From assembly GCF_000282115.1 (NCBI RefSeq), contig NZ_AKJY01000035.1, forward strand, positions 1-64,000: a DNA stretch of 64,000 bases, written 5' to 3'. Shown in pieces: positions 1 to 64,000 of the stretch. The notes under the pieces are model-generated. The model was not told where the DNA came from. It saw nothing but the letters and a program-made list of their open reading frames with translations, and searched no databases. The DNA is from Chryseobacterium populi. GTDB taxonomy: Bacteria; Bacteroidota; Bacteroidia; Flavobacteriales; Weeksellaceae. Made by a program: the position numbers and the translations under genes. Positions within the stretch are counted from its first letter, which is position 1; every line of letters starts with the position of its first letter.

Positions 1-272
1 GTTCCCGCATTTGTAACAACGCCGGGGGTAATTTGGTCGCCATCCGTTCCTGTTGTTGCGGTATTATATAAAATAAGGCCGGTGGCAGGAGAAAGGATAG
101 TGGTTGCATCAGTTCTTGAAGTGAGCGCTATTCTCGGTACCAATAAACCCTTGTTATCTGATACTATATCCAGCATTGCTGATTGGTCTGGAGTTGTAGT
201 ATTAATTCCAATCTGACAAAAAGAGAATGTCGAAATTGCGAAGAAAAGTAATGTAACAATTTTTTTTTTCAT
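1..272 (-). CDS. N-terminal part of a secreted surface protein (runs off the window)
   Basis: An open frame of 90 codons starts at the ATG on the minus strand at 272 and leaves the window at base 1 without a stop. The first 20 residues form a signal peptide: basic start, hydrophobic core, then FCQ. After it comes IGINTTTPDQSAMLDI. This opening is common in flavobacterial exported proteins, whose later parts are often repeat-rich or tail-fibre-like. The function cannot be given from this piece. Confidence 0.75.
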   Translation of the reverse strand, partial: MKKKIVTLLFFAISTFSFCQIGINTTTPDQSAMLDIVSDNKGLLVPRIALTSRTDATTILSPATGLILYNTATTGTDGDQITPGVVTNAG

Positions 273-782
273 TTTTAATGGATTAGTCGATAAGATGGAG
301 GCAAGTTAGCTTATAAGCTGCTAAAGCATTGCTTAATCTAATTGAGTTATTTGATGATATATAAAGGAAGTATACTTGCGATATATCTCCTATTGGATTG
401 ATTTTTACAACAATATTTTAATATTCCAAAATTAAATTTTTTTAAATTTTTATTTTAGAAAAGTGTGTACTAAAAAATGTACTTAGCTGTAATAAAAATT
501 CTATTCAAATATCTGCTTTTCTTGATAGGTTAATAATCAACAATGTTAGAAGCATTAAAATATAGTTTTATATTTTTAGTTTTTGTATTTTTACAGTTCA
601 TGCAAAAACAGCTATTTACATATTATAGTTTAGCGATAGGAATGATTGCCTGATTCTGGATGTCTTGCCTTTTTCGTTGTCAACTAGATAACAAATATGT
701 TATCTAATATATAGACATGCGGGTGAGCCATTCAGATGATAATGAATTAACAATCTAACTTTCTCATTCTAAATTATTAATA
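273..782. other. Divergent intergenic region
   Basis: This 510-bp AT-rich stretch separates the minus-strand surface protein from the plus-strand GTPase. I see no coding frame. It holds one clear dyad at 685-706 (arms TAGATAAC and GTTATCTA, 6-nt spacer), about 80 bp before the GTPase start, which could be an operator. I see no convincing -7 element for either gene. Confidence 0.5.
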
Positions 783-1835
783 ATGAATAATCTAACATTA
801 TTTGGCTGGAATGAAAGCTTATTTCAGCTTAAACAAACATCTTCATACAGTCATCTTTTTCATGGTCGTGTTTCGACTGTAAATAAAACTAACTACGAGG
901 TTGTTTCTGAGAACGGCTTGCTATCTTGCGAGCTGACAGGCAATTTGCTCTTCGGAAAGCCATTATTTGAATTACCATGTACAGGCGACTGGGTGATCTT
1001 TCAGCCTTTTGACGAGGGCAAAGGAATAATCGTTGATATCCTGCCTCGCACCCGCATATTATACCGCCGAAAGAGTGACACCGTATCAGACAAACAGGCA
1101 ATAGCATCCCATATTGACAAGGCTTTTATTGTTCAAGGCCTTGATGCCAACTTTAATCCCCGTCGAACCGAGCGTTTTATGGTTCAGGTACTGGAAGAAA
1201 ATATTCAGCCGATACTTATATTCACTAAATCTGACCTGAAATTTAACCGGCAGGATATAGAAGACTCGTTAAAACATATTATCAGTAAAGTGCCGGTATT
1301 TTTTACAAGCATTTATTCCAAAGAATCCATTGTTCTTGTACGGGAATCTATTCGGCCGGGAGAAACAGTAGTGTTTGTAGGGTCCTCTGGTGTAGGGAAG
1401 AGTTCGTTAGTTAATGCGTTGTGTGAACAAACGGTATTTCTCACCTCGGAAATAAGCAACGCCACCGGGAAAGGCAGGCACACTTCAACCCGGAGAGAAA
1501 TGGTCCTGATGAATGGCTCCGGCGTTTTGATTGACACGCCTGGTGTAAGAGAGTTCGGTGTAACGGTAGACACTCCTGAAGCATTAGAGGGTATATTCGA
1601 TATTTCTGGATTTGCCCGTTCCTGTCGATTTGACAATTGTACCCATACTACTGAGCCCGGATGTGCAGTTAAGGATGCCGTAGACAAAGGTCTTTTAGAA
1701 CCCGATGTGTACGATAGCTACCTAAAATTGCGAAAGGAATCATGGAATTTTTCTGCTTCTGAACATGAGAAGCGCAAAAGAGACAAATCCTTTTCAAAAA
1801 TCGGGGAAGAGGCTAAACGAATAAAGAAACGTTAA
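783..1835 (+). CDS. rsgA: Ribosome small-subunit-dependent GTPase A (RsgA/YjeQ family)
   Basis: RsgA-type proteins are circularly permuted GTPases that bind the 30S subunit during late maturation. The 350-residue product has an N-terminal OB-fold region (about 1-90). The G motifs follow in permuted order: TKSD (148-151), the P-loop GSSGVGKSS (200-208) and DTPG (251-254). A C-terminal zinc knuckle has C281, C286, H288 and C294, and the tail is basic. The opening LFGWNE resembles the accessory RsgA paralogue found in Bacteroidota and Firmicutes, so a second rsgA may exist elsewhere in the genome. The gene stands alone and is followed by a hairpin terminator. Confidence 0.93.
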   Translation: MNNLTLFGWNESLFQLKQTSSYSHLFHGRVSTVNKTNYEVVSENGLLSCELTGNLLFGKPLFELPCTGDWVIFQPFDEGKGIIVDILPRTRILYRRKSDTVSDKQAIASHIDKAFIVQGLDANFNPRRTERFMVQVLEENIQPILIFTKSDLKFNRQDIEDSLKHIISKVPVFFTSIYSKESIVLVRESIRPGETVVFVGSSGVGKSSLVNALCEQTVFLTSEISNATGKGRHTSTRREMVLMNGSGVLIDTPGVREFGVTVDTPEALEGIFDISGFARSCRFDNCTHTTEPGCAVKDAVDKGLLEPDVYDSYLKLRKESWNFSASEHEKRKRDKSFSKIGEEAKRIKKR

Positions 1836-1874
1836 TCCTTTTTTACAGACTATTTCAAAAACTGTATAAATTAT

Positions 1875-1904
1875 AAAAATCGGGGTTGATTACTCCGATT
1901 TTTT
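1875..1904 (+). terminator. Intrinsic terminator after the RsgA gene
   Basis: Arms AAAAATCGG (1875-1883) and CCGATTTTT (1895-1903) make a 9-bp stem followed by T residues, 40 bp after the stop codon. The A-rich left arm would also let it work on the minus strand. Confidence 0.8.
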
Positions 1905-2256
1905 ACGTTTAAATATGCTGAGCTCAATATTAATTTAACAGGAATTGCATAAAAAATATCGTTCTATTGTCAGATACGCGATAATCAAACAACCTGTGAA
2001 ATCATTTACCGGTCTTTGTTGTATCAATTATTATCAAGATATGACTTAGATGGTTGGGCTTCATTTACTCCATTTTTCCTTATTTCATCAGATAGCGGAT
2101 ATCTTAATATATATTTCTGATATTTAACTAATGAATGTATAAAAATACGATATATCGTATTTTTTATTTTATTTAATTTATTGTAAATATTCGTATTTTA
2201 ATTATTTTTTTGAGGATTTTTTGTTGCAGTCTTCCCAATTAAAATTTCTCAATTAA
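1905..2256. other. Intergenic region between convergent genes
   Basis: About 350 bp of very AT-rich sequence lies between the ends of two converging genes. I see no coding frame, repeat or second terminator in it. Confidence 0.5.
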
Positions 2257-3078
2257 TTACTGTATGGTATAATCCTTTACATCTACTTCTGATAATCTGA
2301 AATATCCATAAGCAAAGTTTGCAGAATGAGTCTGATTGATGATGTTTCCTCTCACCGAACCCGGTGTTGTTTGAAACGGCCCGGCACCAGCCCCGGATGC
2401 TGTTAACAGCTTTCTGAAATAATCATAATATCTCCTGGAAATTCCATACAGCCTGATGTTTGTCATATCCCCAGCCTTCAGATCTTCGTCAGAAAAATAT
2501 TCCTGCATCAGGTTGCCTTGGCTGTTTTCGTCATCCTGTGCTTTATAATCAGGAAACGTTGATACAGGGGATACAATACGGTGGAGATAATAATTTTCTT
2601 CATTGCCATTATCCTGGTAGTAATATTTGATTTCTATTTCATCGCCTCCAAATCCACCGGCGTTATTTTGTACAATATTATCTTCAATATCCGGCACACC
2701 GATGCAGGTTTCGGTTGCAGTATAGGTCTCTCCATTTAAAACTACTTTTAAGGTATAGGTTTCCCCGATAACCGGATGGAAATTGGAACAGGTATATTCT
2801 CCTGTACCGGGATTCTCTGTAAAACTAAAAACGGTATTTGCTGAATTTGTTATTACTATATCCGCTCCTGAAACTGTAGGAAATATCGTGCTGTAATATC
2901 CTGTGGTGGTGGATAGTTTGATTTTCTGCTCATTGCCTGTCGTACCCTTTACCCAGTCAATCGATGCGTCAATGACCAGTTTCGGTTCTGCTGTCTCTAA
3001 ATCTACTTCTATTACTTTCGTGCAAGAAAGAAGAGAAAAGCAGAATAAAATAATCAGGTATTTAAATGTATTTTTCAT
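2257..3078 (-). CDS. DUF4249 family lipoprotein, partner of the TonB receptor
   Basis: The 273-residue product starts with a lipoprotein signal ending in LLSC, so Cys19 is the likely lipidated residue. The motif KVIEVDLETAEPKLVIDASI that follows, then Ig-like beta segments, is typical of DUF4249. These lipoproteins are regularly encoded directly after a TonB-dependent receptor with a CarboxypepD_reg-like N-terminus. Here the gene follows such a receptor after 15 bp on the same strand, so the two form one transcript. By analogy it is an outer-membrane accessory protein for substrate capture or export; the substrate is unknown. Confidence 0.85.
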   Translation of the reverse strand: MKNTFKYLIILFCFSLLSCTKVIEVDLETAEPKLVIDASIDWVKGTTGNEQKIKLSTTTGYYSTIFPTVSGADIVITNSANTVFSFTENPGTGEYTCSNFHPVIGETYTLKVVLNGETYTATETCIGVPDIEDNIVQNNAGGFGGDEIEIKYYYQDNGNEENYYLHRIVSPVSTFPDYKAQDDENSQGNLMQEYFSDEDLKAGDMTNIRLYGISRRYYDYFRKLLTASGAGAGPFQTTPGSVRGNIINQTHSANFAYGYFRLSEVDVKDYTIQ

Positions 3079-3093
3079 TTTTATATTATTAAA

Positions 3094-5466
3094 TTAAAAT
3101 CTGAAATTGTAAGCTATTCCCGGAACGATACCGAAGATTGATATCCTCTTTGCTTCGCTCAACCCTGTTTCTCTGTTTTGCTCGAACATAACAGATGCAG
3201 CGTTGCTTCTATTGTAGATATTATAAATACTGAACACCCATTCACTTTTCCATCTTTTTTTGCTGTCGGGTTTTGGGGTGTAGGTTGCGGATAAATCCAA
3301 ATGATGATAAGCCGGAAGCGAACTGGCGTTTCGCTCTCCGTAATTTGCAATTGTAATTCCCTGATACTGATATTTGCCGATGGGATAGGTTGCGGCTTTC
3401 CCTGTCTGATAGGTGAAAATGCCGCCAAAGCTCCATTTTTTGTTCAACTGATAAGTGGCTGTAAGTGAAAGGTTATGTGTTTTGTCGTAATTGGCACGAT
3501 ACCATTTGCCGTTGTTAATACCGGGTTCGTCTGCATTTCTTCCCGGTGTGCGTTGCTCTGCTTTAGAAAGGGTGTAAGAAAGCCAGCCTGTCAGTTTTCC
3601 GGTATTTTTCTTCAGCATTACCTCAAGTCCGTAAGCCCTTGCTTCTCCGTTCAGCAATACCTGTTCTATGGCTCTGTTGGCAATCAGTTCGGCACCGTCA
3701 ATATAATCCGCCTTGTTTTTGGTTGTCTTGTAAAATGCTTCTGTTTCCAGGGAATATTTTCCATTGCTGAAATTTCTGAAATAGCCCAATGCCACCTGGT
3801 CAAGAATTTCAGGTTTCAGATATTGGTCGCTCGGTGCCCAGATGTCGAGTGGAGAGACGGAAGCCGTGTTGGAAATTAAGTGGATATACTGGCTCATCCG
3901 GTTATAGCTCCCTTTAACGGATTGGTTGTCATTGATGGCATATGAAACTGCCAGACGAGGTTCTAAATTCCCAAAACCGGTAATCTTTTTGTTTTTGTTG
4001 TAATGGGTTATACCTGTAGGTGTTCCTTCCTCATAAATTTGTAAGCCGGGGTTGAAAACCACTGCCTGATTATTGGCGTAATTATTTATATTTTGTTCCC
4101 CCAATCGTAGGAAATTGCTGTATCGCAATCCGTAGTTTAATGATAATTGATCAGTGATTTTTTGCTCGGCACTGATATAAGCTGCATTTTCCCAGGCATA
4201 TTTTTTTTCAATCTGGTCGGCATTGATAGGGGATGCAGCATCGATAGGTTTTATGGTGCCGGGATTGAACTGATAGTAGATGGAATTGATGCCATAATTC
4301 AAAACCAGCTTATCAGAAAGATGATGGGTGAAATTGTACTTCAGATTATAATTTCGGATGTCCGATACCCAATCAATGCCAACATATTTTATCTTCAATC
4401 CATAATCGTATTTACTATAAATGACTGATGCATTGGAGAAAAATTTCTCGGAAAAGATATGATTCCACCGGAGATTAAAAAATGAGTTCGAATAATTGTT
4501 GCTGAAAAAATTATTGAAATCCATTTTATCCTTGCCAAAATAACCTGAAAGAAAAACCCTGTTATTGTCATTAATCTTATAATTCAGCTTAGCGTTCAGA
4601 TCATAAAAAGAAACAGAATTGGCATTGTCAGCCAGTTTCAGAAACAAATGGGCATAAGAAGCACGGCCGGCAATTACAAACGAACCTTTATCTTTTACAA
4701 TAGGACCTTCTGCCAGCAACCTGCTCGAAACCGCCCCGATTCCACCTGCTATGTGATATTCTTTATTGTTCCCTTCTTTTTGATAAATATCCAGAACAGA
4801 GGATGTACGCCCACCGAATTGAGCCGGTATTCCACCTTTATACAATTTCAGATCTTTAATCACATCCGCATTAAAAACGGAGAAAAAGCCGAACAGGTGT
4901 GAAGTATTGTAAACAACAGCTTCATCTAGCAATACCAGATTACCGTCAACCGAACCGCCCCTGACATTAAAACCTGTTGCGCCTTCCTGTGCATTGGAAA
5001 CTCCCGGAAGTTGCAGAATGGCTTTCAGAATATCAACCTCACCCATAATTGCCGGCATCTTTTTGATGGTGGAGACAGAGAGCTTATTCACACTCATTTC
5101 CGGCTTCCTGATGTTGCTTGCTGAGCCCGTGTTTTTTATCACTACTTCATCTATCGTTTTGCTTTTTTCAAGCATTGAAAAATCTTTCCTGATGTTTTCC
5201 GTCAGAACGATATGCTCCTCGATACTCTCAAATCCTGCATAGCTTATAACGAGAGTATATTCTCCTTTGGGCAGGGTGATAGAATAAAAGCCATACGCAT
5301 CGGTAACTGTTGATACCTTTGCTTCAGGAATGAAAATGTTTGCACCGAGTATTGTTTCGGTGGTTGTTTTTATGGCAATTATTCCACTCAATGTAACTTT
5401 CTTCTGTGCATAAACCCCGAATGAAATGATTATAAGCAGCAGTGTATAAATGATTTTGCATCTCAT
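3094..5466 (-). CDS. TonB-dependent outer-membrane receptor with carboxypeptidase-like regulatory domain
   Basis: The product is 790 residues from the ATG at 5466. Open frame continues 40 codons upstream, but the -7 element at 5500-5507 and a classic signal peptide right after the ATG (TLLLIIISFGVYAQ) fix this start. Residues about 22-110 are the CarboxypepD_reg-like domain. The plug domain (about 135-240) includes GFNVRGGSVDGN. A 22-strand-type barrel ends in aromatic RF. Such receptors import siderophores, cofactors or oligomers across the outer membrane with TonB energy. It is first in an operon with the DUF4249 lipoprotein and divergent from a LytS/LytTR pair. Confidence 0.92.
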   Translation of the reverse strand: MRCKIIYTLLLIIISFGVYAQKKVTLSGIIAIKTTTETILGANIFIPEAKVSTVTDAYGFYSITLPKGEYTLVISYAGFESIEEHIVLTENIRKDFSMLEKSKTIDEVVIKNTGSASNIRKPEMSVNKLSVSTIKKMPAIMGEVDILKAILQLPGVSNAQEGATGFNVRGGSVDGNLVLLDEAVVYNTSHLFGFFSVFNADVIKDLKLYKGGIPAQFGGRTSSVLDIYQKEGNNKEYHIAGGIGAVSSRLLAEGPIVKDKGSFVIAGRASYAHLFLKLADNANSVSFYDLNAKLNYKINDNNRVFLSGYFGKDKMDFNNFFSNNYSNSFFNLRWNHIFSEKFFSNASVIYSKYDYGLKIKYVGIDWVSDIRNYNLKYNFTHHLSDKLVLNYGINSIYYQFNPGTIKPIDAASPINADQIEKKYAWENAAYISAEQKITDQLSLNYGLRYSNFLRLGEQNINNYANNQAVVFNPGLQIYEEGTPTGITHYNKNKKITGFGNLEPRLAVSYAINDNQSVKGSYNRMSQYIHLISNTASVSPLDIWAPSDQYLKPEILDQVALGYFRNFSNGKYSLETEAFYKTTKNKADYIDGAELIANRAIEQVLLNGEARAYGLEVMLKKNTGKLTGWLSYTLSKAEQRTPGRNADEPGINNGKWYRANYDKTHNLSLTATYQLNKKWSFGGIFTYQTGKAATYPIGKYQYQGITIANYGERNASSLPAYHHLDLSATYTPKPDSKKRWKSEWVFSIYNIYNRSNAASVMFEQNRETGLSEAKRISIFGIVPGIAYNFRF

Positions 5467-5499
5467 CTTAAAAATAGATTTAACAATTGTAATTGAGCA

Positions 5500-5507
5500 C
5501 AAAACTA
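5500..5507 (-). promoter_or_regulatory. -7 promoter element of the TonB receptor operon
   Basis: On the minus strand this reads TAGTTTTG, a full match to the Bacteroidota -7 consensus TAnnTTTG. It lies 33 nt upstream of the ATG at 5466 and overlaps the longer upstream frame, which argues against that longer start. No clear -33 TTG is seen. Confidence 0.6.
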
Positions 5508-5631
5508 CTTCTTTGGGTAACCGCCTTTTTTTGTAATTATACCAAACATAGTATCTTTTATAGGAAATGATGTCGGGGCACGACAAAATATAATTCCTGT
5601 TCTATGCGTTTTTATATTACTTCCTGCTTTC

Positions 5632-5664
5632 GTATAAAAAGCATACACTTTTGTATAAAAGCAG
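5632..5664. promoter_or_regulatory. Candidate LytTR response-regulator binding site (21-bp-period direct repeat)
   Basis: GTATAAAA occurs at 5632-5639 and again at 5653-5660, a period of exactly 21 bp; both copies are followed by A/GCA. LytTR regulators bind two 9-bp direct repeats spaced by 12 bp, which is the same period. The site is centred about 50 bp upstream of the predicted transcription start of the kinase gene, and lies in the divergent control region of the receptor operon. Confidence 0.5.
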
Positions 5665-5686
5665 ACCAGACCGCAGCCTTAAATGT

Positions 5687-5694
5687 TAAGTTTG
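5687..5694 (+). promoter_or_regulatory. -7 promoter element of the LytS-type kinase gene
   Basis: TAAGTTTG is a full TAnnTTTG match ending 18 nt before the ATG at 5713. It overlaps the alternative upstream ATG at 5683, so translation most likely starts at 5713. Confidence 0.55.
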
Positions 5695-5712
5695 TTCTAT
5701 ACAATTTTAGAA

Positions 5713-6720
5713 ATGAATGATTTTACTCATCGACAGCTTATTAGTGAAAACGTGTTTTTTCATTTCCTTATTTCACCTGACCGCAGGATATACCGGCATC
5801 TGCTTTTTATTGTTTTTATCGGTACGGTGTTGTACAACAGCACTTCTGTAATTGACAATCCGGTAGTGATATTTGTATATTTTATTCTATTATTCTATGT
5901 AAATATGTATGTGCTGGTGCCAAAGCTTTTGTTCCGGAATAATAATATTGAATACTGTTTATCTGTAATCAGCATTCTTGTTATCGTGGCTATTTGCGGT
6001 TATTTTTTCAATCCTTTTAATAAAGAACACGGGCTGAATATCCCACTTTTTACCTTCCTTACTGCACTGCTGCTGGCAGCTTCCTCTTCCATAAAGCTGT
6101 TTCAGAAGGGAATGATGGATAAGCAATTGATCTACGATCTGGAACAGTCGAAAACGTATGCAGAACTGGAACAACTGAAAAACCAGATCAATCCGCATTT
6201 TTTGTTTAATATGCTGAATAATGCCAATGTTCTGACGAAGAAAGACCCCGAAAAGGCCTCGCAGGTTTTAATGAAGTTGAGCGATTTACTACGGTATCAG
6301 CTTTATGACAGTACAAGAGATAAAGTGTTGCTGACTTCAGATATTCATTTCTTAGAAGATTTTTTAAATTTGGAGAAAGTAAGGCGGGATAGTTTTGATT
6401 TCCTGATTTCAAAAGAAGGGGATTTGAGCGGCGTGCAAATTCCTCCTTTGCTGTTTATTCCGTTTGTGGAAAATGCGGTAAAGCACAACAACGATGCAAC
6501 AAAATTATCTTATATAAACTTGTATTTCAATGTTAGAAACAATGAACTTCTCTTTAAATGCATCAACTCCAAGCCTATGCTTAAATCCGTTAGTAACAGG
6601 GGTGGATTAGGGCTGGCAAATGTAAAACGAAGACTGGAACTTTTGTTTCCGGCAACACATAGCTTAGATATTGAGGAGGATTCAGAAAGGTATTGCATAA
6701 CTTTAATTATAAAATTATGA
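5713..6720 (+). CDS. LytS-type sensor histidine kinase (four-helix membrane sensor)
   Basis: The 335-residue product has four predicted membrane helices in the first 130 residues, a short linker, then a His_kinase domain with QINPHFLFN (phospho-acceptor His161). A HATPase domain follows with PFVENAVKHNN and GLGLANVKRR. It would phosphorylate the LytTR regulator encoded next, whose ATG overlaps this gene's stop by four bases (ATGA). An upstream ATG at 5683 would add ten residues but falls inside the promoter. Divergent placement suggests it senses something linked to the TonB receptor. The signal is unknown. Confidence 0.9.
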   Translation: MNDFTHRQLISENVFFHFLISPDRRIYRHLLFIVFIGTVLYNSTSVIDNPVVIFVYFILLFYVNMYVLVPKLLFRNNNIEYCLSVISILVIVAICGYFFNPFNKEHGLNIPLFTFLTALLLAASSSIKLFQKGMMDKQLIYDLEQSKTYAELEQLKNQINPHFLFNMLNNANVLTKKDPEKASQVLMKLSDLLRYQLYDSTRDKVLLTSDIHFLEDFLNLEKVRRDSFDFLISKEGDLSGVQIPPLLFIPFVENAVKHNNDATKLSYINLYFNVRNNELLFKCINSKPMLKSVSNRGGLGLANVKRRLELLFPATHSLDIEEDSERYCITLIIKL

Positions 6721-7439
6721 ACTGTATTATTATAGATGATGAACCATTGGCAAGAGAAGCCATAGAGATGTTGATTAGCCAAACGGCTGATTTAGATTTA
6801 ATCGGCTCATTCAACAGCCCTGAAACTGCCACAAATCTTATAGAACGCAATAAAGTTGAGTTAATCTTTCTTGATATACAAATGCCGGGAATTAACGGTA
6901 TTGAATTTGCCCGAACCATTCCGAAAGAAACATTTGTGATTTTTACAACTGCCTATTCTGAATTTGCCACCGACAGCTATGAAGTGGATGCGATTGATTA
7001 TCTGATAAAGCCCGTAAAATTGGAGCGTTTTCAAAAAGCTGTTGAAAAAGCCCACATCTACTCCAAATTATTCAAAGCGGATTACGCTAATAATAACATC
7101 GAACAGGTAGCAGATGATTTTTTCTTTGTGAAAGCAGACCGGAAAATTTTTAAAATCTATTTCAATAACATACTTTTTATTCAGGGTTTAAAAGATTATG
7201 TCGTCATGCATAGCGAAAATCAGAAAGTAATTACAGCGATGAATATCAAAACGATCCATGATCAGTTACCCAAAGATACGTTTGTAAGAGTAAGTAAATC
7301 CTATATCATCAATGTTAAGCATATCGGTTCTGTGGATAACAACACAGTGTATATAGGTACAAACGAGATCCCTATCGGAAGCATTTACAGGGATTTCTTT
7401 TTCAATGAATTTGTAACCAAAAAAATTGTGGGCAGGTAA
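6717..7439 (+). CDS. LytTR-family response regulator
   Basis: This 240-residue protein has a receiver domain (IIIDDEP acidic pair near the start, LDIQMP with the phospho-accepting Asp, and K in LIKPVK). A C-terminal LytTR DNA-binding domain contains KTIHDQLP and FVRVSKSYIIN. The start at 6717 is fixed by the 4-bp overlap with the kinase stop and because the methionine leads straight into the receiver strand. The likely target is the 21-bp-period repeat at 5632-5664, hence the TonB/DUF4249 operon and its own operon. Confidence 0.92.
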   Translation: MNCIIIDDEPLAREAIEMLISQTADLDLIGSFNSPETATNLIERNKVELIFLDIQMPGINGIEFARTIPKETFVIFTTAYSEFATDSYEVDAIDYLIKPVKLERFQKAVEKAHIYSKLFKADYANNNIEQVADDFFFVKADRKIFKIYFNNILFIQGLKDYVVMHSENQKVITAMNIKTIHDQLPKDTFVRVSKSYIINVKHIGSVDNNTVYIGTNEIPIGSIYRDFFFNEFVTKKIVGR

Positions 7440-7946
7440 TATAGATTACTTAAACTCATGAAGCACATTTTTGAACTCTGTACCTAAAGTTCAAACTTTG
7501 TACCTCTGTAGTCACAAATAAAAAAGGGTCTGATTTTTTAACAGCATTGTTTTTTACTTATAATTTATAGTTGTTTATTCAGAAGTATTTCGCTCAGGGT
7601 TCCTTCATACTAGCTGAATGTTTCTATTTTTTAATTTTCTTTTGCCGGCAATAAAACTTTCGCGTATTTTTGAGCAGGTATCAATGGAAATTATTAATAT
7701 TATGCTTAGATTCTTGCAGGATTCAAAGCTTATAGGTTTTTAAAACCTATAAGCTTTAATTTTACAGACAAAGCTCAAAAAAAACTGTTGACAACACGGG
7801 TTTTGCATCAGGAAATATTAGGAATTAAAGAACAATTGCATCCGATCAGAGAAAGGGTTTCAGAATACATGAATGTTTAGTGGATGCTTTTTAATATTAA
7901 AAAAAACAGATTTTAGTTTGATGTATATCTTTTTTCAACCCCTGTT
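7440..7946. other. Intergenic region with a perfect palindrome and a possible gene remnant
   Basis: These 507 bp separate the LytTR regulator from the broken AraC-type gene. They contain two TGTACCT copies at 7479 and 7499, the perfect palindrome at 7725-7757, and a frame open from 7740 to a TAG at 7878-7880. The peptide in that frame includes KKLLTTRVLHQEILGIKEQL and looks protein-like. It has no start codon or upstream half, so it may be the 3' end of a deleted gene. No intact gene is seen. Confidence 0.4.
7725..7757. repeat. Perfect 33-bp palindrome
   Basis: The 16-bp arm AAAGCTTATAGGTTTT (7725-7740) is matched exactly by its reverse complement at 7742-7757, around a single T. As RNA it would be a long hairpin but has no T-tract on the plus strand. 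It could be a terminator variant, a regulator site or the end of a small element. Confidence 0.7.
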
Positions 7947-9053
7947 ATGTTTTATTTAGCCGGTATTTTTATAGCCGTTTTTTCTTCATTTCTTATTTTA
8001 GGTAAGAAGAGAAAGGGTGCTGCCGATTATATATTGGCTGTATGATTTTTGGTAATAGGAATACATCTTACCTTATTTTTCCTGAATTTTACCGGGAGTT
8101 ATTTTAGAAATCCCGGTTTTCTGGCACTGGAAATCCCACTTCCCTTAATCCATGGTCCGCTAATGTATGCTTATATTTTAAGTCTTACAGGCCAAAATTC
8201 CCAAAAGTATAAGCTGATCCTGCATTTTGTACCTCTGGTTATTATTTATTTACTGCTATCGGACTTCTTTATTTTACCTCCGGAAAAGAAAATATTCATT
8301 TATCGGAATGGAGGTGACAAGTATATCAGTTTCAAACAAAACATTAATGCCCTTGTTATGGTATCGGGGGTTTTGTATGTCAGTTTAAGCCTTTTGTCAT
8401 TGAGAAAATATAAAAAGGAAATATCCGGGCAGTACTCCAATACAGAAAAAATCAATTTGAATTGGGTATATTATCTTATTGCCGGAATTTCAGTAATCTG
8501 GTTCTGTATCATCTTCACCGGTGATATTATTACTTTTATTTCAGTAGTTCTTTTTGTTTTGTTTGCGGCTTATTTTGGAATCACCAAGGCTGGTATTTTA
8601 AACCTGACCGAAATAAAAAACTATAATGCGATCAAAAAAGAAGAGACTATTGTTTCCCCGGTTTCTGTAAAATACCAGAGATCATTGCTGAATGAAGATA
8701 CAATTCAGTCAATCTATACAAAGCTTGTTTATAAAATGGATACTGAAAAACTTTTTAAGGACCCGGATCTGAACCTGGATCATGTAGCCTCCCTGTTAGA
8801 TATTCATCCCAATAGCCTTTCTCAGACAATTAATTCCATTGAAAATAAAAATTTCTATGACTATATCAACCGACAAAGAATTGAAGAGTTTAAAAGACTG
8901 TCTGTTTTGCCGGAAAATCAGAAATTTACTATTCTTTCCTTAGCCTTTGAAAGCGGATTCAATTCTAAAACTTCCTTTAACAGGAATTTTAAAAAATACA
9001 TGAATTGTTCCCCGAGAGAATTCTTAAAGAACCAAAATTCAGATCTGAAATAA
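7947..9053 (+). pseudogene. AraC-family regulator with membrane N-terminus, broken by an in-frame TGA
   Basis: From the ATG at 7947 the frame encodes a hydrophobic segment, meets TGA at 8043-8045 (codon 33), and continues in the same frame to 9053. Read through, it is 368 residues: several membrane helices (about 1-190) and a C-terminal AraC helix-turn-helix with LAFESGFNSKTSFNRNFKK. The intact relative at 44791 has the same plan and 365 residues. The surrounding residues (ILAV, stop, FLVIG) suggest a TGG Trp codon turned into TGA. Translation from TTG at 8049 would give a truncated product. A sequencing error is the other explanation. Confidence 0.75.
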
Positions 9054-9189
9054 TTATTTTAAATCTTTATTTGTTATAATTGATATGATTTGAAAATCAG
9101 TAGGTTAAGTGTCTGTATGAATGATGGCCTAAATCTTCTCTTTGAGGCATTCTGATTTTATATTTCCATGGTCACAGGGTTTAAAAAAT

Positions 9190-9222
9190 AAAACAACCCA
9201 CTTTAAAACAGCAGGTTGTTTT
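9190..9222. terminator. Bidirectional terminator
   Basis: Arms AAAACAACC (9190-9198) and GGTTGTTTT (9214-9222) form a 9-bp stem with A- and T-rich flanks. It lies between the AraC-type pseudogene (plus) and the VOC gene (minus), which converge here. Confidence 0.75.
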
Positions 9223-9266
9223 TATTTTTTGCAGAATAAAGATCATGGTTAATTGATTTTTGTTCC

Positions 9267-9674
9267 TTATTCTGACCCGAACTTTTCTATCGATTCTCTT
9301 GTTACCGGAGTAAAGAAATTAATAAGGTTACCATCAGGATCTCTGAACAATAATGATTTATTACCCCACGGCATTGTGGTGGGCTTCTGTACAATGTAAG
9401 AAGATATAAAATCTCTTAACCGCTCAAATTCTTTTTCTACATCATCAACGATAAACTCTATAATCACAGAACGGTTTTCAGCAGGCTGTGCTATATTTTC
9501 GCCACCAAAAAACTGTAAGGTTTTAGTGCTTCCGATCGCAAGAGTCGCCGTAGATGTTTTCAGCTCAGCAAAATCGGGAGTATACTGTATTGCCTGAACT
9601 CCTGTTATTTGTTCATAAAATGGAACTAAACGTTCAATATTGGCTGTAATAATACGGATTGATACTAAATTCAT
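9267..9674 (-). CDS. VOC superfamily (glyoxalase/bleomycin-resistance-like) protein
   Basis: The 135-residue product has the two paired beta-alpha-beta-beta-beta units of a vicinal oxygen chelate protein. It opens with IRIITANIERLVPFYEQITG and ends with the second-module signature LLFRDPDGNLINFF. Family members are metal-dependent lyases, dioxygenases or drug-binding proteins; the sequence does not show which. It has its own promoter and shares only a terminator with its neighbour. Confidence 0.85.
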   Translation of the reverse strand: MNLVSIRIITANIERLVPFYEQITGVQAIQYTPDFAELKTSTATLAIGSTKTLQFFGGENIAQPAENRSVIIEFIVDDVEKEFERLRDFISSYIVQKPTTMPWGNKSLLFRDPDGNLINFFTPVTRESIEKFGSE

Positions 9675-9698
9675 TTTTGAAGATTTTAAATTACTCTA

Positions 9699-9706
9699 CA
9701 AAAATA
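9699..9706 (-). promoter_or_regulatory. -7 promoter element of the VOC gene
   Basis: On the minus strand this reads TATTTTTG, a full TAnnTTTG match, 24 nt upstream of the ATG at 9674. Confidence 0.5.
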
Positions 9707-9837
9707 GGCTGGGGTTGTGACAAGTAGGTGTCAGTAGGTTTTTGCTTTATTCAGATAAATGTTCGGTTGATTTGTGATTATGTACGACACGGGTTAAAAT
9801 CATTCCCGGAAAGTTTTTTTCAGCAGAAAATTCCGGT

Positions 9838-10452
9838 TTATTCAAATTGTATTGCGATTAAAAAATAGTGCGGGATTTTATATTTATCATATAGCTTTTC
9901 AGGATCAATACCTGATTGGGCAACTTCACAGTAGGCTTCACTTTTATCCTTTCTTACATAAGGCATCATGTAGGCCAAAAAATAATTCAGTCCTTTCAGA
10001 TTGATGGGAAGCTGTGTCTTTGGACCAAAAAAACTTTTCAAAGTAAACTTATCTTTTTCTGTTGGCTTAACAGTATATTTTCGATCAGAAGAAAAGCCGT
10101 CAAACTGAAACTGGATTTTAAAATAACTGAGCTCAGACATTTTAGTCAATACAGCAAATGATAGACTATCAGCCTTTATTTTAAAATATTCATCTTCTTT
10201 TGAATTAAAAACCACATCTGTTTTTGATAATTTTCCAAGCTTAAATTCTTTGATAATAATCTGATAATTTTTGCCTTTTAGGCTATCTGATTTAATGCTG
10301 AATTTTTGATTACTTATCCCTTCAAAGTATAAAATATGTTGCAGGTCATTGAAGTTAAGTTCATGTTTTGTCTCTATGGTTGCGTTCGTTTGTCCGTAAA
10401 TTATAGATCCCAGCACAGTCAATAAGAAGGTTAATAAAAATTGTGTTTTCAT
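9838..10452 (-). CDS. Secreted protein of unknown function
   Basis: A 204-residue product with a clear signal peptide (FLLTFLLTVLGSIIYGQ). The rest alternates beta-strand-like segments with charged residues, including FKLGKLSKTDVVFNSKEDEY and a proline-lined stretch near GPKTQLPINLKGLNYFLAYM. I do not recognise the family. It is a lone gene on the minus strand with no clear partner, next to the degraded operon. Confidence 0.65.
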   Translation of the reverse strand: MKTQFLLTFLLTVLGSIIYGQTNATIETKHELNFNDLQHILYFEGISNQKFSIKSDSLKGKNYQIIIKEFKLGKLSKTDVVFNSKEDEYFKIKADSLSFAVLTKMSELSYFKIQFQFDGFSSDRKYTVKPTEKDKFTLKSFFGPKTQLPINLKGLNYFLAYMMPYVRKDKSEAYCEVAQSGIDPEKLYDKYKIPHYFLIAIQFE

Positions 10453-10734
10453 ATGGTTTTTGGTTATTCGATTGTTAAATAGTACGGCTAAATATACGTA
10501 GGTTTTTTGTATTTCAAATATTTGCTTTTTAATTGATTATATAGGGGTAATCGCGTTTTTAATCGATATACACATTTAAATTCTTTTTTAAACATAAGGA
10601 ATTCAGGAACTTTATTTTTACTTAGTTTAGGATTATTTTAAATAAGGTGGGTAGATTTAAAGCAGCTTTTTGTTGTCTTCGATTGAAATTTGCCAGGTTT
10701 CAGCTTTTTAGCTGTATTAAGTAAAATAGGAATC
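10453..10734. other. Intergenic region upstream of the degraded operon
   Basis: About 280 bp of AT-rich sequence lie between the minus-strand secreted protein and the first remnant of the decayed operon. I see no intact gene or strong promoter. Confidence 0.4.
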
Positions 10735-10791
10735 ATGAGAATATTAATCCTGATTATTTTTTATAATTTAGCAGCTTGTAGGTTTCATTGA
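10735..10791 (+). other. Tiny lipoprotein-like ORF, possibly a remnant
   Basis: An ATG at 10735 opens an 18-codon frame, MRILILIIFYNLAACRFH, ending at TGA 10789-10791. It looks like a lipoprotein signal with the lipobox LAAC and almost nothing after it. It overlaps the start of the next remnant (TTG at 10788). It may be a truncated gene or a chance frame in a decaying region. Confidence 0.25.
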
Positions 10792-11085
10792 TTAAAAAAA
10801 TAATATCACGATTGCGGATTACAAGGCACTATAAAAGTTTTTTAACGGCTATATTCATAGTCATATATGCCTTTGCCGTTTCCCCGGCAGAATACCTGCA
10901 CAATCATCTTTTTCATAATTTTGAACTAAAAGGGCTCAGCAATACCCGGAAAAGCATGGGGAGAAAATCTTCAAAAAAGCTTTTTCTTCATGTGATACCA
11001 AATGCCCGATCTGTCACCATAAGCTTTTAAGTGACGGGTTCGCTGGAGACCGTTATACATTTGTTTTTTTTCTCAAAAAAATTGC
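10788..11085 (+). pseudogene. Frameshifted small His/Cys-rich membrane-anchored protein
   Basis: The frame from TTG 10788 (no ATG available) gives one hydrophobic segment followed by SPAEYLHNHLFHNFE. Around 10970-10985 (A-run before CTTTTTC) the sensible reading moves to another frame, giving SSCDTKCPICHHKLLSDGFA. A membrane anchor, His-rich turn and CxxC-type CPICHH motif are typical of small proteins encoded beside metal-uptake TonB systems in flavobacteria. The reading merges into permease sequence at about 11070-11090. The original 3' end is therefore lost, and both start codon and frame are damaged. Confidence 0.5.
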
Positions 11086-12029
11086 CGGAAAGATGGAAAG
11101 AGCTTCTGGCGGGAAAAATACTGGGATTGCTCTATACGGTAAGCCTTATCTATTTTCCGGTCATTATATTATCCATTTTGTTGTGGCTTTCTCTTACGGG
11201 TTTTCAGAGTACAGGGGATGAACTTTTAAGATTATTCTGGATTGTACTCGGCTATTTTGTATATTTTTTTATCATCTGTATTGTCTGTATCCTGGTATCG
11301 GCAGTAAGCAAAACTTCACGGGAATCCTTAATAAAGCTGATCAGTATCTGGTTGTTGTTTATCGTTATTATGCCTAGAACGGCTCAGGCTTTTGGAGCTT
11401 ATCTTCATCCAGCCCCTTCAAAAATAGATTTTGATACCAGGGTTGAAAATGAATTGCTTAAAACAGGAGACAGCCATAACCCTGACGACATCCATTATAA
11501 AGCAATAAAAGACTCTTTGCTACAGACATATAAAGTGAAGACCGTAGAAGAACTTCCTTTTAATTACAGTGGATATATAATGGCGGAAGGGGAGAAGATC
11601 AGTGCAGGCATCTATAATACATACTGGAAGAAGCAACTTGAAATATATGAAAAGCAAAACAATGTCAATCAATACCTTTCGTATGTTAATCCTTTTCTGT
11701 CCATTAAAAACCTTTCAATGGCCCTTACCGGCTCTGATTTCAATTCTTATACAAGCTATCAGGAGCAGGTAGAAGTCTATCGCTATCAGTTGGCCCAGCT
11801 TATGAACAAGCTGCAAATGGAGAATATAAGCAATAAAAAGCAGAAAGCTGATGAAAAGCCATATACTATCAGCAGCGATCACTGGAAACAAATGCCCGAT
11901 TTTCAATATCGGTTTATCGAAAGGAAAAACCTTTTCCGGAATGAAGTTGTTTCCATAATCTCATTGATTATATGGGTAGTTGGACTGCTATTTTTCATTC
12001 ATTATGTATCTAAAAAAATAAAAATATAA
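11075..12029 (+). pseudogene. ABC transporter permease (DUF3526 type), N-terminally truncated
   Basis: The open frame begins at GTG 11031, but recognisable permease sequence starts near 11075 at ERWKELLAGKILGLLYTVSL. It continues through three further membrane helices, a large extracytoplasmic loop (about residues 130-290, with HPAPSKIDFDTRVENELLK) and a last helix. Full DUF3526 permeases are about 450 residues with an N-terminal helix and loop that are missing here. The missing half and any ATPase gene were probably deleted when this fragment was joined to the preceding His/Cys-rich gene. It is followed after 3 bp by a second permease remnant. Confidence 0.6.
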
Positions 12030-12032
12030 CCT

Positions 12033-13360
12033 ATGTACCTTTTATTATTTAAAAAATTTTTTTCGTTCCCAGTCGGCTTATCTTGGCCTGCTTTTTTTGC
12101 TGTTGTCAGGATTGGTAAGCCTTTATATAGGAAAGCAGTTTATAGATAAACAAGCGGAGAATATCAATAGCACAGCTTTATATCAGCAGGAGCATATAGA
12201 GCGGTGTTCAGGGTATTTTGATAAAGAGTTCGGGCTTCTTTTATATTATCTGAAGTTCGGATTGGTCAATAAAACGGATCACCTGAATGCATTATCCATA
12301 GGGCAGCGGGATGTTAATCCATCCATACAAAGCATAACAATCAGAAACCTGGAAGGGCAGAAATACGATACCGACCTCAATAATCCGGTGAGTCTGCTTA
12401 TGGGAAACCTGGATTTGGGCCTTGTTATTATTTTCCTGTTTCCTTTAGTGATTATTTCCTTTTGTTACAGCCTTTTGTCTGAAGAACGGGAGGAAAGCAC
12501 GTGGCCATTGCTATTCGTACAATCTCAGCATCCTTTCAGGATTATTCTACAAAAACTACTGGTGCGTTTTATTGCTGTTGTTGCTGTTTTATTATTTTTT
12601 ATTGTATTGGCGATACCCATTCTCAACTTAAGCTGTAATTTTTTGTTATTAGGATTTACATTCGTATCGGTATGCTATCTTATCTTCTGGTTTGTGATCA
12701 GTTTCTGGGTGGTTTCCTGGAAAAAGAATTCAAGCGTTAGTGCGGCAGGGCTGTTATGTGCATGGATTGTTCTGACCATTGTATTGCCGGCAATGTTTAA
12801 TAATTTTATTCTGAATAAATACCCGCTTCCTGAAGCTTTGGACACTGCAATAGAACAGCGGGAAGCTTACCATGAAAAATGGGATACAGATAAAAACGCG
12901 ACAATAGAGAAATTTTATATGCATTATCCCCAGTTCAAAGGTTATGGTTTTCCGAAAGAGAATTTCAGTTGGCTGTGGTACTATGCCATGCAACAGATGG
13001 GTGATGATGAATCAGAAAGACAATCGGATCAGTTAAAAGCAAAGCTTTGGAAAAGAGTGGAACTGAGCAGGAAGATGTCCTATTTCGTTCCGGGATTGCA
13101 TACCCAGCTTCAGTTTAATGCCCTTACCGGGTCCAGGACTTGCCGATCAGCTGAAATTTATAGAAGCTACACACCATTTCCATGAAAGTAAAAGATTGTT
13201 TTTTTATCCGAAAATCTTTACCAATGAGCCGGTAAAAAAAATAAATTGGAAAAAGTTTCCTCTGGAATATTATCATCGGCAGTATACATTGAATTGGTGG
13301 ACAATGTTGGGGCCTTTATTGCTGTTTAGTATCAGTTTCGGTCTTTTAAAACAGCATTAA
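12033..13360 (+). pseudogene. Second DUF3526-type ABC permease, two frameshifts
   Basis: ATG 12033 encodes MYLLLFKK. Near 12055-12068 (A/T homopolymers) the frame must shift by one base to reach RSQSAYLGLLFLLLSGL, which continues to about 13130. There a second one-base shift leads into LADQLKFIEATHHFHESK and on to the TAA at 13360. With both shifts corrected the gene encodes 441 residues, the usual size. The DUF3526 permease signature is NPVSLLMGNLDLGLVIIF, followed by SLLSEEREESTW. Two independent lesions beside a truncated partner argue for true decay rather than one sequencing error. Confidence 0.7.
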
Positions 13361-13553
13361 TTTAAAAAAGGCTGATTATTGGATCAGATAATCAATAAAT
13401 ACCATATAGAAATCGGAACTAAAATCCTGTGTATTTAACCGGATTTTTATATGGCAGTTTACCATAAACCGGCTAAAAAAAATAAACTTATAAAAAATCT
13501 TAATAAAATATAATTTTTTGCGTGAGGGATTAGGCTGGAATTATCTTAAAACC

Positions 13554-13561
13554 TATATTTG
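13554..13561 (+). promoter_or_regulatory. -7 promoter element of the histone-like gene
   Basis: TATATTTG is a full TAnnTTTG match, 20 nt upstream of the ATG at 13582. Confidence 0.55.
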
Positions 13562-13581
13562 CAGCCTAAATTTTAAAAATA

Positions 13582-13758
13582 ATGAAAGAATTAATTGAAA
13601 AAATCAACACGGAATTTGAAGCATTTGCATCTGAAGCAAACCAACAAGCTGAAAAAGGAAACAAAGCAGCAGGAACAAGAGCTCGTAAATCAGCTTTGGA
13701 ACTAAGCAAATTATTTAAAGAATTCAGAAAAGTTTCTGTTGAAGAATCAAAAAAATAA
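13582..13758 (+). CDS. Histone H1-like DNA-binding peptide
   Basis: A 58-residue, strongly helical peptide: MKELIEKINTEFEAFASEA, then a Lys/Arg/Ala-rich centre (GNKAAGTRARKSALELSKLF) and KEFRKVSVEESKK. Length and composition match the short histone H1/Hc1-like proteins of flavobacteria, which probably bind DNA without strong sequence preference. The gene has its own promoter and a strong terminator. Confidence 0.85.
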   Translation: MKELIEKINTEFEAFASEANQQAEKGNKAAGTRARKSALELSKLFKEFRKVSVEESKK

Positions 13759-13766
13759 ATTATTTT

Positions 13767-13794
13767 AAGCCGGCTCAACGAGCCGGCTTTTTTA
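13767..13794 (+). terminator. Strong intrinsic terminator of the histone-like gene
   Basis: A perfect 10-bp stem, AAGCCGGCTC (13767-13776) with GAGCCGGCTT (13780-13789), loop AAC, then a T-run. It starts 8 bp after the stop codon. Confidence 0.92.
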
Positions 13795-13901
13795 TTGACT
13801 TTACGATCCGATTGATATTTTTTCTTTAATACGGCTTATTTCCTTTCATTCATTTTTAGTTTTCCCCGAATTGCTTTATCTTTATTCCAATCAATAAATT
13901 T

Positions 13902-15473
13902 ATGAAGATAAACACCTTTTTTACCATGCCGGCGGTTGTATTGGCAGCGCAGTTTTCGTGGGCACAGGCACCGGCAAAACCACAGGAAAAGCTCAATCCT
14001 GTTATAGAAAATTTTGTTAATGAAGTGAATAACAACTCCCAGTTGGAGAACCTTGCCTATGAACTTCTTGACGGAATCGGGCCTCGTCTTGTAGGCACTC
14101 CTGAAATGTTGGCTGCCAATGAATGGACGGCTAATAAATTGCGTTCATGGGATATCGATGCCAATCTTCAGCAATTCGGAACCTGGAAAGGATGGCAGAG
14201 AGGAACTACCCATGTTGATATGACCTATCCGCGGATAAAATCTTTGTCTGCAACACAGCTTGCATGGAGTCCATCTACTAAAAAAGCTGTAGAAGCAGAA
14301 GTCGTGGTGCTTCCTAAAGTGTCTTCCAAAGCTGAATTTGATAAATGGCTGCCTTCTGTAAAAGGGAAGATCGTATTGATGGCACAATATCAGAAAATAG
14401 GCCGTTCAGATGAGCAGATTAAAGAATTTGCAACGCCGGAGCTGTACGAAAAGTTAAAAGCCGAAAAAGACAAGGCTTCAAAGGATTTTAAGGATTATGT
14501 GAATAGCATCGGTTATGATAACAATACGCTTCCGGAAGCTTTAGAGAAAGCCGGAGCTGCCGGGATTGCAATTTCCAACTGGACCGGAATTATGGGTGCA
14601 AACAGGATCTTTGGTGCTAAAACCACAAAAATTCCTATGCTGGATATTGATGTGGAAGATTACGGAATGCTTTTCAGAATGGCAGAAAAAGGAGCAAAAC
14701 CTAAAATTAAAGTAGAAGCCCAATCAAAAATTCTTCCTGAAGCCAAAACTTTCAATACCATCGGAATGATCAAAGGAAAGGAAAAGCCTGATGAATATGT
14801 AATTCTTTCTGCACACCTTGATTCGTGGGATGGTGCACAAGGAGCAACGGATAACGGAACGGGAGTGCTAACGATGCTTGAAACCATGAGAATACTGAAA
14901 AAATATTATCCGAACAATAAAAGGACAATCCTTGTAGGGCTTTGGGGAAGTGAAGAACAGGGTTTGAATGGATCCAGGGGTTTTGTGGCAGATCATCCGG
15001 AAATTATGAAAGGGGTGCAGGCTGCTTTTAACCAGGATAATGGAACGGGCCGTGTAGTGAATATCAGTGGGCAGGGATTTGTAAAATCTTATGATTATAT
15101 CGGAAGATGGTTGAATGCTGCTCCTAAAAGTGTAAGAGACAATATCAAAACAGATTTTCCGGGAATGCCCGGCGGAGGCGGGTCAGATCATGCATCGTTT
15201 GTAGCTGCCGGAGTACCGGGGTTTTCATTAGGATCACTTAACTGGGGATATTTTGGTTATACATGGCATACGACAAAAGATACTTATGATAAAATTGTGT
15301 TTGATGAAATCAAAAATAATGTGATTCTTACTGCTACTTTGGCATATATGGCATCAGAAGACCCTGAATTTACCAGCAGGGAAAGAAGGGTAATGCCACA
15401 GGATGATAAAGGAGAAACGGTAAAATGGCCGGAAGCAAAGGAACCGAGAAGAGATTCCAAAGACTTTAAATAA
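13902..15473 (+). CDS. M28-family secreted zinc aminopeptidase
   Basis: The 523-residue product has a signal peptide ending near SWAQA (about residue 22). A protease-associated insert lies around 130-280. The M28 catalytic core has SAHLDSW (His305, Asp307), the bridging Asp317 in ATDNGTG, the EE pair at 351-352 (WGSEEQG), Asp in NQDNGTG, and SDHASF/TWHTTKDTYD near the C-terminus. These are the two-zinc ligands and catalytic glutamate of the family. It probably removes N-terminal residues from peptides in the periplasm. It is a single-gene unit with a terminator. Confidence 0.9.
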   Translation: MKINTFFTMPAVVLAAQFSWAQAPAKPQEKLNPVIENFVNEVNNNSQLENLAYELLDGIGPRLVGTPEMLAANEWTANKLRSWDIDANLQQFGTWKGWQRGTTHVDMTYPRIKSLSATQLAWSPSTKKAVEAEVVVLPKVSSKAEFDKWLPSVKGKIVLMAQYQKIGRSDEQIKEFATPELYEKLKAEKDKASKDFKDYVNSIGYDNNTLPEALEKAGAAGIAISNWTGIMGANRIFGAKTTKIPMLDIDVEDYGMLFRMAEKGAKPKIKVEAQSKILPEAKTFNTIGMIKGKEKPDEYVILSAHLDSWDGAQGATDNGTGVLTMLETMRILKKYYPNNKRTILVGLWGSEEQGLNGSRGFVADHPEIMKGVQAAFNQDNGTGRVVNISGQGFVKSYDYIGRWLNAAPKSVRDNIKTDFPGMPGGGGSDHASFVAAGVPGFSLGSLNWGYFGYTWHTTKDTYDKIVFDEIKNNVILTATLAYMASEDPEFTSRERRVMPQDDKGETVKWPEAKEPRRDSKDFK

Positions 15474-15484
15474 AAATTTACATT

Positions 15485-15513
15485 AACCGCTTCAGTAATG
15501 AGGCGGTTTTTTA
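15485..15513 (+). terminator. Terminator after the M28 peptidase
   Basis: Short GC stem AACCGC (15485-15490) with GCGGTT (15503-15508), followed by a T-run, 11 bp after the stop codon. Confidence 0.75.
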
Positions 15514-15596
15514 TTCCTAGCTTTTGATTGTCGGCTTTTCTTTTTTGAGAATAACATTGTAAATAGCAATATTGGTGACATTTTTCTTGAAAACTA

Positions 15597-16421
15597 TTAG
15601 CGACCCTCTCTTTGAGCAATCAATTCTTTCGGGGCATACCCAAACTGCTTTTTAAATGCAAACGAAAAATGCGATAAGTTTTCAAAACCTACTTCGTAAT
15701 ATATATCAATAGGTTTTTTGTGTTCTTTGGTTAGTTGATAATAAGCTCGTTCTAGACGTTTTTCGGTTAACCATTTTTGCGGTGTATTATTAAATGCTTT
15801 TTTGAAATCTCTTTTAAAAGTGGTTAAGCTTCGTCCTGTTAAATACCCAAATTTTTCTATCGGCATATTAAACATAAAATTACGTTCCATAAATTCAACA
15901 AGATTGATTTTGTGTGGCTCAGAAAAGTCAGAAAGCGTATTGTCAATCTGTTTGTCAATTGAACGCAAAATTGCAATAGCTTCTTGTATTTTTAATTGAG
16001 AAATATCTTCGGGAAGTTGATAATTCAAATCGAAATAGGGCAACATCGAAGCAAAAAAGCTGTTCAACAAAGGACTTCTAGCTAACGGAATGATGTTGTC
16101 TGTTTTGGCAACTAAATTGGGGTTTAAGTTTTTTTGCTCGTAATAATTCCTCAACACATCTTGTGATAATTTTACAACTATGGCTCTATAAGGCAAGCCA
16201 TCTTTGTCTGTCTTTATTAATGTAGATAGCTGATTTCTAGGGAAAAGCAGTGTTTCACCTTTTCCAAAAACGTATGTTTTATTATATTGAATAACTTTTA
16301 ATTCTCCTGAGATTATACGAACTACAGAATGTTCCTCTGCAATCAATTCCGTGTTTTTTAAGGTAGCTCCGCTACAGGTGAACACAATCTCGGCATTTAT
16401 ATTTGTTTCTCTTATTGCCAT
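15597..16421 (-). CDS. AraC-family transcriptional regulator
   Basis: A 274-residue regulator. The N-terminal half is cupin-like (EEHSVVRIISGELKVIQ, then a glycine turn). The last 100 residues form a double helix-turn-helix with LTGRSLTTFKRDFKK and the closing signature GFENLSHFSFAFKKQFGYAP. It lies downstream of an SDR gene on the same strand but has its own -7 element only four bases from the ATG, and a terminator separates the two genes. It may control that SDR gene, as inferred from proximity. The ligand is unknown. Confidence 0.88.
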   Translation of the reverse strand: MAIRETNINAEIVFTCSGATLKNTELIAEEHSVVRIISGELKVIQYNKTYVFGKGETLLFPRNQLSTLIKTDKDGLPYRAIVVKLSQDVLRNYYEQKNLNPNLVAKTDNIIPLARSPLLNSFFASMLPYFDLNYQLPEDISQLKIQEAIAILRSIDKQIDNTLSDFSEPHKINLVEFMERNFMFNMPIEKFGYLTGRSLTTFKRDFKKAFNNTPQKWLTEKRLERAYYQLTKEHKKPIDIYYEVGFENLSHFSFAFKKQFGYAPKELIAQREGR

Positions 16422-16425
16422 TTTA

Positions 16426-16433
16426 CAAAGGTA
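16426..16433 (-). promoter_or_regulatory. -7 element almost touching the AraC start codon
   Basis: TACCTTTG on the minus strand ends four bases before the ATG at 16421. Transcription would start in or next to the start codon, implying a leaderless or nearly leaderless mRNA. No other ATG is placed to serve instead. Confidence 0.5.
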
Positions 16434-16440
16434 AAAAATA

Positions 16441-16468
16441 AAAGTGGCTCATCTTTTTGAACCACTTT
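16441..16468 (-). terminator. Terminator of the SDR gene
   Basis: Arms AAAGTGG (16441-16447) and CCACTTT (16462-16468) form a stem with a T-rich tail on the minus strand. It lies 11 bp after the SDR stop and just before the AraC promoter, so the two genes are separate units. Confidence 0.7.
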
Positions 16469-16478
16469 CATTTCAATA

Positions 16479-17516
16479 TTAAATATCAAATTTTGTATGT
16501 GTTAATTCTTCGCTTAGCGTCCAAAGTTTTTGTGCAGCTTCTTCATCCAAAGCGTGAGGTGCTATACCTGCAAAGCCACCTGGGTTTCTATAAGTTGCTG
16601 CAATATGTTCATAATTGGCTTCATCAAATTGAGCCACCTCAACATCCTCTAAATAGATACCACCAATGTGTTGCAGTTGCGGATTAGTTGCTGCCCAAAC
16701 TGCAGTTGCCGCTCCTTGCTCTTTGGTTTTTTGGATACCTTTCATTGCCTCCTCTGCTTCTTTATTCGGCGTTCCGTCTGGATGTACGACACCTAAAGCC
16801 ACAAAATCCTCAAAAGTTAAATGTCTGCCCAAATTGGTTTCCAAACTTAAACCGGGATGCAAAGAATAAGAACGAACGCCAAACTGCTGTCCTCTTTTAT
16901 CTAATTCTAAAGCAAAAAGAATGTTTGCTGTTTTAGACTGTCCATACGCTTCAAATTTGTTATACGGTCTTGTGTTAAAGTTTACATCATCAAAACTAAT
17001 AGGCGAATAATGGTGTGATGAAGATGAAACCGTTACCACTCTTGCTCCATCGGCATTTTTTAAAGCTGACCAAAGTTTTGCAGTAAGTAGAAAATGTCCT
17101 AAATGATTGGTAGAAAATTGTCCTTCATTTCCTTTTTGGTCACGATGCAAAGGTGTCCACATAATACCTGCATTGTTAACAAGCAAATGCAATGGTCTGC
17201 TTGTTTTTAAAAACGTATCGGTAAATGCTTCAATGGATGCAGGCTCGGATAAATCTAATTTTTCTACATCCACGTTGGCAATTCCTTTCAAGTTTTCCTT
17301 TGTTTTTTCTACATCTCTTGCCGGAACGACAACCGTTGCTCCAGCCAGAGAAAATGCTTTGGTAATTTCTAAGCCATAACCACCGTCGCCACCTGTAACA
17401 ATGGCTGTTTTACCTGTAAGGTCAATTCCTTTTATAACATCTGTTGTAGATGATTTTGCGTTGAAGCCAGAACCTATTGGTTTTTGTAATGCTCCGTTGT
17501 AATTTGTTTGTCCCAT
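16479..17516 (-). CDS. Short-chain dehydrogenase/reductase, extended (retinol-dehydrogenase-like)
   Basis: A 345-residue SDR. After a 30-residue leader without signal features comes the Rossmann fold with the cofactor motif TGGDGGYG (about 40-47). NNAGIM follows near 112, a serine in VVTVSSSSHH, and the catalytic YGQSK near 192. The length and C-terminal extension resemble the retinol dehydrogenase/WW-domain oxidoreductase-like branch. The substrate cannot be read from sequence. The gene has its own promoter and terminator, with an AraC regulator downstream and a mobile-element scar directly upstream, so it may have arrived by transfer. Confidence 0.88.
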   Translation of the reverse strand: MGQTNYNGALQKPIGSGFNAKSSTTDVIKGIDLTGKTAIVTGGDGGYGLEITKAFSLAGATVVVPARDVEKTKENLKGIANVDVEKLDLSEPASIEAFTDTFLKTSRPLHLLVNNAGIMWTPLHRDQKGNEGQFSTNHLGHFLLTAKLWSALKNADGARVVTVSSSSHHYSPISFDDVNFNTRPYNKFEAYGQSKTANILFALELDKRGQQFGVRSYSLHPGLSLETNLGRHLTFEDFVALGVVHPDGTPNKEAEEAMKGIQKTKEQGAATAVWAATNPQLQHIGGIYLEDVEVAQFDEANYEHIAATYRNPGGFAGIAPHALDEEAAQKLWTLSEELTHTKFDI

Positions 17517-17549
17517 TTATTAAATTAAATTTTTAATTTTTTGATGAGA

Positions 17550-17557
17550 CAAAGGTA
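17550..17557 (-). promoter_or_regulatory. -7 promoter element of the SDR gene
   Basis: TACCTTTG on the minus strand, 33 nt upstream of the ATG at 17516. It is identical to the -7 element of the neighbouring AraC gene. Confidence 0.55.
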
Positions 17558-17656
17558 GAAAGCATTCTTTGAGTCGAGTTTGTTTATAAGTCCTTTTTAC
17601 TTTGTTTAAAAGCTCAACAATTACAAGAAAGAATAAATATGTAAATCTCAAATGGT

Positions 17657-18170
17657 TTACCTCTGACCTCTATTACGTTTTCTTTTCTTCTTCATTTTGT
17701 TGGCGAAATCCTGTTCCTCGTAATCTTCGCCCTGTGCTTCGGGCAATAAGCCACCAAATGCTTCAGTCAAACCGTCTTCGTGTTTTTCTGAAGTATTCAG
17801 GAAGTCGAACAAATGGTATGGTTCTGCCACAGGAATATCCGTATCATTTGATTTGGATATTTTCGTTTGTTGTACGACAGCTTCTTTAATTTCCGGTTTG
17901 ATGTTATTGTTCCAATAATTATTAAAGACATTGGCAGACAGTTCCTTGCTCAAACGTGAGCCGTTCCAAACCGCCTTAGAATTGTGGTCTGTAAACGTCA
18001 TTCCGTAAATACGCGCTGTATCATTCCTCCGTACCACTACGTTAATTCCCTGCTCCACTAATTGCTTCTTAAAGCCCAATTCATCAGTTGTTGATTTCAA
18101 GACAATGGTAACGGATGACTGTAAGGTCTGCTTGGTTGGACTATCTTTTAAATCCGTTTTCCAGGCATTG
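17657..18170 (-). pseudogene. C-terminal fragment of a relaxase/mobilization nuclease
   Basis: The minus-strand frame runs from the stop at 17657 back to about 18170 with no native start. It encodes NAWKTDLKDSPTKQTLQSSV, then VLKSTTDELGFKKQL, the domain around GMTFTDHNSKAVWNGSRLSK, and a basic C-terminus. This is the C-terminal half of the MobB-like relaxases of Bacteroidota conjugative transposons and mobilizable elements. The nicking domain is missing because IS3-family sequence begins at about 18168. No other transfer gene is nearby, so this is a relic. Confidence 0.75.
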
Positions 18171-18753
18171 GATGAAGAAGTATCCTAATATTATCAAAGA
18201 AAAAGAACTTAAATGTGCAGAGAAAGTCTGGGTTGCAGACATTACCTATCTTAAAACTAAAGAGAAGAATTATTATCTTCATTTGATTACCGATGCTTAT
18301 TCAAAAAAAATTGTAGGGTATGAATTGAGTGATAATTTACAGACTGGTTCCACAGTGAAAGCATTAAATCAGGCCATAAAGAACCGAATGTACAAACACT
18401 CTTTAATTCATCATTCAGACAGAGGCTTGCAGTATTGTAGTAAAGAATATACTGAAATACTAAAGAAAAGTGATATTCTTATCAGTATGACAGAGAACTC
18501 CGATCCTTATGAAAACGCTGTAGCGGAAAGAGTGAACGGTATTCTGAAATATGAGTTTGGATTGATTGATACCTTTGAAGATTTTAAAAATCTTTCACAG
18601 CAGCTTGATCAATCCATTTACTATTATAATAATTTGAGACCTCATTTTTCCCTGAATTATAATATTCCAGGCCAAGTACACTTGAAAAATAACGTAAAAT
18701 TAAAAACCTATAAAAAACAAAATCAGAATAGGAAAATTCCTAATCTGATTTAA
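18168..18753 (+). pseudogene. IS3-family transposase OrfB, 5'-truncated
   Basis: The frame encodes most of an rve integrase core. The first catalytic Asp is in VWVADITYLK, the second in LIHHSDRGLQY, and the Glu in NAVAERVNGILKYE, so the DDE triad is present. The motif YNNLRPHFSLNY follows near the end. The N-terminal helix-turn-helix region and OrfA are missing; homology starts at HWMKKYP near 18168. An ATG at 18115 lies in relaxase DNA and would give a chimera. Confidence 0.8.
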
Positions 18754-18798
18754 GTATATTTGATGTATTAAACTAGTAACCTTTTTCAGGACCAGTCA
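18168..18798 (+). mobile_element. Remnant of an IS3-family insertion sequence
   Basis: Only the right part survives. The probable right terminal repeat, read inward on the minus strand, begins TGACTGGTCCTGAAAAAGG and ends the element at about 18798. The left end, OrfA and the start of OrfB are absent; relaxase DNA joins directly. Exact ends are inferred. Confidence 0.55.
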
Positions 18799-18817
18799 AT
18801 CTAGAGATCATATTTCA

Positions 18818-20941
18818 TTAAAAAATCATGCTGAGCTGCACCCGTTTTCTTGCCTCATCAACATCCGTTACTTTCACTTTCACATGCTGATGCAATTTGA
18901 CCACCTCACTTACATCAGAGACAAAGCCTTCTTTTAATTGCGAAATATGAACCAGTCCACTTTCCTTAATTCCCAGATCTACAAAACATCCGAAAGCTGT
19001 AATGTTGTTGACGATTCCCGGAAGAATCATTCCGGTTTTTAAATCTTTAATGCTTTTTACACTAGGATCAAATTCAAATACTTTAGCTGCCTTTCGCGGA
19101 TCAAGACCCGGTTTTACAAGTTCTTTTAAAATATCCTGTATTCCTAAAATTCCGATCTCCGTGGTGGTATATTTTTCCGGCTGAATTAAAGCGATCTTTT
19201 CTTTGTTGGCGATGAGCTCATCCGTTTTAATTCCCAGGTCTTTTGCCATTTTTTCTACAATTCCATAGGCTTCAGGATGTACTGCCGAATTATCCAGAGG
19301 GTTTTTGCCGTTGGTGATTCTGATAAATGCCGCCGCCTGCTGGAAAGCCTTTTCTCCTAATCTCGGAACTTTTTTTAACTGTTTGCGGTCTTCAAATGCT
19401 CCGTTTTCAGTGCGGTAGCTGATAATATTTTCAGCCATCTTTTCTCCGATTCCTGAAACATAACTTAAAAGTGGCTTGCTCGCTGTATTCAGGTTAATTC
19501 CCACTGAATTTACACATCTCATCACGGTAGAATCAAGTTCGTTTTTCAATTGTGTCTGATCTACATCATGCTGATATTGGCCCACACCAATAGATTTAGC
19601 ATCAATTTTAACCAGTTCGGCTAAAGGATCGGCTAATCTTCTTCCGATAGAAACCGCTCCACGAACGGTTACATCATAACTTGGAAATTCCTCACGTGCT
19701 GTTTTGCTGGCGGAATAAACCGAAGCTCCGGCTTCCGAAACCACAAAAACCTGCAAGGGCTTATCAAATGCAATTTTCTTAATAAAAAACTCTGTTTCAC
19801 GGCTTGCAGTCCCGTTTCCGATGGAAATAGCCTCAATATTATAAGCATTGACCATAGAACGGATTTTTTTCATTGCCATTCCCGTTTCGTTTTGGGGCGC
19901 ATGAGGATAAATGGTTTCATTATGCAGCAAATCTCCCTTTTCATCAATACACACCACCTTACAGCCACTTTTGTAGCCCGGATCAATGGCTAAAATCCGC
20001 TTTTCACCCAATGGCGGAGCCAATAATAACTGGGTTAAATTTTCAGAGAAAATTTCAATGGCCTTCTTATCGGCTTTTTCCTTTGCCTCCTGTAGGCTTT
20101 CGTTGGAGATTGCGGGCTCCAGTAACCTTTTATAGCTGTCTTTTATAGCCAGTGCAATCTGATCCGAACTCTCATTATCAGATTTGATAATAGCTTTCTC
20201 AATAAAACCGATGGCTTCCTCCTTATCCACTTCTACATTTACTTTTACAAAACCTTCAGATTCTGCTCTCAGCATAGCTAAAAGTCTGTGAGAAGGGGTT
20301 CGGTTTAAATTTTCATCCCATTCAAAATACTGCGAAAACTTTTGGGCTTCTTCCTCCTCTTTTTTTGTCTTCACTACTTTTGATGTAATGACAGCTTTGC
20401 GCTGAAATAAACGGCGGAGGTTCTTACGTACGTACATGTTTTCATTGATCCATTCAGCCATGATATCTCTTGCCCCCTGAAGAGCTTCTTCTTCAGAATC
20501 AACTGTATCGTTGATGTATTTTGAAGCCAGAAACAGAATGTCATTATTTTTCTGGCTCATAATAATTTTGGCTAAAGGCTCAAGTCCTTTTTCTTTTGCG
20601 GTATCCGCTTTGGTTCTTTTGCGCTTTTTATAAGGAAGGTATAGATCCTCAAGCTCCTGAATGTCGAAACTTTCTTCAATTCTCTGTTTCAGTTCAGCAG
20701 TTAAGGCATTCTGCTCTTCCACAGATTTTAAAATGGTTTCCTTACGTTTTACAATTTCTTCAAACTGTTTATTGATCTTGGAAACCTGCTCGATCTGTAT
20801 CTCATCCATGTTTCCTGTGAAGTCTTTTCGGTACCGTGAGATAAAAGGGATGGTACAGTCTTCAGAAAGCAGTTGCAGGGTATTATTAATGCTTTTTTCA
20901 GGTATATTGAGTATCTGTTTTATATAACTTGTAGCGTTCAT
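18818..20941 (-). CDS. tex: Tex-family RNA-binding transcription accessory protein
   Basis: The 707-residue protein has the full Tex order. The N-terminal helical region (about 1-310) has the DLYLPYKKRKRTKADTAKEK motif. A YqgF-like RNase H fold follows (about 315-450, AIDPGYKSGCKV). Next come helix-hairpin-helix repeats (about 490-560, SVGINLNTASKPLL and VPRLGEKAFQQAA) and a C-terminal S1 RNA-binding domain (about 635-705, GCFVDLGIKESGLVHIS). Tex binds nucleic acids and affects transcription and gene expression. It is a single gene ending 20 bp from the IS3 remnant, so the relic sits just beyond its 3' end. Confidence 0.95.
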   Translation of the reverse strand: MNATSYIKQILNIPEKSINNTLQLLSEDCTIPFISRYRKDFTGNMDEIQIEQVSKINKQFEEIVKRKETILKSVEEQNALTAELKQRIEESFDIQELEDLYLPYKKRKRTKADTAKEKGLEPLAKIIMSQKNNDILFLASKYINDTVDSEEEALQGARDIMAEWINENMYVRKNLRRLFQRKAVITSKVVKTKKEEEEAQKFSQYFEWDENLNRTPSHRLLAMLRAESEGFVKVNVEVDKEEAIGFIEKAIIKSDNESSDQIALAIKDSYKRLLEPAISNESLQEAKEKADKKAIEIFSENLTQLLLAPPLGEKRILAIDPGYKSGCKVVCIDEKGDLLHNETIYPHAPQNETGMAMKKIRSMVNAYNIEAISIGNGTASRETEFFIKKIAFDKPLQVFVVSEAGASVYSASKTAREEFPSYDVTVRGAVSIGRRLADPLAELVKIDAKSIGVGQYQHDVDQTQLKNELDSTVMRCVNSVGINLNTASKPLLSYVSGIGEKMAENIISYRTENGAFEDRKQLKKVPRLGEKAFQQAAAFIRITNGKNPLDNSAVHPEAYGIVEKMAKDLGIKTDELIANKEKIALIQPEKYTTTEIGILGIQDILKELVKPGLDPRKAAKVFEFDPSVKSIKDLKTGMILPGIVNNITAFGCFVDLGIKESGLVHISQLKEGFVSDVSEVVKLHQHVKVKVTDVDEARKRVQLSMIF

Positions 20942-21095
20942 TCTAAATTTTAAACCGCTAAAATAGACAATTTTAATATTGAGTAAAATATTTTAAATGA
21001 GGACCCGTTTACTATTTCAATGATCAAAATGGAGAAAAAGCATCTATTTTATATTTTCTTGATGTAGGTTAAGGGGATAAGTAATAAGGTTTTTC

Positions 21096-21103
21096 TATTT
21101 TTG
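21096..21103 (+). promoter_or_regulatory. -7 promoter element of the YceI gene
   Basis: TATTTTTG is a full TAnnTTTG match about 72 nt before the ATG at 21176. No -33 TTG is evident. Confidence 0.4.
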
Positions 21104-21175
21104 GAATCTCAAGATTTAAAAATTTGAAACTTATTTAGATTTTGATAAAGCAATTTTTTTAAACAATTAAATAAT

Positions 21176-21853
21176 ATGAAAAAAATTAGTGTACTTGCAT
21201 TAGTAGCAGTAGGACTGCTTGCAGCATCGTGTAATAAAGAAAAAGCAGCTGAGACGGCAACAGCAACTCAGGAGCAGACGGTAGCAGAAAGCAAAGGGGA
21301 AATGTTGACAGTAGATGCGGCAACCTCTGTAGTAAACTGGAAAGCTGCTCATAAAGGAGGTATGGCTCCTCGTTGGGGAACTCTTAATGTAAAATCCGGA
21401 GATTTAAGCATTGAAGGAGGTCAGTTAGCTGCAGGAAACTTTGTGATCGATATGAATTCTATCAAAGTAGACCCAGCTTCAGTAACGGAAAAGGATAAAA
21501 AACCGGGAGATTTGGAAGCTCATTTAAAAAATCCTGATTTCTTTGATACTGCAAAAAATCCGACTTCAGATTTCAAAATTACCAGTGTAACTGACTTAAA
21601 AGATGCACCTAAAGATGCAGTTGCCGGAGCTAATAAAACCGTAAGCGGAAACCTTACATTATCAGGGAAAACAATGAACGTAACTTTCCCTGCTAAAGTG
21701 GATGTAACAGAAAATTCAGCGGCTATTGAAGCTAAATTTACAGTCAACAGAGCTGATTGGGGAATCAAATTCGGTACTTCAGAAGCAGATCCTGCTGAAT
21801 GGATGATTAGCAAAGATATCGAGATCGCTGTCAATGTAAAGGCTAAAAAATAA
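21176..21853 (+). CDS. YceI-family lipoprotein
   Basis: A 225-residue protein with lipobox LAASC (Cys19), a Thr/Gln/Glu-rich linker (20-40), and a YceI lipocalin-like barrel. Barrel signatures include VNWKAAHKGGMAPRWGTLNV, HLKNPDFFDTAKNPTSDF and VNRADWGIKFG. YceI domains bind polyisoprenoids or other amphiphiles in the periplasm. Here it is probably anchored to a membrane by the lipidated cysteine. It is a single gene followed by a very strong hairpin. Confidence 0.92.
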   Translation: MKKISVLALVAVGLLAASCNKEKAAETATATQEQTVAESKGEMLTVDAATSVVNWKAAHKGGMAPRWGTLNVKSGDLSIEGGQLAAGNFVIDMNSIKVDPASVTEKDKKPGDLEAHLKNPDFFDTAKNPTSDFKITSVTDLKDAPKDAVAGANKTVSGNLTLSGKTMNVTFPAKVDVTENSAAIEAKFTVNRADWGIKFGTSEADPAEWMISKDIEIAVNVKAKK

Positions 21854-21874
21854 ATTGTTAGAAACATAAAAATG

Positions 21875-21908
21875 AAGAGCTGCTTTTTTAGGAAAGCAGC
21901 TCTTTTAT
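21875..21908 (+). terminator. Terminator of the YceI gene
   Basis: A perfect 12-bp stem, AAGAGCTGCTTT (21875-21886) with AAAGCAGCTCTT (21893-21904), followed by T-rich sequence. Confidence 0.92.
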
Positions 21909-21972
21909 TATATCGAGGTATTTTAACATCAATAGACTCATAAAAGCTTTTTATATTTATGAAAACACAAAT

Positions 21973-22284
21973 ATGAAAGATAAAGTCAAGGGCTGGATGT
22001 ACATTGTATTATGTTCGGATGGCAGCTACTATACAGGGAGTACAAATGATCTTGAACGGAGAATCCTGCAGCATCAAAAAGGCGAAGGTTCCAATCATAC
22101 TAAAAAAAGACTTCCTGTCAAGCTTATTTATTTTGAAGAATATGAACGTATCGATCTCGCTTTTTACAGAGAGAAGCAAGTGCAGGGCTGGAACCGTAAG
22201 AAAAAAGAAGCTTTAATCAATGGAAACCCTGAACTGCTTCCTCAATTGGCAATAGCTTATAGGGATTTGATTTCAGACGAATAA
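21973..22284 (+). CDS. GIY-YIG nuclease-superfamily protein (UPF0213/YhbQ-like)
   Basis: A 103-residue protein consisting of one GIY-YIG domain: MYIVLCSDGSYYTGSTNDLE covers the paired tyrosines, Arg30 follows, and RKKKEALINGNPELLPQLA is the C-terminal helix. Similar stand-alone proteins (YhbQ) have been linked to nucleic-acid cleavage or repair; the cellular role is unclear. Its stop codon overlaps the first of two inverted repetitive palindromes, which probably serves as its terminator. Confidence 0.9.
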   Translation: MKDKVKGWMYIVLCSDGSYYTGSTNDLERRILQHQKGEGSNHTKKRLPVKLIYFEEYERIDLAFYREKQVQGWNRKKKEALINGNPELLPQLAIAYRDLISDE

Positions 22285-22315
22285 GGTGGCTTCGAGTGCC
22301 TCAGCCACCTTTTTG
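22284..22315 (+). repeat. Dispersed intergenic palindrome, copy 1 (terminator-like)
   Basis: The 25-bp core at 22285-22309 has arms GGTGGCT and AGCCACC around TCGAGTGCCTC, followed by a T-run. It begins in the stop codon of the GIY-YIG gene. The same core occurs inverted at 22381-22405, and a variant occurs at 30983-31013. Confidence 0.85.
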
Positions 22316-22380
22316 GAATGTTGCCGGAATGATTATCATACAGAATTAAATAATCACCTTTTATAAAAAGACCAGTACAA

Positions 22381-22405
22381 GGTGGCTGAGGCACTCGAAG
22401 CCACC
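22381..22405 (-). repeat. Dispersed intergenic palindrome, copy 2 (inverted)
   Basis: This is the exact reverse complement of the core of copy 1, 71 bp away. The pair forms a head-to-head unit like a REP doublet; the 71 bp between them contain no gene. Confidence 0.85.
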
Positions 22406-22675
22406 GCTCTCCTTGATTGTTTTTGGCTGGGATAAAAGACTTTCTGCCAGACATAAGATTTCGAAGACATCATTTTTATTGAAGTCAGGAAGAATTATTT
22501 TGATTCAGCTCATTGTGATTTATTCTGGAAAATATCTTTGATATTAATCATTTAATCTTATTGATGTTTGCGGATACTTTTTCTCAAAAGTTTTTATAAT
22601 ATACTTTATTTTAGATGCTTAAATACTATGTTATTTTAATATACTCATTATGAATTTGTTAAATAATTGAACTTG
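22406..22675. other. Noncoding region before typA
   Basis: About 270 bp of AT-rich sequence between the repeat pair and the typA promoter. I see no gene or further repeat. Confidence 0.5.
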
Positions 22676-22708
22676 TTGCTAATGTTTCATTAAAAATCAC
22701 TATTTTTG
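22676..22708 (+). promoter_or_regulatory. Promoter of typA
   Basis: A -33 TTG (22676-22678) and a -7 TATTTTTG (22701-22708) are separated by 22 bp, fully within the Bacteroidota consensus. The predicted leader is about 12-15 nt. The core AAAATCACTATTTTTGCAC (22693-22711) is nearly identical to the ychF promoter core. Confidence 0.75.
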
Positions 22709-22726
22709 CACCCGTAAAAATCATTC

Positions 22727-24532
22727 ATGCAAAACATTAGAAATATTGCGATTATCGCACACGTTGACCACGGGAAGACGACTTTGGTTGACAAGATTAT
22801 TCATGCTACAAACATTTTCAGAGAAAATCAGGAAAGTGGAGAATTAATAATGGATAACAATGATCTTGAAAGAGAAAGAGGGATTACGATCTTATCCAAA
22901 AATATTTCTGTTACCTATAAAGACACTAAAATTAATGTAATTGATACTCCTGGTCACGCCGATTTCGGTGGAGAAGTAGAGAGGGTTTTAAAAATGGCAG
23001 ATGGGGTAATTTTGTTGGTAGATGCCTTTGAAGGGCCAATGCCTCAGACAAGATTCGTACTTCAGAAAGCTTTGGAGCTGGGATTAAGGCCATTAGTTGT
23101 TATCAATAAGGTAGATAAGCCAAACTGCCGTCCGGACGAAGTTCATGACCAGGTATTTGACTTATTCTTTAACCTTGAAGCTACTGAAGAGCAGTTGGAT
23201 TTCCCAACGTTCTACGGATCTTCAAAACAAGGTTGGTTCAACACTTCATTAGAGCAAACAGAAGATATTTTACCATTATTAGATGGAATTTTACAATATG
23301 TTCCTGCACCGAAAGTAACGGAAGGAAATCTTCAGATGCAGATCACTTCTCTTGATTATTCTTCTTTCTTAGGAAGGATTGCGATCGGAAAAGTAACAAG
23401 AGGTGAAATCAAAGAATCCCAGTGGATCGGTCTTGCTCAGGCTGAAGGTAAAATTGTAAAAGGAAAAGTAAAAGAACTATATGTTTTCGAAGGTTTAGGA
23501 AAGAAAAAAGTAACTGAAGTACAGGCCGGAGATATTTGTGCTGTTGTAGGTTTTGATGCTTTCCAGATCGGAGATTCTTTCGTAGACTTTGAAAAACCTG
23601 AACCATTGGAAAGAACTGCAATTGATGAACCTACATTGAACATGACGTTCTCTATCAACAATTCACCTTTCTTTGGTAAAGACGGTAAATATGTTACTTC
23701 CAATCACCTGAAAGAAAGGCTGACAAAAGAGCTGGAGAAGAACTTAGCATTGAGGGTTCAGCAGACTGATGATGCCAATACTTTCCTTGTTTTCGGTAGA
23801 GGTATTCTTCACTTATCTGTTTTGATCGAAACAATGAGAAGAGAAGGGTATGAAATGACAATTGGCCAGCCACAGGTTATCTTAAGAGAAATTGATGGTG
23901 AAAAATGTGAGCCTTACGAATCTTTGGTTGTAGACGTTCCTGAAGAATACGCTTCAAGAGTTATCGATTTGGCAACTCAGAGAAAAGGTGACCTTCATAT
24001 CATGGAAACCAAAGGAGAGATGCAGCACATGGAATTCGAGATTCCTTCAAGAGGATTGATCGGATTGCGTTCCCAGATGTTGACTGCTACTGCCGGTGAA
24101 GCTATTATGGCGCACCGTTTCACAGAATATAAACCTTTCAAAGGGGCGATTCCTGGAAGAAATAATGGAGTATTGATCAGCAAAACTCAAGGTCCTGCTA
24201 CAGAATATTCTATCGCTAAACTACAGGACAGAGGTAAGTTCTTTGTTGATCCGGGTGAGGAAATCTATGCAGGTATGATTATCGGTGAACAAAACAAACC
24301 GGGAGACCTGGTAGTAAATATCGTAGAAGCAAAACAGCTGAACAACATGAGAGCTTCCGGAAAAGATAAAGATACCGGTGTTGCTCCGAAAATCTTATTT
24401 TCATTAGAAGAATGTATGGAATATATTCAGGGTGATGAAGCAATTGAAGTAACACCAAACTTCATCCGTATGAGAAAAAAACTACTTTCCGAAGAAGAAA
24501 GAAAAAGAGTTGAAAGATCGGCAAAAGCTTAA
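22727..24532 (+). CDS. typA: Ribosome-associated translational GTPase TypA/BipA
   Basis: The 601-residue protein has the translational-GTPase G domain: AHVDHGKTTLVDK (P-loop near 11-23), RERGITI switch I, DTPGHADFGGEV (G3) and NKVD (G4). EF-Tu-like domain II, EF-G-like domains III and V, and a BipA-specific C-terminal domain complete the fold. BipA helps 50S assembly and growth under cold or stress. The gene is alone, with a consensus promoter and a strong terminator. Confidence 0.97.
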   Translation: MQNIRNIAIIAHVDHGKTTLVDKIIHATNIFRENQESGELIMDNNDLERERGITILSKNISVTYKDTKINVIDTPGHADFGGEVERVLKMADGVILLVDAFEGPMPQTRFVLQKALELGLRPLVVINKVDKPNCRPDEVHDQVFDLFFNLEATEEQLDFPTFYGSSKQGWFNTSLEQTEDILPLLDGILQYVPAPKVTEGNLQMQITSLDYSSFLGRIAIGKVTRGEIKESQWIGLAQAEGKIVKGKVKELYVFEGLGKKKVTEVQAGDICAVVGFDAFQIGDSFVDFEKPEPLERTAIDEPTLNMTFSINNSPFFGKDGKYVTSNHLKERLTKELEKNLALRVQQTDDANTFLVFGRGILHLSVLIETMRREGYEMTIGQPQVILREIDGEKCEPYESLVVDVPEEYASRVIDLATQRKGDLHIMETKGEMQHMEFEIPSRGLIGLRSQMLTATAGEAIMAHRFTEYKPFKGAIPGRNNGVLISKTQGPATEYSIAKLQDRGKFFVDPGEEIYAGMIIGEQNKPGDLVVNIVEAKQLNNMRASGKDKDTGVAPKILFSLEECMEYIQGDEAIEVTPNFIRMRKKLLSEEERKRVERSAKA

Positions 24533-24553
24533 TCAAGTTCTTATAAATATAGT

Positions 24554-24580
24554 AAAGCCCCGAATTTTCGGGGCTTTTTT
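24554..24580 (+). terminator. Terminator of typA
   Basis: Stem AAAGCCCCGAA with TTCGGGGCTTT and a following T-run, 21 bp after the stop codon. Confidence 0.93.
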
Positions 24581-24638
24581 ATGAAATAAAAAATAAAATG
24601 TTTATTTTTTTCCCTTTAAGTTTAAAAATAATTTAAAG

Positions 24639-24646
24639 TAGTTTTG
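24639..24646 (+). promoter_or_regulatory. -7 element six bases before the GHL10 lipoprotein start
   Basis: TAGTTTTG is a full TAnnTTTG match. Only CAGACT separates it from the ATG at 24653, so the transcript would start at or next to the start codon. A TTG within the element (24644) would be an in-frame start but is better read as promoter. Confidence 0.5.
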
Positions 24647-24652
24647 CAGACT

Positions 24653-26260
24653 ATGAAAGTGACTCAATTAAAGCTCGTATTTTTATTAGGAATTTTTGCC
24701 TCATACAGCAGTTCATGTTCCGTTCAGAATAATATGGTAAGGCCTGTTCCGGATAGAAATACAGTAAAACCGGATAAAAATATCTCAAAACCTAAAGATT
24801 CCGTTGTGATCAATAAGCCGGTAATTCCGCCAAAAGAAGAAGTTTTTAAAGTAGATCTTCCTGCTGTCAACAGGGAATTCCGTGGTGCATGGATTGCAAG
24901 TGTTGCCAATATCAACTGGCCTTCAAGAAATAACCTGTCGGTTGATGAGCAAAAAGCTGAAGCTATCAGTATGTTGGATATGCTGAAAGATAATAATTTC
25001 AATGCTGTCATATTCCAGGTCCGTCCTTCCGCGGATGCTTTATATACAAGCTCAATTGAACCCTGGTCTTATTTTTTGACGGGCGAAACCGGAACAGCTC
25101 CTTATCCGAATTATGATCCGTTACAATTCTGGATCGAGGAATCCCATAAACGGGGATTGGAACTGCATGTATGGTTAAATCCTTACCGGGCACATCATGC
25201 CAATGGAGGTGCTGTCAACAGCCTGTCGATGGTGAATAAACTTCCGGATATTGTGGTACGGCTGAAAAATGGAATGTATTGGTTTGATCCTGCCAATCCC
25301 AAAACTCAGGGGCATGTTTCCAATGTCGTAAAAGATATTGTGAAAAGATATGATATAGATGCCATACATTTTGATGATTATTTTTATCCTTATGCCACTT
25401 ACAACAGGGGCGCAGATTTTCCGGATAGGACAACCTGGAATGCTTATGTAAGCGGTGGCGGAACATTGTCGAGAGCAGATTGGAGAAGAGATAACGTGAA
25501 TAAATTCGTGGAAAGAATCTATAAAGAAATTCATGCAGAAAAAAACAATGTAAGGTTCGGGATCAGTCCGTTTGGGATCTGGAAACCGGGTTATCCGGAA
25601 GGGATTGTTGGTTCTTCTCAATATGACGAACTGTATGCCGATGCTAAATTATGGCTGAATAAAGGTTGGGTAGATTATTTTTCACCGCAGCTATACTGGC
25701 CGATTGATTCAAAAGGGCAGGGTTTTGAAGCATTATTGAACTGGTGGAAATCTGAAAATACCCTAAACCGTCACTTATGGCCGGGATTAAATACCGTTGA
25801 AATAAAGGTCCAGGACCGTCCGACGGAAATTAAAAACCAGATTGAAATTTCAAGACAGATCCTGAAAAATGATGCCGGGGAAATTCACTGGAGCATTGCC
25901 GGACTGACAAAAAATTCAAACATGTTACCGACTTTAAAAAACGGAGCCTACAATGAAAAAGCATTGGTTCCGAGAAGTCCATGGATTAAAGTAATACCAT
26001 TACAAACCCCTACATTATTTACAACAGATAACGGAAGTTTTGTACAGGCAAGTTGGAGCACTAAAAATATAGGTGATGTTTTTCAGTGGGTAATTTTCAC
26101 ACAATATAACGGAGTCTGGGAAATCGAAATTGTACCTTTAGATAACCTTTCAAAGGAAATTCCAAAATACAAAGACGGAAAAACCCTGAATGCAGTTGCT
26201 GTTAAAGCAATTGACAGATTAGGCAATGAAAGTGATTATATGGCAAAGAAGGTAAAGTAG
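24653..26260 (+). CDS. GHL10-family (DUF187) glycoside-hydrolase-like lipoprotein
   Basis: The 535-residue protein has a signal ending SYSSSC (Cys22, a weak lipobox) and a Pro/Lys-rich linker (30-70). A TIM-barrel GHL10 domain (about 75-400) carries REFRGAWIASVANINWPS, FQVRPSADALY, HVWLNPYRAH and IHFDDYFYPY. The C-terminal part is a beta-sandwich. GHL10 members include DigH/YngK-type enzymes that cut denuded peptidoglycan glycan strands during division. The first in-frame ATG is at 24653, six bases after a -7 element. A cell-wall role is inferred from the family. Confidence 0.88.
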   Translation: MKVTQLKLVFLLGIFASYSSSCSVQNNMVRPVPDRNTVKPDKNISKPKDSVVINKPVIPPKEEVFKVDLPAVNREFRGAWIASVANINWPSRNNLSVDEQKAEAISMLDMLKDNNFNAVIFQVRPSADALYTSSIEPWSYFLTGETGTAPYPNYDPLQFWIEESHKRGLELHVWLNPYRAHHANGGAVNSLSMVNKLPDIVVRLKNGMYWFDPANPKTQGHVSNVVKDIVKRYDIDAIHFDDYFYPYATYNRGADFPDRTTWNAYVSGGGTLSRADWRRDNVNKFVERIYKEIHAEKNNVRFGISPFGIWKPGYPEGIVGSSQYDELYADAKLWLNKGWVDYFSPQLYWPIDSKGQGFEALLNWWKSENTLNRHLWPGLNTVEIKVQDRPTEIKNQIEISRQILKNDAGEIHWSIAGLTKNSNMLPTLKNGAYNEKALVPRSPWIKVIPLQTPTLFTTDNGSFVQASWSTKNIGDVFQWVIFTQYNGVWEIEIVPLDNLSKEIPKYKDGKTLNAVAVKAIDRLGNESDYMAKKVK

Positions 26261-26445
26261 ATAAAGCGAAAAGGCTGAACCGCTGAATCATTAATTTGCA
26301 AAATTAGTTATCCTTCTGAACAAAGCAATGAGAAGTGAAGCATCTCCTGACTTAAATTTTTCCCAACCAAAAATCTTTGGTTTTCCTGCGCCTTAAAATA
26401 TATTTAAATAAACATTGCGTCTTTGCGATTAACCTGAATAACAAT
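26261..26445. other. Noncoding region with a repeat-like segment
   Basis: No gene is seen. ATTGCGTCTTTGCGATTAAC near 26413-26432 resembles short dispersed intergenic sequences of Bacteroidota genomes, but no second copy occurs in this window. Nearby CAAAAATCTTTGGTTTT is weakly self-complementary. Confidence 0.3.
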
Positions 26446-26475
26446 AAGCCCGGTTTTCTGATCCGGGCTTTATTT
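26446..26475 (+). terminator. Hairpin terminator upstream of the ferritin gene
   Basis: Stem AAGCCCGG (26446-26453) with CCGGGCTT (26463-26470), then T-rich sequence. It lies 186 bp after the GHL10 stop, so it may end that transcript or block read-through into ferritin. Confidence 0.8.
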
Positions 26476-26612
26476 TAGAATGACTATAGATTGATAATTC
26501 AAATTATTGAAATATAGTATATTGTAAACGGTTGTCCTGCAATTGATTAAAATTAAAAACTTTATCGGAATCATTTTTGCATCATTAAACCTAATCACAA
26601 AAAATATACATT

Positions 26613-27164
26613 ATGAATACTAACAGACTTTCCCCAACTGTGGAAAAAGCACTTAGTGATCAGATGAATAAGGAAATTCATGCATCACACGTTTTTCTGT
26701 CTTATGGAATCTGGGCTGATGATAAAGGTTACCAGGGAATTGCCAATTTCCTTTACAGGCACGCACAGGAAGAAAGAAATCATTCGATAAAATTTATGGA
26801 ATATGTTCTCAATAGGGGAGGTAAACCGAAAGTAGATGCTATTCCGGCACCACCGGCTGATCCGAAATCATTATCAGCATGCTTTGACGGAGTTTTTAAG
26901 CACGAAGTTGATAATACGACAGCCATTTACAGAATTGTAGATTTGGCATTGGAAGAAAAAGACTGGGCTACATGGAATTTCATGCAGTGGTTTGTACAGG
27001 AGCAGATAGAAGAAGAAACACTGGCTCAGAATTTAATTGATAAATTAAAAATTGCCGGTGGAGACAGGGCAACCGATGAATCTTTATTTACCCTGGATAA
27101 AACGTTACAGGAAGCTCCGAATGAGGTTTCTCTGGCACAGGACGCAACAGGAGACAATCCGTAA
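26613..27164 (+). CDS. Ferritin
   Basis: The 183-residue protein is a four-helix-bundle ferritin. Ferroxidase-centre residues appear as the Glu in NKEIHASHVFLSYGIWAD, EERNH with its Glu and His on the second helix, and EQIEEE on the fourth. It would oxidise and store iron in a 24-subunit shell in the cytoplasm. The C-terminal tail (APNEVSLAQDATGDNP) is polar and longer than in the shortest ferritins. It is a single gene with a hairpin terminator. Confidence 0.94.
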   Translation: MNTNRLSPTVEKALSDQMNKEIHASHVFLSYGIWADDKGYQGIANFLYRHAQEERNHSIKFMEYVLNRGGKPKVDAIPAPPADPKSLSACFDGVFKHEVDNTTAIYRIVDLALEEKDWATWNFMQWFVQEQIEEETLAQNLIDKLKIAGGDRATDESLFTLDKTLQEAPNEVSLAQDATGDNP

Positions 27165-27182
27165 ATAACAAAATAAAATTTT

Positions 27183-27212
27183 AAATCTGTCGGTTTTTCC
27201 GGCAGATTTTTT
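27183..27212 (+). terminator. Terminator of the ferritin gene
   Basis: Stem AAATCTGTCGG with CCGGCAGATTT (one mismatch), loop TTTT, then a T-run. Confidence 0.88.
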
Positions 27213-27238
27213 TATTATGAAACTCTTTTTAAAATCAC

Positions 27239-27246
27239 TATCTTTG
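27239..27246 (+). promoter_or_regulatory. -7 promoter element of ychF
   Basis: TATCTTTG within AAAATCACTATCTTTGCAC (27231-27249), which matches the typA promoter core at 18 of 19 positions. The leader to the ATG at 27342 is about 90 nt. Confidence 0.65.
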
Positions 27247-27341
27247 CACACTGATAATTCAAGGTACACATTTAAACCATTAAAGTTTGAGTATATGCAA
27301 GAAACCTTGAATCGTAAACATAAAATTTTGAATTTTACAAT

Positions 27342-28433
27342 ATGAAATGTGGAATCGTAGGCTTACCAAATGTAGGTAAATCAACTCTTTTTAACTGTTT
27401 AAGCAACGCAAAAGCTCAATCAGCAAATTATCCTTTCTGTACTATTGAACCTAATTTAGGAACAGTATCAGTACCGGATCAGAGATTATTTGAACTGGAG
27501 AAAATAGTAAACCCTGAAAGAGTTTTACCGGCTGTAGTTGAGATTGTTGACATTGCAGGCCTCGTAAAAGGAGCCAGCAAAGGAGAGGGATTAGGAAACC
27601 AATTCTTAGCCAATATCCGTGAGTGTGAGGCAATTATTCACGTTTTAAGATGTTTTGATAACGGAAATATCGTTCACGTTGAAGGTTCAGTAGATCCGTT
27701 GAGAGATAAAGAAATTATTGATATAGAACTTCAGCTGAAAGACCTTGAAACTGTAGGGAAAGCAGTTGAAAAAGCTAAAAAATTCATCAAATCCGGTAAG
27801 AAAGAAGATATTCTTACTTATGAAATTCTTCAGAATTTACAGAAATTTCTTGAAGACGGAAAAAATGCGAGAGAATTTGCTACCGATGATTTTACAAAAT
27901 CAATCATCGGAGAAGTTCAGTTGCTAACAAATAAACCGGTACTTTACGTTTGTAATGTAGATGAAAACTCTATCAAAAACGGAAATGAATGGATTGGAAA
28001 GATTGAAGAAATGGCTAAAAATGAAGGGGCAGAAGTGGTTGTATTGGCTGCACAGATCGAAGCCGATATCAATGAACTTGAAACTTTCGAGGAAAGAGAG
28101 ATCTTCCTTGAAGAACTGGGCCTTACAGAACCGGGAGTAAACCGTCTGATCAGAAAAGCTTACGATTTATTAAAGCTTCAGACTTACTTTACTGCAGGAG
28201 TAAAAGAAGTAAGAGCATGGACTATCGGACAAGGATGGACAGCTCCTCAGGCAGCCGGAGTAATCCACACCGATTTTGAAAAAGGTTTCATCCGTGCTGA
28301 GGTGATCAAATATAATGATTATGTAAGCTATGGCTCTGAAGGTAAAGTAAAAGAGGCCGGAAAACTTTCTGTGGAAGGAAAAGAATATATTGTTCAGGAT
28401 GGAGACATCATGCATTTTAGATTCAACGTATAA
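27342..28433 (+). CDS. ychF: Redox-regulated ATPase YchF (Obg family)
   Basis: The 363-residue protein has an Obg-type G domain with GLPNVGKSTLFN (about 6-17) and DIAGLVKGASKGEGLGN. The NKPV-type G4 region accounts for ATP preference. A coiled-coil insert (about 130-200) and a C-terminal TGS domain (VRAWTIGQGWTAPQAAGVIH) follow. YchF binds ribosomes and affects oxidative-stress responses and start-site choice. The length is standard. The gene has a 90-nt leader, longer than its neighbours. Confidence 0.97.
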   Translation: MKCGIVGLPNVGKSTLFNCLSNAKAQSANYPFCTIEPNLGTVSVPDQRLFELEKIVNPERVLPAVVEIVDIAGLVKGASKGEGLGNQFLANIRECEAIIHVLRCFDNGNIVHVEGSVDPLRDKEIIDIELQLKDLETVGKAVEKAKKFIKSGKKEDILTYEILQNLQKFLEDGKNAREFATDDFTKSIIGEVQLLTNKPVLYVCNVDENSIKNGNEWIGKIEEMAKNEGAEVVVLAAQIEADINELETFEEREIFLEELGLTEPGVNRLIRKAYDLLKLQTYFTAGVKEVRAWTIGQGWTAPQAAGVIHTDFEKGFIRAEVIKYNDYVSYGSEGKVKEAGKLSVEGKEYIVQDGDIMHFRFNV

Positions 28434-28458
28434 GAAAATATTAAAGTTCGTATAAATA

Positions 28459-28491
28459 AAAAACGTTTCCATGAATTTGGGAGCGTTTTTT
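28459..28491 (+). terminator. Terminator of ychF
   Basis: Stem around AACGTTTCC and GGGAGCGTT with two G-U pairs, flanked by A- and T-runs. Confidence 0.75.
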
Positions 28492-28623
28492 GTATGCGTT
28501 TGTCAAAGCCTGCTATGAGACATTTGTATTTTCTTTTTTCTTTTTTTTCTTCATGCACGATAAAAAGTAATAAAGAGAAGAATTGCTTGACAGAAACAGG
28601 AAATTCTTCTGTTGTTTAGAATA

Positions 28624-28652
28624 AAAATACCGCCCTTAATAAAAGCGGTATT
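28624..28652 (-). terminator. Terminator of the double-glycine peptide genes
   Basis: Stem AAATACCGC with GCGGTATTT and A/T-rich flanks, 18 bp beyond the stop of the minus-strand peptide gene. Confidence 0.75.
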
Positions 28653-28669
28653 TCTTTTTGAAAATATTT

Positions 28670-28834
28670 TTATAAAGGATCTATTACAGGCCTGCATTGC
28701 GGCTGTGCACAGCCTATTGATATTTTTCTGCAACCTCCGGTTGCAGGATTTATACAGTCTTCAAGACCGCCGGTAACGGTTCTCAACTGTTTTTTATTCA
28801 ATTTTTTTCCTTTGGGTAATTTTTGATTTTCCAT
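28670..28834 (-). CDS. Double-glycine leader peptide, bacteriocin-like (paralogue 1)
   Basis: A 54-residue peptide from the ATG at 28834; the open frame upstream lacks leader character. The leader MENQKLPKGKKLNKKQLRTV ends in TGG, the double-glycine cut site for a C39 peptidase/ABC exporter. The remaining 32 residues contain four cysteines (LEDCINPATGGCRKISIGCA, then QPQC), enough for two disulfides. A homologous gene lies 58 bp upstream on the same strand. No exporter or modification gene is adjacent, so function (antimicrobial, signal or other) is open. Confidence 0.7.
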   Translation of the reverse strand: MENQKLPKGKKLNKKQLRTVTGGLEDCINPATGGCRKISIGCAQPQCRPVIDPL

Positions 28835-28892
28835 GATAATAATTTTATGATTTGTTAATTTTTTTAATTGGCAAGTGGTATTTATCATTCAA

Positions 28893-29039
28893 TTAAGGTA
28901 TATACCGGCACTGTAATTCTGCACACTGGCGTCCATAGGCCATACATTGATTGGTATCAGGATCAATGCACATTTGTAGGCCACCTGTAATGGCTCTCAA
29001 TTGCTTTTTGCCCAGTTTTTTTCCGTTTTGATTTTTCAT
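28893..29039 (-). CDS. Double-glycine leader peptide, bacteriocin-like (paralogue 2)
   Basis: A 48-residue peptide. The leader MKNQNGKKLGKKQLRAITGG closely matches that of the neighbouring peptide (KKQLR followed by TGG). The mature part would be 28 residues with four cysteines in LQMCIDPDTNQCMAYGRQCA and ELQC. The C-x7-C-x6-C-x4-C spacing equals that of paralogue 1. The two form a tandem pair, probably one transcript, ending at the hairpin at 28624-28652. The gene is short enough to be missed by automatic annotation. Confidence 0.7.
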   Translation of the reverse strand: MKNQNGKKLGKKQLRAITGGLQMCIDPDTNQCMAYGRQCAELQCRYIP

Positions 29040-29161
29040 AGTGATGATTTTTAGTGAGTTGGTTTATGACGAAGTTATAAAAAATATCTAATAATATATC
29101 ACTTCGTATAGAAGAATAATTTTTAAGATAAATTTTACATATCATTTCTCAACTTTGTATA

Positions 29162-29177
29162 TTTGAATTTTACAAAT
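29162..29177. promoter_or_regulatory. Candidate AraC operator, copy 1
   Basis: TTTGAATTTTACAAAT contains the inverted repeat ATTTG/CAAAT (with the preceding A). It lies 9 bp before the AraC start at 29186. A copy differing at one position lies before the downstream SDR gene. Confidence 0.5.
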
Positions 29178-29185
29178 GATTCATC

Positions 29186-30124
29186 ATGGAAAAAATCGTT
29201 CACACTTCCCTGGAAGATTTCTACAGAGAGATGACTGCCAAGCTGGGAAAAGATTTGGAGAGCATATTCCCAAAAGGACTTCATAAAGATATTGGTCATT
29301 TCAATATATTTGATATTGCCCAGACTATTGAAAAGGCAAAAACAACTTCTGAAATGCCCTATAACAGGAGGAAATATTATAAAATAAGCCTGATCAGGGG
29401 GAAGAATAGGGCTGAATATGCAGATAAAGTAATCGCCATAGAAAAGAATGCCTTGCTTTTTGCAACTCCTAAAGTCCCTTATCACTGGATGCCGGAAGAT
29501 CCTAATCAGTCAGGGAGTTTCTGTGTATTTACCGAAGATTTTTTCATTAAAAACCAGTCCCATCTTTCTCTTGAAGACCTCCCCATATTTCAGCCCGGCG
29601 GTTTCCCTTTATTTGAGATAGATAATGAAATGGCAGATGAAATAGAACAGCTTTTCACCAAAATAAAATCAGAAATAGTGTCCGATTATATTTTTAAATA
29701 TGATCTGATCAGAAATTATGTGTTGGAGCTTATTCATTATGGACAGAAACTACAGCCGGCCACAAAAATTTCTACTTCTAATGATGCTTCCCTGAGAGTG
29801 GTCTCTTTATTTATTGAGCTTTTGGAAAGGCAGTTCCCGATTGAATCAACAGATCAGAGGTTGCAGCTTAAAACAGCAAAAGATTATGCAGACAGGTTGG
29901 CGGTACACGTTAATTATTTAAATAAAAAACTTAAAGAAAGTACAGGAAAAACGACAACCGAATTTATTGCTGACCGACTTATCCAGGAGGCTAAAATTCT
30001 TTTAAGGCAGACCAAGTGGAACGTTTCGGAAATATCATATACATTAGGATTTGAAGAGATTGCCCATTTTTCAAATTTCTTTAAAAGGAAAACAGCATTT
30101 ACACCTTTAGAATTTCGTTCATGA
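29186..30124 (+). CDS. AraC-family transcriptional regulator
   Basis: The 312-residue regulator has an N-terminal sensing domain of about 200 residues with cupin-like strands (RRKYYKISLIRGKNRAEYAD). The C-terminal AraC double helix-turn-helix has LAVHVNYLNKKLKESTGKTT and SYTLGFEEIAHFSNFFKRKT. This architecture is common next to flavobacterial SDR genes. It lies 77 bp upstream of an SDR on the same strand, and the same candidate operator precedes both genes. Control of the SDR and of itself is inferred from this. Confidence 0.9.
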   Translation: MEKIVHTSLEDFYREMTAKLGKDLESIFPKGLHKDIGHFNIFDIAQTIEKAKTTSEMPYNRRKYYKISLIRGKNRAEYADKVIAIEKNALLFATPKVPYHWMPEDPNQSGSFCVFTEDFFIKNQSHLSLEDLPIFQPGGFPLFEIDNEMADEIEQLFTKIKSEIVSDYIFKYDLIRNYVLELIHYGQKLQPATKISTSNDASLRVVSLFIELLERQFPIESTDQRLQLKTAKDYADRLAVHVNYLNKKLKESTGKTTTEFIADRLIQEAKILLRQTKWNVSEISYTLGFEEIAHFSNFFKRKTAFTPLEFRS

Positions 30125-30140
30125 TTTGAATTTTGCAAAT
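30125..30140. promoter_or_regulatory. Candidate AraC operator, copy 2
   Basis: TTTGAATTTTGCAAAT matches copy 1 at 15 of 16 positions and keeps the ATTTG/CAAAT dyad. It starts one base after the AraC stop codon and lies 62 bp before the SDR start. Confidence 0.5.
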
Positions 30141-30201
30141 TTCAGATTGATTCAAGCAAATACCTTTTCACTAAAATGCTTCAACTTTGTACCATTAAAT
30201 A

Positions 30202-30975
30202 ATGAAAGAAATGAATACAAAAACAAAAATCGCATTAGTAACCGGTGGAAGCCGAGGTTTAGGAAGAAATTCAGCAATAAAAATCGCTCAGAAAGGGCTT
30301 GATGTAATTATTACTTACAGGTCTAATAAAGAAGAGGCAGAAGCTGTTGTAAAAGAAATACAGTCCCTGGGAAGAAAGGCTATTGCCTATCAATTGGATA
30401 CAAAAGATATCAGAAGCTTTGAGGCTTTTATAAAAACGGTTGGGGATCACCTGGAAGAAAATACAGGAAGCAGAAACATCGATTTTCTTATCAACAATGC
30501 CGGAACGGCTTTATATGCTCCGATTCCGGAAGTTACCGAGGAGCAGCTGGATGATGTTGTAGACATTCATTTTAAAGGGGTATTTTTCCTGACTCAAAAA
30601 TTATTACCGTTTATTAATGATGGGGGTGGCATTGTGAATATTTCTTCAGGATTGGCAAGATTTGCTTTGCCTGGATCTTCCGTTTACGGATCAATAAAAG
30701 CGGGTGTTGAAATGTTGACTAAATATATGGCGAAAGAACTGGGCTCAAGAAAAATCAGAGCCAACGTTGTTGCTCCCGGAGCTATAGAAACAGATTTCGG
30801 TGGCGGAAGAGTGCGGGACAGCAAAGAAATGAATGATATGGTGGCAGGAATCACAGCCTTAGGAAGAGCCGGCCTTCCGGATGATATTGGTGGAGTAGTG
30901 GCTTTCCTTTGTACCGAAGATTCACGTTGGATTACCGGTCAGAGAATTGAAGCTTCAGGTGGAATGTTTTTATAA
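30202..30975 (+). CDS. SDR-family oxidoreductase (classical, FabG-like)
   Basis: A 257-residue classical SDR: cofactor motif TGGSRGLGRN (about 14-23), NNAGTALY near 99, catalytic Ser in VNISSG, and YGSIK for Tyr/Lys. The C-terminal part has GRAGLPDDIGGVVAFLCTED and RIEASGG. It is likely NADP-dependent, since Arg follows the glycine motif. The ATG at 30202 or the one at 30211 may be the start. The substrate is unknown; the upstream AraC regulator suggests induction by a small molecule. A repeat palindrome ends the transcript. Confidence 0.9.
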   Translation: MKEMNTKTKIALVTGGSRGLGRNSAIKIAQKGLDVIITYRSNKEEAEAVVKEIQSLGRKAIAYQLDTKDIRSFEAFIKTVGDHLEENTGSRNIDFLINNAGTALYAPIPEVTEEQLDDVVDIHFKGVFFLTQKLLPFINDGGGIVNISSGLARFALPGSSVYGSIKAGVEMLTKYMAKELGSRKIRANVVAPGAIETDFGGGRVRDSKEMNDMVAGITALGRAGLPDDIGGVVAFLCTEDSRWITGQRIEASGGMFL

Positions 30976-30982
30976 AAAAAAG

Positions 30983-31013
30983 ACAGGTGGCTGAGTTTCT
31001 CGAAGCCACCTGT
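30983..31013. repeat. Dispersed intergenic palindrome, copy 3 (bidirectional terminator)
   Basis: Arms ACAGGTGGCT and AGCCACCTGT flank a GAG-TTT-CTC centre, a variant of the repeat at 22284-22405. It has A-runs before and T-runs after, and sits between the converging SDR and aminotransferase genes, so it probably terminates both. Confidence 0.85.
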
Positions 31014-31017
31014 TTTA

Positions 31018-32166
31018 TTATATTTTGGATAAATTCTCAATTGCTTGTTCCAATGTTTCCTGTTTTTTAGCAAAGCATAATCTTATGACATTTTCGTTCC
31101 GTTTATTTTTATAAAAAGATGAAAAAGGAACACTTGCCACTTTGTGGGTAATGGTCAGCTCACTGGCAAAATCAAAATCATTCTTATCGGAAATCTTATC
31201 ATATTTTAAAGCCTGGAAATAAGTTCCTTCACAATCCAGAAGTTCAAAAGAAGTATCGGCTAATCCTTTTCTCAGAAAATCCCTTTTCTCTTGGAAAAAC
31301 CGGTTGAGATGATTGTAATGGTCTTCATTTTTCATGTATTCGGCTAATGCAAGCTGGATGGGAGTATTGACACTGAAAACATTAAACTGATGTATTTTTC
31401 TGAATTCATCCGTTAAAATTTTAGGAGCGGCACAATACCCTGTTTTCCAGCCTGTGATATGGAAGAGCTTTCCAAAAGAAGCTACCAGAAGACTTCTTTC
31501 TTTCAGTTCCGGATACTTGCAGATACTTAAATGCTGTTTTCCGTCAAAAACAATATTTTCATAGACTTCATCACTTAAAATAAGTATTGAAGTATTTTTT
31601 ACAATGCTGATCAATTCCTGAATATCATTTTCTTTTAAAATCCTTCCTGAAGGATTGTTCGGATTATTAAGGATGATCATCTTCGTTTTTTCGTTGATTA
31701 AACCTTTTACTGTATTCCAGTCAATTCCAAAATCAGGAGCTTTCATTTCAAAACGTTTTACTACGCCACCGAAAAGCTCCACTGTTGGCTCATAACAATC
31801 GTAAGCCGGCTCAAAAATAATCACTTCATCATCTTTTTTAATGAAAGTGGCAATCGCCGTGAAAATAGCCTGTGTTCCTCCTGCGGTCACTGTTATTTCA
31901 GAATCCGGGTGATAAACAGCTGAATGGCTGTTTTCAATTTTGCGGGCTATTTCTTCCTTTAAACCGATCATTCCGCCCATCGGAGCGTACTGGTTAAAAC
32001 CTTTTTTAATAAAATGATCTACATAGTTTAATAATTCGGTATCCGGCATGAAATCCGGAAATCCCTGTGATAAATTGATTGCTTCATTCTCATTGGCCAA
32101 TTGTGTCATCTGGCTAAAAATGGTGGTTCCCACATCAGAAAGTTTGGAAAAAGGAAGTTGTATCAT
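31018..32166 (-). CDS. Methionine (glutamine-type) aminotransferase, PLP-dependent class I
   Basis: The 382-residue fold-type I aminotransferase has AGGTQAIFTAI (phosphate-binding turn, about 95-105), NNPNNPSGR (167-175), SDEVYE (198-203) and the PLP lysine in SFGK (Lys233), followed by HITGWKTGY. The opening LSQGFPDF and overall sequence fit the YbdL/KAT-III-like branch, which transaminates methionine or glutamine and kynurenine. In many bacteria this closes the methionine salvage pathway, but no salvage gene is adjacent. Confidence 0.88.
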   Translation of the reverse strand: MIQLPFSKLSDVGTTIFSQMTQLANENEAINLSQGFPDFMPDTELLNYVDHFIKKGFNQYAPMGGMIGLKEEIARKIENSHSAVYHPDSEITVTAGGTQAIFTAIATFIKKDDEVIIFEPAYDCYEPTVELFGGVVKRFEMKAPDFGIDWNTVKGLINEKTKMIILNNPNNPSGRILKENDIQELISIVKNTSILILSDEVYENIVFDGKQHLSICKYPELKERSLLVASFGKLFHITGWKTGYCAAPKILTDEFRKIHQFNVFSVNTPIQLALAEYMKNEDHYNHLNRFFQEKRDFLRKGLADTSFELLDCEGTYFQALKYDKISDKNDFDFASELTITHKVASVPFSSFYKNKRNENVIRLCFAKKQETLEQAIENLSKI

Positions 32167-32230
32167 TGACGCTGTTTTTTACGTTCACCGAATTTAATTA
32201 TTTTTTATAAAGAAAAGTCATCATCCCGTA

Positions 32231-32260
32231 AAAAAGACTACCCGGGTATGGATAGTCTTA
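32231..32260 (-). terminator. Terminator of the T9SS cargo gene
   Basis: Stem AAGACTA (32234-32240) with TAGTCTT (32253-32259) around a CCCGGG-containing loop, with a T-run on the minus strand. Confidence 0.75.
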
Positions 32261-32283
32261 TGGTTATTAATTTTTAGGTCTGC

Positions 32284-33495
32284 TTATTTTGAAATAAGCA
32301 GTTTCTGGGAGCTTGTTTTTGCATTGGTTTTAATTTCAACAATATAAGTTCCCTGGATTAATCTTTCTGTATTCAGTTTTATATTCTGGCGGCCGCTTTC
32401 TACTGTTTCTGATTTTTCAATGAAAGTTTTTCCGGACATATCGATTACTTTTATGGTTACCGATTCTTTTTTTGATAGATTGGTATGTATATCCACGTAA
32501 TTTTTAGCAGGATTTGGGACAAGCAGATATTCTTTAGTCTCGTTCACATTGCTGAGTTCCGCTCTTGCAACATCTGCATTGTCTCTGAGCGGAGATTTCA
32601 GATTATTGTCTTTTTGTGCTGTTTCTACAGGTTTTGGAATGCATATCACAAGACAGGTGGTACATTTCGGTTTATCACCTTCATACTGTGTCACACATAC
32701 TTTATAAGATCCTGAATTGGTGTATGCATGAGAAGTTAAGATATCCGTTACGTTACCGTCACCCCAGTCTACTTTGTACAGGCTCGGAGAATTTGTACTT
32801 TCAAGGAAGACCTGGCCGATAGTGATATTACCGGAAGTACTGGTGGTCATTTGAAGCTTAAAGTCAGAATTACATTCATTACAGTTTTCGCAAGGTTTTA
32901 CACAGATATTATCAAAAAATACAACCTCCTGCTGGGTTGATGTCATATCCGGGCTTATTCCCAATGTGGTAGAATTCATCATTATATTATCAAAAATGGC
33001 CGTGTTTACGGTAGCCATCGTCCATGATCCTTCAGAATTACTGGGAAGAGATCCTCCACTTGATAGCTGGATAGGAGCTTTAACGCGTACCCATCCACTT
33101 CCCGGTGTTACTGTAATATTTGCGACAAAAGTTGTGCTGTTGGTTCCGTCGGAAAGGGTAATGTTCGGATGATATGGAGTTCCTAAACCGCTGTCATTTT
33201 CAATGTAGAAATCAAAATAAATGCATTGTCCGAGGAATTTTTTTCCAAGACTTTGGTAATCTGTGTGATTCTCGTACCAGGAACCTCCTGACAGATCTTT
33301 TAGTATAAGAAACTGGGAGCCGTCTAAAGGATTGGCAGACCCGAATCCTACACTTACATTTCCATTAGGCGGAGCTGCGGGAGCCCAGTTCCCTGCCGGA
33401 TTGGAAGGATCATTGAAATCAGAACACGGAGCTTGTGCATGAAGTACAAAACATCCTAAAAGCAAATAGATCGATAAAAAATATATTCTTATCAT
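32284..33495 (-). CDS. Secreted protein with PKD-like domain and type IX sorting domain
   Basis: The 403-residue protein has a signal peptide (FLSIYLLLGCFVLHAQA). An N-terminal carbohydrate-binding-like beta domain (about 20-190) ends in a Cys-rich turn (VKPCENCNECNS). A PKD-like segment follows (about 225-285, VDWGDGNVTD and SGSYKVCVTQ). The C-terminal type A sorting domain (about 330-403) has LLVPNPAKNYVDI and ends in QKLLISK. Such proteins cross the outer membrane by the T9SS and are attached or released. No catalytic motif is visible, so it may be an adhesin or binding protein. Confidence 0.85.
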   Translation of the reverse strand: MIRIYFLSIYLLLGCFVLHAQAPCSDFNDPSNPAGNWAPAAPPNGNVSVGFGSANPLDGSQFLILKDLSGGSWYENHTDYQSLGKKFLGQCIYFDFYIENDSGLGTPYHPNITLSDGTNSTTFVANITVTPGSGWVRVKAPIQLSSGGSLPSNSEGSWTMATVNTAIFDNIMMNSTTLGISPDMTSTQQEVVFFDNICVKPCENCNECNSDFKLQMTTSTSGNITIGQVFLESTNSPSLYKVDWGDGNVTDILTSHAYTNSGSYKVCVTQYEGDKPKCTTCLVICIPKPVETAQKDNNLKSPLRDNADVARAELSNVNETKEYLLVPNPAKNYVDIHTNLSKKESVTIKVIDMSGKTFIEKSETVESGRQNIKLNTERLIQGTYIVEIKTNAKTSSQKLLISK

Positions 33496-33619
33496 AATGC
33501 ATATTGGTTTTATAAATCAAAAGCCAACAAAAACTTTAGGAATTAATACTCAGTTTAATAGGTTTTCACCGTTATTGTTTTTAATTATTAGTTTTATTTT
33601 AATATGAAAATGAGAAAGG

Positions 33620-34261
33620 TTATTTTACCCATTCAAATATTCTGGTTGTGTTACGGGAACTTTCAAAACCATCTACAGGAAAGTAGGTAAGGGTATCTTT
33701 TTTTAAGATCTGGCTGATCATTCCCACGATCTTTTTTTTGTGGTCAGACATGATTTTAACATTGCTTTCCTCAAGTTTCCTGACAATAAATTCTGAGCAG
33801 TAATAGGCATTATTGCTTTCTTCAAATTTAAAGTCGAAACTGATGTTTTCCTTTTCAGACTGAATAAGAGTCTGTCTGATATGTCTGAAGCTTTTAGAAT
33901 CAATATTTCTGAGCTTCCATACCGACAGGTAATTCAGGTCTTCAGGCTTGATAAAGTCGTCAATATTTTCAATATAGAGATTGCTGTTATTTTTGCTTTT
34001 ATCTACGTATACATGGTAGATTTTTAAACTGTTGTTTTCCAGAAAGCCGATCCCCAGATGAGAAGCATATGAATTCTTAATATTGAAATCTTTTGCTACA
34101 TTTCCCAGCTTTCCTGTAGTTCCTCTCTGGATTAAGTAAATCGTTTCCTGATCAAGCTCCAGATTTTTAATACGATTGTTTAAAGAAGGAGTTTTGTGGA
34201 AGGAGAAAAAGATAATGACAAGTAATAAGCCTATAATAGCAAAAAGGTATTTAAATTTCAT
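33620..34261 (-). CDS. YiiX/permuted NlpC/P60-like cysteine hydrolase, membrane-anchored
   Basis: The 213-residue protein has one N-terminal membrane helix (LFAIIGLLLVIIFFSF) and an exported domain. The permuted papain-like order is visible: His in ASHLGIGFLE (about residue 68), then Cys in NAYYCSEFIVRKLEE (about 154). This is the His-before-Cys arrangement of YiiX/YebB-like proteins, which include lipid- and peptide-amide hydrolases. Its ATG lies two bases after the stop of the upstream lipoprotein gene, so the two are tightly coupled. The substrate is unknown. I am fairly sure of the fold and not of the activity. Confidence 0.7.
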   Translation of the reverse strand: MKFKYLFAIIGLLLVIIFFSFHKTPSLNNRIKNLELDQETIYLIQRGTTGKLGNVAKDFNIKNSYASHLGIGFLENNSLKIYHVYVDKSKNNSNLYIENIDDFIKPEDLNYLSVWKLRNIDSKSFRHIRQTLIQSEKENISFDFKFEESNNAYYCSEFIVRKLEESNVKIMSDHKKKIVGMISQILKKDTLTYFPVDGFESSRNTTRIFEWVK

Positions 34262-34263
34262 GA

Positions 34264-34965
34264 TTATTTATCCCAAAGAGATCCTATAGCTCCTCCAATT
34301 ATCGCACCTGCGCATACAGGTCCAGGATTAAGTGTAAACACACTGATTAAGCAGCCAAATGCAAAACCAATTTTTGCACCATTTTGTGCCCCGGGACCCA
34401 TTTCTTTTGATTGGAATGTGCCTGCTAGTATGGTACCCTGTTCGATATTAAATTCCAGATCATTAAAGTTATTGATAATTACTTTTTCATTATCCGGAAG
34501 GTTTTTGAAATCTAAATTGCTCTCTATGTTAGAAATATAATTACTATTTATTGAGATCATTAATGACTTGGCAGCATCTGAAATAGTCAGTTGTTGAACA
34601 ATCTGATCAAAAGGAAGTTGAGCAGAATTAATTGTCTGATTGATCAGTTGATTCACCTGATCTATCGTAAGTCTTTCATTAACTGGGATTTGAGCTTTTG
34701 CATAAAACAGATCCAGATCGTTTTGTGTTAAAGTATAAGAAGTCCCTTGTGCTGAAATATGTGTTGTGATAAAATTCAGAGCACCATTGAAAGGTTCCGG
34801 GTTTGCAAAATAATTTTGTGTGGATACAAAAGAACCCGGAGATTCTGTTTTAGATTTTTGTATTCCTGAAGGAGATTCTGTCTGGCTGTTATCATCATTA
34901 CAAGAGTAAAAGAATGACTGAGTGGTAACTAATCCAAGGATAGCTAATAGTGTTTTTGTTTTCAT
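34264..34965 (-). CDS. Lipoprotein with C-terminal glycine-zipper segment, unknown function
   Basis: A 233-residue product with signal MKTKTLLAILGLVTTQSFFY and lipidated Cys22, then a polar Ser/Thr linker. The middle is helical and Asn/Gln-rich (NQLINQTINSAQLPFDQIVQ). The last 35 residues are hydrophobic and glycine-rich (GAKIGFAFGCLISV, PVCAGAIIGGAIGS) with GxxxG steps and two cysteines, ending in WDK. Glycine zippers can insert in or oligomerise on membranes. It precedes the cysteine hydrolase by two bases. I do not recognise the family. Confidence 0.6.
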   Translation of the reverse strand: MKTKTLLAILGLVTTQSFFYSCNDDNSQTESPSGIQKSKTESPGSFVSTQNYFANPEPFNGALNFITTHISAQGTSYTLTQNDLDLFYAKAQIPVNERLTIDQVNQLINQTINSAQLPFDQIVQQLTISDAAKSLMISINSNYISNIESNLDFKNLPDNEKVIINNFNDLEFNIEQGTILAGTFQSKEMGPGAQNGAKIGFAFGCLISVFTLNPGPVCAGAIIGGAIGSLWDK

Positions 34966-35032
34966 GGTTTAATTTTAGTTTTTATTGGTATTCTAAATGT
35001 ACCCTGAAATTTCAATTCTCGTTATTGTGAAT

Positions 35033-35063
35033 TAGTAAGTGTGCTGATTCTGCTAATAAGTGT
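35033..35063. promoter_or_regulatory. Candidate LytTR binding site (21-bp-period direct repeat)
   Basis: TAGTAAGTGT (35033-35042) and TAATAAGTGT (35054-35063) differ at one base and repeat with a period of 21 bp, as LytTR proteins require. The pair is 68-98 bp upstream of the lipoprotein start at 34965, and a LytTR regulator is encoded just beyond. Related half-sites lie at 35024-35039 and 35079-35094. Confidence 0.5.
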
Positions 35064-35306
35064 AAATGAACTTCTCTTAATTGTGATTAGTGAGAAAATT
35101 TCATCAAATTATTTAATAACAAAAAGATCTCATATTTTATATTGAGTCTTAAAAAAATGGTTAGAATCCTTTAAAACAGATACAATTCTGGTACTATTCT
35201 GAATGAAGTGATAATAAATAAATCCATGAATGTGATTGGAATATAATCAATCTTAATAGCCAATACTCATCAATAATAAGAGTACTATTTTTACGGATAA
35301 GTGTTA

Positions 35307-36038
35307 TCACTCCATATGCTCGATTTTATATAAAAAATCATTTTTTTTACGGACTGAAACATCAAGGACAGAATCATCGGTCATAATCACCTGGCCGCCT
35401 TTTCCCTTGATGTATTCTTTCAGATGGCTGAGGTTGATGAGATGTTTGTGATGTATTCTGAAAAAATTAAACTCTGAAAGATATTCCTCAAAATCGTGTA
35501 ATGTTTTAGATACAATTATCTTTGTTTTATCGACCAGGTAAAACGTAGTATAGCTGGAATCTGCTTCACAGCGCACAATATCTGCAATATTTGTCAGTTT
35601 GAATCCCTGAAGGGTAGGAAGGCTTATTTTATTATGGTTGGGAGAACTGGCAGAAATATTTTTATTTTTTTTAATATTCTCCAGGGCTTTATTGACGGCG
35701 ATGATGAAATCAATTTTTTGAATAGGTTTTAAAAGATAATCTGTAGCACCGTTTTTTATTGCCTGGATTGCAAAATGCTCAAATGCTGTAATAAAGATGA
35801 TCTGCGAATCTATTTCCTTTAATTTTGATAAAAGATCGAAGGCTGTACCGTCTTTCAGTTGTACGTCTAAAAAAAGAATATCTGGTGAGTTTTTGGTAAG
35901 ATAAATATAAGTATCTTCTACACTTGAAGCTTGAAATGCAATCTGAATGTCCGGAAATTCGTTCTGAAGCAAAAGAGAAATATAATCTCTTCCATCTTGT
36001 TCATCATCAATGATGCAGACTTGTATTTTGGTTTTCAT
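35307..36038 (-). CDS. LytTR-family response regulator
   Basis: The 243-residue regulator has a receiver (IIDDEQDG acidic pocket, LFLDVQL phospho-Asp, Lys in LLKPIQ). A C-terminal LytTR domain has LHDFEEYLSEFNFFRIHHKH and LINLSHLKEYIKGKGG. Its start lies within the last 32 bp of the sensor-kinase gene, so the pair is translationally coupled. About 340 bp after its stop lies the lipoprotein/hydrolase operon on the same strand, with a 21-bp-period direct repeat in between. This makes that operon a likely target. Confidence 0.92.
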   Translation of the reverse strand: MKTKIQVCIIDDEQDGRDYISLLLQNEFPDIQIAFQASSVEDTYIYLTKNSPDILFLDVQLKDGTAFDLLSKLKEIDSQIIFITAFEHFAIQAIKNGATDYLLKPIQKIDFIIAVNKALENIKKNKNISASSPNHNKISLPTLQGFKLTNIADIVRCEADSSYTTFYLVDKTKIIVSKTLHDFEEYLSEFNFFRIHHKHLINLSHLKEYIKGKGGQVIMTDDSVLDVSVRKKNDFLYKIEHME

Positions 36039-38943
36039 AGGGCGTAATATAAATTTTAATTTGTGTTCCAGGTTTTAGTTGTTTTTCAAAAAGGTTGTTG
36101 ATCTCTAAAATAATATGAGTCTCAAAAAGCTGCTTAAATGTTTCAATTCTTTTTTGAGACAATTTTACTCCGAATGAGTTGGTTTTTGTTATCGATTGAC
36201 CGGAGTTGCCGATTCCGACGCCATTATCTTCAATACTTATACAAAGTGATGACCCATTATAATCAAACGAAATTTCAATATTTCCTTTTCTGTCTTTTAA
36301 GCTTGAGATACCATGTTTAATAGCATTTTCTACAAACGGCTGTATCAGTAAAGATGGGATCAGCCATTCTTCATCAGTGTCTTTTGATAAAGTTATTTTA
36401 TAATCAAACTGATCTTTTAAACGCAGTTTTTCCATATTGAGGTACAAAGAAAGATATTCCACTTCTTCTTTGATCGGCATAAATGTTTTTTCCGAATAAT
36501 GCAGCGTTTTTCTGATCATCTGTGCAAATGTGTTCAGATAATTTTCAGTTTCATCATAATCTTTTTTATAAAGCAGAAACTGTATGGAATTAAGACAGTT
36601 GTAGATGAAATGTGGATTAATTTGTGCTTTAATAGCCTGCAGCTCCAGCTCTGCAATTTTTTTCTCATAATAAAGGGCTTCTAGTTTCTTATTTCTTTTT
36701 TTCTGAAAATATAATGTTATGAGGATAAAAAGCAGGGTACATGCTAAAGAAATTAATAGAAATTTAAACCACCAGGTCTGCCAGAATCTGGGTTTGATTT
36801 CAAAAGCTACTGAAGAGTAGGTGTAAGACTGTTTTCCATTATAGCCCAATCCGAAAACCTTAAAAACATATTGTCCGGGAGGAATGGAGTTGAATACAAT
36901 CCTGGATGAGCTGCCTGTCTGCCATTCATCGCTCAATCCCTCTATTTTATATTTAAATTGTATTTTCCCCTGAGAGGTAAAATCAGGAAAACTTACATCA
37001 AAAGTAACCGTATTGTCAGGGTCTTTTCCTGTGATTTTTTGATTCAGGTTAAAAATTTCCCTGTTTCCAACCGTGACCGAATTAATGCTTACTTTCTTAT
37101 TGATAAACTTGTGCTGAGCCAGAAGGTTACTAATAGGAAGAATGCCCAGACCTTTTGAAGTTGCTGCATAAATTGTATCTTCTTTTATTACACAGCCGGC
37201 GACAACATTAGAGGGAAGGCCATCGGTCTGGGTAAAATTATTGATCTTAAGCCGGGACCCTGTAATTTCAATTCTGCTTAATCCTGAATTGGTGCTTGCC
37301 CAGAATACCCTTTCATTTTCAACTTCTATCTTTTTTATCTGATCTGTTGATAAACCGTCTTTTTCGGTAATTCTTTTAATAATTTTTTTATTGTTGAAAA
37401 ATATAATGCCATTAAGATTGGTAGCCCCGATATAAACATTTGATTTTAATTTTTTAATATCGGTTAAGTAATATCCTTCAAGAAATAAACTTTTCTTTTT
37501 TGTTTTAGTATTGAGCTTATATAAATCTTTAAAATTTCCGAAAAATATACTGTCTTTGTCGTAAGGTAATGCTGTATAACTTCTTTCATTAAGTAATTGA
37601 GAAAAAGTATGGGTCACAAAATTATAAGACTTAAGAGCTTCGGAAGTGCAAATAAATACCGAATCATCGGTGTAAGGCAATACATTTTTTAAACTCTGAT
37701 TTCCTAAATTGATTGTTTTATGGGTTAAAGTATTATATTGGACTGCACTGAAAGTCATTCCGAATATAATGGTGTTTCCTTTCGAAAACAGGGCTTTAGT
37801 CTCAATTTTGCTGTTTTTTTCAAAAGTAAGATCTGTTATGGTATTGGAGTTTAGAATACCACTTTTGGCCTCATTATAACCTAGAATTATATTGTTGCCG
37901 TTTCTTGCAATAGCGGTAATATAAGATGAATTGTTTTTTACAGGTAAATGAATGTAATTGTTGAAAAACTTATCGGTAATAAAATAAACACCATTGTTTC
38001 TTGTTGAAAACCAGACATTATTATCCCGGTCTATCATAACATGGTTCATCACGAAACCTTCCATAAGTTTAAGTGGATTAGAAAGTTTTTGATTATCCAG
38101 TAAGGACTGCTTAAAATATAAAACTCCACCTTTATCTAAACAAAGCCATATCCTGTAATTTCTGTCTATTACAAGATAATTAATCTTTTCATTGACGGAA
38201 AGTGACTGGATTTTTCTGAAATAATATTTATTCTCTATCCGATAAATATTAATCTCATTATTGTGTCTTGATATATAAAAGTCACTTTTTCTGTAAATAG
38301 CGCTTTTAGGTAAAGATATATTACAAATTGTAGTTTTTTTTGTAAAGATATTATAAGCCAGAATTTTACCATCAGTATCAGTTAAGTAAAGCAAATGATT
38401 GTGAACATCAAAAGTAAATACATAACGTGGTTCAGAAGCCTCCTTTTTTTTGTTGAGATATAAAGGGATTGATTTTACTTTCCCATTTCTGTAAACATAT
38501 ATTTCTTTTGGGTCACGGGTATTGTAAATGAAAAGTGAATCTCCACTGGTATAGGCTGCAGAATTATGATTAAACTTAAGTTTTTTAAGCTCTTTATTGT
38601 GATCCGAATTAATAATTTTACCCTCTTTTAAATAGACGAAATCACTTAAATAGGGCATTATGAAAATTTCGCCGTTTGGCAGCGGGTTGCACGATAAAAT
38701 ATCAATATTCTTCAGTCCGTTTTTTTTATTATACTGTTTAAATTCCTTCCCGTCAAATCTGAACAGTCCGTTATCACTGCCAATCCAGATAAAACCTTTG
38801 CTATCCTGGTTGAGCATGTAAGTATAAGAGCTGTTTAAGCCGTCTTCTTCACTATAATTGACCAGTCCGGGGATCTGTGCAAAAAAAAATGATGAAAAAA
38901 ACAGAGTGATAGAAAATGAAAAAAAATTAAATAATTTTTTCAC
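36007..38943 (-). CDS. Two-component sensor with periplasmic Reg_prop propeller, Y_Y_Y domain and LytS-type kinase
   Basis: The 978-residue protein has a signal peptide and then a large periplasmic beta-propeller (about 25-640) with Reg_prop repeats such as GFIWIGSDNGLFRFDGKEF, NNVWFSTRNNGVYFI and VFWASTNSGLSRI. A Y_Y_Y domain follows (about 660-735, IEGLSDEWQTG), then one membrane helix (about 743-763). The His_kinase domain has QINPHFIYN (His777), and the HATPase has PFVENAIKHG and EDNGVGIG. This is the propeller sensor plan common in Bacteroidota, with a LytS-type kinase instead of HisKA. The ligand is unknown. Confidence 0.92.
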   Translation of the reverse strand: MKKLFNFFSFSITLFFSSFFFAQIPGLVNYSEEDGLNSSYTYMLNQDSKGFIWIGSDNGLFRFDGKEFKQYNKKNGLKNIDILSCNPLPNGEIFIMPYLSDFVYLKEGKIINSDHNKELKKLKFNHNSAAYTSGDSLFIYNTRDPKEIYVYRNGKVKSIPLYLNKKKEASEPRYVFTFDVHNHLLYLTDTDGKILAYNIFTKKTTICNISLPKSAIYRKSDFYISRHNNEINIYRIENKYYFRKIQSLSVNEKINYLVIDRNYRIWLCLDKGGVLYFKQSLLDNQKLSNPLKLMEGFVMNHVMIDRDNNVWFSTRNNGVYFITDKFFNNYIHLPVKNNSSYITAIARNGNNIILGYNEAKSGILNSNTITDLTFEKNSKIETKALFSKGNTIIFGMTFSAVQYNTLTHKTINLGNQSLKNVLPYTDDSVFICTSEALKSYNFVTHTFSQLLNERSYTALPYDKDSIFFGNFKDLYKLNTKTKKKSLFLEGYYLTDIKKLKSNVYIGATNLNGIIFFNNKKIIKRITEKDGLSTDQIKKIEVENERVFWASTNSGLSRIEITGSRLKINNFTQTDGLPSNVVAGCVIKEDTIYAATSKGLGILPISNLLAQHKFINKKVSINSVTVGNREIFNLNQKITGKDPDNTVTFDVSFPDFTSQGKIQFKYKIEGLSDEWQTGSSSRIVFNSIPPGQYVFKVFGLGYNGKQSYTYSSVAFEIKPRFWQTWWFKFLLISLACTLLFILITLYFQKKRNKKLEALYYEKKIAELELQAIKAQINPHFIYNCLNSIQFLLYKKDYDETENYLNTFAQMIRKTLHYSEKTFMPIKEEVEYLSLYLNMEKLRLKDQFDYKITLSKDTDEEWLIPSLLIQPFVENAIKHGISSLKDRKGNIEISFDYNGSSLCISIEDNGVGIGNSGQSITKTNSFGVKLSQKRIETFKQLFETHIILEINNLFEKQLKPGTQIKIYITPYENQNTSLHH

Positions 38944-39057
38944 ATGAATTTGAATAATGCTGTAAATATAGAATTTGATTAATAATAATACAACATAATA
39001 TGGATAAATATCGATAAAAATGAATTAAAAAAAATCGGATAATTTTGTTCAATTTCG

Positions 39058-39065
39058 TATTTTTG
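39058..39065 (+). promoter_or_regulatory. -7 promoter element of the topoisomerase IV operon
   Basis: TATTTTTG is a full TAnnTTTG match 20 nt before the ATG at 39086. Confidence 0.55.
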
Positions 39066-39085
39066 TATGTTTGCTGAAATAACAT

Positions 39086-40969
39086 ATGTCACAAGAAACA
39101 AATCCAATCTATTCCGAAGATAATATCAGAACCCTCGACTGGCAGGAGCACATCCGTTTACGCCCCGGTATGTATATCGGGAAACTGGGAGACGGCTCGT
39201 CTGCTGATGATGGTATTTATATTTTACTTAAAGAAATTCTTGACAACTCCATCGATGAGTTCAGGATGAAGGCAGGTAAAAGAATTGAAATCAAAGTCGA
39301 CGACGGTAAAGTTACGATCCGGGATTTCGGTCGTGGAATTCCGCTGGGAAAAGTAGTGGATGCCGTATCCAAAATGAATACCGGTGGAAAGTACGACAGC
39401 AAGGCCTTCAAGAAATCTGTGGGTCTGAATGGTGTTGGTACAAAAGCGGTTAATGCACTTTCAGACTATTTCCGGGTAAGATCTTTCCGGGAAGGAAGGA
39501 TGAAAGTTGCGGAATTCTCACGTGGAATGATTTCGGAAAATCATGAAGAAAAAGAAACTTCAGACAGAAACGGGACAGAAATCTCCTTTATCCCGGATGG
39601 GGAAATTTTCCTTCATTTCAAATACCGGAAAGAGTATATCGAAAGAATGCTCCGGAACTATGCATACCTGAATCCGGGATTGAAAATTATTTTCAACGGG
39701 GAAACTTATTATTCGGAAAATGGTCTTAAAGATTTATTGGAAGAAGAATTGGAAAGCGAGATTCTTTATCCGATCGTACACTTAAAAGATACTGATATTG
39801 AGCTTGCCATTACCCATTCGGATAAATCCCAGACCGAAACATACTTTTCATTCGTAAACGGTCAGAATACAACACAGGGAGGAACGCATCTTAATGCTTT
39901 CCGGGAAGCATATGTAAAGACAATCCGTGAGTTTTTCAATAAAAGTTTTGATGCATCGGATATCAGGAAATCGATTATTGCAGCCATCTCTATCAATGTA
40001 GAAGAACCTGTTTTTGAATCCCAGACCAAAACAAAGCTTGGCTCTAACGATATGGGACCCAACGGGCCTACTGTAAGGACTTTCATTATTGATTTTCTGA
40101 AAAGCAAACTTGATAATTTCCTGCATAAAAACCCTGAAATTGCCGAAGCAATTCAAAGAAAGATCCTCATTTCCGAAAGAGAAAGAAAAGAGCTTTCCGG
40201 AATTCAGAAACTGGCAAGAGAAAGGGCAAAAAAAGTATCCCTTCATAATAAAAAACTCCGCGATTGCAGACAGCATTATAACGACCAGAAGGCGGAAAGA
40301 AAAGGGGATACACAAATCTTTATTACCGAGGGAGATTCTGCATCCGGATCTATCACAAAATCAAGAGATGTAGAAACACAGGCTGTATTCTCATTAAAAG
40401 GTAAGCCGTTGAACTGTTATGGGCTAACCAAAAAAGTGGTGTATGAAAATGAGGAATTCAACTTGCTGCAAGCCGCTTTAAATATCGAAGAAAGCCTTGA
40501 AGATTTAAGATACAACCAGGTGATCATTGCTACCGATGCCGATGTTGATGGAATGCACATCCGTCTTTTAATGATTACATTTTTTTTACAGTTTTTCCCT
40601 GATCTGATCAAGAACGGACATTTATATATCCTTCAAACACCTTTGTTCAGGGTAAGAAATAAAAAAGAAACCAGGTATTGCTACTCGGAAGCAGAAAGGT
40701 TAAAAGCGTTGAATGATTTAGGAAGAAATCCGGAAATTACCCGCTTTAAAGGATTGGGAGAGATTTCACCTGATGAATTTAAGCATTTTATCGGCAAGGA
40801 TATCCGCCTTGAACCTGTAGTAGTAGGGAAAGACCAGACCATAGACCAGCTTCTGGAATTCTATATGGGGAAAAATACACCGGACAGGCAGGTGTTTATT
40901 CTTGAGAACCTCGTAGTAGAAGACCCCGATATTGATAAAAGGGAAATTCTGAATGAAGTAGAAAATTAA
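39086..40969 (+). CDS. parE: DNA topoisomerase IV subunit B (type IIA, ATPase subunit)
   Basis: The 627-residue protein has a GHKL ATPase domain ([43 protein letters not shown]). A transducer domain follows, then TOPRIM with [10 protein letters not shown] and the DxD motif in [11 protein letters not shown]. The length fits ParE rather than the longer GyrB. It is the first gene of an operon with a small membrane protein and ParC. Together ParE and ParC decatenate replicated chromosomes. The ParE name is favoured by linkage to a ParC-like partner; gyrB should be elsewhere. Confidence 0.93.
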
Positions 40970-41039
40970 ATATAAATTAAAACTAAAACTAAGAACCAGT
41001 AGTAACCAAAAAACTCAGATAAACCAAACACAGATAAGT

Positions 41040-41528
41040 ATGAGACTAAGTAACCGTAACAAAGCTTCGGTGTACAATTTTATTAATACCTTATTGTTTA
41101 TGATACTTGCAGGTGGAATCACCGGCTTTTTCTTAGAAGAATCCAGGTTTAATATTTTAGGGCAGGAAAGCTATTTGTTAATTATTATTCCCGTTGTTCT
41201 GTTGGGTATTTTTTACCTTAGCGGAAGACAGATTTTTGAATATGATAGTGACGGGGAAGCGCTTAACTTTAAAAACAGGAATATCATACCTTTTCTGGAT
41301 AGACCTTTAAGTGATGAGTTTCCAAAATACAAACTATTAAAGTATGAAATAGTACAGCTCCTTTTTTTTAAAAGACTGTATATCACAATTTCAAGTAAAA
41401 ATTCCGGCTCAACAATGTTGAAATACGAAATTTCTTACCTGACCAAGAAAGAAGTAAACGATTTAAAATTCTCATTAAATAAAGTTGTGAAAGCCAATAA
41501 CGAGAAAAAACTATTGAATAACAAATGA
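41040..41528 (+). CDS. Small membrane protein encoded between parE and parC
   Basis: The 162-residue protein has two membrane helices (about 14-34, LLFMILAGGITGFFLEE, and 44-62, YLLIIIPVVLLGIFYLSG) and a cytoplasmic C-terminal domain of beta-strands. That domain contains YDSDGEALNFKNRNIIPFL and a basic tail, in the manner of a PH-like fold. Its stop overlaps the ParC start by four bases (ATGA), so the two are translated together. I do not recognise the family; a link to topoisomerase IV is suggested only by position. Confidence 0.75.
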   Translation: MRLSNRNKASVYNFINTLLFMILAGGITGFFLEESRFNILGQESYLLIIIPVVLLGIFYLSGRQIFEYDSDGEALNFKNRNIIPFLDRPLSDEFPKYKLLKYEIVQLLFFKRLYITISSKNSGSTMLKYEISYLTKKEVNDLKFSLNKVVKANNEKKLLNNK

Positions 41529-44110
41529 TAACAGACGAAAATTCGCATGAAGGGGAAAGCTTAAAAAAAGTATCCGGACTTTACAAAGACTGGTTCCTTG
41601 ATTATGCTTCTTACGTTATTTTAGACAGGGCAATTCCGTCTGTTTATGATGGCCTTAAACCGGTTCAGCGGAGAATTATGCATTCCATGCGGGAGCTGGA
41701 AGACGGCCGGTATAATAAAGTGGCCAATATTGTAGGAAACACCATGAAATATCACCCTCACGGTGATGCTTCCATTACAGATGCAATGGTGCAGATCGGG
41801 CAGAAAGAGCTGTTAATAGATACCCAGGGAAACTGGGGAAATGTTTATACCGGAGACTCTGCTGCTGCTGCAAGATATATTGAAGCAAGACTGACCCCCT
41901 TTGCTCTGGAGGTTGTTTTCAATCCTAAAACTACAGAGTGGGCAAAATCCTATGACGGAAGAAATAATGAGCCCATCGACTTGCCGGTAAAATTTCCTTT
42001 GCTTCTGGCGCAGGGAGTTGAAGGGATTGGGGTCGGACTTTCTACCAAAATACTTCCGCATAATTTTAATGAATTAATCAATGCATCTGTTGCCTATCTG
42101 AAAGGCAAAAAGTTTGAATTATTCCCTGATTTCCTTACCGCAGGATACCTGGATGTTTCAGAATACAATGACGGTCAAAGAGGTGGAAAAGTAAGAGCCA
42201 GAGCCAGAATAACCCATATGGACAAACATACCCTGGTTATTTCTGAACTGCCTTTTTCCAAAACAACAAGCGACCTGATTGATTCGATCCTGAAAGCCAA
42301 TGAAAGAGGGAAGATCAAAATCAAAAAAATTGAAGATAATACCTCAGACACTGTTGAAATTCTGATTCACCTTCATAATGACGTTTCACCGGATAAAACC
42401 ATTGATGCATTATATGCCTTTACAGACTGCCAGGTAACGATTTCACCGAATGCCTGTGTAATTGTAGGAGACAAACCGATGTTCCTGAATGTTTCTGAAA
42501 TCTTAAGAATGAATACGGATCATACAGTTTCATTATTAAAGAAAGAACTCGAAATTGAACTCCATGAATTACAGGAAAACTGGCATTTTTCATCATTAGA
42601 AAGAATCTTTATCGAAAACAGGATCTATCACGATATTGAAGAAGTGGAAACTTGGGAAGAAGTGATAAAGATGATCGATAAAGGATTGAAGCCTCACACC
42701 GGACATTTGCTGAGGGCAGTGACGGAAGAGGATATCCTGAGGTTAACTGAGATCAGAATCAAGAGGATTTCAAGATTTGATTTAGATAAGTTTAAAGAAA
42801 ATATTGCAGCCCTTGAAGGTAAAATAGAACAGGTAAAACATCATCTGGGCAATCTTATTACTTATGCGATTGATTATTATCTGAATATCCAGAAAAAATA
42901 CGGAAAAGACAGGCAAAGAAAAACTGAGCTCAGAATTTTTGACACGATTGATGCAACCAAAGTGGCTGTTGCGAACGAAAAGTTCTATGCCAATTTTGAA
43001 GAAGGCTTCGTAGGGACTTCCCTGAAAAAAGACCAGTATTTATTTGATTGTTCTGATATCGACGATATTATTACTTTCAGAAAAGACGGAAGTATGAAGG
43101 TCGTAAAAGTAGAGGCCAAAACATTTATCGGGAAAGATCTCCTGCATGTAGCCGTATGGAAGAAAAATGATAAGAGAACCGTTTACAATATGATCTACCG
43201 TGAAGGTAAGGAAGGTCCGTATTATATGAAACGTTTTTCCGTAACCGGAGTAACAAGAAACACTGATTATCCTCTGGCTTCCGATAAAAAGGGCTCCGAA
43301 ATGCTTTATTTTTCTGCCAATCCGAATGGTGAAGCGGAAACGGTAAGTGTTCTCTTAAAACCCAACCCGAGAATCCGGAAAAATAAAATGGATATCGATT
43401 TCTCTGAATTAGCAATTAAAGGCCGTGATTCCAAAGGAAATCTGGTGACCAAATACTCAGTGAAAAAAGTAGACCTGAAAGAAGAAGGAGTTTCCACACT
43501 GGCTCCGAGAAGAATCTGGTTTGATGATACTGTGAGAAGACTGAATGCTGATGGCAGAGGAACGTTACTGGGCAATTTCAAGGGAGATGATAAAATTTTA
43601 ACAATCAATACCCAGGGAGAAGCCAAACTGGTCAGTTTTGATCTTGGAAACCGTTTTGACGATGAATATCTGATCCTTGAAAAATGGAGACCAGATCAGC
43701 CCGTAACCTGCATCTATTACGATGGCGAAAAAGAAATTTATTTTATCAAAAGATTCCTGCTGGAAAATAATACCAATCCGCAAACTTTTATGCCTTCGGA
43801 ACATCCAAAATCATTTATTGAAAATGTACTGGTTGCTGACGGCTCTACTGCAGAAATTATTTTTGCAAAAGACAAAGGAAAAGACCGCGATCCTGAAATG
43901 GTAAACATCGATGAATTTATCGCTGTAAAAGGGATAAAAGCCATTGGTAACCAGTTCACGAAATTTAAAGTAAAAGCGATCAATATTACCATTCCTGAGC
44001 CTGTAGAAGAAGAACCTGAAGTGTACGAAGATCCGGAACCTTTTGAAGGAACTGATGATGAAGGTGGAGTAATTGGAGACTTATTTGATGGCGGGGAACC
44101 TGAAAATTAA
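41525..44110 (+). CDS. parC: DNA topoisomerase IV subunit A
   Basis: The 861-residue breakage-reunion subunit has catalytic Tyr118 in AAAARYIEARLTP, preceded by the quinolone-contact region KYHPHGDASITDAMV. WHD, tower and coiled-coil domains run to about 500. The C-terminal region has degenerate beta-pinwheel repeats and an acidic end (EEEPEVYEDPEPFEGTDDEG). The acidic tail is the main oddity compared with short ParC proteins. It is the third gene of the parE operon; a rhomboid protease gene follows after 6 bp. Confidence 0.94.
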   Translation: MITDENSHEGESLKKVSGLYKDWFLDYASYVILDRAIPSVYDGLKPVQRRIMHSMRELEDGRYNKVANIVGNTMKYHPHGDASITDAMVQIGQKELLIDTQGNWGNVYTGDSAAAARYIEARLTPFALEVVFNPKTTEWAKSYDGRNNEPIDLPVKFPLLLAQGVEGIGVGLSTKILPHNFNELINASVAYLKGKKFELFPDFLTAGYLDVSEYNDGQRGGKVRARARITHMDKHTLVISELPFSKTTSDLIDSILKANERGKIKIKKIEDNTSDTVEILIHLHNDVSPDKTIDALYAFTDCQVTISPNACVIVGDKPMFLNVSEILRMNTDHTVSLLKKELEIELHELQENWHFSSLERIFIENRIYHDIEEVETWEEVIKMIDKGLKPHTGHLLRAVTEEDILRLTEIRIKRISRFDLDKFKENIAALEGKIEQVKHHLGNLITYAIDYYLNIQKKYGKDRQRKTELRIFDTIDATKVAVANEKFYANFEEGFVGTSLKKDQYLFDCSDIDDIITFRKDGSMKVVKVEAKTFIGKDLLHVAVWKKNDKRTVYNMIYREGKEGPYYMKRFSVTGVTRNTDYPLASDKKGSEMLYFSANPNGEAETVSVLLKPNPRIRKNKMDIDFSELAIKGRDSKGNLVTKYSVKKVDLKEEGVSTLAPRRIWFDDTVRRLNADGRGTLLGNFKGDDKILTINTQGEAKLVSFDLGNRFDDEYLILEKWRPDQPVTCIYYDGEKEIYFIKRFLLENNTNPQTFMPSEHPKSFIENVLVADGSTAEIIFAKDKGKDRDPEMVNIDEFIAVKGIKAIGNQFTKFKVKAINITIPEPVEEEPEVYEDPEPFEGTDDEGGVIGDLFDGGEPEN

Positions 44111-44116
44111 AAAAAT

Positions 44117-44758
44117 ATGAATGCAGTTGTCTTAATAATTATTGCTGTTACATGTATCATTAGCTACATGGGATTTAATAATACAAGTTTATTTGAAAAA
44201 TATAAATTTAATGTTGGTGCAATTACTGGCCGAAAGGAGTATATTAGATTGATTAGTTCTGCATTTCTTCATGCAGATTTTATGCATTTGTTTTTCAATA
44301 TGTTATCTCTTTATTTTTTTCAAGGGGTGGTAATATATTTTTTTGGGAATATTGGTTTTCTGATTATCTATTTCGGATCAATGATTCTTGGAAATTTATT
44401 TAGCCTTTTAATTTATAAAAAACAACCATGGTATTCTGCTATTGGAGCATCAGGTGCCGTTTCTGGGATTATTTTTGCCTCAATAGCAATGGCTCCTAAT
44501 GAAATTAGTGTAAACTTTTTACCAGGATGGATTTTCGGGACCTTATATTTTGGATATTCAGTTTATATGATGTTAAATCCAAAACAATGGGATAATTTAG
44601 GACATTCAGCTCATCTGGGGGGGGCATTTTTTGGTTTGGTTTATTCAATTGTCCTGCACCCTCAATTGGCAATAAGTAATTTATACTTTTTAGGAGTTAT
44701 GTCGCTTCCGCTAATCTATTTAAGTTATCAGATTTTTATACGGAAAAAAATAGGCTAA
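44117..44758 (+). CDS. Rhomboid-family intramembrane serine protease
   Basis: The 213-residue protein has six or so membrane helices. Rhomboid features are the HADFMHLFFNM helix (His57, Asn61), the nucleophile Ser112 in GASGAVSG, and catalytic His166 in GHSAHLGGAFFG. It would cleave membrane-spanning substrates within the bilayer. The gene begins 6 bp after parC and may be co-transcribed, though its base composition is more AT-rich. The substrate is unknown. Confidence 0.93.
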   Translation: MNAVVLIIIAVTCIISYMGFNNTSLFEKYKFNVGAITGRKEYIRLISSAFLHADFMHLFFNMLSLYFFQGVVIYFFGNIGFLIIYFGSMILGNLFSLLIYKKQPWYSAIGASGAVSGIIFASIAMAPNEISVNFLPGWIFGTLYFGYSVYMMLNPKQWDNLGHSAHLGGAFFGLVYSIVLHPQLAISNLYFLGVMSLPLIYLSYQIFIRKKIG

Positions 44759-44790
44759 AAAAGCTATCTTTAACCAAAATATTAAAATCA

Positions 44791-45888
44791 ATGAACACAT
44801 CAGAGTTAAACCGTTTTATCGTGGTACTTATCTATGGTTCATTGGTTTTGCTTTCTCTGCTGAAACTGGCCAACGCACTCCGGGTAAACCGGAAAGCCAA
44901 TTTCTGGTTCGGGATGTTCCTGTTTCTGTGGTCATCTTTCTGGCTCGATGAGGTGCTTTCATTGGTCAAAGGTTCTCCTGTGGAAATCCATTCTATCCTT
45001 TCCGTTCGGCTGATCCAGTTTTTAACACCGATCCTGTTTTTTTTCAGTGTATTGTTCTACACCAATCCTGCATTTAAGTTTAAGTTGTCAGATCTTAAAT
45101 ACCTGATTCTTCCCGTAATCTTTCTCATTAATCTCTTATTAGAGCGCTTTGGGATCGGGAATAAAAATATTTCCGAACTCATATTCATCGGGTTGATTCT
45201 TTTCCAGGCCCTATTTTACACAGGATTGTCATACATTACGATAAGGAAACACCAGAAAAGGATTCAGCAGTTTTCGGCCAATACAGAAGGAATTAACCTG
45301 AACTGGCTGGAATATATCATCATCATTATCTTCGTTATTAATATTATATATATTATTTATAATCTTTCTTACAATTCAAACTCGTTAAATGTCTTTATTA
45401 ATATTGCCTTCTTGCTGGTTATTTACAGTGTTGCTTATTATTCTTTAAAGCAAAAGGAAATTTATCCGGTTGAAGAAAAACAGCGGGAAGAGCTGATCTC
45501 CATTAACGAAGATCCCGAAACTGAAGAAGTGAAAAGAAAACTGATTTCCGACGAAGAATTGCTGAGGATTAAAACCGGGCTTGAAAAAATCATGGAATCA
45601 GAGAAACCTTATCTCGACAGCGAACTCAATTTAATTAAGCTTTCAGAATTGCTTTCCGTATCTACCCATCATTTATCCTATGTGATCAATTCCGGGTTTC
45701 AGAAAAACTTTTTCCAGTTTGTCAATGAATACAGGATTCTGCATGCGAAGATATTATTAAAAGATAATAGCAACAATAAGCTTTCAATTTTGGGCATTGC
45801 TTACGAATCAGGATTCAATTCCAAAACTTCCTTTAATACCACGTTCAAAAAATTGACGGGTAAGACTCCTTCTGAGTTCAAAAAATAA
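44791..45888 (+). CDS. AraC-family regulator with seven-helix membrane N-terminus
   Basis: The 365-residue protein has about seven hydrophobic helices (residues 10-225) followed by a linker and a C-terminal AraC DNA-binding domain (LLSVSTHHLSYVINSGFQKN and ESGFNSKTSFNTTFKKLTGK). Membrane-bound AraC-type regulators of this plan are frequent in flavobacteria and may sense lipophilic or extracellular signals. It is the intact relative of the broken gene at 7947. An SDR/epimerase operon lies 146 bp downstream on the same strand and is a possible target. Confidence 0.88.
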   Translation: MNTSELNRFIVVLIYGSLVLLSLLKLANALRVNRKANFWFGMFLFLWSSFWLDEVLSLVKGSPVEIHSILSVRLIQFLTPILFFFSVLFYTNPAFKFKLSDLKYLILPVIFLINLLLERFGIGNKNISELIFIGLILFQALFYTGLSYITIRKHQKRIQQFSANTEGINLNWLEYIIIIIFVINIIYIIYNLSYNSNSLNVFINIAFLLVIYSVAYYSLKQKEIYPVEEKQREELISINEDPETEEVKRKLISDEELLRIKTGLEKIMESEKPYLDSELNLIKLSELLSVSTHHLSYVINSGFQKNFFQFVNEYRILHAKILLKDNSNNKLSILGIAYESGFNSKTSFNTTFKKLTGKTPSEFKK

Positions 45889-46008
45889 GTTCAGGTTTAT
45901 AAAATTTAACTTTTTTTAATTGTAAGTTACTGATTTGTATTATTTTGTGGGTTCTTTTCAAATGTGTTCACTCATATAATCCGGAACATTAAAAGAGCTT
46001 TCACGGGA

Positions 46009-46016
46009 TAATTTTG
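46009..46016 (+). promoter_or_regulatory. -7 promoter element of the SDR/epimerase operon
   Basis: TAATTTTG matches TAnnTTTG and lies 18 nt before the ATG at 46035. Downstream bases TTTGTACCAT (46013-46022) are shared with the region before the SDR gene at 30202 (30186-30195). Confidence 0.5.
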
Positions 46017-46034
46017 TACCATAAAATTTGTGTT

Positions 46035-46820
46035 ATGGATACTAAAGAATCATATGCAGTCGTTACAGGAGCAAGTCAGGGACTTGGAAAAGCATTTGCC
46101 GAAAGCCTGGCTAAAAAGAATATCAATGTAATCCTGATAAGTCTTCCCAATCAAAACCTGAAAATGATAAGTGAAGAAATTGCAGAAACTTATCAGGTGA
46201 AAACCCATTACTATGAAGTTGATCTTTCCGTAAATGAAAATGTTTTAAAACTAACAGATTGGTTGAATTCATCATTTAAAATTCATATTTTAATTAATAA
46301 TGCAGGATTGGGAGGAACAAGAAAATTTGTGGAGGCAAGCCCGGATTATATCAATACAATTTTACAGGTTAATGTAACTGCTACTTCATTGATTACTCAT
46401 CAGCTGCTACCGAACCTTTTGGAACAGCCTCAGGCTTATATTCTCAATGTTTCCAGTATGGCAGCCTTTTCGCCGATCGGTTTTAAAACGGTTTATCCGG
46501 CCTCAAAAACTTTTATTCATTCTTTTTCAAGAGGATTGCATGAAGAATTAAAACACACCAGTGTATTTGTAAGCGTAGTAAATCCGGGAGCCATGAAAAC
46601 CAATACGGATGTCTGTAAAAGAATTGAAAAACAAGGTTTTTTAGGTAAATTAACGCTCTTGGATCCGAATAAAGTAGCCCATTATTGCATCAATCAGTTA
46701 TTCAAAAAAGATTCGGTGATCATGGTAAACCCGATAAGCTGGCTCGTTATGAAAGTCTTACCCATATGGATTAAGCTTCCGCTGATGACCAATGCGATAA
46801 AAAAAGAAATAGAAGCATGA
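46035..46820 (+). CDS. SDR-family oxidoreductase
   Basis: The 261-residue SDR starts at ATG 46035, since upstream codons overlap the promoter. It has TGASQGLGKA (cofactor turn), NNAGLGGTRKF, catalytic Ser in LNVSSMAAF and YPASK. The C-terminal end is hydrophobic (PISWLVMKVLPIW). It resembles the DltE/YqjQ-like short-chain dehydrogenases that act on membrane-related or hydrophobic substrates. Its stop overlaps the next gene's start by four bases, so the two probably act in the same pathway. Confidence 0.9.
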   Translation: MDTKESYAVVTGASQGLGKAFAESLAKKNINVILISLPNQNLKMISEEIAETYQVKTHYYEVDLSVNENVLKLTDWLNSSFKIHILINNAGLGGTRKFVEASPDYINTILQVNVTATSLITHQLLPNLLEQPQAYILNVSSMAAFSPIGFKTVYPASKTFIHSFSRGLHEELKHTSVFVSVVNPGAMKTNTDVCKRIEKQGFLGKLTLLDPNKVAHYCINQLFKKDSVIMVNPISWLVMKVLPIWIKLPLMTNAIKKEIEA

Positions 46821-47779
46821 AAAAAATTTTTGTGACCGGAATTACAGGACTTCTGGGCGCTAATGTTGTTATAAAATTATTAAAAGATGATTATTTTGTT
46901 ATTGCTCTGGTGCGCAAGAAAAACGGCTATCTGGGTGAAGAAAATGAACACCTCCGGCTGATTGAAGGAGATTTGCTTTCTGATTTCTCATCTCATCTAA
47001 AAGAAGTGGACTGTGTCATTCACATCGCTGCGGAAACGCGTCAGAACCTTCTTTCCTATGATGACTACAAAAAGATAAATTACGAAGCCTCTATCCAACT
47101 TTTTTCACAGGCTGTATCTTCCGGAGTCAGAAAATTTTTATTTGTGAGTACAGCCAATACATTAGGATTTGGCAGTATGAAGGAACCGGGAAACGAAAGT
47201 ATGCCTCAGCAATATCCTTTTACACAATCTTTTTATGCCAGGACTAAGCTTGAAACAGAAAATTACCTTTTACAAAACAACAAAACAACAGAAGTTACTA
47301 TTCTAAATCCGACTTTTATGATCGGGCCTTTTGATTATAAGCCCAGTTCCGGAAAAATTATTTTCTGGGTCTGGAAAAAGAAGTTTGTTTTTTACCCGAA
47401 GGGCGGAAAGAATTTCGTTCACGTAGAAGACGCAGCCAATGGAATAATAAATGCAATGGAAAAAGGAAAGAATGGTGAAAAATACCTCCTGGCTAATGAA
47501 AATCTAACCTATAAACAGTTTTTCAAAAAGGTCAATGAAATTACTGGCCAAAGCCCGGTATTGATTCCGATCCCTGGTTTTGGATTGGTTCTTCTGGGGT
47601 GGGTAGGTGATTTTTTGAGAGTATTAAAGATTAAAAGCGGTATGAGCTCCGTCAATATGAAAGCTTTGAGAATTGAGAACTTTTATTCTAACCGGAAGTC
47701 AATGAATGAATTAGATGTCCAATATAAGCCTATTGAAAAAGCAATACAGGATGCCGTGGATTTTTTTGAAAACAGATGA
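46817..47779 (+). CDS. NAD-dependent epimerase/dehydratase (extended SDR)
   Basis: The 320-residue extended SDR has the N-terminal motif VTGITGLLGANV (about 6-17), an Asp ending the second strand (EGDLL), catalytic Ser/Thr in FVSTANT, and Tyr/Lys in YARTKLETE. It resembles dihydroflavonol-4-reductase-like and 3-beta-hydroxysteroid dehydrogenase-like proteins. It is translationally coupled to the preceding SDR, so the pair may reduce and modify one substrate. No biosynthetic neighbour identifies it. Confidence 0.88.
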   Translation: MKKIFVTGITGLLGANVVIKLLKDDYFVIALVRKKNGYLGEENEHLRLIEGDLLSDFSSHLKEVDCVIHIAAETRQNLLSYDDYKKINYEASIQLFSQAVSSGVRKFLFVSTANTLGFGSMKEPGNESMPQQYPFTQSFYARTKLETENYLLQNNKTTEVTILNPTFMIGPFDYKPSSGKIIFWVWKKKFVFYPKGGKNFVHVEDAANGIINAMEKGKNGEKYLLANENLTYKQFFKKVNEITGQSPVLIPIPGFGLVLLGWVGDFLRVLKIKSGMSSVNMKALRIENFYSNRKSMNELDVQYKPIEKAIQDAVDFFENR

Positions 47780-47784
47780 TAAAT

Positions 47785-48144
47785 CTATACGGATAAGCTT
47801 TCCAGAGCTTTTTCTGTGGTCTCAACAAAATTAATATGCCGGGCTTTATTACTTTCAAAAACAAAATCTCTGATACTTTTGCTTTGGTATTTACTGAAAT
47901 CCCCGACAATAGCCAAACGTACCCGGTAGTTAGAGAATTTCTGAAGAATCTCACCGGCCAGTTTGGTTTTCAGGTCAAAAAATTCAGGGGTTATATTTTT
48001 CTCATGAATGATGACCCTGTCAAAACCCTGATAATAAGCATTGCCCAGAAGATCCAGGGCATCCTGGGCAGATTGGATAATCAGGTGGTCAGAAACAGCT
48101 TCGGCGATATTGATGCTGTTGATGATGTGGGCTTTAATTTCCAT
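47785..48144 (-). CDS. DUF4180 domain-containing protein
   Basis: A 119-residue protein made of one DUF4180 domain: DALDLLGNAYYQGFDRVIIH, EFFDLKTKLAGEILQKFSNY and the strand RLAIVGDFSKYQSKSIRDFV. The fold is alpha/beta and STAS-like; the function is unknown. It is last in the yaaA-prmC-DUF4180 run on the minus strand, 14 bp after prmC. Its stop lies 5 bp from the end of the convergent epimerase gene. Confidence 0.88.
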   Translation of the reverse strand: MEIKAHIINSINIAEAVSDHLIIQSAQDALDLLGNAYYQGFDRVIIHEKNITPEFFDLKTKLAGEILQKFSNYRVRLAIVGDFSKYQSKSIRDFVFESNKARHINFVETTEKALESLSV

Positions 48145-48158
48145 TTGAAAATAAAATT

Positions 48159-49010
48159 TTATTTGATTCCGAAAATAAACCTGTCATTTTCAGATAAATC
48201 TTTGATCAGCTGTGCTTCTGAAAAATGCCCGGTGTATAACTCCAAAGTTTCAGGACCTAGTTTTTGATTGATCTCTAAGAATAAAAATCCGTTTTCATTG
48301 AGATGCTTTTTAGAGTCTTCTGCAATTTTTCTGTAAAATATCAAAGCATCGGAAGTAGGAGAGAAGAGTGCCATTTTAGGTTCAAATTCCTTTACAGAAT
48401 CTGCAATTTCAGCTTCTTCTTCAATCCCGATATAGGGTGGATTTGAAATAATAATATCATAATTTTCGGTCAATTCAGAATTCAGATAGTCCCTATGAAT
48501 AAAATGAATATCCAGCTGATGAAAATCTGCATTCCTTTTTGCCGTTTCCAGGGCTTTTTCAGAAAAATCAATAGATGAAACCTCAGCTTCAGGAAAATGT
48601 TTTTTTAAAACCAAAGGAATTACACCGCTTCCGGTTCCGATGTCAAGAATTTTTAAGCTTTCGTGGGTAAGCCTTAATCTTTGAATCTTTTTGATGGCTA
48701 TTTCCAACAGTTCTTCCGTTTCCGGCCTTGGAATCAATACATTTTCATCTACGAAAAATTTCATTCCGTAAAAGTCGGTTTCCCCTAAAATATGCTGATA
48801 AGGCTTGTTGGTTTTTAATTCTAAAATCACTTGCTGAAGACGGCTTTCATCATCGATCAGTAATTCCTGATCAGCAAATCTTCTCTGATAAAAGGCATCC
48901 AAACCTACAATTTTTTGTATAAAGACAGAATATAAAAAAGAGCTTTCCGATTCTGTATAGATTTCGGAAAGTGCTGTTTTGAAATATTGTTTAAATTCTG
49001 AAATCGTCAT
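48159..49010 (-). CDS. prmC: Peptide chain release factor N5-glutamine methyltransferase
   Basis: The 283-residue protein has the PrmC N-terminal helical domain and VLIPRPETEELLE. The SAM-binding motif is DIGTGSG (123-129), and the glutamine-methyltransferase signature NPPY is at 190-193. PrmC methylates the GGQ glutamine of RF1 and RF2 and so supports translation termination. Its ATG directly adjoins the stop of yaaA, indicating co-transcription. The length is standard. Confidence 0.95.
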   Translation of the reverse strand: MTISEFKQYFKTALSEIYTESESSFLYSVFIQKIVGLDAFYQRRFADQELLIDDESRLQQVILELKTNKPYQHILGETDFYGMKFFVDENVLIPRPETEELLEIAIKKIQRLRLTHESLKILDIGTGSGVIPLVLKKHFPEAEVSSIDFSEKALETAKRNADFHQLDIHFIHRDYLNSELTENYDIIISNPPYIGIEEEAEIADSVKEFEPKMALFSPTSDALIFYRKIAEDSKKHLNENGFLFLEINQKLGPETLELYTGHFSEAQLIKDLSENDRFIFGIK

Positions 49011-49769
49011 TTATCTTGTAAAAACCAGTTTTGTATCAGTAGATTTTTCTTCATCAATCCGATAGCCTTCATAGTTGAATGCTTTTACATCATCTAAAGT
49101 TTGTGCATTGGTTTCTGCACAAAATCTCACGACTAAACCTCTGGCATGCTTGGTATAGACTACAATGGTTTTTAATTTCCCGTCTTTCAGTTCATAGAAA
49201 TCAAAATCAATTACCTTATGCCTGAGTTTCTTACGGTCGATTACTTTTCCGTATTCATTGCTTGCCAGATGAAGAAGGATTTCGTTTTTTTTCATCTCGG
49301 AATTTAATTGCTCTGTGATTTTTTCTCTCCAGAACTCATAAAGGTTTTTATATTGGTCAAATTCAAAATGCCGGCCCATTTCCAGTCTGTAAAGCATTAC
49401 TTTATCTGATGGTTTCAGGAGGCCATATAACCCGGAAAGCATTCTGTAGTTTTTCTGTAAATAGTCCACAGCACTTTTATCCAGTGTTTTTGCATCCAGT
49501 CCTCTGTAAACTTCGCCGGTAAAAGCAAACATAGCAGGTGCCGATTCCTTTGTGCCCGGTTTTGATTTCCATTTTTGATTTCTTTCCCAGTTTTCATCCG
49601 CCAGTTTAGGCGAAATTTCCATTAATTCGGAAAGATATTTCGGAGATTTATGTTTTAAATGAGATTGTATAAATGCAGCCTCTTCAATGAATTTTGGAGT
49701 GGTAGATCTCAACAGATCGGTTGAGTTTTCCACATTCATTAATTTAGCCGGAGATGTTATTATTTTCAT
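49011..49769 (-). CDS. yaaA: Peroxide stress protein YaaA
   Basis: The 252-residue protein shows YaaA/DUF328 features throughout: MKIITSPAKLMN at the start, FTGEVYRGLDAKTL, SGLYGLLKPSDKVMLYRLEM, NLYEFWREKI, SNEYGKVI and HARGLVVRF. In E. coli YaaA lowers intracellular iron and limits Fenton damage under peroxide stress. It is first in a run with prmC and DUF4180 on the minus strand. Confidence 0.95.
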   Translation of the reverse strand: MKIITSPAKLMNVENSTDLLRSTTPKFIEEAAFIQSHLKHKSPKYLSELMEISPKLADENWERNQKWKSKPGTKESAPAMFAFTGEVYRGLDAKTLDKSAVDYLQKNYRMLSGLYGLLKPSDKVMLYRLEMGRHFEFDQYKNLYEFWREKITEQLNSEMKKNEILLHLASNEYGKVIDRKKLRHKVIDFDFYELKDGKLKTIVVYTKHARGLVVRFCAETNAQTLDDVKAFNYEGYRIDEEKSTDTKLVFTR

Positions 49770-49851
49770 AAAAATTAAAATTGATAAAATGTGATGTTTA
49801 AATTAAACTGTTCACTTATAGAATTGACGGTAGATCTTTCACTGTTGGCAT

Positions 49852-50463
49852 TTAAACTATTCCTTTTCCCTGTCTGATCACTTCCGGTTCTCCCGAACTA
49901 AGATCAACAATGGTAGAGGCAATATTGTCTCCATATCCTGAGTCGATCACAATATCTACCAGATGCTCATATTTTTCAGCAATAAGTTCCGGATCTGTAG
50001 AATATTCGATGATCTCGTCATCATCTTTAATGGAGGTTGAAGCGATCGGATGTCCGAGTTTTTCAACGATCAGTTGCGGAATCGGATGGTCAGGAACACG
50101 GATACCAATTGTTTTATGCCCTTTATATGCCAAAGGCACATTTTTATTGGCTTCAAGAATAAATGTAAAGGGACCGGGAAGATGGCTTTTCAGAAACCTG
50201 AACACCGAAGTATCGATGGGTCTTGTAAAATCTGAAAGATGGCTGAGATCATTACAGATTATAGAAAACTGAGCCTTTTCCAACTTGATTTTTTTCATCT
50301 GAGCCAGTTTTTCCATAGCCCGGATGTCAAAAATATTACAACCTAAAGCATATACTGTATCAGACGGGTAGATGATGAGCCCACCGTTATTTAAAGTTTT
50401 AATGACTTCATTGATAAGGTTTTCCTGTGGATTTTCCGGATAAATTCTTAATATCTTTGCCAT
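49852..50463 (-). CDS. L-threonylcarbamoyladenylate synthase (Sua5/YciO/YrdC family)
   Basis: The 203-residue product is a single YrdC-type domain with GGLIIYPSDTVYALGCNIFD, FSIICNDLSHLS, LPGPFTFILEAN and IGIRVPDHPI. Family enzymes make threonylcarbamoyl-AMP for t6A37 in tRNAs decoding ANN codons; some YciO-type members have other or unclear roles. The ATG at 50463 is the start, since the five extra upstream codons overlap the -7 element. That element ends only four bases before the ATG. An initiator tRNA gene lies divergently upstream. Confidence 0.88.
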   Translation of the reverse strand: MAKILRIYPENPQENLINEVIKTLNNGGLIIYPSDTVYALGCNIFDIRAMEKLAQMKKIKLEKAQFSIICNDLSHLSDFTRPIDTSVFRFLKSHLPGPFTFILEANKNVPLAYKGHKTIGIRVPDHPIPQLIVEKLGHPIASTSIKDDDEIIEYSTDPELIAEKYEHLVDIVIDSGYGDNIASTIVDLSSGEPEVIRQGKGIV

Positions 50464-50467
50464 AAAA

Positions 50468-50475
50468 CAAAGATA
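50468..50475 (-). promoter_or_regulatory. -7 element four bases before the Sua5-type gene
   Basis: TATCTTTG on the minus strand, then TTTT, then the ATG at 50463. The transcript would begin at or inside the start codon. Confidence 0.55.
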
Positions 50476-50545
50476 CAAATAATAAGATAGTTTTCATAAA
50501 AGTCCTTTATTTAAAAGAAAAATTAGGAATTATAAAAAATAGTTG

Positions 50546-50553
50546 TATATTTG
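50546..50553 (+). promoter_or_regulatory. -7 promoter element of the initiator tRNA
   Basis: TATATTTG lies 11 nt upstream of the tRNA 5' end and matches TAnnTTTG. Confidence 0.6.
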
Positions 50554-50564
50554 CAATCCAATAT

Positions 50565-50637
<73 letters not shown>

Positions 50638-50644
50638 CTAAAGC

Positions 50645-50678
50645 AAAAAGAGAATCACATTGTGGTTCTCTTTTTTTA
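50645..50678 (+). terminator. Terminator of the initiator tRNA (duplicated sequence, copy 1)
   Basis: Stem AAAAAGAGAA with TTCTCTTTTT, inner CAC/GTG pairing, then a T-run. Bases 50645-50676 are identical to 52453-52484. Confidence 0.9.
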
Positions 50679-50732
50679 TTTTGCTGCATTAATCTGATCA
50701 GAAAAAATTGTCCTCAATCAAAACTTTAAAAT

Positions 50733-51851
50733 CTAATTAATATTTTCACTTAAAAAAATATTTAATTTTTCGGGAGAAATATCTTTTTTAATAATTTTCC
50801 CCGAAGAATCTAAGAGGAAATTACTGGGAAACTTATTTATCATATAATGTTTTGCTTTTATTCCATTTTCATCTAAATAATGAACCCAGTTCAACTGCTG
50901 TTCCTGAATAACCTTCTTCCATTTTCCCAGATCTTTTGTTCTGTCTGTAGAGATGTTTACAATTTCAAATCCTCTATATTTATATTGTGAATAGATTTCT
51001 CTATATGCAGGCATTTGTTCTAAACAAGGAGCACAGTAAGAAAACCAAAAATCAATGAGAGTATAGCTTTTTCCTAAAGTTGAAAGTATTTTTTTATTTT
51101 GAAAATTTAAATTGGGAAATGTATTTCCTAAAGCAGTTTTTTTTGCTTTTTTGAGATCGTTCTCAAAAATTAATCCAACAGAAGATTTTTTTATTGTAGG
51201 GTGTAAGTTATTGAAAATATTAAGATACTCTTGTTTAAATCCTTTCGATTCAAATTTCCCAACTATTTTCCAGAATAAAACGTAAGATTTTGGGATTTTA
51301 TTTGCCATATTTAATAATAAGGAATCCTCATGCCGGTCAAGAACTGCATAAAGCTCCTGCAAGCTGTCGATTGTAGGTTGCCCAACTTTATAATCTCTTT
51401 TATAAATATTATTCTGTATACTGTCTATCTTATTTTTCTTAAATAAATAGGAGGACAGATAGGTATTGTAATCATTTATCTCATGATAAGAACTATCATT
51501 TTTATCAAGAATGATTTTTTTAGTTTCCGAGTCAAATTTTATAATATTTGTGTGGTGTGAAATGTAAAAAAGCTCTGAAATGTCAAATACTTTATTTCTT
51601 TCAGTTTTAAATAAGAAGCGAAAAGGTAAAGGAATACTTTTACCATAACCCGGAATATTAAAGATATATTGTCCGCTATTTATTGTTGAAGAATCTCCGG
51701 CAAAATTTTTATAATACTTTTCATTATATAGACTTATTAATCTCAATGTTTTCTGATACTTATCATTAATATCTTTTCCAATGACTTTTCCTTGAGAAAA
51801 AGTATTTAAAGAAATTAAAATACTAAATAGTAAAAAGAAATTTCGTTTCAT
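50733..51851 (-). CDS. TlpA-like thioredoxin-fold disulfide reductase, exported
   Basis: The 372-residue protein has a signal peptide (FFLLFSILISLNTFSQ). A long N-terminal region (about 20-235) has no recognised motif. A C-terminal TlpA/AlkyI-hydroperoxide-reductase-like thioredoxin domain has the active site DFWFSYCAPCLEQ (Cys273, Cys276), cis-Pro in INKFPSNFLLD and IVNISTDRTK. It would reduce or rearrange disulfides in the periplasm. It lies 72 bp downstream of a small Cys-rich peptide gene on the same strand, a plausible substrate. Base composition is visibly more AT-rich than the neighbouring housekeeping genes. Confidence 0.85.
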   Translation of the reverse strand: MKRNFFLLFSILISLNTFSQGKVIGKDINDKYQKTLRLISLYNEKYYKNFAGDSSTINSGQYIFNIPGYGKSIPLPFRFLFKTERNKVFDISELFYISHHTNIIKFDSETKKIILDKNDSSYHEINDYNTYLSSYLFKKNKIDSIQNNIYKRDYKVGQPTIDSLQELYAVLDRHEDSLLLNMANKIPKSYVLFWKIVGKFESKGFKQEYLNIFNNLHPTIKKSSVGLIFENDLKKAKKTALGNTFPNLNFQNKKILSTLGKSYTLIDFWFSYCAPCLEQMPAYREIYSQYKYRGFEIVNISTDRTKDLGKWKKVIQEQQLNWVHYLDENGIKAKHYMINKFPSNFLLDSSGKIIKKDISPEKLNIFLSENIN

Positions 51852-51923
51852 TCAAAAGTTTTAAATAAAGTTACAAAGAAAGACTGTTGAATCTAACAGC
51901 CTCCCTTATTTTCTGAAATGTTA

Positions 51924-52124
51924 TTAGCAAAATCTTAGCTCATAACCCTCGTCACAGGCTCCTGCTCCTCCACATGGTCCGCAAGTGCCGGTTGTTTTAT
52001 TACAGCAATGCCATGAATCTCCATTTCCAATTCCATTACCGGGATAAATTTTGCCGGTAGATTGACCATCTGCTCCAATTATAGTTTTCAAATTTTTTCG
52101 CAATAATTTTTTTAGATTTTTCAT
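51924..52124 (-). CDS. Small Cys-rich bacteriocin-like peptide
   Basis: A 66-residue peptide. The leader MKNLKKLLRKNLKTIIGADG matches flavobacterial bacteriocin-like leaders (KNLKKL, Arg, LKTI), but the usual GG is replaced by GADG. The rest is Gly-rich with six cysteines (HCCNKTTGTCGPCGGAGACD and a final FC). A TlpA-like thioredoxin gene follows on the same strand. Together they look like a secreted disulfide-rich peptide and its oxidoreductase; that pairing is inference. The product is not assigned to a known family. Confidence 0.6.
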   Translation of the reverse strand: MKNLKKLLRKNLKTIIGADGQSTGKIYPGNGIGNGDSWHCCNKTTGTCGPCGGAGACDEGYELRFC

Positions 52125-52452
52125 AGTAAATAAATTTTAAATTAATAATTATTTGTGATTGCAATCAGTAGTAAGTATACAAAATAATTTTATTCACCAT
52201 AAAAGGAATTTTTGTTTTCTAAAACTTCGTAAATGTGTAGGATATGAGTAGAAAAAGGTGGTTGTTTATATTATAATATTTTCAGGGAAGCTTTAATTGG
52301 TTATTAATTTTAATCCGATCTTTTTGGATCGATTCCTTTTTCTTCAATCAATTTTGCAATTTTGAAAGCCCAACACTTAGATTTTTGTTAATGTTAAAAT
52401 GATTTTGTTATTTTTTATCTCAAATGAAGTTGTATTCAGAAATTCCAAATAA
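52125..52452. other. Noncoding region with a possible gene remnant
   Basis: On the minus strand a frame of about 25 codons ending at 52310-52312 encodes CWAFKIAKLIEEKGIDPKRS. It looks protein-like but has no start and nothing upstream, so it may be the 3' end of a lost gene. Otherwise the stretch is AT-rich and serves as upstream region of the peptide gene. Confidence 0.3.
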
Positions 52453-52486
52453 AAAAAGAGAATCACATTGTGGTTCTCTTTTTTAT
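52453..52486. terminator. Duplicated terminator, copy 2
   Basis: The same 32-bp hairpin sequence as downstream of the initiator tRNA, here between the peptide gene's upstream region and the end of the AhpD-like gene (minus, stop at 52513). It can terminate the AhpD-like transcript. Confidence 0.88.
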
Positions 52487-52512
52487 TAAATCAATTCTAA
52501 CTTTTAGAAAAA

Positions 52513-52965
52513 CTATCCGAACATTCCCACCTGGTAATCTCCCGGAACCTGTTGGAAGGCAATATTGAAACGGTTCCAGACGTTAATGGCATTCACCACT
52601 AAAGTAAGGTCAATGATCTCTTCTTCGGAAAACTGTTTTTTTGCATTTTCATAAGCTGTATCCGGAACATGGAGACTGTTCACTGCTTCTGCCCATTCCA
52701 GAGCTGCTCTTTCCCTGTCTGTATAATATGGAGTTTCTCTCCATGCACTCAGCCCGTAAAGACGCTGTTCTGTTTCGCCCATAGCACGAAGTTCTTTAGA
52801 ATGCATATCAAGGCAGTACGCACACTGGTTGATCTGGGATACCCTGAAATCAATAAGCTCCATCAGCTTTCTGTCAATAGTGGAATGCTTCAAATACTGA
52901 GTAATTCCAAAGATCGGAGTAATCGCTTTTTTCCCTTTTTCGAATAAATTAATTCTTGGTTCCAT
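52513..52965 (-). CDS. Carboxymuconolactone decarboxylase/AhpD-like protein
   Basis: The 150-residue all-helical protein has the AhpD redox motif CAYCLDMH (Cys48, Cys51, His55) and the conserved WAEAVNSLH and LTLVVNAINVWNRFN helices. AhpD-like proteins with CxxC reduce peroxidase partners or act as peroxidases. The match is to the alkylhydroperoxidase branch rather than true carboxymuconolactone decarboxylases. It is a single gene with no peroxiredoxin beside it. Confidence 0.88.
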   Translation of the reverse strand: MEPRINLFEKGKKAITPIFGITQYLKHSTIDRKLMELIDFRVSQINQCAYCLDMHSKELRAMGETEQRLYGLSAWRETPYYTDRERAALEWAEAVNSLHVPDTAYENAKKQFSEEEIIDLTLVVNAINVWNRFNIAFQQVPGDYQVGMFG

Positions 52966-53127
52966 AAGATTTTAATTTTGGTTGTTATACCTTAATGACA
53001 AACGAATTTTAAATTCTGGACAAAAAATGTTATATTTTTTTATGTTTTTTTGTAGATGAGAGGAAATCTGAAAGTTAATGGCCTTATGTATTGATTTTTA
53101 TGCCATCTTTATTGTAAAGTTTAAAAT

Positions 53128-53697
53128 ATGGAAACAATCATAATTTCGGAAAGAAAGAAATCAGTAATAACGGATGCGGTTCTTATGGTTATCTTCTGTA
53201 TAGTTCCATTATTTTTCTTTATTAAATGGTGGTTTGCTGTTCGTGAAGACCATATATTTATTGTCTTTTTGATATTGTTGACGCTGGTTTTTCCCATGGT
53301 TATGGTTTCAGGCTATCTCTGGGACATTAAAAAGAAAATCATTTTATCCAAAGCCGGTATGAAGATACGTTATGGAAGAAATATTGTTGATATTTTACAT
53401 GGTGAAGGGACCTTCAATATACTTCCTGACCTTGATGTTTCATGGAATAAGATCTCAGGATTTTTTATTGATCGTTGCGAACGTAAAGAACCAACTGAAG
53501 GTGGCGGCTATTCTACAGTAACAAAGTACAGCCTTCTTATTAAAATTAGAGATAGAGAAAAAGCATTGTATAATTTTAAAGAGACCGGAGAGAATTATTA
53601 TTCTGTCGGACTGGGTAAATTTAGTGAATCTCCTGGTGAGATTTTGGAGATCTGTGAAAGATTTCAGCAGAATATAAATGAAAGAAATAACAGTTGA
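53128..53697 (+). CDS. Two-helix membrane protein of unknown function
   Basis: The 189-residue protein has two membrane helices near the N-terminus (VLMVIFCIVPLFFFIKWWF and IFIVFLILLTLVFPMVMVSG). A cytoplasmic beta-rich domain follows (RYGRNIVDILHGEGTFNILP, RDREKALYNFKETGENYYSV). The plan resembles PH-like membrane-associated proteins, similar to the small protein at 41040. No family is assigned. It is a lone gene with a strong terminator. Confidence 0.65.
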   Translation: METIIISERKKSVITDAVLMVIFCIVPLFFFIKWWFAVREDHIFIVFLILLTLVFPMVMVSGYLWDIKKKIILSKAGMKIRYGRNIVDILHGEGTFNILPDLDVSWNKISGFFIDRCERKEPTEGGGYSTVTKYSLLIKIRDREKALYNFKETGENYYSVGLGKFSESPGEILEICERFQQNINERNNS

Positions 53698-53728
53698 AAT
53701 TTTCACGGATGTGGGCTTCTATAAAAGA

Positions 53729-53756
53729 AAAATCCTGCTTCAAAAAGCAGGATTTT
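53729..53756. terminator. Bidirectional terminator
   Basis: A perfect 12-bp stem, AAAATCCTGCTT (53729-53740) with AAGCAGGATTTT (53745-53756), A/T flanks on both sides, between converging genes. Confidence 0.9.
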
Positions 53757-53765
53757 ATATCTGTA

Positions 53766-53787
53766 AACTTATGATCGATCATAAGTT
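53766..53787. repeat. Perfect 22-bp palindrome
   Basis: AACTTATGATC is followed directly by its reverse complement GATCATAAGTT. It lies ten bases after the terminator and 13 bp before the stop of the minus-strand gene. No loop is available, so it is more likely a protein-binding site than a hairpin terminator. Confidence 0.7.
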
Positions 53788-53799
53788 ATCATTCATTAT

Positions 53800-54381
53800 C
53801 TACGGGGCAAGTTCTGCGTAAGGTCTAAGTTTAATATCCTCCGCCATGGTCTGGCCTAAGAATTCAGTTTTCTGATTTCCTTTCATTCTTCCTGCGGCAG
53901 CATTGGCATTGAAATAAGCTTCACTTAATTTAGTAGCAATTTCAGCAGGGTTGAAATCTATTTTTGTATCACCTTCAACACCTAAATACCCATTTTTTCT
54001 CGTGAGATAAGTGATATAGTTTTTATAATTGATCAGTGTATTTCTTAAATAGGTCGTATGGTATTCCATACATTTTTTTGCTTTTTTAGAAGAGTTGTTC
54101 AGAATACAGTTATTCATATTCCCTCTGTACAAACGCCATTCGGATTCCAAAATACCGTATTCTTTTCCTAAAGCGACTTTTCCGTTGGTAAGGATGTTAT
54201 TATCACCTTCTTTTGTAGCAATGGTTTGCAGGTGCCCGATTACAAGCGGAACGGTGTTTTCAATTTTGGTTTTCGTTTCTTTTAAAGAGCTGAAATCTGC
54301 AGCCGGAGAATTTTTCTTTTGAGCAGTTGTTACGTTAAAAATCAATAGTAATAGTACAATCAATAAATTATATCTTTTCAT
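53800..54381 (-). CDS. Secreted helical protein of unknown function
   Basis: The 193-residue product has a signal peptide (NLLIVLLLLIFNVTTAQ) and a mainly helical mature part. It includes NTVPLVIGHLQTIATKEGDN, a conserved-looking WRLYRGNMNNCILNNSSKKA with two cysteines, and a C-terminal KLSEAYFNANAAAGRMKGNQ. I do not recognise a family. It is a lone gene divergent from the BlaI/BlaR1-like pair. Confidence 0.6.
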   Translation of the reverse strand: MKRYNLLIVLLLLIFNVTTAQKKNSPAADFSSLKETKTKIENTVPLVIGHLQTIATKEGDNNILTNGKVALGKEYGILESEWRLYRGNMNNCILNNSSKKAKKCMEYHTTYLRNTLINYKNYITYLTRKNGYLGVEGDTKIDFNPAEIATKLSEAYFNANAAAGRMKGNQKTEFLGQTMAEDIKLRPYAELAP

Positions 54382-54599
54382 GAGAAATTTTTAAAGCACT
54401 AAAATAAATATATTTTCTCATTTTAAGCACATTCATTTTAGTTTTATTTAATAAAAATTAACAAGTTTTAAGAATTTACTGTCAAATTAAGTATTTTAAT
54501 ATTGATTATTCAGGCTATAAATTTTCTTCATTAAAAATTTAACATATTTTAATAAAAAATAAATAACTGATTATCAATTATTTGTGTCTGTTTTCATTT
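54382..54599. other. Divergent noncoding region
   Basis: Very AT-rich stretch between the secreted protein (minus) and the BlaI-type gene (plus). The promoter and candidate operator of the latter lie just beyond, at 54600-54668. I see nothing else. Confidence 0.4.
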
Positions 54600-54668
54600 T
54601 ATCACTAAAAAAATAGTTGTTTGGTTCGGATTTATTTCTACATTTGTATAACTAATTTCTTAGTGATA
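54600..54668. promoter_or_regulatory. Candidate BlaI-type operators flanking the promoter
   Basis: TATCACTAA (54600-54608) and TTAGTGATA (54660-54668) are exact inverted copies on either side of the promoter. The second overlaps a local dyad ACTAA-TTTC-TTAGT (54651-54664). BlaI/MecI repressors bind such short dyads and control their own operon. Confidence 0.45.
54617..54646 (+). promoter_or_regulatory. Promoter of the BlaI/BlaR1-like operon
   Basis: A -33 TTG (54617-54619) and a -7 TACATTTG (54639-54646) with a 19-bp spacer, a full match to the Bacteroidota consensus. The start codon is at 54705. Confidence 0.75.
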
Positions 54669-54704
54669 TAGAAACGACAATGTTTTTATATCTGATAATG
54701 ATAA

Positions 54705-55082
54705 ATGAAACAGGATATGAAAATTCAGACTTTAACAAAAGCAGAAGAACAGGTAATGCAGTATTTATGGAAACTGGAAAAAGGGTTTCTTAAAGATATC
54801 CTTGATTTATTTCCTGATCCGAAACCACATACCAATACTGTTTCTACTATTTTAAAAGTATTAAAGGATAAAGAATTTGTAGAATATAGTGTCTACGGAA
54901 GACAGCATGAGTATTTTCCGTTGATTTCAAAGGAACAGTATTCAGGAAAAACGATGAAAAGTCTTGTGAAGAATTATTTTAAAGGTTCTTACAAAAGTGC
55001 AGTTTCATTTCTGGTAGAAAAAAATGAAATGACTGTAGAAGATCTTGAAATGTTATTAAACGAACTCAAAAAGAAAAACTAA
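54705..55082 (+). CDS. BlaI/MecI/CopY-family winged-helix repressor
   Basis: The 125-residue protein has the N-terminal winged helix (LTKAEEQVMQYLWKLEKGFL, then KPHTNTVSTILKVLKDKEFV as recognition helix, and YGRQHEYFPLISKEQY as wing) and a C-terminal dimerisation helix. BlaI-type repressors are inactivated by cleavage when the partner M56 peptidase is activated. That partner follows after one base, so the two are co-expressed. A second methionine at 54717 could also be the start. Confidence 0.93.
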   Translation: MKQDMKIQTLTKAEEQVMQYLWKLEKGFLKDILDLFPDPKPHTNTVSTILKVLKDKEFVEYSVYGRQHEYFPLISKEQYSGKTMKSLVKNYFKGSYKSAVSFLVEKNEMTVEDLEMLLNELKKKN

Positions 55083-55083
55083 T

Positions 55084-56898
55084 ATGGAAGCCATATTTCT
55101 GTACTTTGGGAAAGTAATTGTATGCTCAGGTGTAACGTTTTTGTATTATCAGTTGTCTTTAAAGGACAAGACATTTCATCATTATAACAGATTTTATCTT
55201 TTATCAGCCATGTTACTGTCATTATTGCTGCCACTGATCAGGGTAGATGATTTTACAATAGAGGTAAGCAATGAAGTATATGTATTAATAAATAAGGTAC
55301 AGAATTTTAATTCAGATAAAACAATAAACAATGACCACATTTATTTTAGAATTATTTTTTCAGCTTTGGGATTGGTTTCTCTCTATTTTTTAGGGAAATT
55401 TATGTATGGGATTTTTAGAATTCAACAACTTAAGCACCAATTTCAAAAAGAAAGTTTTGACGGGATCAATTTTTACCGTACAAACCTTACCGAAGCTCCG
55501 TTTTCTTACTTTAAAAACCTGTTCTGGAAAAATACCATTGTATTGAATTCAGACATCGGAAAGCAGATTTTAAAGCATGAAATGGTACATATTGAGCAGA
55601 AACATTCACTGGATAAAATTTTTATTCAGATCATTACCTCTGTTTTCTGGTTCAATCCGTTCTTTCATATCATCAAAAAAGAACTCAATCTAATCCACGA
55701 ATATCTGGCTGATAAGAAAGCCGTAAAACAATCGGACACAAAAGCATTTGCGCAGATGCTTTTAGCAAGTCACTTTTCCGGAACACAGTTACCTGCAACC
55801 AGTCCGTTTTTAAGTTCAAATTTAAAAAAACGACTCAAAATGTTACAAAAACCCAAAACCAAATTCGGATATGCGCGAAGAATTTTTGCATTGCCGGTTT
55901 TATTTTCAGTAGCCTTTGCTTATATGGTAAATGCCAAGAATAAAGAAATCAAAGAAACGAATATAGCAATCGAACAGGCCGTTTCTCAAATTAAAAAAGA
56001 CACGGTAAAAAATGAAAGGATCAATACCATCGATATTGTTCAGCAAAAACAATTAAGAAAAAGAGAAACTGAAAAGTTAACCGATCTTGGAAAGAAGATT
56101 CAGGAAAAAAGCAAAGCATTAAAAGAGCTGAAACCTGAGAGTAAAGAATTTCAGAAGAACGTTGATGAGCTGAGCTCACTTTCAGAAGAAATGGGGAAAA
56201 TTACCAGCTCAGACGATTTCAGAATGGCCTATACCATCAATGGAAATGAAGTAAGAAAAATTAATGATTACTTCAAATCAGATGAATGGAAAAATAAAAT
56301 GAAAGAGCTTAAGAAGATGGAAATTGAAATCCCTGAAATACCGGAAATCAATTTTGAATATCCTGATGTTCCACTACCACCGAATGCTCCTGATGCACCA
56401 AGAGTTAATATGTATAGCTTTAAAGATCTGCAGGATATAAAATGGAGCGCTGAAGATAAAGCTAAAGCTGCTGCAAATGCCAAAAATGCTATGGAAACTG
56501 TTACAAAACGGGCTAAAATTGACAGAAAGAGAGCCAAACTGAATGAAAAACGGGCTAAGCTGGATATGGAAAGAGCCAAGCTTGATGCTGAAAGAAGAGC
56601 TTTGGACGGAAATAACAGAAAAGTATACATTTATGGTACCACAAGTTTTAATGATTCAAAGAATCCGGTAACTATAAGACTGAGCTCTGACTTTAAAAAA
56701 AATGCTGACGCTTTTACCGTTTCAAAAATAACAAATCTTAATTCGACCTATGATAATATGAAATTTTATATCAACGGTATTGAAGTAAGCAAGAAAGATA
56801 TTGATGCTTTAAAACCTGACCAGATCAAAAGTATGAATGTAAATAAACGTACCAAAGATGGAGAGCCTTCAGGAGAAATAAGAATTCAGACAAAATAA
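55084..56898 (+). CDS. M56 (BlaR1-like) membrane metallopeptidase with coiled-coil and plug-like C-terminus
   Basis: The 604-residue protein has four membrane helices (about 5-25, 36-52, 88-107 and 268-285). A zinc peptidase domain carries HEMVH at 165-169 and the third ligand Glu in LIHEYLADKKAV. After the last helix there is no penicillin-binding domain. Instead there is a charged coiled-coil region, a Pro-rich segment (VPLPPNAPDAP), five heptads starting RAKIDRK, RAKLNEK, RAKLDME (about 478-512), and a C-terminal domain ending KSMNVNKRTKDGEPSGEIRI. The last part resembles the plug of TonB receptors, seen in other Bacteroidota M56 proteins. It would cleave or trigger the BlaI-type repressor. 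Confidence 0.88.
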   Translation: MEAIFLYFGKVIVCSGVTFLYYQLSLKDKTFHHYNRFYLLSAMLLSLLLPLIRVDDFTIEVSNEVYVLINKVQNFNSDKTINNDHIYFRIIFSALGLVSLYFLGKFMYGIFRIQQLKHQFQKESFDGINFYRTNLTEAPFSYFKNLFWKNTIVLNSDIGKQILKHEMVHIEQKHSLDKIFIQIITSVFWFNPFFHIIKKELNLIHEYLADKKAVKQSDTKAFAQMLLASHFSGTQLPATSPFLSSNLKKRLKMLQKPKTKFGYARRIFALPVLFSVAFAYMVNAKNKEIKETNIAIEQAVSQIKKDTVKNERINTIDIVQQKQLRKRETEKLTDLGKKIQEKSKALKELKPESKEFQKNVDELSSLSEEMGKITSSDDFRMAYTINGNEVRKINDYFKSDEWKNKMKELKKMEIEIPEIPEINFEYPDVPLPPNAPDAPRVNMYSFKDLQDIKWSAEDKAKAAANAKNAMETVTKRAKIDRKRAKLNEKRAKLDMERAKLDAERRALDGNNRKVYIYGTTSFNDSKNPVTIRLSSDFKKNADAFTVSKITNLNSTYDNMKFYINGIEVSKKDIDALKPDQIKSMNVNKRTKDGEPSGEIRIQTK

Positions 56899-56912
56899 TA
56901 AAGTCCCGAATT

Positions 56913-56945
56913 AGCTTTGTCAATATAAATTGGCAAAGCTTTTTT
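56913..56945 (+). terminator. Terminator of the BlaI/BlaR1-like operon
   Basis: A 12-bp stem, AGCTTTGTCAAT with ATTGGCAAAGCT (one G-U pair), followed by TTTTT. Confidence 0.88.
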
Positions 56946-56957
56946 ATATATCAACCT

Positions 56958-57866
56958 ATGAAAAACAATATTTTACTTTTTTTATTTTTTAGCATATTCA
57001 CTAATGCACAGATCAACAGATTCTTCTATGAATATAAGTTTATTCCGGATTCTAATGATAAAGCCGATGTAAAAAAGGAGATGATGCTTCTGGATATTGA
57101 TAAAAACGGTTCCAGCTATTACAGCAGAGATAAGTTTGTCGCAGATTCCACTTCACAGGCCGATCTGGAAAAACAGATCAAAGGCGGATCAGGAAATATA
57201 AACATCAATAGAAGCGAAAGACCGGGACAGGTTTCTTATAAAGTAACCAAGCAGTATCCTGATTTTAAGACATATCTGTTTACAAGAGTTTCTACCGACC
57301 AGTACAAAGTGAAAGAAGATGCAAAACCGGAATGGAAAATTCTTTCTGATAAACAGAAAATAGGGGAGTATAATGCCCAAAAAGCAACAACCAGTTTTGG
57401 CGGAAGAGAATGGACCGCATGGTTTACTACTGATATTCCTTTTCAGGATGGACCCTACAAATTCTATGGTTTGCCGGGATTAATTGTAAAAATTGAAGAT
57501 TCTACGGGATCACATATCATGACCCTGGTGGGCAACAAAACAATTCAGTCTCCCGCAGCAGCCGAAAAACAAATAGAAATGCCTCAAAATGTAAGGGTAC
57601 TCGGAATGGGCGGAAAAGAAATTGAAGTTACAAAAGATCAGTACAAAAAAGTATGGAAAGCTTATGTGAATGATCCCTCCAAAAATATGCGGGAAATGAT
57701 GATGAGAAACAGTGGGGATTCAAACACGAAAGTAGCTTTTAAAGTAAGAACTTCTGATGGAAAAGAGATCTCAGACCCTAATCAGGTGTTCAGGGAAATG
57801 GAAAAGCGTACCAAAGAAAGTTTAAAAAAGAATAACAATCCTATCGAACCTGATCTGGTGAATTAA
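56958..57866 (+). CDS. GLPGLI-family secreted protein
   Basis: The 302-residue protein has a signal peptide (ILLFLFFSIFTNAQ) and a beta-rich mature part carrying the family motif GLPGLI at 171-176, followed by VKIEDSTGSH. GLPGLI proteins are exported and confined to Bacteroidota; their role is unknown, though many are encoded near M56 peptidases or TonB receptors. Here the gene starts 12 bp beyond the M56 operon's terminator. A functional link is suggested by position, and read-through or its own promoter would be needed. Confidence 0.88.
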   Translation: MKNNILLFLFFSIFTNAQINRFFYEYKFIPDSNDKADVKKEMMLLDIDKNGSSYYSRDKFVADSTSQADLEKQIKGGSGNININRSERPGQVSYKVTKQYPDFKTYLFTRVSTDQYKVKEDAKPEWKILSDKQKIGEYNAQKATTSFGGREWTAWFTTDIPFQDGPYKFYGLPGLIVKIEDSTGSHIMTLVGNKTIQSPAAAEKQIEMPQNVRVLGMGGKEIEVTKDQYKKVWKAYVNDPSKNMREMMMRNSGDSNTKVAFKVRTSDGKEISDPNQVFREMEKRTKESLKKNNNPIEPDLVN

Positions 57867-57886
57867 CAAAACATATTTTTCTAATC

Positions 57887-57922
57887 AAAACAGGGTAATT
57901 AATTGAGTTATCCTGTTTTTTT
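57887..57922 (+). terminator. Terminator of the GLPGLI gene
   Basis: Stem AAAACAGGGTAA (57887-57898) with TTATCCTGTTTT (57908-57919), one mismatch, then a T-run. Confidence 0.8.
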
Positions 57923-58013
57923 GTTTTATTATTTTTAAATCAAATTCCACTCCTGTGACTGAAAAAATGCGAAATACAGGGAATAATAATCTTCACGTTC
58001 GAGCTGCTTAAAT

Positions 58014-58045
58014 AAAGAATCCCGGAACGAGTTCCGGGATTCTTT
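58014..58045. terminator. Second strong hairpin between converging genes
   Basis: A 15-bp perfect inverted repeat AAAGAATCCCGGAAC (58014-58028) with GTTCCGGGATTCTTT (58031-58045), just before the end of the minus-strand aldolase gene. It is followed by a short direct repeat of TTCTTTATTGTGTA. Confidence 0.88.
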
Positions 58046-58078
58046 ATTGTGTATTCTTTATTGTGTATTCTTTTATGA

Positions 58079-58732
58079 TTAAGCTAATTTCTGAGAGTCA
58101 GAAATAAACTGGGCAAGTCCGCTGTCTGTTAACGGGTGTTTTAATAAGCTCAAGATCGGAGGCAGTGGAGAAGTGATCACATCCGCACCGATTTTAGCAC
58201 AGTCGATAATATGCATTGAATGACGGATAGATGCCGCTAAAATTTCAGTATCATACATATAGTTATCAAAAATTAAACGGATCTCCTGAATAAGATTTAA
58301 TCCGTCTGTAGAAATATCATCCAGCCTTCCTAAGAAAGGAGAAACATAAGTAGCACCGGCCTTTGCAGCTAAAAGAGCCTGTCCAGCTGAAAAAATTAAA
58401 GTACAGTTGGTTTTGATTCCTTTATCTGAAAAATATTTTAATGCTTTGATCCCGTCTTTGATCATCGGGATCTTTACCACGATATTCGGGTGGATAGCTG
58501 CCAATTCTTCTCCTTCTTTGATCATTTCCTCATAAGTTGTAGAAAGCACTTCAGCAGAAATATCACCGTCTACAATCTCGCAGATTGTTTTATAGTGATT
58601 TTTGATCGCTTCAGCACCCTGAATTCCTTCTTTGGCCATTAATGAAGGGTTGGTCGTTACACCATCTAAGATCCCAAGGTCTTTAGCTTCTTTGATTTGC
58701 TCTAAATTGGCAGTGTCAATAAAAAATTTCAT
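58079..58732 (-). CDS. fsa: Fructose-6-phosphate aldolase/transaldolase-like (FSA/TalC type)
   Basis: The 217-residue protein is the short transaldolase form: [33 protein letters not shown], Schiff-base Lys87 in [27 protein letters not shown] and SPFLGRLDD. Enzymes of this length act as fructose-6-phosphate aldolases (MipB/FsaA) or as true short transaldolases; the sequence alone does not fully decide. It is a single gene with its own promoter. Confidence 0.9.
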
Positions 58733-58754
58733 TTGATTTATAGATTTATTTTTG

Positions 58755-58762
58755 CAAAGATA
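58755..58762 (-). promoter_or_regulatory. -7 promoter element of the aldolase gene
   Basis: TATCTTTG on the minus strand, 22 nt before the ATG at 58732. Confidence 0.55.
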
Positions 58763-58931
58763 AACATTCCTTTGCGAGTGGGAAATTTTAATTTTTTAGG
58801 AATTAGCTTTTTAATAAAGCTCAAAATTCCCCTTCCCTGAAGAGGTGGATTTTTGCAGAGAAAAAAGATGGGGTAGTTTAAACTCACAGACGATCTATTC
58901 TTACCCTAAGCTTCAAATAAAAACATTTTTC

Positions 58932-58939
58932 TAAATTTG
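58932..58939 (+). promoter_or_regulatory. -7 element six bases before the YdeI/DUF1905 gene
   Basis: TAAATTTG matches TAnnTTTG; only CTTGTT separates it from the ATG at 58946. An in-frame TTG at 58937 lies inside the element and is unlikely to be the start. Confidence 0.5.
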
Positions 58940-58945
58940 CTTGTT

Positions 58946-59434
58946 ATGGAAAAAAACAGGTTTACAGCAAAACTTGAAATCATTGGGATCAATCCTTTCG
59001 TATTTGTTCCTGAAGAAGTTTTACATCTTATTTTTGACTCTTCCGGAAGAATCAAAAGCCCGATTCCGGTGAAAGGTACCGTAAATGGTAAAGAATTCAG
59101 GCAAAATCTGATGAAATATTTGGGTGAATGGCGGTTATACATTAATCTGACAATGCTCAAAAATTCCCCTAAAAGAATTGGTGAAGTGATCGAAGTTTTT
59201 GTTGAATTTGACGATTCAGACAGGGCGATTCCCATTCATCCGCAATTAGAAAAAGCAATCAAAGAAAGCGAGGTTGCATTAAAGAATTTCGAAAGTCTGA
59301 TCCCTTCAAGAAAATTAGAACTGATTCGATATATCAACAATCTGAAAACTGAAGCAAGCATCAATCGAAATATTGAAAAAATCATCCGGCATTTGCAGGG
59401 GGAAACAGACTTTTTCGGAAAGAAAATCAATTAA
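58946..59434 (+). CDS. YdeI/OmpD-associated family protein with DUF1905 domain
   Basis: The 162-residue protein has an N-terminal DUF1905 beta-barrel (RFTAKLEIIGINPFVFVPEE and GTVNGKEFRQNLM, about 1-90). A C-terminal YdeI/OmpD-like helical part follows (about 105-160) with LIPSRKLELIRYINNLKTEA. Proteins of this type are linked to bacteriocin or peptide resistance in some annotations, but the mechanism is unknown. The promoter is adjacent to the start codon, suggesting a leaderless transcript. Confidence 0.85.
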   Translation: MEKNRFTAKLEIIGINPFVFVPEEVLHLIFDSSGRIKSPIPVKGTVNGKEFRQNLMKYLGEWRLYINLTMLKNSPKRIGEVIEVFVEFDDSDRAIPIHPQLEKAIKESEVALKNFESLIPSRKLELIRYINNLKTEASINRNIEKIIRHLQGETDFFGKKIN

Positions 59435-59462
59435 ATAGAGCGATGAATCCATAAAGACAATA

Positions 59463-59497
59463 AAAAATATCCGGAAAACATTTCCGGATATTTTTTT
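59463..59497. terminator. Bidirectional terminator
   Basis: A perfect 15-bp stem, AAAAATATCCGGAAA (59463-59477) with TTTCCGGATATTTTT (59481-59495), loop ACA, between converging genes. Confidence 0.92.
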
Positions 59498-60050
59498 ATG
59501 AATTTAAAACCTTGTTAAGCTTTATCGCATCTTGGTTGGTAGGATCATACTGTAAGGATTTAGCAATATGTTCTTTCGCCTTGGCAGGATCATTTTTCTG
59601 TTCCGCAAAAGCAAGATAGAAGTAAGCGTAAGCCAGATTTTTCTTATTTTGTTCCACTTCTTCCGGTTTTACAGTAGCAATATATTTTTCATAAGCAATT
59701 TTTGCATTGGCATCATCTTTAGCAGACTGATAGGCGTACGCCTGGCTGTAATATGATGGAGCCCAATCCGGTAGCAAAGCAGATATTTTTTTCCATGTCT
59801 CCACTGCATTGGTCCAATCTGAAGCTTCCTGATAAGCTGCAGCCAGTTTTGCTAATGATTCTGTATCTTTCGGATTGGCTTCAATTTGTTTTTTAAGGCT
59901 GTCAATAGTAGGATTGCTTCCTGTCTGGCCTGTAGCAGCCGTATTATTTGTGCTGTCTGTTTTAGTCGTTTGAGCATTCACAAAACTTACACTTCCTACC
60001 AATATTAAACCTAAAAAAAGGTTTTTAATATCAATTTTAATCATTTTCAT
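59496..60050 (-). CDS. Exported tetratricopeptide-repeat protein
   Basis: The 184-residue protein has a signal peptide (NLFLGLILVGSVSFVNAQ) and a Thr/Asn-rich linker. About three TPR motifs follow (from about residue 48), including DTESLAKLAAAYQEASDWTN and WAPSYYSQAYAYQSAKDDAN. TPR arrays are protein-binding scaffolds; the partner is unknown. Either of two close methionines (60050 or 60044) may be the start. Confidence 0.85.
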   Translation of the reverse strand: MKMIKIDIKNLFLGLILVGSVSFVNAQTTKTDSTNNTAATGQTGSNPTIDSLKKQIEANPKDTESLAKLAAAYQEASDWTNAVETWKKISALLPDWAPSYYSQAYAYQSAKDDANAKIAYEKYIATVKPEEVEQNKKNLAYAYFYLAFAEQKNDPAKAKEHIAKSLQYDPTNQDAIKLNKVLNS

Positions 60051-60174
60051 AATCTTATATTTTTCAAATTGTAAATGCTAAAATTCAATAATAATTCCAC
60101 AAAAAGTTAAATTTTAGAACCTTTAAGTTTTTTTTGAAAATATTAACGGGATTAATGTTTTTTTATCTAAATTT

Positions 60175-60203
60175 TTGATTCGTGGCGGTTTCGATTATCT
60201 TTG
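60175..60203 (+). promoter_or_regulatory. Promoter of the peptidase E gene
   Basis: A -33 TTG (60175-60177), 18-bp spacer and -7 TATCTTTG (60196-60203). The leader to the ATG at 60236 is about 25 nt. Confidence 0.7.
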
Positions 60204-60235
60204 TATGTTACCATTTTAATCTATATAATTTTTGT

Positions 60236-60928
60236 ATGAATATCATATTAGCCTCAACTTCCACTCTTTTCGGGGGAGCATATTTAGAATATCTGAGAGA
60301 AGAATTGATTGAACTGTATAAAGGGATCGACGAAATAATTTTTGTACCCTTTGCCCGGCCGGGCGGAATTTCCCATGAAGATTATACCGAAAAAGCACGT
60401 TCATTTTTTGAAACAATCAATATCAGAGTAAAAGGCCTGCAGGAATATGAAGATAAAACCGAAGCTTTAAATAAGGCTGAAGGTTATTTTACGGGAGGTG
60501 GAAATACTTTTTTACTGGTTAAAACATTACATGAAGAAGGCTTAATGTCTCTTTTGAAAAAAAATGTGGAAACCGGAAAGCCTTACCTTGGATGCAGTGC
60601 AGGAAGTAATATTGGCGGTCAGAATATGAAAACAACGAATGATATGCCGATTGTGTACCCGCCAAGTTTTGAATGTATGGGATTGGTACCTTTTAATCTA
60701 AATCCACATTATCTGGATCCTAATCCTGAGTTAAAGCATAACGGAGAAACCAGAGAAACAAGGATTAAAGAATTCCTGACCCAAAATGACCTTAAAGTAG
60801 TAGGACTTCGTGAAGGAAACTGGATCAGAAGGGTCGGAGATACCATTACCGTAGAAGGCAATGAACTGACCAGAATTTTTGAAAAAGGGAAAGAACCTTA
60901 CGAAATAGAGGGCGGAAGTACATTATAA
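60236..60928 (+). CDS. pepE: Dipeptidase E (peptidase family S51)
   Basis: The 230-residue protein has the nucleophile Ser121 in GCSAGSNIGG, the strand FTGGGNTFLL, and FNLNPHYLDPN carrying the family's His. PepE hydrolyses dipeptides with N-terminal aspartate in the cytoplasm. The start is set at 60236: the upstream TTG/GTG-type extension overlaps the promoter, and family members start at this strand. It is a single gene. Confidence 0.93.
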   Translation: MNIILASTSTLFGGAYLEYLREELIELYKGIDEIIFVPFARPGGISHEDYTEKARSFFETINIRVKGLQEYEDKTEALNKAEGYFTGGGNTFLLVKTLHEEGLMSLLKKNVETGKPYLGCSAGSNIGGQNMKTTNDMPIVYPPSFECMGLVPFNLNPHYLDPNPELKHNGETRETRIKEFLTQNDLKVVGLREGNWIRRVGDTITVEGNELTRIFEKGKEPYEIEGGSTL

Positions 60929-60953
60929 TTTATTAAACACTTGCTTATTTTAT

Positions 60954-60961
60954 TATCTTTG
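60954..60961 (+). promoter_or_regulatory. -7 promoter element of the PBP4-type gene
   Basis: TATCTTTG, full consensus, about 86 nt before the ATG at 61048. Confidence 0.5.
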
Positions 60962-61047
60962 ATTAAGAATTGAAGTGTTTTTCAGCTTTAAACAAGTTAA
61001 AATACCCAGCCATATCAAAATATTCAAATAAAGTTTTATAATAGAAA

Positions 61048-62418
61048 ATGAAAAAAACGTTTGCCGTTCTTACGCTTTCAACACAGATATTTTTTGCTCA
61101 GGATATTCCCCAGAAGCTTGATGCTGCTACCAAAGATCTGATGAATTCTTCAGCAGCAGTTGCATCCGGTTTATCTTTTTATGTTTCGGATGAGAATGGC
61201 AATTTTGTTTATGAGTACCAGGGAAGCAAAGGGCTTTCCACTGCTTCAACTCAGAAAATATTCACAGCCGGAGCTGTTCTGGAAACCCTGGGCAAGAATT
61301 ATACCTATAAAACAACATCAGGTTATTCCGGAAGTATTTCAGGAAATGTTCTGAACGGGAACCTTTATATTTCTTCCAACGGAGATCCTACATTGGGAAG
61401 CTGGCGATATGAATCCTGTAAACCCGATACTTTTAAAAAGAAATTGATTGAAGCCGTTAAAACCTCAGGAATTGCAAAAATATCAGGCGACCTGATTGTT
61501 GATGATTCTTATTTTGACCATCAGACGATACCGGGAGGATGGCCATGGGATGATCTTGGAAATTATTACGGAGCGGGAGTCTGGGGTGTAAACTGGAGGG
61601 AAAATCAGTTTGATATTAATATTAACGGGAAAGATTTTAAAAGTTTTTCCTATCCTCTGGAAGGCGTGAAGTGGCTTAATGATCTTAAAACCGGCGGAAA
61701 CTCAGATCAAAGTCTGATTTTCACAGCACCTCATTCTGATATTGCATTAATCAACGGAACTTTACCGGCAGGAAAAATGGTCACTGTTTCCGGATCAGTT
61801 CCCAATCCTCCACTGCAACTGGGAATGGAAGTAAAACAATGGCTGAAAGAATCGGGAATTGATTTTTCAGGAAAAGTGCTTACCTCTTCACAATTGGAAA
61901 TAGAAGACGGAAAATGGGAAGCCCCGAAAAATAATATTATATTTACTTTTGAGTCACCTACTTTAGATAAGATCGTTTACTGGTTTTTAAGAAAAAGCAT
62001 CAACCTTTATGGGGAAACTTTCATCAAAACTTTAGGTAAAGAGAAGAAAGGAGATCCGAGCTTTAAAAGCGGAGTTGCCTATCTGAAGGAATTCTGGAAA
62101 TCAAAAGGCATAAATCCCCATATGATCAATTTTGCAGACGGAAGCGGGCTTTCACCACAGAATTATGTTTCTGCTAAAGCGGAAGTTCAGGCTTTGCTGT
62201 ATGCCAAAAAACAATCCTGGTTTGAGGCTTATTATGACGGTTTTCCGACCCAGGATAACGGGATGAAAATGAAAAGCGGAACCATGCGGGATACAAAATC
62301 CTTTGCCGGTTTTCATACGTCAAAAGAAGGCCGGAAATATGTGTTTTCCATTATTATCAACAATTACCAGGGAAACGGAAATGAAGAGCTGCAAAAGATT
62401 CTGAATGTTTTAAAATAA
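61048..62418 (+). CDS. dacB: D-alanyl-D-alanine carboxypeptidase/endopeptidase (PBP4, family S13)
   Basis: The 456-residue protein has a signal peptide (FAVLTLSTQIFFAQ) and the S13 motifs: SxxK as STQK (Ser67-Lys70), DGSGLSPQN for the second motif region, and KSGTM in place of KTG. The large insert between the first and second motifs (about 110-290) is typical of PBP4. It trims or opens peptide cross-links in periplasmic peptidoglycan. A sensor kinase gene begins 6 bp downstream on the same strand and is probably co-transcribed. Confidence 0.94.
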   Translation: MKKTFAVLTLSTQIFFAQDIPQKLDAATKDLMNSSAAVASGLSFYVSDENGNFVYEYQGSKGLSTASTQKIFTAGAVLETLGKNYTYKTTSGYSGSISGNVLNGNLYISSNGDPTLGSWRYESCKPDTFKKKLIEAVKTSGIAKISGDLIVDDSYFDHQTIPGGWPWDDLGNYYGAGVWGVNWRENQFDININGKDFKSFSYPLEGVKWLNDLKTGGNSDQSLIFTAPHSDIALINGTLPAGKMVTVSGSVPNPPLQLGMEVKQWLKESGIDFSGKVLTSSQLEIEDGKWEAPKNNIIFTFESPTLDKIVYWFLRKSINLYGETFIKTLGKEKKGDPSFKSGVAYLKEFWKSKGINPHMINFADGSGLSPQNYVSAKAEVQALLYAKKQSWFEAYYDGFPTQDNGMKMKSGTMRDTKSFAGFHTSKEGRKYVFSIIINNYQGNGNEELQKILNVLK

Positions 62419-62424
62419 ATTTTA

Positions 62425-63594
62425 ATGAAAAATCGTCCGTTTTTATCAAGGATAAATAATTGGTTTGTATTTACATTACTTACTGTAATTGTGGCAGCTC
62501 TGATTGTTTCATCCAATATTCTCATTAAAAACTTAAGACAGAAAGAAGCCGAAAGAATAAAAGTCTTTGCTACAGCAATCAAAATTTTACAGGATAACCA
62601 GCAGAAAAGCTCTGAAACCCAGGATTTATTGTTTGCCATCCTTACAGAGAATGACCAGATTCCGTCGATTTTAACGGATGAAAATAAACAGCCTTTTATA
62701 TTTGACGGAAGCTCACGTAATATTTCACAGGAAATATTGAATAATCCTCTGGAGCTGAGAAAATTAATCACTAAAATGGAAAGCAATTATGAGCCGTTTG
62801 AAATTGAAGTGGCTAATGGAAAAAAACAGCTTGTTTTTTATGATAACTCAGCATTGCTCAATAACTTAAGATACTATCCTTATTTTTTAGGCTTACTTGT
62901 TTTTTCGTACTTTCTATTTTCATTCTGGTTTTTAAGAACGATCAAAAAAACGGATGAAGGTTATTTATGGGCCGGTCTGGCCAAGGAAACTGCCCATCAG
63001 ATCGGAACACCTTTGTCTTCAATGATCGGCTGGATGGAAATCATGAAGCTGGAAAATCCGGATTCTGAAGGCGTACATGAAATTGAAAAAGATATTGAAA
63101 GATTAAGAACCATTTCCGAAAGATTTTCAAAAATAGGCTCTGTTCCTGAACTGAACGATATGAATTTCAATGAAACCATTCAGGAGAATTACAATTATTT
63201 AAAGACCAGGATTTCAAGGAAAATAAATTTCAGCTTACATCTCCCTACCTATGATATTCTGGTTCCACACAACAGGATCCTGATGAGCTGGGTGATTGAA
63301 AACCTGGTTAAAAATGCTGTAGATGCCATGAAAGGAGAAGGGATATTGCAAATGTATGTTTTCGAAAGGAATAAAAATATCCTGATCGAAGTAAAAGATA
63401 CCGGAAGCGGAATGACCAAACAACAGTCAAGGAATGCGTTTAAGCCAGGTTATTCCACTAAAAAGCGGGGTTGGGGTCTGGGGCTTTCTCTTGCCAAAAG
63501 AGTGATACAGGAATACCATAACGGAGATATAAAAATTTCACAGACCGAAATAGGAAAGGGGACAACCTTCAGAATAATTATCAGAAAAGCTTAA
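62425..63594 (+). CDS. Membrane sensor histidine kinase (HisKA/HATPase)
   Basis: The 389-residue protein has two membrane helices (about 13-34 and 153-170) enclosing a periplasmic domain of about 120 residues. The dimerisation helix has KETAHQIGTPLSSMIGWMEI (phospho-His191), and the HATPase domain has ENLVKNAVDAM, DTGSGM and GWGLGLSLAKR. No response regulator gene follows within the window. It starts 6 bp after the PBP4 gene, which hints at cell-envelope sensing. The repeat palindrome at 63596 adjoins its stop codon. Confidence 0.9.
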   Translation: MKNRPFLSRINNWFVFTLLTVIVAALIVSSNILIKNLRQKEAERIKVFATAIKILQDNQQKSSETQDLLFAILTENDQIPSILTDENKQPFIFDGSSRNISQEILNNPLELRKLITKMESNYEPFEIEVANGKKQLVFYDNSALLNNLRYYPYFLGLLVFSYFLFSFWFLRTIKKTDEGYLWAGLAKETAHQIGTPLSSMIGWMEIMKLENPDSEGVHEIEKDIERLRTISERFSKIGSVPELNDMNFNETIQENYNYLKTRISRKINFSLHLPTYDILVPHNRILMSWVIENLVKNAVDAMKGEGILQMYVFERNKNILIEVKDTGSGMTKQQSRNAFKPGYSTKKRGWGLGLSLAKRVIQEYHNGDIKISQTEIGKGTTFRIIIRKA

Positions 63595-63595
63595 A

Positions 63596-63623
63596 GTCAT
63601 TGCGAGCGAAGCGAAGCAATGAC
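63596..63623. repeat. REP-like palindrome GTCATTGCGAGCGAAGC type
   Basis: The 28-bp element has arms GTCATTGC and GCAATGAC around GAGCGAAGCGAA. This motif family is known as a dispersed intergenic repeat in many bacterial genomes. It starts one base after the kinase stop codon. Confidence 0.8.
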
Positions 63624-63635
63624 GTGAAAAGCAAA

Positions 63636-63665
63636 AAAAGCGAGGGTACTTTCCTCGCTTTTCTT
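63636..63665. terminator. Bidirectional terminator
   Basis: Stem AAAAGCGAGG (63636-63645) with CCTCGCTTTT (63653-63662), with A- and T-runs on both sides, between the kinase gene and the converging protease gene. Confidence 0.9.
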
Positions 63666-63668
63666 ATT

Positions 63669-64000
63669 TTATTTCTTACCGGTTAGCCACTTGTCCTGCA
63701 GCTTTTGTTCTGCCGGAGTTGGATTGGCCTTGTATTGTAGTGTTTCTACAGAAAGCTTATCCAGGATGGCTTTTCCTTTAAGCTCTACTTTGTCCGTTTT
63801 GTTGCCATTTTTTCTTAAAACAACAACCGTAACATTTTGCCCGTCCTTAATTGTTTTGGTGTAGTTGATAAATTCCTGAACATTTTGAATATTGATGGTT
63901 TTTCCGTCTAATGAAAAGATTTCATCGGTGATTTTAAAGCCAATGCTTTTTGCAAAAGGTGATAAAGCTGAGCTCTCATCAAAAATAAATGTATTGTTCT
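63669..64000 (-). CDS. C-terminal part of a PDZ-domain protease (probably M61 type; runs off the window)
   Basis: The minus-strand frame enters the window at 64000 and stops at 63669, giving 110 residues. It shows a PDZ domain (SIGFKITDEIFSLDGKTINI, NVQEFINYTKTIKDGQNVTV) and a tail ANPTPAEQKLQDKWLTGKK. A C-terminal PDZ followed by such a tail fits the M61 glycyl-aminopeptidase family; other PDZ proteases are possible because the catalytic part is outside. Confidence 0.65.
   Translation of the reverse strand, partial: NNTFIFDESSALSPFAKSIGFKITDEIFSLDGKTINIQNVQEFINYTKTIKDGQNVTVVVLRKNGNKTDKVELKGKAILDKLSVETLQYKANPTPAEQKLQDKWLTGKK

Follow-up and report, generated by a model that had tools for sequence, protein, structure and literature searches.

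A cysteine-rich leader peptide and TlpA-like oxidoreductase gene pair probably inserted at an initiator tRNA terminator in Chryseobacterium populi

INTRODUCTION

Bacteroidetocins are toxins of Bacteroidales for which a class IIf has been proposed. As outlined in the part of PMC6671954 used here, they are four-cysteine peptides made with a GG-type leader and accompanied by a thiol oxidoreductase and a C39 exporter. Section 7 of the same source reports that loss of the thiol oxidoreductase weakens toxin activity and that the enzyme does not protect. Synthetic bacteroidetocins made without a disulfide step are still potent in that account, which suggests that activity may not depend on disulfides.

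Here we describe a related arrangement in Chryseobacterium populi, in which genes for a six-cysteine leader peptide and a TlpA-like oxidoreductase lie between two identical terminators directly downstream of the initiator tRNA gene. We consider it probable, at roughly 0.65, that the pair was inserted at the fMet-tRNA terminator (T) with duplication of T and that it is a mobile peptide-plus-TlpA maturation unit using a shared exporter. In a literature search covering titles and the beginnings of abstracts, we recognised no description of such a peptide/TlpA pair, or of a terminator-duplicating slot, in Chryseobacterium.

RESULTS

An identical terminator on both sides of a two-gene insert

The window is the 64,000-nt stretch of contig NZ_AKJY01000035.1 that was analysed. 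The features of the locus are as follows.

50565..50638, + strand: initiator-type tRNA-Met (CAT), the anchor of the slot (ARAGORN)
50645..50676, + strand: terminator T, copy 1, the likely ancestral fMet-tRNA terminator; left flank equal to that of relative G107, core shared with G076, G058 and G107
50733..51851, − strand: TlpA/ResA-like thiol oxidoreductase, 372 aa (Pfam Thioredoxin_8; CAPC active site)
51876..51907, − strand: hairpin between the peptide and TlpA genes (z −2.93 for the stretch; 1 of 200 shuffles as good)
51924..52124, − strand: 66-aa six-cysteine peptide (NCBIfam NF047798, leader_Chryseo); core conserved in G050 and G088
52453..52484, no strand assigned: terminator T, copy 2, the likely duplicate, now 3' of the AhpD gene; right flank resembling those of G134 and G058
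52513..52965, − strand: AhpD/CMD-family gene, which bounds the slot on the right in 8 of 171 genomes of the genus, its own included

The two copies of T (50645–50676 and 52453–52484) are 32 bp long, 100% identical and 1808 nt apart. The preliminary description of this DNA had noted a hairpin after the initiator tRNA that recurs 1.8 kb on, exactly flanking the gene pair, and the identity indeed extends over 32 of 32 nt, including the loop and the same asymmetric mismatch. On the + strand the copies fold at −15.4 and −16.7 kcal/mol (z −5.7 and −7.2), in the manner of strong terminators. On the − strand they reach −11.8 and −12.1 kcal/mol, below the strength of the + strand, because one U-G pair becomes a C/A mismatch.

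T is the sole exact direct repeat of at least 20 nt in the 64-kb window at spacings of 41–6000 nt, words with fewer than three different letters being excluded from the scan. A search of the 4.48-Mb draft genome for its 21-nt core, allowing up to 3 mismatches, gives these two places only, and the same pattern read backwards gives 0 matches. The preliminary description had held that a terminator common throughout the genome would count against an insertion; with T present only twice, a genome-wide terminator family was rejected.

The insert itself (50677–52452) has a GC content of 27.5%, under that of every 1776-nt stretch of the window sampled in 100-nt steps (mean 35.6%, SD 2.5). The enclosed genes had been described as more AT-rich than their surroundings, and theirs is the most AT-rich stretch of the window. 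The TlpA-like ORF lies 72 bp downstream of the peptide ORF, and a hairpin similar to the one between them, GGCTGTTA.., is seen by eye in G050.

Six bases separate the end of the tRNA (50638) from T copy 1, and the repeat contains no tRNA bases. The insert ORFs include no integrase, recombinase or other mobility gene; its two genes are the leader peptide and the TlpA-like protein. Viewed as a transposon, the insert has no transposase among these two genes, and its 32-nt duplication is the whole terminator. Viewed as a tRNA-integrated element, it has a direct repeat (50645–50676) that excludes the tRNA 3' end, and no integrase. The earlier suggestion of classical integration at a tRNA 3' end is therefore not upheld: because the repeat lacks tRNA bases and the insert lacks an integrase ORF, the locus is not a classical tRNA-integrated island.

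The site in related species

All comparisons are between species. The stretch around the slot is matched in 170 of 173 genomes of the genus. Among the matches listed, the Sua5 gene and the tRNA are covered, and only the window's own genome (G000) matches the stretch at full length. Listed matches in neighbouring genes are only ~72–82% identical. Eight of 171 genomes, the window's among them, have a close AhpD gene (E ≤ 1e-50), and in the other seven too the gene lies after the tRNA; with the gene in so few genomes, direct comparison of the site rests on a small sample.

In two of these seven, G134 and G043, the whole interval from the last tRNA to AhpD measures ~70 and ~62 bp and contains exactly one hairpin; the G043 contig begins near the tRNA copies. 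This is the empty site with a single terminator that the preliminary description had predicted. Eleven further relatives were chosen because they carry T within 3 mismatches. Three of them, G076, G008 and G117, carry a single T and continue without an insert to the next backbone gene (window 53800–54381), whose own hairpin, the second at these sites, is unrelated to T. In the remaining relatives of the eleven, T is succeeded by other DNA or genes; within 5 kb, the backbone gene did not appear in G149 or G156. The single-hairpin sites in two species and the single-T, insert-free sites in three more favour the proposed insertion at the terminator, and it is not the case that all relatives carry both copies and both genes.

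The other five AhpD-bearing relatives have different DNA in the slot, as had been anticipated from the notion of further cassettes at the same place. The cargo consists of two genes in G046, G132 and G077 and of three ORFs in G040, one of which has a helix-turn-helix match below cut-off; G172 has 257 bp. By eye, a hairpin lies on each side of the cargo in all five, the two differing in sequence (the right one in G077 is imperfect).

The T core with up to 3 mismatches is found in 30 of 171 genomes, not always at the tRNA. An exact core directly follows the fMet tRNA in three other species (G076, G058 and G107), indicating that T is the old terminator of this tRNA; the second copy accordingly appears to have arisen by duplication during the insertion. 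On its left side, copy 1 has the same flank as G107. On its right side, copy 2 (..TTTTTTATTAAATCAATTCTAA) is flanked by DNA similar to that to the right of the single hairpins of G134 and G058. The locus thus reads as a single-hairpin site that was opened with duplication of T.

For each of 39 loci we scored how well the tRNA-proximal hairpin of that locus recurs further on, using 1.4 to 13 kb of downstream DNA per locus, scored to 9.5 kb at most. The window reaches 32/33 and G109 28/33, with the rest at or below 24/33. Variability of the slot is common and hairpin duplication rare (2 of 39 loci), the other 37 scored loci having no clear duplication. G109, which was picked because the T core search had already given two matches there, provides an independent example of the T-cargo-T arrangement; its cargo comprises three genes, among them a member of the Porph_ging (GLPGLI-type) family. 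Chance origin of the T repeat was rejected on these scores and because no other such repeat exists in the window.

Relatives have 1 to 7 tandem fMet tRNA copies, counted with a pattern for the tRNA 3' half, with small hairpin spacers; the window has one. In the G124 array (L038:2471-2697), one copy apparently stops before its 3' end, with another copy behind it. Long direct repeats ~1.9 kb apart, perhaps duplicated BlaR-type genes, lie downstream of the tRNA locus in L126, L137 and L140.

The six-cysteine peptide and its export

The 66-aa peptide consists of a leader ending in GA and a 48-aa core with CC and CGPC motifs. Its six cysteines could form up to three disulfides. The match to NF047798 is just above the cut-off of 23.5 bits (24.6 bits, or 25.8 in the genome search). 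This family is abundant in the window's genome, where 18 of 30 listed matches exceed the cut-off singly and one more does so with in-frame neighbours; the other 11 are weaker and uncertain. Matches were obtained in 2 of 14 control genomes, none of them exceeding the cut-off. A leader ending in GA is also present in four other leader peptides listed from the window's genome, and 23 of 26 listed cores (one of the 26 being a spurious frame) contain an even number of cysteines. Inspection of the region near the peptide start revealed no promoter of the TAnnTTTG type.

The peptide core occurs in 3 of 171 genomes. The other two, G050 and G088, carry it elsewhere, and the three cores share 25 invariant positions that include all six cysteines.

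The insert ORFs include no C39 ABC transporter and no multi-TM gene. The genome has one match to PF03412 (C39), on C111, away from the insert, in an operon that contains the C39 transporter, a GA-leader peptide, HlyD and a CAPC TlpA. As the pair brings no exporter, it would have to rely on this one C39 transporter.

Elsewhere in the window (28670–29039, − strand) lie two tandem short genes for GG-leader peptides with four cysteines each in the core. Their neighbours, both named by eye, are a ychF-like GTPase and an AraC-type regulator.

The TlpA-like protein and its association with leader peptides

The TlpA-like protein matches Pfam Thioredoxin_8 at 61.9 bits (cut-off 27) and, by eye only, has a hydrophobic N-terminus of Sec type. 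Solved ResA/TlpA relatives align over the C-terminal third of the TlpA profile. An AlphaFold model was set aside (mean pLDDT 58.5, three sequences).

That the peptide and oxidoreductase genes form a pair, as the preliminary description proposed, is borne out by their recurrence in G050, G088 and further loci. In each of the three genomes with the peptide core, a TlpA of the same kind adjoins it. A first search of 60 genomes with the window TlpA alone found a cysteine-containing leader peptide upstream in 5 of the 8 best other loci (L007–L014); the three peptide-less loci share an isochorismatase-type locus, and the stretches around all eight contain no tRNA. A TlpA profile was then built from eight peptide-bearing pairs; of 296 genomes belonging to the family, 29 match it at E ≤ 1e-45. 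At 30 loci, from 30 of the 31 listed matches, a leader peptide lies directly upstream of TlpA in 14; counting a GLPGLI-like gene between them, this becomes 16 of 30, and 11 of the best 11, top ranks that favour such pairs because of the way the profile was built. Once the seven loci whose proteins are profile rows are set aside, a leader peptide precedes TlpA by no more than 1.2 kb in 9 of 23. The order peptide, GLPGLI-like gene (by eye), TlpA is found in G123 and G126. There is no leader peptide within 700 bp, the range read, at 13 of the 30 loci, and none within 1.5 kb of TlpA at L171.

In the tree of 31 TlpA rows, the window protein groups with those of G050, G088 and G123 (100/100). The presence of an adjacent peptide changes at least 5 times by the starred branches; G123 and one G126 row were scored as peptide-less in these labels, before the wider reading of those loci. 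In G050 and G088 the pair, together with an HTH gene, lies between a DPP4-type peptidase and a POT-type transporter (flanking names by eye), a position at which the window's genome has a ParE-like toxin and a putative antitoxin (L188:902-1439). The pair therefore occupies different slots in different species.

HTH genes adjoin several of the pairs. A VKOR-type-looking protein follows TlpA in five loci by eye; Pfam VKOR matches confirm the assignment for one of these, the L013/L151 protein, and for the own protein of the window's genome on C61. In G047 the protein after TlpA is a VKOR protein by Pfam. The truncated L105 copy has no Pfam VKOR match. GLPGLI-type secreted proteins, a possible second type of partner, adjoin leader peptides at L066, L069, L071, L089, L149 and L152, assigned at L066 by TIGR01200 (144 bits) and at the others by eye.

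A search for the window TlpA among plasmids and phages gave no sign that they carry it: matches came from 15 plasmid and 2 phage records, all at <60% identity, with one plasmid place at >80% coverage and 24% identity. A role in anti-phage defence was also set aside (0 of 5 proteins matched PADLOC).

DISCUSSION

Insertion at the terminator

The species comparison best supports an original site in which the fMet tRNA and AhpD genes converged on a single two-way terminator T. A unit of ~1.8 kb would then have entered with duplication of one T copy, leaving T on both sides. Incoming DNA may have carried T beside the gene pair, as a circle or a fragment from transformation, and this T could have recombined with the chromosomal T by short homology, with no integrase of its own. 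We favour such short-homology recombination at T. Homology-facilitated illegitimate recombination, as introduced in PMC3240628, is a known process of this type.

The two terminators could instead predate the pair, which would then have replaced an earlier cargo with two hairpins by recombination through the flanks, the hairpins becoming identical by gene conversion. Such a history fits the five AhpD-bearing relatives, out of seven, in which hairpins flank a different or remnant cargo on both sides, and by eye the right-hand hairpins of all five start with AGAGAA (imperfectly in G077), as do two of the five left-hand ones (G040 and G077). However, the window copies are identical over 32 nt including the loop and the asymmetric mismatch, whereas the right-hand hairpins of the relatives differ in loop and upper stem, and single-hairpin sites exist; we consider this history unlikely. 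A decayed classical integrative element or genomic island at the tRNA 3' end, reduced to two genes, would account for an insert just downstream of the tRNA in a slot that varies within the genus. It is largely refuted by the boundaries of the repeat, which begins six bases from the tRNA and contains no tRNA sequence, and the insert has no mobility ORF, making this origin very improbable. Misassembly of two loci at the repeated hairpin is harder still to credit. The assembly is a draft of 119 contigs, and its single tRNA copy, in contrast to the arrays of many relatives, might reflect a collapsed array; but sequencing reads are usually longer than 32 nt, the length of T, and the order tRNA, slot, AhpD recurs in relatives.

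Insertion with duplication of T thus remains our preferred account of the locus. We also advance, tentatively and as a doubtful extension, the idea that in Chryseobacterium the terminator of the fMet tRNA acts as a permanent slot for exchange. The hairpin would provide the short homology by which small cargoes of peptide systems (leader peptide, GLPGLI, TlpA, VKOR) come and go between two terminator copies without an integrase of their own, and pairs of peptide and redox partner would be swapped as plug-ins that feed one shared C39 exporter. If so, the two terminator copies would keep both neighbours properly terminated.

A peptide and its redox partner

The peptide would be made with a GG/GA leader and then cut and exported by the one C39 (PCAT) transporter found, and the TlpA-like protein, presumably periplasmic, would form or correct its disulfides. 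By analogy with bacteroidetocins, the nearest precedent, the product is most likely an antibacterial peptide of bacteriocin type, and a maturation role of the TlpA-like protein is favoured over immunity. The protein might instead serve self-protection, reducing and thereby inactivating the peptide in the periplasm of the producer. ResA/TlpA folds with a CxPC motif often act as reductants, and in eight aligned pairs peptide types and TlpA types appear by eye to diverge together. Against this, a VKOR protein adjoins the pair in G047, a CAPC TlpA lies inside the exporter operon, and the bacteroidetocin thiol oxidoreductase, in the portion of PMC6671954 cited above, is no protector, its loss having weakened the toxin. 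A protective function therefore seems to us rather improbable.

The locus illustrates a route by which a genome could acquire an orphan bacteriocin-type gene, accompanied by its own redox partner, with neither exporter nor integrase, and the uninserted sites of relatives serve as controls. The leader_Chryseo peptides, many of them in the window's genome, become linked to partner genes of TlpA, GLPGLI and VKOR type, making their maturation testable.

Comparison with known systems

Like tRNA-associated genomic islands, the locus has variable cargo downstream of a tRNA; it differs in having no tRNA-derived repeat, no integrase and an insert of only 1.8 kb. The TlpA-like protein shares with the TlpA/ResA/DsbE oxidoreductases a Thioredoxin_8/AhpC-TSA domain with a CxPC motif, and differs from them by ~230 additional N-terminal residues that have no Pfam match. 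The window leader passes the curated cut-off of NF047798, leader_Chryseo, a 'bacteriocin-like protein' model that covers the 18-aa leader only and is silent on core, partner and mobility.

The comparison with bacteroidetocins is one of description rather than of aligned sequences, and draws on the part of PMC6671954 introduced above. The peptide here has six cysteines (four there), a CGPC core and a leader ending in GA. No exporter or five-TM gene lies beside the pair, so the adjoining C39 ABC transporter and multi-TM gene of bacteroidetocin loci are absent at the insert; the C39 exporter, the processing and export machine of bacteroidetocins, is proposed to play the same role here from its separate operon. 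The adjoining thiol oxidoreductase gene, a trait of most bacteroidetocin regions, is present as the TlpA-like ORF. Both systems, from the same phylum, thus join a short cysteine-containing leader peptide to a neighbouring thiol oxidoreductase gene.
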